A DNA stretch of 64,000 bases, from NCBI RefSeq assembly GCF_020382885.2, contig NC_058508.1, forward strand, positions 5,200,055-5,264,054, given 5' to 3'. The translations under genes and the position numbers were made by a program. The stretch comes from Scatophagus argus (Eukaryota > Chordata > Actinopteri > Scatophagidae). The notes under the pieces were generated by a model, which had not been told where the DNA came from, did no database searches, and worked only from the letters and a program-made list of their open reading frames with translations. This document shows, one piece after another, positions 1 through 64,000 of the stretch. The number at the start of each line of letters is the position of its first letter. Positions within the stretch are counted from its first letter, which is position 1.

Positions 1-1030
1 ACATGACATTTCAATGTGACAAAGAAAACTTCCGTTCTATCATTTTTCCTAGTCTTTTTATCCCTCCCACAATCCCCTCCCAAAAGGGAACAGTTCTCAC
101 TGTACATCCGATGTAAACAGTACCGAATACATACAACAAACACATAAATAAGGGAGGACAAAAAAATGAATAAATAAATAAATAAAGGGGGGCTCAGTCA
201 ACTCAGTTAGGCAGAGATGTCAAAGAAAAATCTGAGCTTTTCAAGTCTAATGGACAGTAACACCTCTTTCACCCACCTGTTATAAGATGGAGCTTGAGAG
301 TGTTTCCAATTGAAGAGTATGAGTCGCCTCGCCAACAGGGTGGTGAAGGCAACAGGGTACAAGGCTGCAGGGGGGTACCAAACAAAGCCAAGAGAGGTTC
401 AAGAGAAATAGTCGTATTATATGCTATGCTAAGAGTTTTGAAGATATCAGTCCAGAATGTGGCAAGCCTGGGACAGAACCAAAACATATGGGAGTGGATG
501 GCTGGAGATTGTTTCCACCTGTTACATAAGTCAGTCACATTGGGATAGACCCAAGATAGCCTCAAATTAGTGTAGTGAACTTTGTGAACAACTTTGCACT
601 GCAGGAGGCCGTGCCTCGCACAGATTGAAGAAGTATGAACCAACTGTAAAAACTGTTGCCAATAATCACCAGGCAGTGTGAAGCCGAGCTCACCCTGGGG
701 TGTCAATGGCAGAATTAATAAGGCTGTAAATGCAAGAAATTTGTCGCTTTTGTTCAGGATCAAGAGCCAATAACGAGTCCACCAGAGTTTCTGGGGGTGG
801 CGAGGGAATACAGGATTATGGTTCTGAACAAAATATCTTCTGAAAAAATCGTCTGAAAAAAAGGGAAAAGGTGGGATTTAGACAAGTCAAATTTCTTTGA
901 GAACTCAGAAAAGGACATAAAAGTCCCTTGTTTGTAAAGGTCCTTAAATTTAGTTATCCCTTTGTCAAACCAAGTCCAAAAGCTTAAAAAGTGCAAGAGA
1001 GCATAAGTAGGTGATTGTTTACTGTACAGT
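1..1030 (-). mobile_element. L1-like non-LTR retrotransposon, 3' end of ORF2 (degenerate)
   Basis: Read on the minus strand, about 1030 down to 269 encodes the C-terminal part of an L1-clade ORF2 protein. It includes a stretch with FWTWFDKGI near 960-990 and, further down, the HMFWFCPRLATFW cysteine/histidine block near 460-500 that is typical of the region after the reverse transcriptase domain. The frame breaks near 760-790 (two overlapping open frames), so the copy is dead. Positions 1-268 would be its 3' UTR, with an A/T-rich (AATA)n stretch at about 163-187. The reverse transcriptase and endonuclease domains are not in the window. The exact L1 subfamily is not determined. Confidence 0.75.
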
Positions 1031-1432
1031 GTTTATTTGAAAACTGGTCATTTATAACTCGTCTTGTTGTTGAAACTGATTTACACACTTGCTTAGTACT
1101 CTATGATCTCTACTCTCTGATCTTGTGAATTGCCAAAAGTGAATTTCCCCGCAGAGTGGGGAAAAACTTTATTACACAGGTGTTGGATATTAGACATCAG
1201 GTTTTCACAATCCTCCTTCCTTTCTGCAAGTTAAACGCTGACACACGCATGTAACGTGTAAGACAACACAGTCTTGTACTACGGTTTGTGCCAAAGCGTC
1301 CCCGCTGCTTTTACGCACGGACCAGGAGCGCTGTAATGTGTACAAACCAGCGCCGCGTGTTCAGTCAAACACTCAGCACCAAACATCGACAGAGAGTCCC
1401 CAGTACAGATGAATCGTCAGTGACATTCAGGA

Positions 1433-1776
1433 GCTCCGTGTCCGTTGAATGGACGGCGCGCCTCCGGTGCCAAACACTAAATGCTCCGTGCGCCCTGAGC
1501 TCCTCTCACGGCTCTGATTCCGCCTCCCTTGTCAGAGGCGCAGCACCTGTAGATCGAAATATTAACCGAGATTTGCTCTGGTTCCCTTGGCTGCATTTTC
1601 CGGCTTTCCCGAAGCCGAGAATGCAGAAATGAACTCCTCCCCCCGCGTCAGACGAGAACCGAAATTTTACTCCTCATATTGACGAGACCAAAGCACGAAC
1701 AACATGGGTACTCCACAACAACGACTCCCTCTGGCCTCTAACTATGGATGTTGTCAGCGAAACAATCACCGTGACA
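1433..1776. repeat. Half-repeat A inside unit 1
   Basis: Diverged direct duplicate of 2062-2404, offset 628-629 bp. Shared landmarks are GCTCCGTGTCCGTTGAATGG at the left and CTCTGGCCTCTAACT plus GTCAGYGAAACAATC at the right. It includes the segment ending in GAATGCAGAAATGAACTCC that is missing from half-repeat A of every other unit. Confidence 0.9.
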
Positions 1777-2061
1777 CTGCAGCGGGGACTGAGGTCTCTC
1801 CGGGATCTCATCTCTCGGTTTCATGTACAGTGCGGCTATGAGGAGCCTCACGGGCTGGTCGTTAACTTTACCTTTGGCAGACAGCGAGTAGCTGTCATTT
1901 CCATCACGAGGCTGCTGATGGCGATATTCAACATCGACGGAGCCGAGTAGCAGAGTGTATGGCGCTTAAGCGGGCCATGAGAGCTGCTTCCTCAACCTGA
2001 ATCTCGTCCGAGTCCTTCATGAAACAGTCGCAGTGGGGAAGGCGAGGACTCCGAGGCAGCA

Positions 2062-2404
2062 GCTCCGTGTCCGTTGAATGGACGGCACGCCTCCAGTGCC
2101 AAACACTAAATGCTCCGTGCGCCCTGAACTCCTCTCACGGCTCTGATTCCGCCTCCCTCGTCAGAACGGCGCAGGACCTGCTGATCGAAATGTTAACCGA
2201 GATTTGCTCTGGCTGCCTTGGCTGTCCTCTTCCGGTTTTCCCGAAGCCGAGAATGCAGAAATGAACTCCTCCCCCCGCGTCAGACGAGAACCGAAATTTA
2301 CTCTATTACCGGAAATTGAAGCATAAAGAACACGGGCACTCCACAGCAAGGACTCTCTCTGGCCTCTAACTGTGGAAGTTGTCAGTGAAACAATCCTCGC
2401 GACA
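2062..2404. repeat. Half-repeat B inside unit 1
   Basis: Partner of the A copy at 1433-1776. It is retained intact in all nine units and begins with the same GCTCCGTGTCCGTTGAATGG. The B copy is far more similar between units than A is to B, so the internal duplication is older than the amplification of the array. Confidence 0.9.
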
Positions 2405-3165
2405 AGTGGAACACAAACAGAGGAAAATGCATGCGGATGACAATGAGAATCGAGCACCTTGTCTGTCACTGTGTCAATAAAGAGAATAAATATTTCTGCC
2501 AATATTGCTCTGTTGTTGTGCTTTATTTTCTCAAGGAGAACACATCCTGGATCTTCCATTAAACCATTTCACTGATCTGTTGTCGTTTTCATTCAGCGCA
2601 GAACATATTGGCTTTAATAGTACACAAACAGAAATCTCTATATGTGTGTGAATATTCTCATTTAAACTGTATGTCGCGGGGGAAATTCAGCTTTCCCAGA
2701 TGTCACACTCACATGATCATAATCCCGAAAACACACAGAGATGGAGCAGAAAAAACTTTATTACACAGGTGTTGGATATTAGACATCAGGTTTTCACAAT
2801 CCTCCTTCCTTTCTGCAAGTTAAACGCTGACACACGCATTTAACGTGTAAGACAACACAGTCTTCTACTGCGGTTTGTGCCAAAGCGTCCCCGCTGCTTT
2901 TACGCACGGACCAGGAGCGCTGTAATGTGTACAAACCAGCGCCGCGTATTCAGTCAAACACTCAGCACCAAACATAAAGAGGGAGTCCCCAGTACAGATG
3001 AATCGTCAGTGACAGCAGCAGCTCCGTGTCCAGTGAATGGACGGCACGCCTCCGGTGTCGAACACTAAATGCTCCGCGCGCCCTGAGCTCCTCTCACTGC
3101 TCTGCTTCCGCCTCCCTCGTCAGACGAGAGCCCAAATTTACTCTATTAACGAGACTTGAAGCATA

Positions 3166-3417
3166 ATGAACATGGGTACTCCACAGCAACGACTCCTCTG
3201 GCCTCTAACTATGGATGTTGTCAGCGAAACAATCACCGTGACACTGCAGCGGGGACTGAGGTCTCTCCGGGATCTCATCTCTCGGTTTCATGTACAGTGC
3301 GGCTATGAGGAGCCTCACGGGCTGGTCGTTAACTTTACCTTTGGCAGACAGCGAGTAGCTGTCATTTCCATCACGAGGCTGCTGATGGCGATATTCAACG
3401 TCGACGGAGCCGAGTAG
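3166..3417 (+). other. Array ORF, 83 codons (example from unit 2)
   Basis: An ATG-to-stop frame repeated in units 2-7 and 9; unit 8 is frameshifted and unit 1 is open only from a later ATG. The predicted product starts MNMGTPQQRLLW and ends FNVDGAE or FNIDGAE. I recognise no domain, signal peptide or membrane segment. The few between-unit changes include one conservative V/I change. The units are too similar to test for selection, so coding potential is unproven. Confidence 0.2.
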
Positions 3418-3627
3418 CAGAGTGTATGGCGCTTAAGCGGGCCATGAGAGCTGCTTCCTCAACCTGAATCTCGTCCGAGTCCTTCATGAAACAGTCGCAG
3501 TGGCGAAGGCGAGGACTCCGAGGCAGCAGCTCCGTGTCCGTTGAATGGACGGCACGCCTCCAGTGCCAAACACTAAATGCTCCGTGCGCCCTGAACTCCT
3601 CTCACGGCTCTGATTCCGCCTCCCTCG

Positions 3628-4026
3628 TCAGAACGGCGCAGGACCTGCTGATCGAAATGTTAACCGAGATTTGCTCTGGCTGCCTTGGCTGTCCTCTTCC
3701 GGTTTTCCCGAAGCCGAGAATGCAGAAATGAACTCCTCCCCCCGCGTCAGACGAGAACCGAAATTTACTCTATTACCGGAAATTGAAGCATAAAGAACAC
3801 GGGCACTCCACAGCAAGGACTCTCTCTGGCCTCTAACTGTGGAAGTTGTCAGTGAAACAATCCTCGCGACAAGTGGAACACAAACAGAGGAAAATGCATG
3901 CGGATGACAATGAGAATCGAGCACCTTGTCTGTCACTGTGTCAATAAAGAGAATAAATATTTCTGCCAATATTGCTCTGTTGTTGTGCTTTATTTTCTCA
4001 AGGAGAACACATCCTGGATCTTCCAT
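3628..4026 (-). other. Array ORF, 132 codons, minus strand (example from unit 2)
   Basis: The longest open frame in the unit, on the minus strand across half-repeat B and the AT-rich region. It is present with the same sequence in units 1-8 and as a 140-codon variant in unit 9 because of the 40-bp segment there. No family is recognised. It overlaps a plus-strand frame, and near-identity between units explains its persistence, so it may be chance. Confidence 0.15.
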
Positions 4027-4215
4027 TAAACCATTTCACTGATCTGTTGTCGTTTTCATTCAGCGCAGAACATATTGGCTTTAATAGTACACAAACAGAA
4101 ATCTCTATATGTGTGTGAATATTCTCATTTAAACTGTATGTCGCGGGGGAAATTCAGCTTTCCCAGATGTCACACTCACATGATCATAATCCCGAAAACA
4201 CACAGAGATGGAGCA

Positions 4216-5682
4216 GAAAAAACTTTATTACACAGGTGTTGGATATTAGACATCAGGTTTTCACAATCCTCCTTCCTTTCTGCAAGTTAAACGCTGACAC
4301 ACGCATGTAACGTGTAAGACAACACAGTCTTGTACTACGGTTTGTGCCAAAGCGTCCCCGCTGCTTTTACGCACGGACCAGGAGCGCCGTAATGTGTACA
4401 AACCAGCGCCGCGTGTTCAGTCAAACACTCAGCACCAAACATAAAGAGGGAGTCCCCAGTACAGATGAATCGTCTGTGACAGCAGCAGCTCCGTGTCCAG
4501 TGAATGGACGGCACGCCTCCGGTGTTGAACACTAAATGCTCCGCGCGCCCTGAGCTCCTCTCACTGCTCTGATTCCACCTCCCTCGTCAGACGAGAGCCC
4601 AAATTTACTCTATTAACGAGACTTGAAGCATAATGAACATGGGTACTCCACAGCAACGACTCCTCTGGCCTCTAACTATGGATGTTGTCAGCGAAACAAT
4701 CACCGTGACACTGCAGCGGGGACTGAGGTCTCTCCGGGATCTCATCTCTCGGTTTCATGTACAGTGCGGCTATGAGGAGCCTCACGGGCTGGTCGTTAAC
4801 TTTACCTTTGGCAGACAGCGAGTAGCTGTCATTTCCATCACGAGGCTGCTGATGGCGATATTCAACGTCGACGGAGCCGAGTAGCAGAGTGTATGGCGCT
4901 TAAGCGGGCCATGAGAGCTGCTTCCTCAACCTGAATCTCGTCCGAGTCCTTCATGAAACAGTCGCAGTGGCGAAGGCGAGGACTCCGAGGCAGCAGCTCC
5001 GTGTCCGTTGAATGGACGGCGCGCCTCCAGTGCCAAACACTAAATGCTCCGTGCGCCCTGAACTCCTCTCACGGCTCTGATTCCGCCTCCCTCGTCAGAA
5101 CGGCGCAGGACCTGCTGATCGAAATGTTAACCGAGATTTGCTCTGGCTGCCTTGGCTGTCCTCTTCCGGTTTTCCCGAAGCCGAGAATGCAGAAATGAAC
5201 TCCTCCCCCCGCGTCAGACGAGAACCGAAATTTACTCTATTACCGGAAATTGAAGCATAAAGAACACGGGCACTCCACAGCAAGGACTCTCTCTGGCCTC
5301 TAACTGTGGAAGTTGTCAGTGAAACAATCCTCGCGACAAGTGGAACACAAACAGAGGAAAATGCATGCGGATGACAATGAGAATCGAGCACCTTGTCTGT
5401 CACTGTGTCAATAAAGAGAATAAATATTTCTGCCAATATTGCTCTGTTGTTGTGCTTTATTTTCTCAAGGAGAACACATCCTGGATCTTCCATTAAACCA
5501 TTTCACTGATCTGTTGTCGTTTTCATTCAGCGCAGAACATATTGGCTTTAATAGTACACAAACAGAAATCTCTATATGTGTGTGAATATTCTCATTTAAA
5601 CTGTATGTCGCGGGGGAAATTCAGCTTTCCCAGATGTCACACTCACATGATCATAATCCCGAAAACACACAGAGATGGAGCA
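4216..5682. repeat. Macrosatellite unit 3
   Basis: This unit is 1467 bp. It has the GAGCGCCGTAATG (C) variant and the GTCGACGGAGCC variant, and is otherwise nearly the same as unit 2. Confidence 0.95.
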
Positions 5683-7149
5683 GAAAAAACTTTATTACAC
5701 AGGTGTTGGATATTAGACATCAGGTTTTCACAATCCTCCTTCCTTTCTGCAAGTTAAACGCTGACACACGCATGTAACGTGTAAGACAACACAGTCTTGT
5801 ACTACGGTTTGTGCCAAAGCGTCCCCGCTGCTTTTACGCACGGACCAGGAGCGCCGTAATGTGTACAAACCAGCGCCGCGTGTTCAGTCAAACACTCAGC
5901 ACCAAACATAAAGAGGGAGTCCCCAGTACAGATGAATCGTCTGTGACAGCAGCAGCTCCGTGTCCAGTGAATGGACGGCACGCCTCCGGTGTTGAACACT
6001 AAATGCTCCGCGCGCCCTGAGCTCCTCTCACTGCTCTGATTCCACCTCCCTCGTCAGACGAGAGCCCAAATTTACTCTATTAACGAGACTTGAAGCATAA
6101 TGAACATGGGTACTCCACAGCAACGACTCCTCTGGCCTCTAACTATGGATGTTGTCAGCGAAACAATCACCGTGACACTGCAGCGGGGACTGAGGTCTCT
6201 CCGGGATCTCATCTCTCGGTTTCATGTACAGTGCGGCTATGAGGAGCCTCACGGGCTGGTCGTTAACTTTACCTTTGGCAGACAGCGAGTAGCTGTCATT
6301 TCCATCACGAGGCTGCTGATGGCGATATTCAACATCGACGGAGCCGAGTAGCAGAGTGTATGGCGCTTAAGCGGGCCATGAGAGCTGCTTCCTCAACCTG
6401 AATCTCGTCCGAGTCCTTCATGAAACAGTCGCAGTGGGGAAGGCGAGGACTCCGAGGCAGCAGCTCCGTGTCCGTTGAATGGACGGCGCGCCTCCAGTGC
6501 CAAACCCTAAATGCTCCGTGCGCCCTGGACTCCTCTCACGGCTCTGATTCCGCCTCCCTCGTCAGAACGGCGCAGGACCTGCTGATCGAAATGTTAACCG
6601 AGATTTGCTCTGGCTGCCTTGGCTGTCCTCTTCCGGTTTTCCCGAAGCCGAGAATGCAGAAATGAACTCCTCCCCCCGCGTCAGACGAGAACCGAAATTT
6701 ACTCTATTACCGGAAATTGAAGCATAAAGAACACGGGCACTCCACAGCAAGGACTCTCTCTGGCCTCTAACTGTGGAAGTTGTCAGTGAAACAATCCTCG
6801 CGACAAGTGGAACACAAACAGAGGAAAATGCATGCGGATGACAATGAGAATCGAGCACCTTGTCTGTCACTGTGTCAATAAAGAGAATAAATATTTCTGC
6901 CAATATTGCTCTGTTGTTGTGCTTTATTTTCTCAAGGAGAACACATCCTGGATCTTCCATTAAACCATTTCACTGATCTGTTGTCGTTTTCATTCAGCGC
7001 AGAACATATTGGCTTTAATAGTACACAAACAGAAATCTCTATATGTGTGTGAATATTCTCATTTAAACTGTATGTCGCGGGGGAAATTCAGCTTTCCCAG
7101 ATGTCACACTCACATGATCATAATCCCGAAAACACACAGAGATGGAGCA
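5683..7149. repeat. Macrosatellite unit 4
   Basis: This unit is 1467 bp. It has the GAGCGCCGTAATG variant, ATCGACGGAGCC, and the CCCTGGACTCC variant near 6524, a marker it shares only with unit 6. Confidence 0.95.
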
Positions 7150-8616
7150 GAAAAAACTTTATTACACAGGTGTTGGATATTAGACATCAGGTTTTCACAA
7201 TCCTCCTTCCTTTCTGCAAGTTAAACGCTGACACACGCATGTAACGTGTAAGACAACACAGTCTTGTACTACGGTTTGTGCCAAAGCGTCCCCGCTGCTT
7301 TTACGCACGGACCAGGAGCGCTGTAATGTGTACAAACCAGCGCCGCGTGTTCAGTCAAACACTCAGCACCAAACATAAAGAGGGAGTCCCCAGTACAGAT
7401 GAATCGTCTGTGACAGCAGCAGCTCCGTGTCCAGTGAATGGACGGCACGCCTCCGGTGTTGAACACTAAATGCTCCGCGCGCCCTGAGCTCCTCTCACTG
7501 CTCTGATTCCACCTCCCTCGTCAGACGAGAGCCCAAATTTACTCTATTAACGAGACTTGAAGCATAATGAACATGGGTACTCCACAGCAACGACTCCTCT
7601 GGCCTCTAACTATGGATGTTGTCAGCGAAACAATCACCGTGACACTGCAGCGGGGACTGAGGTCTCTCCGGGATCTCATCTCTCGGTTTCATGTACAGTG
7701 CGGCTATGAGGAGCCTCACGGGCTGGTCGTTAACTTTACCTTTGGCAGACAGCGAGTAGCTGTCATTTCCATCACGAGGCTGCTGATGGCGATATTCAAC
7801 ATCGACGGAGCCGAGTAGCAGAGTGTATGGCGCTTAAGCGGGCCATGAGAGCTGCTTCCTCAACCTGAATCTCGTCCGAGTCCTTCATGAAACAGTCGCA
7901 GTGGGGAAGGCGAGGACTCCGAGGCAGCAGCTCCGTGTCCGTTGAATGGACGGCGCGCCTCCAGTGCCAAACCCTAAATGCTCCGTGCGCCCTGAACTCC
8001 TCTCACGGCTCTGATTCCGCCTCCCTCGTCAGAACGGCGCAGGACCTGCTGATCGAAATGTTAACCGAGATTTGCTCTGGCTGCCTTGGCTGTCCTCTTC
8101 CGGTTTTCCCGAAGCCGAGAATGCAGAAATGAACTCCTCCCCCCGCGTCAGACGAGAACCGAAATTTACTCTATTACCGGAAATTGAAGCATAAAGAACA
8201 CGGGCACTCCACAGCAAGGACTCTCTCTGGCCTCTAACTGTGGAAGTTGTCAGTGAAACAATCCTCGCGACAAGTGGAACACAAACAGAGGAAAATGCAT
8301 GCGGATGACAATGAGAATCGAGCACCTTGTCTGTCACTGTGTCAATAAAGAGAATAAATATTTCTGCCAATATTGCTCTGTTGTTGTGCTTTATTTTCTC
8401 AAGGAGAACACATCCTGGATCTTCCATTAAACCATTTCACTGATCTGTTGTCGTTTTCATTCAGCGCAGAACATATTGGCTTTAATAGTACACAAACAGA
8501 AATCTCTATATGTGTGTGAATATTCTCATTTAAACTGTATGTCGCGGGGGAAATTCAGCTTTCCCAGATGTCACACTCACATGATCATAATCCCGAAAAC
8601 ACACAGAGATGGAGCA
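7150..8616. repeat. Macrosatellite unit 5
   Basis: This unit is 1467 bp. It has the GAGCGCTGTAATG variant, shared with unit 7, and CCCTGAACTCC. Confidence 0.95.
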
Positions 8617-10083
8617 GAAAAAACTTTATTACACAGGTGTTGGATATTAGACATCAGGTTTTCACAATCCTCCTTCCTTTCTGCAAGTTAAACGCTGACA
8701 CACGCATGTAACGTGTAAGACAACACAGTCTTGTACTACGGTTTGTGCCAAAGCGTCCCCGCTGCTTTTACGCACGGACCAGGAGCGCCGTAATGTGTAC
8801 AAACCAGCGCCGCGTGTTCAGTCAAACACTCAGCACCAAACATAAAGAGGGAGTCCCCAGTACAGATGAATCGTCTGTGACAGCAGCAGCTCCGTGTCCA
8901 GTGAATGGACGGCACGCCTCCGGTGTTGAACACTAAATGCTCCGCGCGCCCTGAGCTCCTCTCACTGCTCTGATTCCACCTCCCTCGTCAGACGAGAGCC
9001 CAAATTTACTCTATTAACGAGACTTGAAGCATAATGAACATGGGTACTCCACAGCAACGACTCCTCTGGCCTCTAACTATGGATGTTGTCAGCGAAACAA
9101 TCACCGTGACACTGCAGCGGGGACTGAGGTCTCTCCGGGATCTCATCTCTCGGTTTCATGTACAGTGCGGCTATGAGGAGCCTCACGGGCTGGTCGTTAA
9201 CTTTACCTTTGGCAGACAGCGAGTAGCTGTCATTTCCATCACGAGGCTGCTGATGGCGATATTCAACATCGACGGAGCCGAGTAGCAGAGTGTATGGCGC
9301 TTAAGCGGGCCATGAGAGCTGCTTCCTCAACCTGAATCTCGTCCGAGTCCTTCATGAAACAGTCGCAGTGGGGAAGGCGAGGACTCCGAGGCAGCAGCTC
9401 CGTGTCCGTTGAATGGACGGCGCGCCTCCAGTGCCAAACCCTAAATGCTCCGTGCGCCCTGGACTCCTCTCACGGCTCTGATTCCGCCTCCCTCGTCAGA
9501 ACGGCGCAGGACCTGCTGATCGAAATGTTAACCGAGATTTGCTCTGGCTGCCTTGGCTGTCCTCTTCCGGTTTTCCCGAAGCCGAGAATGCAGAAATGAA
9601 CTCCTCCCCCCGCGTCAGACGAGAACCGAAATTTACTCTATTACCGGAAATTGAAGCATAAAGAACACGGGCACTCCACAGCAAGGACTCTCTCTGGCCT
9701 CTAACTGTGGAAGTTGTCAGTGAAACAATCCTCGCGACAAGTGGAACACAAACAGAGGAAAATGCATGCGGATGACAATGAGAATCGAGCACCTTGTCTG
9801 TCACTGTGTCAATAAAGAGAATAAATATTTCTGCCAATATTGCTCTGTTGTTGTGCTTTATTTTCTCAAGGAGAACACATCCTGGATCTTCCATTAAACC
9901 ATTTCACTGATCTGTTGTCGTTTTCATTCAGCGCAGAACATATTGGCTTTAATAGTACACAAACAGAAATCTCTATATGTGTGTGAATATTCTCATTTAA
10001 ACTGTATGTCGCGGGGGAAATTCAGCTTTCCCAGATGTCACACTCACATGATCATAATCCCGAAAACACACAGAGATGGAGCA
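8617..10083. repeat. Macrosatellite unit 6
   Basis: This unit is 1467 bp. It matches unit 4 at both the GAGCGCCGTAATG and CCCTGGACTCC markers, 2934 bp away. Confidence 0.95.
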
Positions 10084-11550
10084 GAAAAAACTTTATTACA
10101 CAGGTGTTGGATATTAGACATCAGGTTTTCACAATCCTCCTTCCTTTCTGCAAGTTAAACGCTGACACACGCATGTAACGTGTAAGACAACACAGTCTTG
10201 TACTACGGTTTGTGCCAAAGCGTCCCCGCTGCTTTTACGCACGGACCAGGAGCGCTGTAATGTGTACAAACCAGCGCCGCGTGTTCAGTCAAACACTCAG
10301 CACCAAACATAAAGAGGGAGTCCCCAGTACAGATGAATCGTCTGTGACAGCAGCAGCTCCGTGTCCAGTGAATGGACGGCACGCCTCCGGTGTTGAACAC
10401 TAAATGCTCCGCGCGCCCTGAGCTCCTCTCACTGCTCTGATTCCACCTCCCTCGTCAGACGAGAGCCCAAATTTACTCTATTAACGAGACTTGAAGCATA
10501 ATGAACATGGGTACTCCACAGCAACGACTCCTCTGGCCTCTAACTATGGATGTTGTCAGCGAAACAATCACCGTGACACTGCAGCGGGGACTGAGGTCTC
10601 TCCGGGATCTCATCTCTCGGTTTCATGTACAGTGCGGCTATGAGGAGCCTCACGGGCTGGTCCTTAACTTGACCTTTGGCAGACAGCGAGTAGCTGTCAT
10701 TTCCATCACGAGGCTGCTGATGGCGATATTCAACATCGACGGAGCCGAGTAGCAGAGTGTATGGCGCTTAAGCGGGCCATGAGAGCTGCTTCCTCAACCT
10801 GAATCTCGTCCGAGTCCTTCATGAAACGGTCGCAGTGGCGAAGGCGAGGACTCCGAGGCAGCAGCTCCGTGTCCGTTGAATGGACGGCGCGCCTCCAGTG
10901 CCAAACACTAAATGCTCCGTGCGCCCTGAACTCCTCTCACGGCTCTGATGCCGCCTCCCTCGTCAGAACGGCGCAGGACCTGCTGATCGAAATGTTAACC
11001 GAGATTTGCTCTGGCTGCCTTGGCTGTCCTCTTCCGGTTTTCCCGAAGCCGAGAATGCAGAAATGAACTCCTCCCCCCGCGTCAGACGAGAACCGAAATT
11101 TACTCTATTACCGGAAATTGAAGCATAAAGAACACGGGCACTCCACAGCAAGGACTCTCTCTGGCCTCTAACTGTGGAAGTTGTCAGTGAAACAATCCTC
11201 GCGACAAGTGGAACACAAACAGAGGAAAATGCATGCGGATGACAATGAGAATCGAGCACCTTGTCTGTCACTGTGTCAATAAAGAGAATAAATATTTCTG
11301 CCAATATTGCTCTGTTGTTGTGCTTTATTTTCTCAAGGAGAACACATCCTGGATCTTCCATTAAACCATTTCACTGATCTGTTGTCGTTTTCATTCAGCG
11401 CAGAACATATTGGCTTTAATAGTACACAAACAGAAATCTCTATATGTGTGTGAATATTCTCATTTAAACTGTATGTCGCGGGGGAAATTCAGCTTTCCCA
11501 GATGTCACACTCACATGATCATAATCCCGAAAACACACAGAGATGGAGCA
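10084..11550. repeat. Macrosatellite unit 7
   Basis: This unit is 1467 bp. It has the GAGCGCTGTAATG variant as in unit 5. From about 10660 it switches to markers shared with unit 8 (GGTCCTTAACTTGACC) and with units 8 and 9 (GATGCCGCC), a mosaic that suggests conversion or unequal exchange. Confidence 0.95.
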
Positions 11551-13018
11551 GAAAAAACTTTATTACACAGGTGTTGGATATTAGACATCAGGTTTTCACA
11601 ATCCTCCTTCCTTTCTGCAAGTTAAACGCTGACACACGCATGTAACGTGTAAGACAACACAGTCTTGTACTACGGTTTGTGCCAAAGCGTCCCCGCTGCT
11701 TTTACGCACGGACCAGGAGCGCCGTAATGTGTACAAACCAGCGCCGCGTGTTCAGTCAAACACTCAGCACCAAACATAAAGAGGGAGTCCCCAGTACAGA
11801 TGAATCGTCTGTGACAGCAGCAGCTCCGTGTCCAGTGAATGGACGGCACGCCTCCGGTGTTGAACACTAAATGCTCCGCGCGCCCTGAGCTCCTCTCACT
11901 GCTCTGATTCCACCTCCCTCGTCAGACGAGAGCCCAAATTTACTCTATTAACGAGACTTGAAGCATAATGAACATGGGTACTCCACAGCAACGACTCCTC
12001 TGGCCTCTAACTATGGATGTTGTCAGCGAAACAATCACCGTGACACTGCAGCGGGGACTGAGGTCTCTCCGGGATCTCATCTCTCGGTTTCATGTACAGT
12101 GCGGCTATGAGGAGCCTCACGGGCTGGTCCTTAACTTGACCTTTGGCAGCAGCGAGTAGCTGTCATTTCCATCACGAGGCTGCTGATGGCGATATTCAAC
12201 ATCGACGGAGCCGAGTAGCAGAGTGTATGGCGCTTAAGCGGGCCATGAGAGCTGCTTCCTCAACCTGAATCTCGTCCGAGTCCTTCATGAAAAACAGTCG
12301 CAGTGGCGAAGGCGAGGACTCCGAGGCAGCAGCTCCGTGTCCGTTGAATGGACGGCACGCCTCCAGTGCCAAACCCTAAATGCTCCGTGCGCCCTGAACT
12401 CCTCTCACGGCTCTGATGCCGCCTCCCTCGTCAGAACGGCGCAGGACCTGCTGATCGAAATGTTAACCGAGATTTGCTCTGGCTGCCTTGGCTGTCCTCT
12501 TCCGGTTTTCCCGAAGCCGAGAATGCAGAAATGAACTCCTCCCCCCGCGTCAGACGAGAACCGAAATTTACTCTATTACCGGAAATTGAAGCATAAAGAA
12601 CACGGGCACTCCACAGCAAGGACTCTCTCTGGCCTCTAACTGTGGAAGTTGTCAGTGAAACAATCCTCGCGACAAGTGGAACACAAACAGAGGAAAATGC
12701 ATGCGGATGACAATGAGAATCGAGCACCTTGTCTGTCACTGTGTCAATAAAGAGAATAAATATTTCTGCCAATATTGCTCTGTTGTTGTGCTTTATTTTC
12801 TCAAGGAGAACACATCCTGGATCTTCCATTAAACCATTTCACTGATCTGTTGTCGTTTTCATTCAGCGCAGAACATATTGGCTTTAATAGTACACAAACA
12901 GAAATCTCTATATGTGTGTGAATATTCTCATTTAAACTGTATGTCGCGGGGGAAATTCAGCTTTCCCAGATGTCACACTCACATGATCATAATCCCGAAA
13001 ACACACAGAGATGGAGCA
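11551..13018. repeat. Macrosatellite unit 8 (frameshifted)
   Basis: This unit is 1468 bp. A 1-bp deletion near 12150 (GGCAGCAGCG instead of GGCAGACAGCG) truncates the 83-codon plus-strand frame to 63 codons. A 2-bp insertion near 12290 (ATGAAAAACAG) follows. Confidence 0.95.
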
Positions 13019-14495
13019 GAAAAAACTTTATTACACAGGTGTTGGATATTAGACATCAGGTTTTCACAATCCTCCTTCCTTTCTGCAAGTTAAACGCTGA
13101 CACACGCATGTAACGTGTAAGACAACACAGTCTTGTACTACGGTTTGTGCCAAAGCGTCCCCGCTGCTTTAACGCACGGACCAGGAGCGCCGTAATGTGT
13201 ACAAACCAGCGCCGCGTGTTCAGTCAAACACTCAGCACCAAACATAAAGAGGGAGTCCCCAGTACAGATGAATCGTCTGTGACAGCAGCAGCTCCGTGTC
13301 CAGTGAATGGACGGCACGCCTCCGGTGTTGAACACTAAATGCTCCGCGCGCCCTGAGCTCCTCTCACTGCTCTGATTCCACCTCCCTCGTCAGACGAGAG
13401 CCCAAATTTACTCTATTAACGAGACTTGAAGCATAATGAACATGGGTACTCCACAGCAACGACTCCTCTGGCCTCTAACTATGGATGTTGTCAGCGAAAC
13501 AATCACCGTGACACTGCAGCGGGGACTGAGGTCTCTCCGGGATCTCATCTCTCGGTTTCATGTACAGTGCGGCTATGAGGAGCCTCACGGGCTGGTCGTT
13601 AACTTTACCTTTGGCAGACAGCGAGTAGCTGTCATTTCCATCACGAGGCTGCTGATGGCGATATTCAACGTCGACGGAGCCGAGTAGCAGAGTGTATGGC
13701 GCTTAAGCGGGCCATGAGAGCTGCTTCCTCAACCTGAATCTCGTCCGAGTCCTTCATGAAACGGTCGCAGTGGCGAAGGCGAGGACTCCGAGGCAGCAGC
13801 TCCGTGTCCGTTGAATGGACGGCGCGCCTCCAGTGCCAAACACTAAATGCTCCGTGCGCCCTGAACTCCTCTCACGGCTCTGATGCCGCCTCCCTCGTCA
13901 GAACGGCGCAGGACCTGCTGATCGAAATGTTAACCGAGATTTGCTCTGGCTGCCTTGGCTGTCCTCTTCCGGTTTTCCCGAAGCCGAGAATGCAGAAATG
14001 AACTCCTCCCCCAGCGTCAGACGAGAACCGAAATTTACTCTATTACCGGAAATTGAAGCATAAAGAACACGGGCACTCGACAGCAAGGACTCTCTCTGGC
14101 CTCTAACTATGGAAGTTGTCAGTGAAACAATCCTCGCGACAAGTGGAACACAAACAGAGGAAAATGCATGCGGATGACAATGAGAATCGAGCACCTTGTC
14201 TGTCACTGTGTCAATAAAGAGAATAAATATTTCTGGCAATATTGCTCTGTTGTTGTGCTTTATTTTCTCAAGGAGACCAGTGGGTTCACTGGCAAACACA
14301 AACGAAATCACTGGAGACACATCCTGGATCTTCCATTAAACCATTTCACTGATCTGTTGTCGTTCTTTCATTCAACGCAGAACATATTGGCTTTAATAGT
14401 ACACAAACAGAAATCTCTATATGTGTGTGAATATTCTCATTTAAACTGTATGTCGCGGGGGAAATTCAGCTTTCCCAGATGTCACACTCACATGA
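13019..14495. repeat. Macrosatellite unit 9 (right edge)
   Basis: Right edge copy. It contains a net 40-bp segment at about 14276-14316, between two GGAGA motifs, that is absent from every other unit. It also has several private substitutions (for example TTTAACGCACGG near 13169) and CTTTCATTCAACGC near 14365. Homology stops after CATGA at 14495. Confidence 0.93.
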
Positions 14496-15609
14496 GTTTT
14501 GAACAATAAATTCAAAATTTTGCGTGTGTGTGAGTGAGTGGGTGTTGTTGGACTTTACTTAAACTGTGTCCTGTTGTATGTTTTCTATAATAACTGGTAA
14601 AGTCTGATCACAGTCACTGCACGTCTGTAGCTGTATTCCTCTGACTGCATGTCTCATCCCATTTGAAGTAGTAAAATCAACAAAGCATTTTCAATAAGAG
14701 GTACTTAAAGTAAACAAAGTGAAGTATTTCTGCTTGTTTGGGATTCTAGTTTTAGTTACCCTGGGGGTCCATGTTTCCAATCGGTTTCTTCAGAAATTTG
14801 AGGAGTTTTGGGATGGTCAAAAGGAGAAAAAAACAACGTGATCTGTAAATCTGTATACATATTTTAGGCGTTTTTCAAATGTCATGACATCTGAAAGTTG
14901 ATTCAAATTCAAATCCAAATTCACAGTTTTCTTGTAAAGGTGAAAAAGCTGGGAACCACTAGTTTTAACTTCCACAACTTGTTGTGTATTATGAACTTGT
15001 GATTTATGGCTGAAGTGCTGCTGTCATGTAAAAGAAGTGGAGTAAAGAGGTGTAGTATCACTGTTCAGTATAGTGCAGTGGAAACATAAACCTAAAAGCA
15101 CCTCAAAACCTGGCTGCACTTGTATGTTCTTCATTACTTTTGACTTCATGTTCCACCACAAGATGACTTTCTGAAATGTCTGACAACACTGGCAGAGGTG
15201 ATCGTGTTTGTGAACAAGCCTGTACTTCCTCCTTGTGGTTGGACTGGGATACTGCACCAAGTCCGTCTGTCTGGTGGTCAAAGATTGCTGTGGCCTCACA
15301 AAACACAATTTAACTGCAACTCAAGGATCCATACATGAAATTCTAACAAAAATTTCATACATTTCAACGTCTAAATGTCCTCTCCTCTTCATCCTCTGCC
15401 CTCCTCTCCTCTTATCAAGTCAACATATGATCCATTATTTTATGTTGCTGTGTGTCCAGTTTTCCTCGTAGCTCTGTGTCTCTCCCTCCCTCTGTCGGTC
15501 TCTCTCCGTCCAGATCTACAAGCTGACCTTGATCTGGCCCTCTGACAAACCCAGTGTCTACTGTCAACATTTGCCCATGTCGTTCTTCTATGTAGTGCTA
15601 TTATAATTA
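14496..15609. other. Intergenic; short GT-rich stretch, no gene seen
   Basis: Directly right of the array there is a short GTGTGTGAGTGAGTG run (about 14523-14543). The motif GCTGGGAACCACTAG near 14949-14963 resembles the terminal repeat of small non-autonomous DNA transposons. No coding exon or RNA gene is recognised. Confidence 0.5.
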
Positions 15610-15876
15610 ACTTGAACAACATCCATCCATCCATCCATTTTCTATGCCGCTTATCCGTCAGGGTCGCGGGGGAGCTGGAGACTATCCCAGCTGACTACGC
15701 ATGTTTTTGGTATTGTGGGAGGAAGCCGGAGAACCTGGAGAAAACCCACGCATGCACAGGGAGAACATGCAAACTCCACATAGAAGGGCCCAGACTGGGA
15801 TTCAAACCTGGAACCCTCTTGCTATGAGGCGACAGTGCTAACCACTGCACCACCATGCCGCCCACTTGAACAACAT
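15610..15876 (-). mobile_element. tRNA-like SINE with 13-bp target-site duplication
   Basis: Read on the minus strand, the element starts GGGCGGCATGGTGGTGCAG and continues with an A-box-like TGGTTAGCACTG and a B-box-like GGTTTGAATCC, as in pol III promoters. It ends in the tail GGATGGATGGATG. The direct repeat ACTTGAACAACAT flanks it at 15610-15622 and 15864-15876, as expected of LINE-mediated insertion. This is an abundant teleost repeat type, here with an internal deletion; the family name is not assigned. Confidence 0.85.
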
Positions 15877-16014
15877 ATCAGCTAAAAATTTTCAGAATTC
15901 CAATTAAAACAACCTGTCATGTTGTGATGAATGATGCTTGCATGTATGTTTCTTTCCCTCTCTCTTTCACCCTCTCTGTCTTGTCTACCTCTTCTTCCTC
16001 CCCTTCACCCAGCC

Positions 16015-16197
16015 GACTATCGGCAGGATGGTTCTCCCTTGTGAGCTGGGTGCTGCTCGAGGTTTCTTCCTGTTAAAAGGGAGTTTTTCCTTGCTTGCTT
16101 GCTTTCCTTGGGTTCAGGCTCTGGGTTTCTATAAAGCACCTAGAAACAATTTTGATTTGAAAAGGTGCTATATAAATAAAATTGAGTTGAATTAATA
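16015..16197 (+). mobile_element. 3' tail of a teleost non-LTR retrotransposon
   Basis: The segment contains GGTTTCTTCCTGTTAAAAGG, GGGAGTTTTTCCTTGC, GGTGCTATATAAATAAAATT and a short GAGTTGAAT end. These are landmarks of a very common fish LINE 3' end. Clade assignment (L2 or RTE type) is from memory and uncertain. No coding part is present. Confidence 0.7.
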
Positions 16198-17851
16198 GGA
16201 TAAAATGTTGAAGTGATGACAGTTTATACCCAAAACCCACCCTTTTATACCCAAAACGTCAACTTCACGGGGAAATCAAAATGTTTTCTGTCCATTATTC
16301 AACAGCATAAGTCAGGAGCAGAAGGGCAGACTGTGGCCATATTTCATATTTAGTCGCATGCTGAATTGATGACACTAATGTTGGGTGTCCACATTGAATC
16401 TGTGCTGATTGTTTCGATCTTCTGTGCTGTCAGGTTGAAGATGTGTGTGAAGCCTCCAACTTGTAGAATTTGCAGTTTCTTTCCAACAACAGCCATATTT
16501 GAAGCTTTGTAATCCACAACAAGCTCATTGGTTTGGCTCATGTTGAGCTTCAGATGGTTGTTGTTGCACCATGTGATTGAGCTCTGTCAGTCATTACATA
16601 TAACATATGAGTCTGGACAGACATGGATGTGAACTGTGACTTGATTTGTGCGCAAAGGAATATAGTCGGTATTTGTAGTTTTCAGATATATAGTTGTGCT
16701 CCCCAGCACATCTATTGTGTAACCTCATCATAGTTCCCCTTTAACTAACAAAACAACTACGCTGTAGCAGGTGTCTTTATTCAAAGCAAAAAGAAAAAAA
16801 AGAGATTTTCATCAAAAGATATGATTCATTTGATTCAGTGACTGCTGCTAACCTAAGAAACCAGAGAAACTCATGATGCCAAAGTGGAGATTTTGGACTC
16901 ACAACTTTCTTAATGGTGGCTGCTCCTGCATAAATGTAAGCTGTAGATGCAAAAGCCTGCTCAATTTCAAAGTCAGAGTAAATAACATTTGCTTTAAGTT
17001 ACACATTAATGTCTACTGTTTTACTGTTTAATTGACCTAAACAGACAATTAGCTTGAGTATATGTGTTGTATATGTGTTGACGTTATCTTGTCTAAACAA
17101 AATCCTGACTGGGAAATCAGAGCTCATGTCTCCACTGTTGTTACAACAGTAGTTTCAGGCGAAGGGTGCCTGGTGATAATCCTCAGAAGCTCAAAATACA
17201 CTTTAACCTCGTCCTTGCAGACAAATGCGTTTGTTGTCAGACCTACTTGCTTGTTCAAGCGTGATAAAGGAGGAAATAGAAGAATGATTTATAGTTACTT
17301 TTTAACAGTTTTTTAAATATAAATAAATAAACTCACCAGGGTCTTACAAATACTTTGCACTTTATTTCAAAATTGATCACCTTACAACATGTACATACAC
17401 ATAACAGATCATTTCTGTCACTGTTTCACAAGCTATATCATATCAGTGACATTCACAATAGTGGTTCCCGTGTCCAACATACCTACCTTTGTTTCACTAT
17501 CACAATGAGAGAAGTCTTCATGTAATTCCTCATGAACTAACCGTTTGTTACAGGTAGTAGCCCTGCTTGACCTTTGCAATAATCTCTGGTGAAGTAGATG
17601 GTGTGTAGCAAGTGTAGTACAGAAGTATAGAAATAGATCATGTACATTCATGTATGGGATCTGTTAGATAGACTTAAATGTATTAAAAATAGATTCGTTA
17701 TATCTTTCAGTAATTCTGATTGCACAAAATCTGAAAAGAATAAATCAAGACGATGAGGCATTTCTGTAGGATAAAGATGTAGCCCTTCACTCCTCTACAG
17801 GCCATAATAGGGACTAAAAACTGTTCTGTCTAAAGCCTTCGCCATTTGCAG
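16198..17851. other. Intergenic and tspan1-like 3' UTR
   Basis: Nothing recognisable lies at 16198-17340. On the minus strand a poly(A) signal, AATAAA (plus-strand TTTATT at about 17360-17365), lies about 490 bp past the tetraspanin stop codon, so 17340-17851 is probably its 3' UTR. Confidence 0.45.
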
Positions 17852-20358
17852 TTAGGCACTCCGGGATTTTATTTTGCAGAAAAGGATCATGGAGACAGCC
17901 ATGGCACATATCTGAGGAGAACATACATATTATTAAAATATTAAAAAGCAATGCAAGTAAACGTGTACTTAAAAAAAAGTTGAGTTGTTTGTAATTAGAA
18001 ACCTCTTAAACATCTCATGCTAGATACATTTTTTTTTTATCTCACATTCATACCAAGATAGTAATCATCAGATGCTGAACAGGCCTTCATCTATGGTCAT
18101 TGCAATCTAAATGAAACACGCAAATGTATAGTGAAGGCTGTACCTCCAGAACCGCAATTCCCAGGGCCACTCCTACAATAACCACTGTGTTGTCATCAAT
18201 CAGCTGCTTGATCTTTGGGAAGCAGCCAGTTGCTGCCTGGGGAAAATAAAAAGGTAGAATAAATGAATTCAATTTTGAATTGTGCCTGTGGATGCTTTTG
18301 TTGTTCCTACAGCTTCCAAAGCCCATACCATCGCATCAGCCAATGTTTGATTACATGGGTTGTCAGTGTCTCCACAGCACTGCGGTGGGTATCGTTGATT
18401 GTTCGCCACATAATATGGAGAGCCCACGAAGTCTGAGGCGTTGTAGAACCCACAACATTTCAACTAATGTGGATGTAAAGAGAGTACATGTTACACAAAG
18501 CATCAGTGAAATGGTTCATCACGTTCTGCAATTTGTTCAACAGGTTCACATACTGTGCTCATTGTAGTATTCCACAGTCCTGTGACGTCAGCATTTGCTC
18601 CGTAGTCCTTCTTTATGTTCTGAACTGCTGCTGTGCCAAACTGGTTAAACAACTGGTCAGCCTAAAAGACAAGCATTCAGTAGCTTTTGGATCCCAGAGG
18701 TAGTGTTTGTCATGGCAATATAGCCACTGGTATTCTGTGTGAAAAAGATCCTTAGTTTACTTACCAAAGGTCTGAATACCAAGATCACTACTGCTCCTGC
18801 AACCTCGGCTATGAAGACCAGCAGGACTATGATAAAAAACTAGGAAAAAGATCAAAATGTCAAACATTTTATTAGAATGGGCTTTTTAAAACCAACATCT
18901 TCCATGGGTAAAATGTTACATAAATTGAGCCAAAGAAGTTTGCACAATGCTGATTAAGCCATCGAGTAAATCTGTATTTCACAGTATACTGGAATTTTTA
19001 AATCTGGAGTCTGTGACAACTAGTGATGCTCTCTCCCTGGGGTATTTTGTCCTTAGTATCAGTGTGAGGTTGGACTTAGGGTTAGGATATGTTGTTTGAT
19101 GTAAGTCCAGAAAGACAGCCTATTCAGGGTAGGGAGAAAATGTATTTTTGGTGCAACGAGCCGTCGGAAAACAGCTGTCAGACAAATGGGCTTTAAGTGC
19201 AATGAGACATTTATGTATCTTCTGTGCAGAACACCAAACTATTCCGTTAAGAACCTACCAGCAGCAGCATGCACCTGCTTTCTCTGATGGCTCCACAGCA
19301 GCCCAGAAATCCGATGACGAGCAGGAGCGCTCCTATCGCGATCAGTAGGTAGCCCACGTTGAGCACCTGACTGAGCTGTGCTGGTGCATTTTCGATTTTC
19401 CCAAGAAAGCCGAGGATGGAGCCGCTGTCCACCTTAACCCAGATCCCGACACCAAGTATGGCAGCACCCGCCAACTGAGGAATGGGGGAGGAGGAGACAA
19501 CAAAAGTGGATAAGATAAGATAAGAAAAGATAAGATAATATAAGATAATATAAGATAAGATAAGATAAGATAATCCTTTATTAGTCCCATAACTGGGAAA
19601 TTACAGTGTTACAGCAGCAAACAGGATATAGAGGGTGCAAAGCATGCAGGGATAAGGGAAGGATGTGCATTCAAAAAAAAGAAAAAAAAGTGTGGAAAAT
19701 TTTAAGGATTAAAGGGAAAACTCCCCAATTTTACATGTCACAGACAAGGACATTTACATTTATTAGGACATTGTAATGAAAGATCAGTTGCATTATGGGA
19801 TTTTTTTCAGTATTTTAGAGCTTGACCCGTGTTAGGACTGTAAGTCAGGATAAAATGCCCTCTACAGCTTTCGGTGTGGCCATTCTTTCTTTTAACCAGG
19901 AGCTCACAAGTCCTTCATGGAAGGGCAATACTAAATTGCTGTAGTGGCCTTTAAAATAATGTTTCTCCACTGAGGTATTTCTGTCAAGTAAAAAAAACAA
20001 CAAAAAGAACAACCTTTTGAACAGCTGCATCAAGCAGAGATGATGTTTTACATTTTATATATTTTGATACTTGTAATCAAATCCAGTCTTCCAGGAATCA
20101 TAAAAGTCTCCCACTGACTCATTTCTGTGTCACAAAGTTGCCATTTCTCTTTGGAATTAGCTTTGCATGGAAGGATTGCTTCATCTGTCACTCTGAAACC
20201 TACTGTTGAAGCACATGGAAGTAAAAAGTGAAAGAGGCAGTGTTTCCTCTGGAAAATAAAATCACAGTCTGAAGTATATTTAAGTAATGGTTAAAACTTA
20301 CAAAGATGATGCCATTGAAGACAAACATCATGACCTTGAGGAATCCAAAACATCCCAT
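17852..20358 (-). CDS. tspan1: Tetraspanin, TSPAN1-like
   Basis: A four-pass membrane scaffold protein of the tetraspanin family, which organises receptors in plasma-membrane microdomains. Seven coding exons: 20302-20358, 19259-19474, 18765-18839, 18554-18661, 18329-18463, 18144-18236 and 17852-17911. All have GT-AG borders and join at codon boundaries, giving 247 residues (human TSPAN1 has 241). It starts MGCFGFLKVMMFVFNG in TM1. TM2 ends in the GFLGCCGA motif, followed by RESRC. TM3 is in exon 3 (VLLVFIAEVAGAVV). The large loop has KCCGF, a PPQCC pair and GCF, the expected six cysteines, with N-glycosylation sites (NTT, NAS, NQT). TM4 follows in exons 6-7. It resembles human TSPAN1 by sequence. 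Human 19p13.2 carries TSPAN16, so orthology by position is open. Confidence 0.9.
19507..19675. mobile_element. GATAA-repeat LINE/SINE tail in tetraspanin intron 1
   Basis: A simple (GATAA)n-like stretch at about 19508-19574 leads into ATCCTTTATTAGTCCCATAA and TTACAGTGTTACAGCAGC, landmarks of a common teleost retrotransposon 3' end. It lies just upstream of exon 2 of the tetraspanin gene. Family name uncertain. Confidence 0.65.
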
Positions 20359-22225
20359 TTTCGGTGCAGATTGTTTTGCCTACACAGAGAAAAAAAACAT
20401 CATGTTGAATACATTGGTCATCTAATACTGTTTCATGTTATTTTTAGGCCCATGATTTTCATACAGCGTGTCTCCTAAAAATTTTATACGGTAATTTAAT
20501 CTTTTTTTCTCTTTTTTTAATCTGCAAATATCTGAATTCATCCATTCTAACACATCACAGTCATTTGTTTCCACAGCATTAGTCATTTCGATGATGTGTT
20601 TCACTATGTCATTATGGACTGCCATTTAGATGACAAATTAACAGTGCGATTGTGTTGTTTCTTCTGTGAGGTGGAAGAGGTGAAACCACCTGCCACTTTC
20701 CTTTGTAAGTTAATAACTTGTGTTTCTCAAACACTCAGAGTGCGCTGAGCCTTTTTATTTCCATTCTGAGTATATTTACTGTGCACATACTGCATAACAT
20801 GGAACTTAGGTGAGGACTTTGTTTATTTTAGAATAATGAGGATAGACAGATGGCAAATGAGGAAGTAGGCCTATGGCTCTCTGCATTTTCTGTTTTCACA
20901 AAGCCAGTGGTATGCAAACGAGGAAAAGGAACCAAACAAGTTACATATTTACACTATTGACATGGAAATGTCACTTCTCGCTGCATTTTTGTATTTAAAC
21001 CTTTTGCCACAGTATTTGAAAATCATAAACAAAAATGATATAGTTGAAGTAATATGTACCCAAAAAGGAACAAAGACACTAGTGTGAGTATTTGCATAGA
21101 AAACTCTGCGGCCAGCCAGCTCATACATCACACCCAGTACTTGAGTTAGACTGTGAAGCTAATGCCAAGGACCATCGGCGGTACCTTACAACATAAGGAC
21201 TCATTAACTACCTCAGTATATGTTGACACATGCGTACACCATAGGTTCTCATTAGGATGTTTTTCAAGTGTGCTCACACACATACATAACACATTTTCTT
21301 TGTTCATCAAACACAGACACACACACTCAGTGTATCCAAAATCTCTCCAAATCTTCTCTTCCTACCACCTTTTACAACCTCTACTGTTCTAGAGTCAGAT
21401 TGCCACTTCCAAATATGTGTGAAAACCTCCCAGAGAAGAAACAGTGCCCATTGTGTGGCTTGACAAAACAGAGAAATAGTTATCCCGACAACAGTGACTG
21501 GGCAGAACCCTTTTATGTGTAGCAACAGGTTGCTTTCTGAGAACTGGGAATCTCCCTCATGGGTTCCTCTCACTATTGTTTCATTCGTACTTTCCTATCT
21601 GCTCACATATGAAATAAATCCAAAACTGGAAGCGGACTGTCAGTTCATTTGGCCTGTCTCTGCTGTTAAATTAAAGCTGGTTGTCATCAAGTTAATCATA
21701 CATTCAGGGCCCAGGATGCTCTTAGAAGCATAACGAGTGGTTGCCTTGACTCCCCAAACTCCCCCTATCAGTTCACTCCTCCAAGCTTTTCTCACTTCCT
21801 TATGGTCAGTAATTGCACTCTGACACTCAGAAGTCATCCTGGTGATGTATTAACTGAATGGAGTCACATGTAAGTCTCAAAGTGGCTCAACAGTGACAGA
21901 AAAAAGGTAGTAAGCACTTCTGTTATGTCCAACACTGTACTGTATGTGTTAATTATGTGACTGCATACACCACCACTTTTTTTGATGGTGTTAGATTGGC
22001 AAAAACCTCATGAGTTGCCCATCTTCCATCAAAAACACAGACAGACAAATCTCAAAGGACGCCATTGAGCAGAATAATTGCAGGCAGGTCTCTCAGGAGA
22101 CAAAGGATCATTGTTGGACAGATCCGTCCCTATGTTGGTACAGCTCTTGAAAAACAACCAAAACGTTTACAACTCACAAGGATAAGCTTCTGTTTAAGTT
22201 AAGTTAAGTCTCTCTGTTATCTTAC
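20359..22225. other. Upstream of tetraspanin coding exon 1; no other gene seen
   Basis: Probably intron between a 5' non-coding exon and the first coding exon. The open frames here lack codon bias and splice context. No repeat family is recognised with confidence. Confidence 0.4.
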
Positions 22226-22430
22226 CTTTTACAGGAAATAAGGACTTGCTCGGAGACTGGATCACTGCTACAAGTCCCTCACTGTGGTGATGGAGGCTGC
22301 TGTTGTGGGAGCAGGCTGACTGTGAGATAACAGGAGTACAGGCGCGTATTACTCTTCTGTCCTGTGAAAATGACACAGAGTATACCCTCCCACTTCCTGT
22401 GTTTCTCTGGCTTCGTTAGATTTGAAGAGC
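22226..22430 (-). other. Possible 5' non-coding exon of the tetraspanin gene
   Basis: On the minus strand TGTAAAAG is followed by a strong donor, GTAAGATAA, with the exon edge at 22226, about 1.9 kb upstream of the tetraspanin start codon. The upstream limit near 22430 is a guess. No open frame links to the first coding exon, so it would be untranslated. Confidence 0.3.
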
Positions 22431-22739
22431 CTCTGAGTAACTTTTTCAGCTTTCTGCTTTTATTTTGAGGCTGCCGGCTGGTTGTAAGTACGAGACAGGA
22501 GGGGGAGAGCGGGTGGGTGTGACCAAAGCAGCTGAGTAATACCGTATATCACCATGGAGTCACTCCTGAGGGACAGGGGGAGGGCATGGGAGGAGACACC
22601 TGTATGTAGTCACACCAGCCCTTTAACACGCATATGTGCCTCTGCTTCAAGGTGTTAATTTGAACACAGTTTGTAAATATGGCAAAATAATGTGAGCATT
22701 TACGATTGTAACCTTTTGTAATTAGTAACTACACTGAAA

Positions 22740-22862
22740 AATTCAATCCATGTGTTCCAGTCTGGTTTCAGATTCAAACACAGAACTGCTGTTTACACAG
22801 CTCTAATCAGAGTAATTAATAATCTTAACATCAACAGTGACTCAATGAAATTATCTAAGTGC
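22740..22862 (+). mobile_element. Non-LTR reverse transcriptase relic
   Basis: One plus-strand frame reads FQSGFR, then HRTAVYTALIRVINNL, then NSDS. This matches the reverse transcriptase block (FQSGFR..HSTETAL..V.NDL) of L2/Rex/CR1-type LINEs. It is a short, isolated fragment with no flanking coding sequence. Confidence 0.6.
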
Positions 22863-25800
22863 TAACAGCAAGATGTATTTGAAGTATTAATGTACCAGTC
22901 TGGGCCTTCTGGCTAATAGCTAACGTCATTAGATGGTTAGGCAGAAATAGCACGTCACTGCTGCTTGTTTGAACAACCTTATATACATCTTCACTTGTAG
23001 ATACATATGAGGGGGTGTGATATGATTAAAAGGAGGGGAAAGAACCAACGGCAAAGTTCTGATACGCAAATCTGTTTTTCCTTTTTGGACATTTTCTCTA
23101 ATCTTTGATTTTTGGTGAGATGTGGACATTTAGTGATGTGACACGTTTAGAGGTAAAAATAAATCAGTCAACTTGGTGGAGCTGTTAACAACTCAGAGAC
23201 ATGAAGGACTTCAGAACCCAAAAAGGTCAGAAACCACTACTTTAATGTTTAACAGTGTGCTGTATTTGAAAAGTTTGATCCACTGTATGAAATCATCTTA
23301 AAAATAGCCTAAGTAAAGTAAATAAATAAATAAATGTAGAAGAGAAGAAATTAAAGTATTTCCTTCCAAAATTTACTGGAGAGGAAGTAGGGTATAAAAT
23401 TCTGAGAAAGCTCTGTATAGCACAGAACAGCATACTAATTTTAGTTTTCTTAACAGACGGACGCGTGTCGCCGCCTGCTGGCGGAAGGGGGAAGAGGGTG
23501 CGCGAAAAAGAAATGGCCGCGGCAGGGAAAGGGGAGGCTTACTCCCTCCTCCATGGACTTGCTGCCTTTAAGTAACAGCACCCTCCTTCTCCCTGCAGCA
23601 GTTATCCACTCCCCTCCATTAATGTTGTAAAACAAAGAAAAAAAAGTCAGTTTTTGAAATCGGACAATACTTTTGTTATTGAGCTACTTGCAAACAGTAG
23701 CTTATAAAACAATCTCACAATAAGGTCCATTTTCTACCTGTACTTGAGAGCATCCTGACATAGGTAGGGATGCTGTGGCAGGGTGTGTTTTTTCCAAGGA
23801 GGGGCAAAATTAAAGAAGTTCTTTACTTGATGATGTGTTGGCGGTGTGCTGATCTGCACTAACCACAACAGAGCCGAATGTACTCTTTGATAATCACACA
23901 TACAAATAACAGAAAGGCTTCAGCTCATTCAAAACACTTCTTGTGGACATACAACATAATACTCCAGTACTCAAATCACTCCCACTTCAAAAGTCTCCCT
24001 GTACAATCCCCCCAGACCTTTCAGGTTGTCTGGTTTTGCATCTGTGTGTGACCCACGTCTGCGTCAAAATGCAGGGTTTCCAACATCTATTTGAGACAAT
24101 TTTTCTAAAATGTAGTGCATGGAGTTTACTTGGAATGAAATGCTAATTTAAATAAAATTCACACTCTTTGCCCTTCCGACTCATGGCCTCATGTTTCTTA
24201 CCCTGCACAGTGTGACAATGCTTTAAAATGGGGATAAATGAGAAGAGAGAGAGAGAGAAAGACAGGCGAAAATTATCAACTCAACTGCAAAAGAAGGGAG
24301 AAGGACAGATGATTTACAGCAACATGGCAGTAATGATCAATCAGTTGCTGATCAGACACATACAAACATCAAACAAACAACATCAGCATAATTCAGCTGA
24401 AAGGCACCAGCTTTCTGTGGGTTAATTTTATGACTAGGCGTTTTGACACTTGTGCTTTTCATGCCTTTTCTTCCCATTTATGCGCACAGCACCACTAGTG
24501 TCACACACACACACCATATTAGTACCGATTTTGCGTCAAACAAATCTCTCAGAAAAAGATACAATACAAATAGGAGTCATGTTCACGTATTTTAGTGATT
24601 CATCAGTTAACTAAACTGACAGGACACAGAAAAAGTGCATTTGCTTCGAAGCTATAACACAAATACGACACAAGAAATGAACGCAAGAGGACTGAGGTGA
24701 ACTTTCCTGAGAAACTGTCACATTAAACTCACAGGATTTCTCACTGGTGCCTGTGAGTCAGGACACTGGGAGGATGGAGAAAAAAAAAAAGATCAAGACT
24801 GGCTGGCCCACACAACAGATGCTCATCTTCAGAGTGACTGAAATGGAGAGACGTAACATCACTCATGATGGCGTATTAATGGACCAGTCAACTATATTTA
24901 AACTGTACATAATCTGTATTGGATCATAATAGTGTTTTGCATGTTTTAAAACCAAACAAATAACGTGTTCATCTTAACATCACTGCAGAACACTTTGCAA
25001 GGCCTACATTTTTTTACTTCAATGGGAAATATTTTTTATGACTCATGTTACTCACCATTCGCTAACGCCCCCACCCCAAGTAATCTTTGAAACAATGGGT
25101 TATTTGCTTTTAGATACAGGAATAAATAAGCAGGCATCTCATTTCTAGCTGGCGGAAATGACAACTGTAGCTGGAAGATTTTATCAGCCATAACTAGCTA
25201 GCTAAGCTAACATGAGCTACATGAGCGCTACGCTTTTGAATGTCTCAAAGGGACTCAAAAAAGAACCCAGTAAAAGTTTCACATGAATGTGATGGTAACA
25301 CATGTGAAAAGACTGAAGGCTGAAGCTACACATCCCAGGCAAAAAGCCATCATCCTCACCAGTCGGTGTTCCATACAGAAGATATGGAAATAAACAGCGC
25401 TGTCTTTGTATTGCAGCGCAAGAGCTCATTCATCCAAGTATTTACTATATCAGGTGTATGTATGATCAGACTGTTAATTTGTTCTAACATTCTGCTTAAC
25501 AGTAGCTGCTCGGTCAGATTTTTTTGCTCTGCCTGTATTTTCTTATTTTCTTTGTACTTTACTGTGACAATTCTGGGCATCAACCTCTGGCTGGTGGATG
25601 TGTCAACCCCCACCAGTGCAAGATGCAAGATCAGGACTCTATAAAAACATACTGACCACATTGCTCCATCTCATGGACCCGGGGAGGAGGGGCTAACTTT
25701 CAATGGTGTGTTTACAAACAGCAACAGAGAAATCCTGCACAGTACGCCTTTAAGACTATGAGCTGAGGGAGGCGTACAGCAGACCGTCAACAGGACATCA

Positions 25801-26039
25801 CCAGTCACCAGTCGATGAAGCTTTTCCCATGTTTGGGCCCTGTAGTGTAAAACAGCTTGTGGCCTGCACAGCTGTTTGGCTGGCCCACTTTTGCCTTCAT
25901 CCACTGCTTGTGTGTTCACAGGTTCATATCGTCTTGGACATGAGAGGCGAGATGAACTCACTTTACTGGAAGCCTACCCTTTGGTTGTCCAGACACAAGC
26001 TGTACTTGTTGTTTCTCCTGTCACCAGTGTCTAAACATG
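22863..26039. other. Intergenic; GC-rich patch and old repeats, no gene recognised
   Basis: A short GC-rich patch lies at about 23455-23535. A (GA)n run occurs near 24240-24260. Around 25690-25755 the text TGTTTACAAACAGCAACAG and CAGTACGCCTTTAA resembles the end of a small fish DNA transposon. The segment just below 26040 is probably the znf653 3' UTR. No coding exon is supported. Confidence 0.4.
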
Positions 26040-29000
26040 TCAGGTTGCCTGCTTGTCAGGGTGACTCTTCAGCTTGTGGAATTTAACACTGTCCAGCTTC
26101 TCGAACCTCTTCTCACAGAACTCGCAGGTGTAGTTGTAGTGAGCCTCGGGAGTGTGTTTCTTCATGTGCCAGTTCAGGGACGCACGCTGACGACACTGGT
26201 AGCCACAGATTTCACATCTGACAGATGACATGGGTGAGAAAACAGAGGAGTGATAATTGTGTATGGGACATGCTGTTCTGTCATCTGTTTTCAGCTTTTC
26301 TCACTTACTGGAGTGGTGTTTCTCCCGTGTGAGTCCGCCGGTGAACCTCCAAGTGATTCTTACGTTTGAAAGATTTTCCACATGTCTCGCAGATGAAATC
26401 TCTGACCCCTGTGAAGAGATTCTGTTACATTTGGATGTTTAGGAGGATGAGATTCACACATGACAAGTGTGTCTTTGTGAGCCCACCTGAATGGATGATC
26501 ATGTGGCGATGCAGGTGGTTTGACAGGTAGAACTTTTTCCCACAGCCTGGATGGGGGCAGACCTTGGTCCTTCCCTTCCTGTGAACGAGGTTGACGTGAT
26601 TCTACAGAGAGAGGGAAGTGAACGAGAATTTATTTTAATCTTCAGCTCAACATACTGAAGCCGAAATGTAAACTATGAATGAAAGAAGCTGCTGTTTTAC
26701 CTGAAAGCTGCTAATGGCTACATAGACCTGACTGCAGCCCTCATACGGACAGTGAAACATCTTGAGCATCCCATCTGCCTCGATGACGGGGCCTCGCCTG
26801 TTTCTCTTTGACCTGACGCTGCAAAAACAGACGGTGCAGACTCAAGTTCACAATAACAAGAGGACAACATCAGTGATCTCTTCTGAGCAGACTTCAAATC
26901 CCCCTCAGTGTGCCTGAGTACGTGGACCACTAACCTGCTGAGACTCCGATGCAGCTCTCTGTCACTACCCAGCTCCAAAGCATGAACAGAGGGCTGCAGC
27001 AGCTGTTTGTCACTCAAACCTGCAAAGGAACAGTGTTAAAACTGATCATATGGGCTGACTGAAAGCCCCATTTTCCTCATTTCTCTTCAGTGGAGGTTTG
27101 AGTGACATATAATCAGATGCTTCATGTATATCATGACGTGTTTGTTTCCATTGCACTTTGTCAAAAGATTAAAAACTTCTGATTTCTGACATTTCCAATC
27201 CTTTCCATGTTTTTTTTTAACGTGCAAATTAAGAATTCATGTTGCGTTTATTGAAAATCTGTTTACAGCATAAACCCTCAATATGAACTAAACATATAAA
27301 TAAATTCTATTAGGAACAGTGTTGGGTCACACCCACACTCAGGTAAAAATGAAATTATATTTTGCTCTGTGTCATGTCATCAGTAAGTACCTTTACATGC
27401 ACCCTTGTGTCCCTGATACGACAAATGCTGGTTTTATGTTGTTTAATCACATATATGACTTCACTTTAATTTCAGGGTGTAAAATATCTCTAGCTTTACC
27501 ATTGAATCTCTTGCACAAACAGCCACAGTATTCTGGGTCTTAGCACAGATGGAATGATAGGATGTTAGCATGGAAAATAAATAACTGCCCAGCTATTCAT
27601 GACCATGTATAGGTCCACTGCGTATGATCCTTTTAGCAAATGAACCAGATTAGTCACAAAATACAAAAACCAGCCACAACAAAACCACTGACAGGTGAAG
27701 TGAATAAAATTAATCATCTGAGTACAATGCAGTGTTCTCCAGGGAAACCTTGGATAATGTACCCTGTCACTTTTTGAAAACAGCTCAGGAATGTCTCAAG
27801 GACCACAACAACAGCCTTCAGACTCCCCAGATTCCAACCTGACTGAGAATCTGTGGGAATCCAACAGAATGAGCCGAACCCACCTTCACTGCACAGGATC
27901 CAGAGGATCCAACACTCCAATGCAGCTGACCACAAAATACCCCCAGAGGTCCTATGTCCCGTCCCCTGACGGGTCAGATGGTGGCAGGGTGGATTCAGCT
28001 TATTCCAGTGCATCCCACAGATTCTCAATCAGGTTGGGATCTGGGGAGACTTTTAATGTTGTGGCTGATGGGTGTAAGTGGCAGCCAGTAGTTTCAACTA
28101 ATGATTTAACCAATGACAGTCTTACAGTGTCAGTCTGCATTTGAGCATGAAATACAGCATGGCATTACACACATGTGACTTTTTTTGATGTGTAAAACTA
28201 AAAACAAAATTCTTCTTCGTCTTCTGCACCTTAAGTGGCTGCCTAGCTTTCACATACCTACAAACAACATTCAGTCTAGTGTCTCTGTGCACACAAGCTC
28301 TCTGGAATCACCCTTCATGAACTGTGCACTTGGACCAGCCCTGTGCGATCTGCAAGTGCCATATTTGGATTCACATCCCCAGTTGCATTTTTAGCAGCAC
28401 TCAAAAAAAAAAACACTTTGTAAAAAAGCAGTGCCAGTTCTGAACGTAGCATACCTGTTATGGAGTCTTCGTCCTCTGCTGTTCTGAGTTTTGAGTCTGA
28501 TGCGCAAACCTGGTTGTAGGTGACACCCCCAATGACAGTGCAGGTGACTTCCTCCACGTTTGCGCTGCCCATGTTGAGCTGGATTCCCTCTGAGGCCAGC
28601 GCCTCGTAGCTGGGGCCAGTGATGATAATTAACTGGTGTTGGGAAAGAAAAACAAAACAAAACACTAAAACACACAACAGCACACTCCTCAATGTATAGC
28701 AACATATCTACGAGGTACTTAGACACTTACCTGTGAGCCTTCCAAAGTGTTCCTCTGGTCAGGGATCTCGCAGCTGGTCACTACTGTCTGCAGAGACTGA
28801 GGTTCAAACAGTTCGCTCTGCTCTTGCATGGGCGGCGGGACTGACAGCTCCGGCTGAGCTCCCAGCGGGACTGAGCCACTCAAGCTCTGTGACAACACCG
28901 AGTCCTCGTTTGTCTTCTCCAGTTTATCAGCTAAGGACGCTGTCACAGTAACACAGTCGTAACCATGTGGTACAGTCCTGATCTCCTCCTCTCCCCTGTT

Positions 29001-30679
29001 TCTGTCTCTCCTCACATCCTCAGTCTCCTCAGTCTCCTCCTCCGTGGGGATGGAGGTAAATGCTGCAGGGGCGGAGCCTTGCTGTCGCTCCATGACCATC
29101 TCCATCTCCCAGACAGGCTGTCCTGTCAGGGGAACACCCTTGGAAGAGGCCTCTATGCAGGGCTGGTTTGGAGCTGCAGTCTGTTCTGTGTGGCTCATGT
29201 TGGTATGTTGTACCTCAGAAACATCCAAGTTTTCTTCCACATCTACAGAAAAGCAGATAAACATTAGGAATGCAGGACGTACCAGTTACGAAAAAACATT
29301 ACATGATATCAGCAGTGAAAGTTGTTTCTAAATGACTTCAAATGAGTCAAAGAATAAAGTGTTCATTTTGCACCTTGGAACTGCTTGTGAGACTCCTTCC
29401 TCCTCTTCCTGCTCACCACACCTTTAGCCACAGGCACGTCTGCTTTCGCAGCATTCTCTCCATCTCCTTCTCCATTCACTTCAGCTTCATGTTCAGAGTC
29501 ACTTGCCTCCCTCGGGGGTGAGAAAAGGTATTGCACAAATGAGTGGTTTGAGTCACACTGCCAGATGGCAGAGGTGGAGAAGTTGAGCTGGGGCTCCAGG
29601 GCTCTGAGCTGAGGCTCATGTGGGCAGGAGTGGGAGTGCTCCTGGTACCAACACACCAGGCTCTTGAGGCTGGAGACACGCTCCTTCCTGCCTGGGAAAC
29701 AACAGAGATCAGCTGAAAGAACAATCCCAGATGAGTGAATAACAGGACTCGTGGAGGATTTTGTCAGATTTCACTCTATATGAATCTATGCTACTTTCTT
29801 TATGTATCACCATGCAGAATGGAGCATGCATCTACTTGTGGATGAGAAGATAGCTAATTAACTAAGCTAAGTTCTGTATGTTTCCTTCTTCGCAGTGATA
29901 AGTTGTAGTCTGGTAGAAAGAAAAGTCTGTGGATTATTTTGAGCAACCAGGTCATGACTTCTGGAAAGAGACCATTGAGTTTTATGAATGTACTTTTTGG
30001 TGCTTTGAGCACAGTGTAAAGGTCTAACATCAAACCAAAGTACAGATATATCTGCAATAACATAATACATATCAACTTGGGCAATTTTTCTGTAGAATTA
30101 TTACGTCATAATTGTGACTTTAAAAGTAATACATTAGTATCTTGTTTTAATTTGAAATAAGATGCCAATGGCACCACTCACCTTTTTTCTGTTTTACTGA
30201 AACATCTGCAGTAATCTTGTTCCTGTAATGGAAAAACACGTTAATGCGAACAATAACTGCTGAGGTTAAACAGAATAAAACACCTACTCAGTGAAGCTGA
30301 GTGAAGAGCGTACCATTTGTGCGGTCTGAATGATGACGTTAGCCTGTGAAAAATAGCCTGAACACGGTTTAGACTAGGCTTACCCGCAGTACTTCTGCTG
30401 GTATTTTTCTCCATACGTGGAATTGAGCAGGATAAGATACTCTGCCAGTCCAGCATCGCTCAGGCTGGTCCGCCTGCGGAGCTCACTCCACAGCTTGTGC
30501 GACTCTCCCAGGTACACTCTCCTCACATCGTACTTCTTCCGGGATTCAAGACGCCTCTGAGCTCGGTCGGAATCTGTGAGTCTGGGTCGTCCTCTGCAAC
30601 GCCTCAAAACACCTCTTCCTTGGTCCCCAGCTTGGTCGGCGTCCAGGGCAACTTCCAACTCTGTTAGGGTCTGCGCCAT
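26040..30679 (-). CDS. znf653: Zinc finger protein 653
   Basis: A nuclear C2H2 zinc-finger transcription repressor; mammalian ZNF653 (Zip67) was described as a repressor of SF-1 activity. Ten exons: 30384-30679, 30182-30222, 29374-29691, 28731-29242, 28455-28632, 26935-27019, 26701-26818, 26487-26601, 26309-26408 and 26040-26217. All phases agree, giving 646 residues (human 615). The start is MAQTLTELE; an open upstream extension is probably 5' UTR. The N-terminal region holds GRPRLT and [16 protein letters not shown], which I recall as near-identical in human. Exon 3 has a CPHEP...AIWQCDSNH block. Exon 4 is acidic and low in structure. Exon 5 starts [12 protein letters not shown], as in human. 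Five C2H2 fingers fill exons 7-10, ending [13 protein letters not shown]. Start codons of this gene and swsap1 are 380 bp apart, head to head. Confidence 0.96.
27665..28072. mobile_element. Tc1/mariner-like relic, rearranged inverted fragments, in znf653 intron 5
   Basis: At about 27815-27860 the plus strand reads TCCCCAGATTCCAACCTGA, then GAGAATCTGTGG, encoding a decayed SPD.NL.ENLW. The equivalent in Tc1-type transposases is the SPDLNPIENLWD motif with the last catalytic residue. A second copy lies on the minus strand at about 28010-28055 ([14 protein letters not shown]). The ends carry inverted motifs: CCAGCCACAACA at about 27671-27682 and TGTTGTGGCTGATGG at about 28056-28070. The element is too short to encode a transposase and is inactive. 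Confidence 0.6.
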
Positions 30680-31059
30680 CTTGAACACAGCAGCTGATGT
30701 TGTGATTATCCGACATCCCGGAAGTTGTCGGATTAAACAGGAAGCACTGATACAGACACATTTTCTGCTCATCCTCCCAAACCCGGGGGTTAGTGAACTT
30801 CATCATAACAGTGCCCAACACAGTTGTACAACACATGGGTTCATATCTGTCAAAATACAGAGACAAATGATCACTGTGCACAGAACCGCAGAACCGAGAA
30901 CCGCAGCGGAACGGTTCAGCAAACAAAGTGTTTTTCACACGGACCGCAGCAGCAAGAACACCAACGTGCAACTTGTAAACAGACGCGGGAAGCTTCAGCG
31001 TGAACGTCATTATCGGAGGATATATTTAGAGAAAAGTGCGTGGTATTGTATTGTAGGTC
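30680..31059. promoter_or_regulatory. Shared znf653/swsap1 promoter region
   Basis: A 380-bp gap between divergent start codons. It contains an imperfect tandem repeat of AGAACCG-type words at about 30882-30920 and is locally GC-richer than the surrounding introns. No TATA box is obvious. Divergent housekeeping-type pairs at this spacing commonly share a bidirectional promoter; the role here is inferred. Confidence 0.5.
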
Positions 31060-32409
31060 ATGACGGACATTTTAACTCTTGTGTTTAGGACTTTTATGTC
31101 ACAAACAGATGTAAGGAAGGAGATTGGAGTCAGTCCTCCATCACGGACAGCATCCAGCACGCTGATTGTCGGAGATCACAGTATCAGCCACTCTGTGCTT
31201 CTGCTGACGGCTGTGACAGCTGCCTCAGAGATGGGGATGAAAGTAATGTTCTTCACCCAAACAAAAATTCAAAAGCTTCCAGTGTCTCTGCAGAAATGTG
31301 TTCCCAGCCTGAACCCGGAGAGTTTAAAGGTAGCGATCACTTTAATCTCAGACTGTGTGTGTGATGCAGTTTAAGTTGCATATTATGAAGGGCTTACATG
31401 TTGTCATTTTTCATTCGGAGTTATTTACTAATGCTTTAAACTTTATATAACAATAAACCATTTTTGAGATCAACGTGTGGTTTTCCAGTTTATGAAAACC
31501 CTCTGGCTGGTTATCCTCCTCCAGCAGCTTGAGCTGAAGGAAATTCGAACCACAGTGGATTTATTTAACTTTTCATTAGCATGTACAGCTGAAGACTTGA
31601 ACCCAAAAGTTAATCTTATTAATGGTCAGCAAATTATTTACTAATAAATAATTAAGTCATTAGTTTCAACCTTATAAAAAGAGTGTCTTATGATAAAGTG
31701 ATATTTATTTTTTTCTTGAAATATATCTCATTAATTAAGTGTTAAGGGTTGCACATATTTAACCATGTTTCTAACTATGACTCATTCAGCTTGTGTCTGC
31801 CAGTTTAATTTCCTCTTGTCTTCTGCCTCTTCTTTAAAGAAAATCAAGTTTTCCTATCCCAGGACAGTGGAAGAGCTGCTGTTGCAGGTGGCCAGCCTTC
31901 ACGAGTCCACCAACACGTCTCCCACACCTCCCTCACTCATCATAGTTGACAGGCTAGAGGGCTACCTGTGTGGTTCTGGTGGTGGCAGCCACAGTGGATA
32001 TCACCTAGATGAGCAGTCCCGCACTGCACATCTGTCCGCGCTGCTGTGCGACAGTGCTGCCTTTCTGACACATCTGCTGGAACAGCGCTCGTCTAGCTCG
32101 GCCCCCTGCCGTCTCATCGCGTCTTTCCAGTCAGAAGTGGACACTGGAGACGCTGCTGGGGAGACATCCGCCACTGATCCAATCCTCGATGTTCTTGATC
32201 GCTATTTCCAGGTACGCTGTACTCTGGACCGAGACAGGAGCTATCAAGCTGCAGCAGCTGGGCTTCAGGAGATGTGGCACATTTACCTTTCTGGGAGAGG
32301 CATGACTGAGGCCTCCAGCGCCAAAGACTGTGAGGACAGGACAGGTGAAGCCAAAGAGTGGCAGCTGTTAATTTTTCCTGATGGTTTAATGGAGTTTAAG
32401 TTGGTTTGA
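31060..32409 (+). CDS. swsap1: SWSAP1-type RAD51 paralogue-like ATPase
   Basis: SWSAP1 pairs with the SWIM-domain protein SWS1 (ZSWIM7) and supports RAD51/DMC1 loading in homologous recombination, especially meiosis. Two exons, 31060-31329 and 31840-32409, join at a codon boundary (AAAG|GTAGCG ... TTTAAAG|AAAATC), giving 279 residues; the human protein is shorter, about 230. I chose the ATG at 31060 (G at -3); an in-frame ATG at 31096 is also possible. The exon junction reads LNPESLK then KIKFSYPRTVEELL, matching the human LQKIRFQYP region. A Walker B-like SLIIVDRLEGYL is present. The P-loop position reads VGDHSISHS without the usual GKT. The gene is divergent from znf653 and convergent with epor. 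Confidence 0.88.
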
Positions 32410-34598
32410 AAATGTCTGCATCAAAGACTGGGGGATATAAATTTAAGCAGTAATTTATTATCAGTGGTGATGAGATGCACTGCAGTGTAACAGGCCTTAG
32501 CAACTGTTGCACTTTATCTTGTAAGAGGAGCAGATTATTACTTCATTAGCAAAGGGATTTGTGTTGATGTTTTCAGCCTCTTCATCTGTTTAAGAGAGCA
32601 GTGGTTGCCTTAGCTTTGACTCGTCTCTTCTGGTCCAATGTCATGAGATAAAAATGTTCACCAAATCTTGCTGCCTTGTCAGTGATACGTGATGCCACCC
32701 GCTCACTGGTCATCATTTCAGATATCAGTTAACAGGGCCACAGTGGTTGTAGATGTACAAGATTTATTGACTTGAATAATATGACAAAAACTAGAAAAAT
32801 AGGGATAAAATCTTACACAAAATTACACAGACATTGAATGAACATTATGAACATTATTGAACAGTGGTTTCCAACATTTTTGGTACAAGACTTCGAAGGG
32901 AAGTCTACCTGTGATCCCTCACAAACGAAAAAAAAGAAGAAAAGGGTGAGGAAAACTGTACATTCAAATAAACAAATATTTTATATAGCATATTGAAGTC
33001 TTGTCTTTTTTTCTCACAGTTTTATGTTTTAACACTTTGAGGAGCAGTGATGGAATGTAACTAAGTATATTTACCCAATTACTATACTTATTTTTATGTA
33101 CTTATAGTAAATAGTAAAGTAGTATTTTTTTATATATATATATAGGATTTCAATGTTGTCATTCTTTCTACTTCTCACTATATTCTGCACTTTACTTTGC
33201 TCTATATATTTTTAAACCTTAGATACTAGGTACTTTGCAGATTTAGATTAATACAAAATGCAAATGAACTAATAAATTCTGTTTTACTGCCATTGATTGA
33301 ACTACCCAGCAGCATATTATTAGGGAATTAAAATGAGCTGCTCATTAAAGTTATTCACATTGATCATCACATCACTAATCACTAATAATGAAAATCCAGT
33401 ATATATGATTCTGAAATGGGTGTACTTTTATACTGTAGTATTGCTTGTTTTACTTCCTCCACCTCTGCTGAGGGGTCCTGTCCCTCAGGTTAGGAACCAC
33501 AGATTTACAACACTGTAGCTATCAACATGTGTGAGACTTTGGAATCAAGTAGCTGATATCAAAGTATTTTACGGATGAGAAAAAAATAGAAAATACTTAA
33601 ATAAACAATAGCATTATCAGTGCAGAAAATTATACTGAATGTTTTTGAAAATTAAAAATAGCAACAAAATATAACTTCTAATGGGAAAACTTGTACTAAA
33701 ATGCCTCACCTGTAGATATTCACCATTTAAGTGTGACAAATGTCAAGATCCTCTCCTAAACATAGCTTACATAATAGGAAAAAACCCAAATATATGTAAT
33801 ACAACTGGTATAAAAGAATAATATTTTGCTTTTGTCATCTTTTGATAAATCATCAACTGCTTGAGTGTGGAACTTTAAACATTTTGTTTCCTTTTTGTGT
33901 CACATTCTCCTCTATATTTTATTCAAATATACATCTATGTCAACAATGCATTAAAATTCTTAAAGAGTTTAAAAAAAGTTACAAGATATGTTTCCTAAGA
34001 CACAAAAGCAAGCAATACAAATATGCAGTTTGATTTCAAAACAGCAATGAATGTAAGATTTTAGTGAAAATGTCAAGGTTTAGACATACATGCTCTGCCC
34101 TTTACATGGCTGCAGTGACTAAATAAACAACTTAGAGATGTACTAACAACTACAGTATCTAATAGCCATTCTGTCATTTTGGCTCAAAATAAAGTATGAG
34201 AGAGTACACTTAGCTCAAATATGAATAAATCACTATGGAAAGACTCTGGAACTTGAAACTTGAGTAAAATATCCTAAAATCTGATCTACAGGATACTTAC
34301 AGATAAGCAAGCAGACCTTTGTAGTGAAAATCAGTATTTGGTATAAACCACAGCTGCCACGTCCATGTAATGATACTATCCTGTACAGATCAGAGATGAT
34401 CTGGATTAAGTAGAAAAGATAAGACCAAGTGGCATTTCTGTGCCCATAGCTCACACTATGGTATCTGTCAGCTCCCCAACACTGTGTATGCCTTTCTTAA
34501 CAGTTAAAGAGAGACTCTTTGGGTCAATAACCAAACACTCTTCATTGAACCTGCTTCAAGGCTTTGTCCATGTCCAGCCTGTCCAGCTTAGTTTCCTC
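32410..34598. other. Convergent 3' region of swsap1 and epor with nested repeats
   Basis: AT-rich DNA between two convergent genes, with no further coding exon. A plus-strand TTTATT at about 32761 (minus-strand AATAAA) could end a long epor transcript. Most of 32862-33500 is transposon-derived. Confidence 0.45.
32862..33500. mobile_element. Small DNA transposon with inverted ends, probably carrying a second element
   Basis: The left end CAGTGGTTTCCAAC (32862-32875) is the approximate inverse of GTTAGGAACCAC (33489-33500), the ends of a common fish non-autonomous element. Inside, at about 33046-33250, lies GATGGAATGTAACTAAGTAT and related TACTT-rich text, typical of another teleost inverted-repeat element. 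This suggests a nested insertion. No transposase frame is present. Confidence 0.55.
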
Positions 34599-37500
34599 TC
34601 AGCCATCATCATGGACAGGGTGCTGCCTTGACAGGAAGGGTCTTCTATGAGCAGGGATCTCATTCTTGTATTCATTGGCATAGATAGCCACTTTTCCAAT
34701 GTCATCTACTCTGCTCATGGGGCTGTAATCCATAGAGACCCCAGAGTCTGCTGCTGCCATGTAGGTGTACCCAGGGCCTTTGGGCATCCAGACATGGTTT
34801 GGGTACTCAAAACTGGACTGTGACGAAAGGCGACCCGACCCAGAGCTCTGCTGCACAGATCCCAGGTCAGAGTGAGACTCACTCAACACTTGCTTTCTCG
34901 AGGCAAAAAGCACCTCAAGGGGTAAGGTTTCCTCGAGAATATCATCTAGGTGTTCGTCTCTGTGGCGGCTGTTGGCACTGAGGGTGACATAGGCATCCTG
35001 AGACTCCAGCAAAGAGGACTGAGAGCAGGGGATGGGGTTCTGGTGAAGCGCTCGTAAGCGGTCCATCAGCCAGTGGTCATGTGGTGTGGCTCTCCATCCT
35101 TCTGTAAGAACTGAATCACCCCTTTCCAATGGCTCTCTCTTGTCCAGCCCTTCCTTTACATGCTTGTTTTCCTTTCTGCCGGTGGTCAAAGCTCTAGAGG
35201 CCTTGGGTGGCAGAGGCGGTGAAGGCAGTGAGGGGCAAAGGCTGAGCTCTGATAGGATTTCCAGAGGAGAAGGGCATTCTTCTGTGCTAACAAAAGCCGG
35301 TGTTAACCATAAGCCCCCGTTGGTGTGCCCCAACCACTCCTGCACAAAAACACAAAAAAGAAACAGGAAAACTTTGTAAAAGAAATGTCTGGCTTTGACT
35401 TAATTTTCTGAAAAGAAAGAATCCTGACTTTTCCCGTGACACCATGAGGGTGACTTCTGTGCTTTGTAGGAGAAGGTTTTGCACAGATTGGTCACAGATG
35501 CTGAAGGAAACCTTGCAGTCTTTATGAAACACACAAGGACCAGACAAAATGTGAGTTTGTGATGAGCTGAGATGTGTCTTGTATCTTGTTCTTACCTGGA
35601 AGTTCCCACCATAAACAGTAAAAAGGCCTTGGAACTTGCTGTCTGGCGTTGGAATACTTGGCCAAATTTTCTTCACAAGAAAACTGAAAAGAGCAGGAAA
35701 TTAAACAAATAAAATGTTGTCTTTTTGTATTAATCAGTATTGTGAAATTCTGACAGTGGCAACCAAATTATTGTGTGGCTAGTTAATAAACTATCTGTTC
35801 CTGGTTGACTGACCTGCGATGGGACAGGAGCACAGTGAGAGACAGCCCAACCAGGAAGATAGAGATAATAAGAGCCAGGGAAACAATGATGAGGTCAAGT
35901 TCTGGAAGACACAGAATGATCAAGAACAATGAGAACAAAATAAGAAAAAGAAATAAAAACAGTGCGTATCAGATGTTTGCATGTGCTGTAAAAATGTGGG
36001 ACTACATATTCCCTTGCAAGACATACTTTACGCTGCTAGACTGTATACTGCACATGTGAATGAATACTCACCGGCAGGCGGTGTTTCCATGAACACTGGG
36101 TCACTCCAGGCACTCCAATAGCCACTGTAACTAATCCCATCCAGCTTCACACGAACTTGCACCTTATATTTTTTACCTGGCTGCAGGCCTCTCAGGATCA
36201 ACTCTGAGCTGGCTCGTGCCACCTCGACCTGCAAAACAGTCCACAACCCATCAAGACAGATCCAAATGTTCACCTACCATTTAAGAGTCCCGCTGCTTAA
36301 AGCGTTATCCTTCCACTAGCTTATCAGTGCGGTCATGCAGAACCTTAAAATAACCGTCATACCTGCCCCACGTGGCTGTCCGCTGTACTGCAGCTGACCT
36401 CGTACATCATGCTGTCATCCATGTATTTGAGAGGCGGCGGCACCCAGCTGACGTTCAGCTGGCCTTGCTGGTCTGTTCTGCTCACTGTCACATTAGCCGG
36501 GGGGTCCAGAAGAACTGCAGCACAGATAGAAAGGAGGCAGCTTGTTAGGAAGAATTTTGAAGGAAGTCAGGAAAAGACTCTGTCGCACCCTGAAATGCCA
36601 CTCCAGTAACTTTACACACCCTGATGTCACAAGCGTGTTTGTGTGCACAAGTTTCTATTGATTACAGCATTATTTAAACTTAAAGTAGCACATTTTGGCT
36701 ATTTAGCAGGAGTGGAAACAAGCTGTTAACACAAAACTGACACGTTATCATCTTTTAAGTCAATATGGCAAACAAACAGCTTCCCTTTTACACATCCAGC
36801 AGCTATAACATGTTAGCACTCACGCTGGGCAGGCAGTGTACAGTTAGCGTTTAGAGCTTTTTATTTTGGCAAAACTCTGTTTTGGCAGAAAAGAGGCAAC
36901 TGTAATGTGAGCTGTGAGACTGAACAAAAACGTTAAAAAGAGTGAAAGTTGCGAGTCCCAAACACCTAAATAGTAAACTGAAAGATGTTATATTGTATTA
37001 TATATTGGGAATTTAAGAGGCAATAGATGGACTCTTCTAACTGTACTCTTCAGTAGAACATTGAGATAGTGGCAGAGTTCCCAGCAACATAACTTACAAA
37101 CAAGCTCGATAAGAAGGCTCCGATTGTGGATCTGTATTCCCTCTCGATGAATTTGTATGTCCATTTGGACAAACAATTGGGTTTTGTTGAGATGGCAGGC
37201 AAACAACCTCTTCCCGTCCACCACAGGGAGGGCTCTCAATGGGCACCTGCTGCTGTTTTCATTTCTGCTCAGGACAGAGAAAGACAGAAACAATGCGGGT
37301 TCAAAGAGAATTTCAAGTTCCTTGAATGAGAATACTACGAAATCTGAGAGCACTTTGCAGAATTGTACAATTTTGTTTGTGAAGTGATATACTGACCTTT
37401 CATTAAATAACAGCTTCCTAAAACGTTTTTAGGAAGCTTAAATGACTTATTCACTAACCCTGGTTTATGAACCCTGATATAGTTTCATTTGTAGTTGCAA

Positions 37501-38045
37501 GAGAAAAAGGAAAGACAGATTAAAAACTGAATGTCAACTTCAAACAACTGCATATTGACCATATTGTACAATACAAATTTTACTGTTACACTGTCCTATG
37601 GGCCTAGTCAAGGTGACTCACTGATAGGAGTATGTGAAGGAGTACTGATCCAAAGAGCCGGCCCTCTCCTCATCTTCCTCCCAGAAGCACGTGAAGTCTT
37701 TCCTACCTTCCGCAAAGCACTTGGGGTTTTCCGGCTCTTCTTTCAGCATCATAGCCACTGAGGAGAACAGCAGTGTGAGAGCAGCCAAAACGAAATAAAT
37801 AACGTGGTGCACACAACAAATTATTTGAGATTATTTTCGGATCTACCCAACATTTCCATTTGTTTTACTTACTTCAAACTTACAAAAACTTTTTAACTTT
37901 TTTTTTACTTTTAAGTAACAGTAGGCCACGATTGTGTCTTACCTTTTTTGTCGAAACCTCGTGCGCCCCGGACGGTGGAAGGTGTTCGCATGGCGCAGAA
38001 TATCACGTAAAGTGCCAACAGTCGCCTTAGGTGATCACATTTCAT
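34599..38045 (-). CDS. epor: Erythropoietin receptor
   Basis: A class I cytokine receptor that signals through JAK2-STAT5 to drive red-cell production. Eight exons: 37943-38045, 37622-37757, 37098-37264, 36363-36514, 36072-36228, 35814-35901, 35596-35683 and 34599-35339, in phase throughout, giving 543 residues (human 508). A hydrophobic signal peptide follows MKCDHLRR. The extracellular part has two cysteine pairs (KCF...FTCFW and SRCPL...FACHL) and the WSAWS box in exon 5. Exon 6 is the transmembrane helix. Exon 7 has box 1, KKIWPSIPTP, matching the human KIWPGIPSP. The single long last exon is the tail, with tyrosines in DAYVTL, FEYPN, ADSGVSMDYSPM and YANEYKNE. The block around ADSGVSMDYS matches human SDSGISTDYS. 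Other class I receptors fit less well, and synteny supports EPOR. Confidence 0.93.
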
Positions 38046-39370
38046 CCTTCTGTCTTCTCTGTGAACAGAAACACTTTGGCCTTCTGTTGTCCGCGTGCAT
38101 AACTGGAGAACAAACTGCATCAAACGCGCCTGCTGCAGCTCTCGTCGGGGGAGGTTTGTGTTTTTTGTTTAGATACCTTGGATAGCGCAACGCGCCTACG
38201 CGCCTGCTTGTGCCCGATAAGGTGTGTAGAATCGAGCTGTTTACTTTATGTCAAAGGCAGTGAACGAGAGGTGGGGCAAGTGCAGTCTTACAAAACTTTC
38301 TTTACTCTCTCGTTGATGGGCGGGAATCACGCGCTCATTGGTGTTTACACTTCTGCTGCTGTGAGTGAGGAAGTGATGGTTGGACTTGGGCCGTGCGTAA
38401 AAGCGAAACGATACAAACGATAGATAGATGGATAGATGGATAGATAGATAGATAGATAGATAGATATAGTGCCACTCTGCACGGGAAGGGAAAGACGAAG
38501 AATGAAAATCATAAATAAAATAAAATAACCAAATAATGATTTGATTATTATATCTTGGCCACCTGTCTCGTGGGTGAGTTGCAGCTCAGAGCCAGGAGTT
38601 CAAACTGAGCCCCTGGCTGGGCCCGGGCCACTAGAATCCCTGCATGTGCCCGAGTAACGTAAAACCACAGAGTACTCACACACCTAAGAAGCAGACCTAA
38701 ACGGTTTCTTATCTGCTCGCTGCACTCACATGTTTTCTTCGCTCGACCAGCATTATCAGAGCTGCAGACGCCTCTGTTTCTTCACCCATGATAAGTAGCC
38801 CCAGGGGGCGTGGCAGCCCATCCCCGTCAGTTTAAATGCAATCAAACTTTTCTTTTTTTTTTACATCACGTGAACGGGGAGAGGACAACCTGTTCCCAGT
38901 GAAATGCGCACTGATGTAAAGAAAAATTGCTTTGCGGTCACGTGACGACTCTCAGCAACAGATGAGCGCATCTTTGAACTCGCTTTGTTAAACTCAGGTC
39001 CACATCAGCCAGTTTAGTGAAAATGAAACTGCAGATAAGTTTGAAGGTATTAGGAGGCCCTGCAAAGGGAAGGTGACTGTGTCTTACTGACCACGATGGC
39101 AGGAAGAGGAGGATGAGGAAATCTGTATTGTTGTGGAGGACAATGGCAGAGTGTGGTTTCTCTGCTTCTTCAGATAAAACGTGGGGGGGGGGACAGCCCT
39201 GGTCTTATGTTTTGGGGTTAAGAGGTAGGATGCATGGTCATAAATTACTCGTCAGATGCTGCTGTCACCACAAACACGCCCCAGTCGTGTTGTAAGACTG
39301 GACACCTTGTGACTGATTTGTAAAAGGAACCAAAGACAATGATGGATAATTATCTCTCCCCTTTTTGTAA
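38046..39370. other. epor upstream region and intergenic DNA
   Basis: Immediately upstream of the epor start is a moderately GC-rich stretch (38100-38220), probably 5' UTR and promoter. A (GATA)n-type microsatellite follows at 38419-38467. No gene is recognised between about 38470 and 39370. Confidence 0.4.
38419..38467. repeat. (GATA)n/(GATG)n microsatellite
   Basis: Roughly twelve tetranucleotide copies, mostly GATA with scattered GATG variants, upstream of epor. Confidence 0.9.
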
Positions 39371-42300
39371 TGAATATATTCTTTATTTTCATATACACAT
39401 TTCAACACACTCAATTTATTCTTGTTTATAAGATGCATTATTTTTTTTTTTTGCAAGGCTTCCATCCAACACATTCAGAGCCTAAAATAAAAGGGTTCCA
39501 GTGATCAGATCTTCTTTCTTTCAGAAAGCAAACAATCAGTAACGCAAGACATAAAAACAGATTGTTAACACAGAAAAGAAAAGAGCTCCCCCCAGTCTAA
39601 CAGCTCTGGATGCTACACACTTGTTTGTACAAAAGCATCAACAGTTTTTCATCAAGGAGAGGTGGGGAGGAAGTGGTTAAAATTCAATACCAGTGGACAG
39701 TTCAGCACAACTGTGCCTATGGTGCGAGTTTAGCACATTCAACGCGTATTCAAGCGGCAGCCACTACTGCAAGCTCCTTTAGTGAAACTACCTCAGATAT
39801 TATACCTCTGCATTCCATTTAAATACACCGCAAACCTGCGCAGTGCACTGTACGCAAATGCTGTAATACAAACGTAGTGTTATGAGTCAGTGACCAAGCA
39901 CACAGCCTCCTTATGTTAAACCCCAACATTAGATGATAGTATCAGCTATCTGATAATCTCTACCACTATCATGCAGCACACACTGGCAGGAGAAATAACT
40001 GACCACGGGCTTATACAATAGCAGGGAGCGAGCTATCCACCAGCTGCGACCAAACCTCTGTGCTGTGCAGAACGACGACGAGCTTTGGCATGGCAACGTG
40101 AGGCTGCTCTCATGCTTCAGAGGTTATGGGTAATAGTATCTGTCAGCCATTAGTCAGCACGTGGATGGTGATGGTGAAATGGCACTGTATATAAAAACTA
40201 ACAGAAAATAATAACCAAAAAATGTCTTCTTTATTATTTTTTTTCCATTCCTGCTTTATGAATCAGGATGGTTTTCAGCAGGGGGAGGTTGTCTGTTCTG
40301 AAATACCAAAGTAGTAGAAAGGAATTAAAAAAGCTTTTTAATGTTCATCAAGAAGAAAGGAGATATAACCCCATTTTGTTTACTTCACTGACAGGACGAG
40401 ATATTACAGTAATGGGATATAAAGTGACACGGGTTCTTTTAAATAACATTCTGCACCAGACAGTTGCTGTTTTAATAGTGACAACAGCACAGTTAAAGCC
40501 TATACTTCGCTTTCTCAGAGATCAGTGTTCTTCCCTTTCTGAGTACACACGCACACACGCTGCGCTGCCCCACAAAACAGTCATTATGTCAGTAACAAAA
40601 CAACAGGAAAAGAAAAATAATCAAGCACTTTGTAAATACTCGGTTATTAAGCATAGTAGGTTTGCCATGCCAACTGTTCTGCCATGCTGCAGTTGGGGGA
40701 GCAGTGTGTCCATGTGTGTGTTATATGTGTCATGATGAATAATGTGTGCGTGAATGAAAGCGTTGAAGAAAGAGCAACACAAAGGGGTGAGCGAGGACAT
40801 GCAACAAGGCAGGTCACGTGACCAATACAAGTGTGAGACGACTTCCTCGTGGAAGAGGCTCAACATGTAGCAGCAGCACAGCCGTCCAGCCGTCTCTGCA
40901 TCAGTGCTTAAGAAACGGCCTCTGAGAAGCACTGAGGGATGCAGAGGGATGCACAAGACTGCTGCATCAAGATTCAGCTGAAGATAAGGTTCATTATGAC
41001 ATTCTGTTGGGAGGTTTTTTGTTTGTTTTTGTTTTGACATTTTGATCTGTGTTTCAGTGTCATAATAAGTGATGGATGAGACACAGACCTCAGAATCTCA
41101 CCACAGAGAAATCATCCATGTTCAGGAAGGCATTACCAAAGAAAGTGTGTTTATTTTCCCGACGGCACTTCATTTGGCTGCGCTTTACTGATATGTGTCC
41201 ATATTTAAAGAAATCTAGGGACAACAGACATTCTGACTGTGTTCAACATTCGATGGAAAATGACTGAAGATGGGGAAGACTGACACCATTCTTATATCTG
41301 CACAGTAAATATGATGTTACTACAAGAAGTCAGCTTGTCTCAACTTCGGGGGTGAAAGCTAACCTAGCCCTGTCCAAAGTCAACTGAATTCTAGTCCTAT
41401 CATTTATCATTGGTTTATGTGTCTTTGTGCTAAGCTAAGCTATCTGGCTTCTGGCTGTAGATTCATGTGTAGCATATGGATATAAGCATGGCACCAATTA
41501 TGTAATCAAACTCTTCAGAAGAAAGCAAATAAGCGTATTTGACCACACTATTCCTTTATGCCTTGAAACGCTCAGCATGTTTTGTTTGAGAAAGACACAC
41601 AACAGATTCATCCTTCTCTCCTTCAATCAGTCAGGAGCATGAAGCTTCCCAGACTAGACTGGACAAGAACACTCTGAACTGTCATCTATTCATCCACTGA
41701 AAATCACTTTCTGAATAAAAATGAGGCGAAAAACAAATCATGATAAACAAAGACATGACTCATTTTGTTTCTACAGTACAATATGTTTTAAGTGGCTTCT
41801 CAAGAAAGACAATCAGATCTTATGTATGCCTCCCGACAGTAACTTATCTTAAGACCTGTAGTCTGCATTTGGGAGGCTAACTGTTATCATCTTTGTAAAA
41901 CTAAGCCAACTTTAACGTAGTATTCAGTAAACTACACAGCGAACCATACCACATGTACAATATGAATCTCAAATAAAAGAATGAATGTCTACAGTACGAG
42001 CCATTTACAGACACTATTTGGCATCACTAGCTTCTAGCTCTCTGCACACATTTTTGGCTCAGAAATGGAAGCTGCTGAACAAATGTCTCAGACAGTACAT
42101 TTAAAATGCTAAAGGGGCAGCAGTGATAAAGGTGGTTAATGTGATGGGTGGAGGGAGGACAGAGCTGACTGAGTGAGCCTCTTTAAGGGCAAAGACAGAA
42201 ACAAAGGTCTGGAGAGGAGAGGGGTCTGACAGAACTGATGAAGATAATTTCAGCTGGTTGTCCATTGGTTCGTGCTGCGCTGTGTGGACAAAGCAGAGAT

Positions 42301-42446
42301 GGGCGGTGATAGAGCAACAAGAGGGCAAGAGGCGCGGTGCTTTCCATGGTTGAGGCACAGAGAAGGAGTTGGTCTTAATGTTATGAGTGTGAGTGTGAGT
42401 GTGTGTGTGCGTGTGTGTTGGGAGACTTGGTAAGAAGGCAGGTGGT
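39371..42446 (-). other. Probable long rab3d 3' UTR
   Basis: No coding exon is recognised between the rab3d stop and about 39371. A minus-strand AATAAA (plus-strand TTTATT near 39380) could mark the transcript end, which would give a 3' UTR of about 3 kb. This region also includes the repeat at 41330-41558 and a GTGAGTGTGA-type simple repeat at about 42383-42420. Confidence 0.35.
41330..41558 (-). mobile_element. Teleost interspersed repeat (AAATACGCTTATTTGC family), minus
   Basis: The reverse strand reads TCAAATACGCTTATTTGC, then TGAATCTACAGCCAGAAGCC and TAGCTTAGCTTAGCACAAAG. These are landmarks of a widespread, unclassified fish repeat that is also present in the opposite orientation at 51965-52330. 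Confidence 0.55.
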
Positions 42447-48140
<5,694 letters not shown>

Positions 48141-51100
48141 CTAGAGACGAAGGCAAAGGAGAAACCAACATGAGTAATGAACCTAACATACAACATCTGC
48201 TGCCATGACTGCAATCAGTCTCTGAACTTGGCTGTTTACAAGGAGGCAATTTAAGATTATTTTAATCATTGTTTTAAAATATATCACTCAAGCAACCCAA
48301 GGTGCTCAAGGAGCTTTAAACCACATTTCATGGTCTCCACCACTGAATACAATAGGTTTCAGTGAGTCACCATGTGAACTCAGTGTAGCACCTCAGTCTG
48401 CTGAAATATATCAAGTATATAGTATATGACAGGTGGAGAAAGGTCAAGGAGGAGGATTTAGCAGCTAAAGAGACAAATATTTCCCTCAGGAGTTGGTGGA
48501 GACCAAAAACAGAGATACAATGAATACTGGACTTGAAAATCCTGATGATGATGATGATAATGATGTATATGACAGCTATATGCATTAAATAAACAACTGT
48601 TTGCCAACAAGTTCACCATATCAACTTAAAAGATATCTCATTGCTGTGTTAACAGTTTGTTCCTGCTGTTAATTATCTTTTGATGCATGTAAGCTTGTAA
48701 GTGACATAACCTAATTCAGCCTGCAGTATCTTTGATCTATAGCAGGTGTTGAAGACACTAAGAAAGTATGGCAATATGCTAAAGGGGAGAAGGGGGAGGG
48801 GGGAAGACAACTAACAAGCAGAACAAGTCATAATGTAAAGTATTTGAAAGTATTTGAAGTTGAGTGCTTTATGAGGAATGAAATGCTTTCAACACATTTG
48901 TCAGGCATAAAAGATTCACACAATGCATTTTGGAGTGTAAAACTGAAGGTAAACAAATCTCATTTGTTTACAAGAAAACTCCACAGTGCATCTTTAGTCC
49001 CACCTCATTGATTACTGTTTCCTGTTTTTATTGGACTGATCAGCTGCACTGGAATATAACAGAGGTTACAAAGTGTACTTGTTATTGATCTGCTACTGAA
49101 TCAAAGTTTGGCCAGATGTTAGTGAAACCCATCTGTGATCAATGTGATGTTATAACTCCATTAAAAAGCTTTGTAATCAATATGAAAACCATAACAGTGA
49201 GATAAAGTTTAGAATGATGACCACTCCAGCCTATAAATTCTGGGAAGCAATACCATCTGTCCATCTGCCTCGTTGTAACCATTCATCTCAGCGTAATCTC
49301 TCCTGAGGGCAGGTGTGAGATTACCTGCCATTAAGGCCTTTAGTGTCAGTCATTCAAACAGTGGGAGGAGGGAGGCCATGTGTATCCCTCCAAACACACA
49401 CACACAGAGCTGATCAATCAGTGTGGCTCAGCCCTGCCTCTCTCTGCTGAGACTCGTCTCCGTGGAGACCCGACTGGGACTCAGCTGCCAGCAAGACCCA
49501 TTAGTGGTCAAAGCAGCCAGTTCCCTCGGCTTTTAACTGGGCAGATGGAGGTTTCCAGAGCAGGATACAGATATCTATCACACTTCACAACGGGAAGGAG
49601 GAGAAGCTCAATACTAAAAAATTAGAGAAGCCTGGCAACATCATTTACTGTGCGCAATCTCATGATAATCACAGTGAAAGGTGTGCGGGTATACGCGCAC
49701 ACAGCTGTGTTTCTAAAAGAACTAATTCAGAGTAGAACTGAGTGCAGTACACAAGGAAACTCCACTCACCTCATTACTCATGAATTATTTAATATGCGCA
49801 ACAAGAAAATGTTTTGTTGCTGTCTTATGAAATCACCATAAGCCCGAGACTTACTGAAAGCCACGCAATGTTGAAACATTTAAAATGTTATTAACCGACT
49901 TATAGTTCAAGTAAATGAAAAGTCTTAATTGTTTCGTATTCTGTTGAGTAGTACTGCATGAAGCAGGCTTTCTACACAGACAGTACCACCTGTGCAATCT
50001 TGTGTGCTGGTTAAAAATAATGCAATATTCTTTCACAACTTTACTTCACTGCTGTGTCTAAAGCTTAGGTACACAATCTATGAACACAGTCCCTTCAGAC
50101 CAAAGAGGGTTCTCTGGGTGTTACATAAAAAGCCTGTGTTAATCTCTCCAGACACTGGCTGTGAAATCCTGATTCATATGAAGCCTGTGCTTTGTAAGGA
50201 TCCCCAAGGAGTTTGTTGGATACTTACAGCTCCCATAGCATGAATACCACCCACTCAAAAAATGATACCATTTTCTTCTTTCAACTTTTCCATCAGCTCA
50301 GCTTAAGCCTGAGGTAAAACCAGTCACATGTCTGTCATGTTGACTGTGCAGCTCAAAATGTCTTTAGGCAAATCACTAAGCTCATACAGTCTGTAAAGAT
50401 ATTCCTTGAACGATGTTCTCTTCACATAAAGTACATGATTTACATTGTGTCTTGTCGTGGGCGGTGTAGTTTAATTGGTGGGTATCAACTGAATATTTAA
50501 ATAAATTGTAAGAAACACACAACACCAGTTCAAAGAAATACGACTAACTGCGATTATAAAGGCCTCTTGATTCACATAAAAATGTTTGGGAGTAAGCAGT
50601 AAGACAATGTAGAGCAACAATGCACAGCAAGGACAGCATAACCAGGTCCTACTGAGCAGCTGTGAGGACTTTGTTAAGGGGCCACACATCAGCACCTGCA
50701 ATAATATCAGGACAGTCATCTCTGAGAGAACAGACATCCTCCATGTACTGAGGATAGTCATTTCCTGAGCTGCAGCATGGAGGAGAATGGCAGCTCCTTT
50801 ATGGCACAGTGAGAGAAGCATTATCTCCTGCAAAATAAATAAAAGGCCACTGCGGTGAATGGGGCCATATGATGGTGCAGCCAGGTGCCTCAGCTGGCAC
50901 TGTTTGCTGAGCCAGGAGCCAGCAGCGTGTCTGACCCGCAGAAAATGACCGGTATTGATTAGCTGGCAGCTGTCACATCAGTTGTTTCATTAGGGACAAA
51001 GACTGAAATGCAAACACTGATGGGCGATAAAGGCTAGGACACGGGTTTTATTCCAAACATCCTTAGCATATGCAACAATAGCGTAGCAAACAAAAACAAA

Positions 51101-51241
51101 ATGAGAAAAACCCTAACATTAGCTATCGTAAACCTGTTAACGTACATAAAATCAAACATGTAACTTTACCCTGAGTTAAGGATTCAGACAAGAAGGAAGG
51201 CAGGAAAAACTCGCCGGTCGCATCAACTTAAACAAACTTAC
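48141..51241 (-). other. rab3d intron 1 (5' non-coding)
   Basis: DNA between the ATG exon and the probable first non-coding exon. No coding exon, RNA gene or intact mobile element is recognised. Confidence 0.55.
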
Positions 51242-51540
51242 CTTCTTGCGGAAGAAAGCAAATGTTCAACTCGGTTCTGCTCTCTGTCAGTAATAACGCT
51301 GCCGTCGTCCGTCCGGCGCTGAGATGCCGGCTAAAGTCGCCTTCGAAAGTAGAGCAACACCTGAAATATCCTATTTGTGCTCCAGCAAACAGCACCAGCA
51401 GTCGAGTCTGCTTTCCTTCCTTTTTCAGACTCCTATTTTTTTTTTTTCAGCCCCGTTTCTTCAGACTTCAGCGGCTCCCGGATCTCGTTTGAGTGTTGAA
51501 CGCTAGCTGGAACTCCCTCCCTCTCCGTCACGGAGTTACT
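51242..51540 (-). promoter_or_regulatory. rab3d 5' non-coding exon and promoter region
   Basis: On the minus strand TTCCGCAAGAAG is followed by the donor GTAAGTTTG, giving an exon edge at 51242. The DNA up to about 51600 is the most GC-rich of this neighbourhood, with CCTCCCTCTCCGTCACGG near 51514-51531, consistent with a promoter. The transcription start is not determined. Confidence 0.5.
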
Positions 51541-53463
51541 GCGGATACCGAAGCTGCCGCCCTTGAGCTGTGCCAGCGTGCACAGCTCGAGAGGAGGGCT
51601 GGTCTCAGAGTGTGCGCACTACACTAAGGCACACACACCCTACAGCAGCACAACGAGTTTTATTAAGTCTCCCAGCATCCTGAACACACCACAAGTGTAT
51701 CAAATAGTTTGCAAGAGTTATATTTCTTCTACACAAATTTTATTATTACTCTGGTGTTTTGTTTGAAAAGTATAGTTATTAGACATGTTCCTTGGTGGTT
51801 CCTTGGTGACTTTATTACATATTAGATATTTTTTCACTTCACTTGTATCATTCTTTTAGTGTTCCTATCAGCAGGGAAGGATTAACCTCCCAGGAGACCT
51901 CTGGGTAAAAATGCGTTATGGCCTCCTTTTCAGCCCCTATTCCCCCCCCTTGTCCTTTTATGTTTAAAGGAAAAGTTCATCACTGTAGTAAATACGGTCA
52001 TTTTACTTTGTTCTAGAGAGTTACATAAGAAACTAATAACATTCTCACTCTCTGTAGCAACAGCTATTATGAAACAACTTCCAGTGGCTATTAGCCTAGC
52101 TTAGCATAAAGATTAGAAATGGAAAAACAGCAAACAGAAAGACAGCCGGGTTCTGTCCAAAGGCAACAAATCTGCCTAACAGCACCCCTAAAGTTCACTG
52201 ATTAACATGTTATATCTCGCTTGTTTAATCCATACAATTAAGGTAGTGTAAAAATGACACATTGTGATTTTACAAAGAGTGATGTGCCAGACAAGCGTAT
52301 TTCTTGACAGGTTGAACTAAATTACAAAATTGTCTCTGCTGTTTGACTGGGTGAAAGAAAGGTAAGAGGAAATCAGGACAAGACTCACAACATGTTAGTG
52401 TACACATTAAACAAGTGATATAATAAGTTTTAGAGTCCTGTCTGATGGATTTTCAACAGCCTGAAGGTAGCTCTTTACCCCCATGTCCAGTCACTGGGCT
52501 AACCTGGCAAACCCACTGCTACACGAGTAGGCCTCACAGGCCTACTGGAAATATCAATCATTTGATATAGCCTGACTCTGAGTAAGGATGCAATTTATTG
52601 TGTTTTCCACAGTGTCAAACTAATTCTTTATTACCCATCAAATCAACACACAAACCAACACAAATCAGTTAAATAGCCACAAAATAATTGCCACAGAGTG
52701 AACTGAGGTAACTGCATCCTTCAGGATCATGGACCAAGGACATCTTGCTATCAGTTAAATTTATTAAGTCAAATTAATCTGCTAAGTCGGTTTTTATCAT
52801 AACAAAAATCCCTTGCCTCATGTCACCTTACATAAAATGAAGTGGTTGCCCATATACAGTTTTAAAATGTTATGGAAAAAGACAGAGTTGGTATCGGATC
52901 TGATTCACTGAGTTTAGGTGGGCTGGTATCAGGACAGAAAAAGTCCAGTAGGTGCATCCCATAGTGTATTCCTCACCTTTACAGTATTCCTATAAAAAGT
53001 TAGGACTTTGAATCGATCAGACAAATACAAATTAGGTCTACATTTCTACATTAAAGATGACTGAATAAAACACCTTGAGACTTCCAGACTCATAATTAAT
53101 TTAACACACTATAATACTGCAGGGCTGCTCTGCAGTATTACTGGAGCTCCAAATAATGGTCCCTGAACTAGCAGCAGCCTATGTTCAGAGTGCTGCAGTG
53201 ATTCTTTCTCGTACATAAAAAGCACACAAATTCATTTCCTTGTGTGGGTCAAAAATGAAGAAAGATGGTCAAACTAGTCTGGGACAAGTTCTCAGCACTT
53301 CTTGTTGCGTCTCTACTTCCTCGTGTTTTTACTTTCCACACCCATTCTGCACACTCATGTCAGTAATTTGCTGATCCAAAGAACTTACACATTGCTATAC
53401 AGGCCACCTCCAAAAACCTATTGAGGAAATAAAAAATTCACTTGAGATCACTCTCCAAGGACG
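51541..53463. other. Intergenic with one interspersed repeat
   Basis: The DNA between the rab3d promoter and the candidate gene at 53464 holds the repeat at 51965-52330. No coding exon is recognised elsewhere. Confidence 0.4.
51965..52330 (+). mobile_element. Teleost interspersed repeat (TAGCTTAGCATAAAG family), plus
   Basis: Landmarks are AAAGGAAAAGTTCATCACTG, CCTAGCTTAGCATAAAGATT, TTCTGTCCAAAGGCAACAAA and AACATGTTATATCTCGCTTG. All are familiar from a common unclassified fish repeat, probably a non-autonomous DNA transposon. It is the same family as 41330-41558 in reverse. Confidence 0.65.
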
Positions 53464-54088
53464 CTATTGCGAAATGAGGAGATAAGCCTCTTCTTTGGTT
53501 AAACAGGTTTTATTTCCTGGTGCTACTGCAGAGAGCAACTTGACAGCCATGGGACGGCCTGAGAGATTCACGTGTGGTTGATATCCTTCCTCAAGACACT
53601 CGGGCTTACTTCTTTGTGCTTTTCTAAGCTGATAACAAGGCGTGTTAATGCAATGTCTGCAAGATAAAACAGTGTGCAGCATTAATTCTTCCACACTGTA
53701 TTTTTGTTAACTAGAATGCAAGAAAATTTAAACTCGTCTCATTAAATGATCACTGAATTTCTGATCAGAGACGGAGAAGTCATCTTAAAAAGGGCAAGAT
53801 AAATTGCATTTGGGAAAACATCATCCTTTTACTTTCAGTCCATTTCTTTTCATATTGAAATGACTCCATTATAATCCATTAGCACTGATATTGTAGCTGG
53901 AACAGGGACAGTGCATCTCTCATCCTGTAGCTGGCAGGCAAAGCAGTGGTCTCTGCATTCAAGGCTGGTCCTCTCAAAACCTCATGTGCGTCACTGGTAA
54001 TTAAATTAAAACCTTCCCCTTCCAAATCCAGGCACTGTTTGCTGTGTCTGGGTTCACTCATCAGTTTGAATCCATTAAACAACAGCAT
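53464..54088 (-). CDS. Unrecognised two-exon candidate gene, about 131 residues
   Basis: I do not recognise this protein. The last exon, 53464-53656, follows a good acceptor (TTTTATCTTGCAG) and stays open to a TAG, with a hydrophilic then mildly hydrophobic end (AVKLLSAVAPGNKTC...EEAYLLIS). An upstream exon, 53886-54088, from an ATG with A at -3, is open for 67 codons plus 2 nt. Its phase matches the acceptor exactly, giving 131 residues starting MLLFNGFKLMSEPRHS. The donor at 53884-53885 (CA|GTGCTA) is weak, so the join could be wrong and more exons may exist upstream. There is no signal peptide or clear domain. It sits between rab3d and tmem205, both also on the minus strand. Confidence 0.4.
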
Positions 54089-54869
54089 CTTTCCAAAGCA
54101 ATCCAATAAAACAAGTGTTTGGTTTTAGGGGTCATGAGGACACATTGAAAAAGCAGACCTGCAGTCTCAAATTTAAAGAAAAAATAGGGTGCACACGTAA
54201 GAATATTAGCAGCACACTCTTTAATTTCACACTGAAAGTATTAATTCAACAGTTTAGCGAAAATTAAATATAAATTTCCATTAAAATATCTGGAAACACA
54301 TGACTTTCCACATGAAATGCGGTATCTGTGCTTGTTGCTGCAAAGTTTACCTTTGCTTTGATTCCAAACAGCACCCCCTGTTGGGGATGCAAGCAAATTG
54401 TCTACACAGCACATAATACTTGTTGATTACATTTTACTGTGTTTTTAAAATAAATTCTTAAGAGGGGGTATTGTAATGAGCTACATAATAAAATATTAAA
54501 ATATATATAGAAGCAAAAATTCATCCTATTATTTGAGATAGTATTAATTAACTACTGATTAACAGACTGAAAAGTGCTTAACTACCTGACAAAAGTGAAC
54601 ACCAATGGACAATTAAGGGCAACTAAGGCATCCCCCTTTATAAGAACACTTGGTACAGCTGGCACAGTTTAAAAACAATACAATATTTTATATAAGTACA
54701 TTTACACTGTGTGATTTTTTTTAATTTGTGGGTATATTTAACACCAAGTCCATACAGACCAACCTTGTTGACTCACACATTATTTTTCCATATTATACAA
54801 AATGCTGTGATGACAGCAGAAATCAACAGTGAAATAATATAAAGACTGAAAACTGAAGCCTGCTCTTCT
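54089..54869. other. AT-rich spacer, tmem205 3' side
   Basis: AT-rich DNA with a possible splice-donor-like AAAG|GTAAAC on the minus strand near 54350. The remainder is probably the tmem205 3' UTR plus spacer. No other feature is seen. Confidence 0.35.
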
Positions 54870-55626
54870 CTAAATCGTAGATAAATTCATAGCTGTGTAG
54901 ATCAAATTAATTGTAGTGCACATGAACCCTATCAGGTTGCAGAGACTGGACAAGCCGTGGTAGCGGCCAAATGTGCTCCTGTAGGCTTTGTACTTGGGGT
55001 CCTGCTCTTTGAGCTTAGCATAAGCTTCCTTCTGGCTACCCAGGCCAATCTGGTCCCCCAGGCCATGCTCCTTCTCCACCTCCCTCATCTGAAACATCAA
55101 TTCAGTGGCTGATGGGCCAAACCACTGGGCGTTCAGACTTGCCATGATCAGCGCAGAGAAGTACAGACCCATCTGCAAGACCAAAAGAGATAACTTACTG
55201 GAAAACACCACGGTGTTGATTTACTGGCAAATATTGTGATTAAACTAAGCACTTAAAACTGCATGTACATGTGTGATGTTTCACCTGCACGCTTTCGTGC
55301 CAGTCGAGCAGCTCTCTGGGGTGGTACACAGCATATACAGCCAGGCTGACAACACTGCTACCCATCAGACAGTAGAAGTATAGAGGAAAGAGTTTACTCT
55401 GCACCAGGCCAAAGGTGTGTCGAGTTACCTGCCGAACCAATGCAAAACCTGCAGGCACAGACGTCAAGATCAGAAACAGGAATGCATATATTGCAGCCAT
55501 GACTCTTTTCCTTGTGCACCTTATACCTGCTATGAAGGTGACCCAGACCTGCATGCCCCAGGAGAAAGATAGCACCATAAGGTGAATCACTTTGACCAAG
55601 TCCGTGGGCTCCCCCTCTGTTGCCAT
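54870..55626 (-). CDS. tmem205: Transmembrane protein 205
   Basis: A small four-pass membrane protein of unknown biochemical role; in human cells raised TMEM205 has been linked to cisplatin resistance and vesicular transport. Three coding exons: 55527-55626, 55285-55448 and 54870-55172, giving 188 residues (human 189). The start MATEGEPTDLVK is favoured over an in-frame ATG at 55641. Diagnostic stretches are GMQVWVTFIAG, RHTFGLVQSKLFPLYF, LNAQWFGP, EKEHGLG, DPKYKAYR and FGRYHGLSSLCNL, all with close human counterparts. Hydrophobic segments lie near residues 15-35, 55-75, 90-105 and 165-185. Intron 1 is only 78 nt, a multiple of three and free of stops. Confidence 0.95.
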
Positions 55627-56426
55627 CGTGTCCCTCTGCAAAATACATACATTATATTATGCACAGTCAGCCTATGTTAACTGTTGTATTTTGTTAATAT
55701 TTTGCTTCTTTCTTATTGGGGTCCCATAAACACCACTGCTGGACCCTAGTACAACCCAATATGTTGAAGTTGAGTGTCAACCACTCCCACCACTCTTCAC
55801 CAAATTGTTATTACCAATTGAGAAAATATTTTGTGTTGCAAATGTTAACACGAGCATGAGTAAATATATATTCTTAGTTATCTGGGAGGCATAGTGCATT
55901 GTAGAAAGCACTGGCACCAATAATCATTGATAGAGAGCACAAAAATTTTGTTTTAGAAGTTGACGCTCTGTGACTTCAAACTTAAGTCATATTACATGTT
56001 TGTTTTTGAGACAGTAAAGATGGCCTGCTATCAGATCACTGTGATTAAAAGCCTGGGACACAGAGATTAAGGGTCTCCTGTAACTTTTCAGCCTGCTGCT
56101 CCACACTGATAAGTCTCCAGAAGGAGATAACTGCAGAAAGAGCGGAAAAAATACATTCCAGAATTTACTTAAAATTATAATCTACATAAACATCCACCAA
56201 CAAGGCAACAGGCAACAACAAGGCGACGACAAATGTAAATGGATGAAATAAAAGAGCCTGACCTCTGTCCACACCAGCTAACTCCAGCACTGCTCCCAGC
56301 TTGGAACTGACAAGCTAACCATCTTTAGCCTCTGAGCTAAGTGAGAGTTTTGTATCACGCTATTTGCTTCATTTTGAATATCACAAGTACAATATTCACT
56401 GATACGGTACACATACCTGCACTTAC

Positions 56427-56600
56427 CGTGCTTTTCTCTTGCTGTTGGTAAGTAGGAATTCAAAATGCTTAATATTATTGACATCAGTATGGTCCAACGT
56501 TCATTCGAGCTACTTCCTCTGTGATAGTATTATATAAACAAGCCCCGCCTCTCGCGAAGAGACGGACCAATAGGATTCTTTGAAAGTGAATTTATTATAA
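56427..56600 (-). promoter_or_regulatory. tmem205 non-coding first exon and promoter
   Basis: On the minus strand, GAAAAGCACG is followed by the donor GTAAGTGC (exon edge 56427). Just upstream, at about 56540-56575, lie GCCCCGCCTC (GC box), CTCTCGCGAAGAG (a TCTCGCGA-type core promoter word) and GACCAATAGG (CCAAT box). An ETS-like ACTTCCTC lies near 56511. The combination fits a TATA-less housekeeping promoter. Confidence 0.55.
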
Positions 56601-57309
56601 TAATTTTCCCCTTTTCATCCTCTTATTGGTTTCTTGTCGATGTGTTTCTTTCGCAGTCCCTGCTCTGGGTTTTACTTTTTACCAAAAAATGTTGTACTCC
56701 GCTTCGCCGCATGTGTATGGTGAGCAGCGGCGAAAGCAAATGCTGCTTATTAGCTTTAAGAGGTACAAATTGAAATATTTTATATTATTTATTTTACGGA
56801 GCAGCAAGCTGCTTAAGTCTGTAGCTGTAAAATAATAGAACTGTACGTGTCCTTTTATGTATTTACTGCTGAATGATGGTAGAAATAGACTTCATCAGTG
56901 TTTTAAGTGTGTGTGACTTATAATAGAGGATGCAAATCAAAAGTTGAGTTGAGATGCATAAGTAATAAAACCCGGTCTTTCTCAGCTCAACACAGTTGGT
57001 GCCTTTGTGGTCCGACATAACTGATAGCTTATGACATTTAACAAACGTGAGATTATATAAAACTTACATTAAAACAATATGAATGAAATGTAAATGTTTA
57101 CTGAATGGTAGACATCACAGGATGCCTCAGTTTACATGGTTTTTACCTCAGATGTCAGAGGTTGCATCACACACACAAAAAAAGAAACATGTAATCCTGG
57201 CACTCGTACCTCATCGGTTCTCAGCAGCAGGGTCCTTGACTGCAGCAGTGAGAGGATTTCAACTTGAGAAGGTTTCATTTGTTTCTGTGGCTCTGCAGCC
57301 CAGCAGGAA

Positions 57310-57311
<2 letters not shown>

Positions 57312-57360
<49 letters not shown>

Positions 57361-57376
57361 CACACACACACACACA
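57312..57376. repeat. (CA)n microsatellite
   Basis: About thirty CA dinucleotides with one ATG interruption near 57359. Confidence 0.95.
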
Positions 57377-57529
57377 AACTTGTATGTTGAAGGCTATACA
57401 TTCATGTGCAGAAACACGTATGCGTCTTCATCAGTGTGACACTAAAATGCTAATCATATTCATGTATTGCATTAGTAAGTCATTACTATGTTCTTCCTCA
57501 GATGCACAGACTTATTGTTTTCTTAATTT

Positions 57530-57860
57530 TTAGGATTCAATTCAAGGATTCAAGGAGCTTTATTGTCATTTCACACACGTAAAACATGAGTGGAACGAAA
57601 TTAGTTTCCCCGGTCCCAGTATAAGCCCAGTTTCCTAACTAAATAAATATAAATATAAACAATGCTATATAATATAAAAACAGTGGAATATAAGTGAAAA
57701 CAGTAGATGATATAAACACCAGTGTAAACAGTATAAACAGTAGTGCAAATGGCTGACAGGGTAGTGCAAAATGACCGTAGTGCAATGAACATGAGTAGTT
57801 TTTTAGCATATTCTGTAAGAAACCTTTGAACGGCAGGCTGTTGGATAATACATAGAGAAT
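57530..57860. mobile_element. Teleost LINE 3'-end repeat
   Basis: The landmarks AAGGAGCTTTATTGTCATTT and GAGTGGAACGAAATTAGTTT, then an AT-rich stretch with repeated TATAAACAGT and GTGCAAATGG, match a common fish retrotransposon tail (Rex1-like by memory). No coding part. Confidence 0.6.
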
Positions 57861-57899
57861 GTTGATTGTTGCCACCAGCAGATGGGAGAAGTTTGCCTT

Positions 57900-58105
57900 C
57901 AGGGTTTCTACCATCGGCGGGGGAGGGACTTAACTTAGAAGACGAAATTCACTATTGGATATATGAACTGTCATTCTTTACCTTTGAGCGAATCACAAAT
58001 CGAACAAAATTCAGTACTGACCAATCAGAGACGTCCCATGTACAGACGCTGTATCCGGATAAAATTGTAAATACAGAGCATCCTCCGCTGCAAGAGATCG
58101 ATTTG
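57900..58105 (+). promoter_or_regulatory. elof1 promoter and 5' non-coding exon
   Basis: A GC-rich GGCGGGGGAGGG at 57917-57928 and a CCAAT box in GACCAATCAGAGACGTC near 58019-58035 precede an exon that ends CGATTTG|GTAAGTC at 58105. The paired acceptor TTTTTTTGCAG lies at about 58638-58648, 15 bp before the elof1 ATG. Confidence 0.55.
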
Positions 58106-58651
58106 GTAAGTCAGACAGCAGTCACCTCACTACGCAAATGCGAAATAAGGCACTATATGACATGATATACACGCTCTTCATCTGAAAAGCGTATTTATCA
58201 TCTTACACATTCCTTACCCACAGGCTATCAGCTGTTAGCCAGTTAGCTTGCTAGCATGTAGCGGTAGCCTTGTGGCGCTTAAGTGCAAGTGCTTTTCTTA
58301 TCCTTTTTAGTTGAGCTGTTTAGCTGAAACTGTAGATGCAGAGAGTGAATGTTACTGTATTAAAACAAAATTCAGATTGTGCAATATAAATTAGAGGAAA
58401 TGTCATTTGCTAACCAGGAGGAAGAACTATGATGTTGTCAGAGGAGCAGGAGTTAATTGTCTGAAATTAGGGATTTTACCAGTCTGTGATACAGGTGAAC
58501 AGAGATTAAAGCAAGCCCGTGTAGTAATGTGTAAAGTAATGTCTTCTGACCAAACATTACTTGTTTGATGTTGGCCTATTACAGTTTCTCTAGTAGGTGA
58601 ACGTTCGTATTCAGCTGTTTGTCATTGTTGTTGTCGTTTTTTTGCAGATAG

Positions 58652-59364
<713 letters not shown>

Positions 59365-62041
59365 TCACGGTTTCCTGTGACTAACCTCACTCATTTACAG
59401 TTCCTCCCTTTGATTGGTCCACTGAATTAGGTGTTGTTAGCGCAAACATTAGAAACATCATGTTTTGGGTGTACGTGCACAACGTGTTTATTTTAACTTT
59501 GCTTTTTTTAACTTGCTGAGCACGTTCCTCTGGCTGGGCCAGAGGCCTGTTGTGTTGTTTTGTATACATCATAGTTCTCATTGTAAAATGTATCAGTGAT
59601 TAGCGTATCAGTGTTTTTTGTTTGTTTGTTTGTTTGTTTTTTTAGTAGATCATGATGTTTTCCATTTTTAAAAAATAATTTCTGGTCTTACACATTCCAT
59701 GTCCTCCATTTCTGTGCGTTGTGATTTATGAAGAAAATGTTTTTCTTGTCTTAAGGTTATTGTAGAGCCGTATTTAAAAGATTACACTGACAGAAATACT
59801 TGTACCCTTGTGAAAGTAGATTTAGTTTTCAGCCATGTCTCTTATGCACTGAAGTATTTTGTTGTTTATTTTTTTCAGACTGCCTTTTTTAAAATCACAA
59901 TCATAATTTCTGTTACACTACTTCTGTGTATTTCACATATATTGTGTACTTTTAGATAATGACACTAATGAGAAATGAAATCTGAAGCATATTTTTCAAG
60001 TGTTTTTTTTTTTATTGCACAAATGTCAAGTTTAGTGAAAGGCATACAGGAAAAATCAAGAGGTTAGCAAAGATGTAAAGTTTGAACAATGTTGAAACAA
60101 AGCCAACACATTAAGGTGAAATGTTACTAAACATTTACTCAACATTGTTACTATTCTGGATATCACAGAAGGAATGATAATAAATGAATGACATGTTAAA
60201 AACAACATAACTGCATTTGATTGACTAAAATCTGTTTAGGTGATGTACATGTGCTTTTTCACCACTAGATGGCCCACTGCTACATGTTCCAGGTCATAGC
60301 TAAGACGCCTTTGCTGCTGAATGAAAAGTTAAAGAACCCAAATCTCTGCTTCTTCTTTCTGCACATGGACATGAACATGAAGCTCATTCAACAGCTAGTT
60401 TTGACAGTAATTCAGCGCCTGAATATTTTACCCAGATATGCAGAGGTTTTGATGTGTGACACCAGACCACAAGCGTCTGAGCCTCCTCCGGTTAAAAGTG
60501 TGTACATGTGTACTTTTCTGCCTTCAAATGTGTTGGAAATGAAGCCTGTAATAGTTAGTGACACCTGTGACCTTAGAGTAACGTTACATTCAAAACATTC
60601 AGTGGGTTAACAGTATGACGCAGAACGAGAGTCTCATAATTATATAACTTTCTACTTTGATGTTTTCGTTACTTACCATGGTGGATGAGCTACTCAGATA
60701 TTTGAGTAAAAGTAGCAATGCCACAATGTTAAGATACCTCATTACAAGTAAAGTCCTGCATTTGAAATGTTACTTAAAGTATGTAAGCATTATTAGCAAA
60801 GTGTAAAAGTATGAAAAGTAAAAATACTCCATGCTGAAAAGGGGCCCTTGTGAGTATTATAATGTTATATTATTATTGCCTTTATTATTTTATAAACTCA
60901 TTTGCTTTGTATATAAAATCTCATTTTGTAAAAGTAACTATAACTGTATTGGAGTGAAAATGAAAATATCATCTCAATGACAGTGCAAGGTAAGTATAAA
61001 GTGGCATTAAAAGGAATGTACCACAAGTTTGTACTTAAGTACCATATCTGAGTAAATGTACTTAGTTACATTCCACCATTGTTTACTGCACACAAGGTGA
61101 AGTCAGGTCAAGTGCAAACAAGCAACCGCTCTAAAGCCAAAGTTCACCGCGGCATAAGATGGAAGAAAAACATGGGACAAAAACTACCGGTGACTAAGTT
61201 TACCCTAATTCAAACTAAATATCACAACACCTACATTTGCTCTTTATAAAAGCACTGTCTGACAGACCCTCCCCCCCTACACACATTTCTACATACTTCC
61301 TGTACTGCACGCAAGCCATGTAAATTAGCCCTGTAAAAATAGCGTGATGGGTAATTTGGCGGGCCTGTGAACATGACTATTTGGTCAGCGCAGGTGCTCA
61401 CAAAACCAAGCAAAGTCCGCACAAAGCTACATGTCCGCCCGCGTCGTCCGCCCCGGTCAGTCTGTGGACCAGGAATTTCTGTCATTCCAAGGAGTTGAAT
61501 CCTAGAGCCTGCAGGGCTCCAACATGGACTCTGTTCCGACTGGGTCAAAGTTCAACAGCAGCCACGCTGTTTGCTTTCAAGAAACTTTCAAATTCTGCTT
61601 CGTCAGTGTTCAAACTGGACTGGAAGGGAAGGGAGGTGAGGCATGGGGTATAAACACTCAAATCTCTAATTACAATGCAAGTATAAAAAGCTGTAGAAAA
61701 AAAAAACTATAAATAGCCAAAGGTCATTAAATCGGCACTGTGGGTATTTTTAGCGGTAATAAAATGAATCAGAGCAATACAGAGGTTGGCCACTGCATGA
61801 ATTTTTTTGATTTAAGGTCAGTGTAAACATTTTTCTCATTTACTCATGGAAAGACAAACAATAAATTCCTAAGAGTAAAAGCATGTTTAGAAAAAGCTGG
61901 GGAAGGAGGACGACAATGACGTCAGTCAGTGTTAAATAATAGTCTGGAAGGTTTGCTTGACACAAAGACAGCTGTGGATGGTTGTCTGAAGTTAAGCAAA
62001 GAGGAGGGAGAGAGGGCAGGGTGAGGCTGTCCGTGGTTTTC
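59365..62041. other. Convergent 3' region of elof1 and cnn1
   Basis: AT-rich DNA without further coding exons. A plus-strand AATAAA at about 60180 could end elof1 transcripts. A transposon relic lies at about 60690-61082. Confidence 0.45.
60690..61082. mobile_element. Teleost non-autonomous DNA transposon relic
   Basis: The right end reads ACTTAGTTACATTCCACCA (61058-61076), the inverse of the TGGAATGTAACTAAGT terminal repeat seen at 33050. The interior has AGTAAAAGTA-type words, GCATTTGAAATGTTACTTAA and AAAAGGGGCCCTTGTGAGTA, typical of this fish element. The left end is decayed. No transposase is encoded. Confidence 0.65.
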
Positions 62042-63203
62042 TTAGTCAGAGTACTGGTTGTAGCCATCAAACTCCACCTCGCTACCGTTGTTATAGTAGG
62101 TCTCAATGGGGTTGGAGCAGTACTTGTTGTCGTAGACCTGGCGGGGCAGGCCGTAGGTGGTCATGCCCTGCTGGGAGGCCACTTTGTTGGTGCCCATCTG
62201 CAGAGAGATGGTGGTGGTGTCACAGGTCTCCAGCTCCAGCTTCTTGTCAAAGATGTGTCTCCTGGTTCCCGGCGCTGTCATGCCAGCCTGGAGGACAGAG
62301 AGCAAGTGGAAAGGTTACTGACATACTGACAATGTATACATGTTAAATCCTAAAAACGTCTTGAACAGACGATGACTGTCTATCATTACTTGTTCTGTGC
62401 AGGGTTGCGGTTCATCAGTCCTCCATAAACTGACATACAGCTCATGCACATACTTAGCATGAGCATTTTTTGGACTGATGTAACTCCAAGGCAGAGGCCT
62501 TCATCTGCACCATCAGTCATATTCTTTTTGGCACTTCTAGCAAAATACTGAAACTGTTTAAATAATTCTTCACTATCCTTTTTAACTATTTATTCATTTC
62601 TTTCAGTTAATCCATTTTTAATAACATATATGCTACTTTTTGCCATTACTACTCATTTTCAGTTTTAAGTTTCAACTGTTTATCATTTACTATCAGCTAA
62701 GTATTTAGTTGAGCTACTCCACAGTTTTTCCACATATCCCCCCAACAGACCAGTACCTGATTGGGAATGCTGTGCTGAAGCACCAAATCAACTTGTTGCC
62801 ATGCATAATTAATAGAAAATGTGTGGTTCATCTTTAAATGTCTGAGATTCTCACAAAATAAAAGTGTAAAATGGAAGAATAAAGGCATAGTAAAGTGTAG
62901 GTCTCTTCTACCTGGCTGGCTCCCTTGTTGGTGCCCATCTGTAGACTGATAGTAGACTGGTCCATTGGGTTGTCCATGGCCATCTTGGAATCATACAGAT
63001 GGCGTCGTGTGCCATAAGAGGTCATGCCCTTTTGGCTGGCAAGCTTGTTGGTGCCCATCTGGAGAAACAGCAAAATGGAGAGAGTTAAATAACTCAAAAC
63101 ACCCTGTTAGTTTCAAGTACATATTTGTCACTTTGAGCAGCCATTGCACAACTGAAAACAAAATGTATAATGGTTAAATTCCCATTAATCTGTTATCATT
63201 CTA

Positions 63204-63253
<50 letters not shown>

Positions 63254-64000
63254 ATCGGTTAAGGTATTTCTATGAAGAGTCATTCAGCATGATACCAGCA
63301 GGGGGCACAATGACAATCCACTGCAAAGCATCTTGGCCAGCAGAACATGAATGTACGGCCATAAAGTAGTGGGTTACAGGTTTAGCATTTCTGTTGCTCT
63401 GACCTGCAGGCCTATGATGTTCCGTCCCTCCCTGAGCTTTTCTGGAGCGAAGCGGCGCTGCTGTTTCTCTGCGTACTTCACTCCTATGTCGTACTTGGAG
63501 TGGAAACCTTTGGACTTGGCCTGAGAAAGTAAAATGGCAGAGACAGAAAGGAAAATAATGGTAATAGAGAGTATTGTTCTCACTCGTATTGCTTTTATTA
63601 TGCTTTTGCCTTGTTGTATTGTTACTCCATGTAACACAAACCACCCACACAGGTAGACTACATGCTGCAACATCTATATAAATATAACATACATCTATGC
63701 TCAAAGATTCTGTAGGCTACAAATGATATTCTATTTGCACCTGATTGTCTCATTCAGGACAGTTCAGCACCAACATCAGCCGACAACAGATGTCACTGGA
63801 GTAACTGCATGTGTGGTGTGTGTGGCTGCCCTCACCATTCCAGCCAGAGCGATGAGCGTGCTCTGGACCTGAGTGTGGTTGACATTCTCAAACAGATCGT
63901 TGGCCTCAAAGAGGTCATGCGGCTTTAGACCGTAGTCTGTGATCGCACGGACAAAATTCCCTATGTTTTCCAGCTGAGGAACAAAAGTAGACAGAAAGAA
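62042..64000 (-). CDS. cnn1: Calponin 1 (5' end outside the window)
   Basis: An actin-, calmodulin- and tropomyosin-binding protein that restrains actomyosin ATPase in smooth muscle. Four exons are visible: 63836-63973, 63404-63520, 62912-63058 and 62042-62287, giving the last 215 residues; the N-terminal half of the calponin-homology domain lies beyond 64000. Exon 63836-63973 ends the CH domain ([19 protein letters not shown]). The next has [12 protein letters not shown] and [12 protein letters not shown]; the latter matches CNN1 rather than CNN2 or CNN3. Three calponin repeats follow, each with LQMGTNK.ASQ..M then a GTRRH or GLPRQ block. The tail is acidic and tyrosine-rich, ending YNQYSD. 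Exon borders coincide with repeat borders. Convergent with elof1, as expected for 19p13.2 synteny. Confidence 0.92.
63206..63250. repeat. (GA)n microsatellite in cnn1 intron
   Basis: About twenty-two GA dinucleotides, in the intron between the 63404-63520 and 62912-63058 exons. Confidence 0.95.

Follow-up and report, generated by a model that had tools for sequence, protein, structure and literature searches.

Among tandemly repeated DNAs with units of kilobase size, the nearest known counterparts of the locus described here include a few human macrosatellites. The human macrosatellite NBL2 is described as having a 1.4-kb unit and as residing mainly on acrocentric short arms (PMC8122249). A second human example, DXZ4, is given as a CpG-rich 3-kb unit present in 12–100 copies (PMC8122249), and is reported to be CTCF-bound (PMC3491370). 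D4Z4, with a unit size of 3.3 kb (PMC8122249), is likewise described as CpG-rich (PMC7140823), and its unit encodes the DUX4 retrogene (PMC3616921). The macrosatellites that figure in the consulted portions of these papers are mostly human or other mammalian (PMC8122249, PMC3491370, PMC3616921, PMC7140823). Among the matches listed, which are open-licence PMC titles, no plain description of a fish macrosatellite of like kind appears, which is weak evidence of absence.

The window analyzed here, a stretch of 64,000 nucleotides from Scatophagus argus, contains at positions 1161–14495 an array of this class, a kilobase unit repeated head to tail. The account that we favor, and that we hold to be probable, is of a local macrosatellite, in which a segment of ~1.5 kb, rich in CpG and apparently non-coding, was duplicated internally and then multiplied, with exchange between the copies. 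What the analysis chiefly adds to an earlier sequence-only reading of this DNA is, first, the island-like CpG content with its CpG-biased differences and, second, poly(A)-type sites that point outward from the core of the unit. A gene-adjacent, CpG-rich fish array that is whole in one contig and readable at both edges would be a useful case for studying birth and homogenization, as well as for asking if macrosatellites generally combine CpG richness with methylation; were it merely drifting repeat DNA, it would have little importance beyond annotation.

Layout of the array and its surroundings

A 20-mer spacing script, together with anchors, resolves the interval into nine head-to-tail units with a period of 1467 bp. 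The dominant 20-mer spacing is 1467, and six of the eight anchor spacings take exactly this value: the anchors lie at 1165, 2754, 4221, 5688, 7155, 8622, 10089, 11556 and 13024, spaced by 1589, then by 1467 six times, then by 1468. Repeated 20-mers are first seen in the 1101 bin and last in the 14401 bin of a table that covers to about 16,600. The array is missing from the Tandem Repeats Finder list because the longest period there is 500. The nine-unit array is not a product of chance, and both the number of units and the span proposed from the letters alone are borne out in the assembled sequence. The units, placed by the anchors and listed without strand, are as follows.

1161..2749: U1, edge unit, 1589 bp
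2750..4216: U2, 1467 bp, second most divergent full unit
4217..5683: U3, 1467 bp, type unit for the analysis
5684..7150: U4, 1467 bp, equal to U6
7151..8617: U5, 1467 bp
8618..10084: U6, 1467 bp, equal to U4
10085..11551: U7, 1467 bp
11552..13019: U8, 1468 bp, one base shorter at one place and two bases longer at another
13020..14495: U9, edge unit, 1476 bp; 40 bases at about 14277–14316 are its own, and the last 33 bases are absent

Mis-assembly is frequent in high-identity tandem arrays, and the letter-for-letter equality of U4 and U6 is what one might expect if the array, or its copy number, were an artefact of assembly. Against this, the variant combinations differ from unit to unit, both edges are unlike the core, and unique flanks lie on either side. 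These features favor a real array, but not specifically the number nine, and we regard an artefact as very improbable.

To the right of the array lies a block of genes.

18272–63106: gene block, with tetraspanin, C2H2 zinc-finger, Rab3-like, DUF4149 (TMEM205-like) and calponin exons

Ten of the frames listed from this side were sent to Pfam, and E values of 0.01 or better were obtained for eight of them: tetraspanin twice, C2H2 zinc finger, Ras family twice, DUF4149 twice and calponin, one tetraspanin and one DUF4149 row being below the curated cut-off. The other two had no Pfam match. The best matches of the first Ras-family exon are Rab3 chains in the PDB. That the array sits at the edge of a gene-rich block, as had been suggested, is upheld by these matches. 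The block presumably corresponds, in a bony fish, to human 19p13.2 (RAB3D, TMEM205, ZNF653, SWSAP1, CNN1). Between array and genes, a CATC-rich stretch at about 15620–15860 and a second stretch at about 16010–16190 each presumably resemble dispersed fish repeats. The left flank (1–1130, minus strand) presumably resembles a LINE of the L1/Tx1 type in its 3' portion; its two longest frames gave no match in Pfam.

Differences between units and their reshuffling

Pairwise identities, in which gaps are left uncounted, are 99.45–100% among U3–U8, so the very high identity first noticed in the letters holds for the inner units; U5 departs from U4 and U6 at two sites. Identities fall to 98.74–99.32% for U2 against U3–U9, to 98.74–99.44% for U9 against U2–U8, and to 97.00–97.75% for U1 against every other unit. 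Ten indel differences separate the nine units, the large ones being 116 bases found only in U1, 40 bases found only in U9, and the final 33 bases, absent in U9 only. The edge units thus carry private blocks, and their remainder is core-like. Most of the divergence of U1 is concentrated in one block (alignment columns 227–568) that has one copy of an internal repeat, subrepeat A, inside it.

All four combinations of variants occur at 28 of the 78 pairs that can be formed from 13 informative sites. Because CpG sites mutate recurrently, this count may overstate exchange. Five of the 28 pairs (259–880, 702–948, 710–948, 880–948 and 948–991) draw solely on sites other than CpG transitions, and inter-unit exchange is for this reason the likely cause of the reshuffling. 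The units carry reshuffled variants, in the pattern expected of unequal exchange or gene conversion. Together with the near identity of the inner units, this supports the proposal that the array was recently amplified or is being homogenized.

An older duplication within the unit

Each unit contains an older direct duplication, which U1 shows over 353 columns of alignment at 87.8%. U3 shows it split into a piece of 138 columns (85.5%) and one of 110 columns (90%), since the 116 bases kept by U1 are absent from the core. The alignment of subrepeats A and B has gaps of 2, 1 and 4 bases.

4482..4710, plus strand: subrepeat A in U3, shorter here for want of the 116 bases kept in U1
4990..5338, plus strand: subrepeat B in U3, direct repeat of A (85.5–90% in two pieces)
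1387..1727, no strand: block of U1 departing from the core (alignment columns 227–568), including the 116 U1-only bases at about 1530–1645

It is tempting to see the edge units as frozen ancestors of the array, and subrepeat B offers a comparison for U1. At the 39 ungapped differences between U1 and the core in the A block, B agrees with U1 at 17, with the core at 20 and with neither at 2, in an alignment that is doubtful near the 3' part. The U1-specific block is therefore a mosaic that favors neither form as the older, and the edge units are at most candidates for frozen ancestors.

CpG content and CpG-biased change

CpG observed/expected is 0.84–0.92 across the array (119 sliding windows), compared with a mean of 0.36 and a maximum of 0.79 at 14,496–64,000 (481 windows). 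Within U3, a 1.13-kb core at 0.93 is set against an AT-rich tail at 0.55.

4217..5350, no strand: CpG-rich core of U3, CpG observed/expected 0.93, GC 0.53

The array has two to three times the CpG content of its surroundings, and its founder is therefore likely to have been derived from a CpG island or to have acted as one. The differences between units are themselves biased toward CpG. Six of the 11 transitions among U2–U9 fall at columns where one or more units have a CpG (166 of 1433 columns), which corresponds to an odds ratio of 9.5 and a one-sided Fisher p of 0.0006; the proportion is 4 of 5 in U3–U8 and 13 of 28 across all nine units. This pattern suggests a CpG-rich founder that may now be undergoing methylation-type mutation, with little time elapsed or much homogenization. 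The CpG-biased differences also argue against an array that is unmethylated at all times.

Does the unit encode a protein or a structured RNA?

One alternative takes each unit to be a gene, for a protein or a structured RNA, from a multi-copy family confined to this fish lineage, whose members stay similar through dosage selection. In its favor are frames open on either strand, more poly(A)-type sites than chance would give and the CpG-rich core. The frames themselves speak against it. The longest from stop to stop is of 135 aa, a length matched by 157 of 500 dinucleotide shuffles; this minus-strand frame stays uninterrupted in eight units of the nine, with a 145-aa frame in its place in U9. 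Five frames were traced across the nine units over fixed slices, and none of them is intact throughout: a frame shift or stop interrupts three of them only or partly in U8, one in U9, and one in U1 and U2. Two of the five are interrupted in no more than one unit, an outcome that recency alone would produce as well. Codons that vary in U2–U9 do so synonymously in 4 cases versus 19 non-synonymously (the frames overlap), so that synonymous changes are not in excess, and the A/B gaps are not multiples of three.

Pfam was searched with 20 frames, two from the left flank and 18 from the array, one of which extends 14 bases beyond the right edge. None of the 18 array frames reached the cut-off, and no homeobox, histone or other domain was found in them. 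Four weak rows (Phlebovirus_G1, E 0.057; Beta-prop_ACSF4, 0.059; YpoC, 0.16; Corona_NS12-7, 0.038) are far below cut-offs and are read as chance. With frames of chance length, disruptions, no coding constraint, A/B gaps that are not in threes and no Pfam match, a coding gene was rejected as the main reading. The open frames seen earlier on both strands are indeed present; being no longer than chance, they lend no support to a coding interpretation.

Searches for RNA genes were similarly empty. Rfam gave no match in the 64-kb window at gathering scores, and its covariance models, allowed E values to 5, matched neither U3 nor U1; ARAGORN, with bacterial settings, found no tRNA; and two folded stretches, with z values of 0.18 and 0.66, are no better than their shuffles (20 each) and show nothing unusual. 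An RNA gene of the rRNA, snRNA, 5S or miRNA-array type was rejected on these grounds, and the absence of an rRNA, snRNA or histone identity, already noted from the letters, is supported by Rfam and by the lack of a histone domain in the 18 frames. Overall, a multi-copy gene seems to us unlikely. A spliced or short-frame gene, or an unstructured RNA, may be compatible with the coding and RNA results.

Outward poly(A)-type sites and promoter motifs

The poly(A)-like signals of the sequence-only reading prove to exceed chance. U3 has four AATAAA hexamers, as opposed to 0.44 in shuffles, and three of them are followed by a GU-rich stretch (by the analysis's own definition of such a stretch), where the shuffle mean is 0.09 and only 1 of 500 shuffles reaches 3. 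Since two of the AATAAA share one GU-rich stretch, these amount to two independent poly(A)-type sites, not three.

4224..4229, minus strand: AATAAA then GU-rich stretch, left end of U3
5410..5424, plus strand: two AATAAA (5410, 5419) with one common GU-rich stretch, right of the U3 core

Both sites are directed outward from the CpG-rich core, as is expected if the core is transcribed both ways. A minus-strand AATAAA at 5461, opposite the plus-strand pair, is without a GU-rich stretch.

Promoter and boundary motifs were sought with consensus sequences. None of 11 promoter consensuses is clearly above shuffles in the unit: the ETS core occurs twice against 0.56 (34 of 300 shuffles are as high), and SP1, NRF1 and YY1 have no match there. 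A 12-base CTCF consensus, allowing one mismatch, has five matches in the window and none in the array, and a CTCF boundary was accordingly dropped as a candidate. With promoter motifs not clearly enriched and no CTCF-like match in the array, promoter and boundary readings are speculative, and the evidence for a putative promoter is composition and the poly(A)-type sites.

Origin of the unit

The CpG content of the array is foreign to its surroundings, and the left flank presumably resembles the end of a LINE (with no match in Pfam). On this basis the unit might derive from part of a transposable element or integrated virus, multiplied in tandem. There is no second copy in the window outside the array, the best matches of U1 there being of 11–19 bases (E up to 1), and inspection by eye finds no terminal repeats or target-site duplication at the edges. 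Three frames and one 27-letter pattern have no relative in viral contigs, one unit has none in phages, and the 27-letter pattern has none in prokaryote genomes. As these collections hold viruses and prokaryotes, the null searches bear only on a viral or contaminant origin, and a viral or prokaryotic source was rejected on their strength. An element or virus fragment is, in sum, an improbable origin for the unit.

A proposed history for the array

The local macrosatellite that we favor could have arisen as follows. An internal duplication of the segment would have given subrepeats A and B, now 88% alike; head-to-tail multiplication of the whole segment would have come later; and unequal crossing over, gene conversion or both would keep the inner units near-identical. 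The founder is envisaged as derived from, or behaving as, a CpG island that was presumably little methylated in the germline. The array would now be at least partly methylated, with its CpGs mutating fast, and the CpG content might persist either through youth, there having been too little time for decay, or through replenishment by exchange. Transcripts may run outward from the core on both strands and terminate at the two poly(A)-type sites.

As far as the letters can tell, no sequence-specific function is indicated, and the default expectation would be a drifting copy number. Given the CpG pattern and the outward-pointing poly(A)-type sites, the array may be transcribed and under epigenetic regulation. 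A bolder version, which we consider quite unlikely, takes the array as a bank of CpG-island promoters that is specific to the lineage and acts in both directions, each promoter bounded by its own outward poly(A) sites; the bank would give multi-copy non-coding transcripts in the germline or early embryo and set chromatin at the gene-block border, a functional counterpart in fish of DXZ4 or D4Z4 without shared ancestry.

Comparison with known tandem arrays

Vertebrate miR-430, snRNA, 5S and histone genes occur in arrays of tandem units of up to a few kilobases. The fish array is tandem as these are; it differs in having no Rfam match (U3, U1) and no histone domain.

Among macrosatellites, D4Z4 shares with it a CpG-rich tandem unit of kilobase size (PMC7140823), whereas the DUX4 retrogene described for D4Z4 (PMC3616921) has no homeobox counterpart in the 18 array frames given to Pfam. 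The resemblance to D4Z4 originally remarked upon thus extends to size class and CpG richness only, and not to a homeobox or any other domain. DXZ4, too, is described as a CpG-rich kilobase tandem unit (PMC8122249); it is reported as CTCF-bound (PMC3491370), whereas the fish array has no CTCF-like match in a consensus scan made without a full matrix. NBL2 is placed mainly on acrocentric short arms (PMC8122249), whereas the fish array adjoins genes; the two are alike, as far as description goes, in unit size and in macrosatellite class (PMC8122249).
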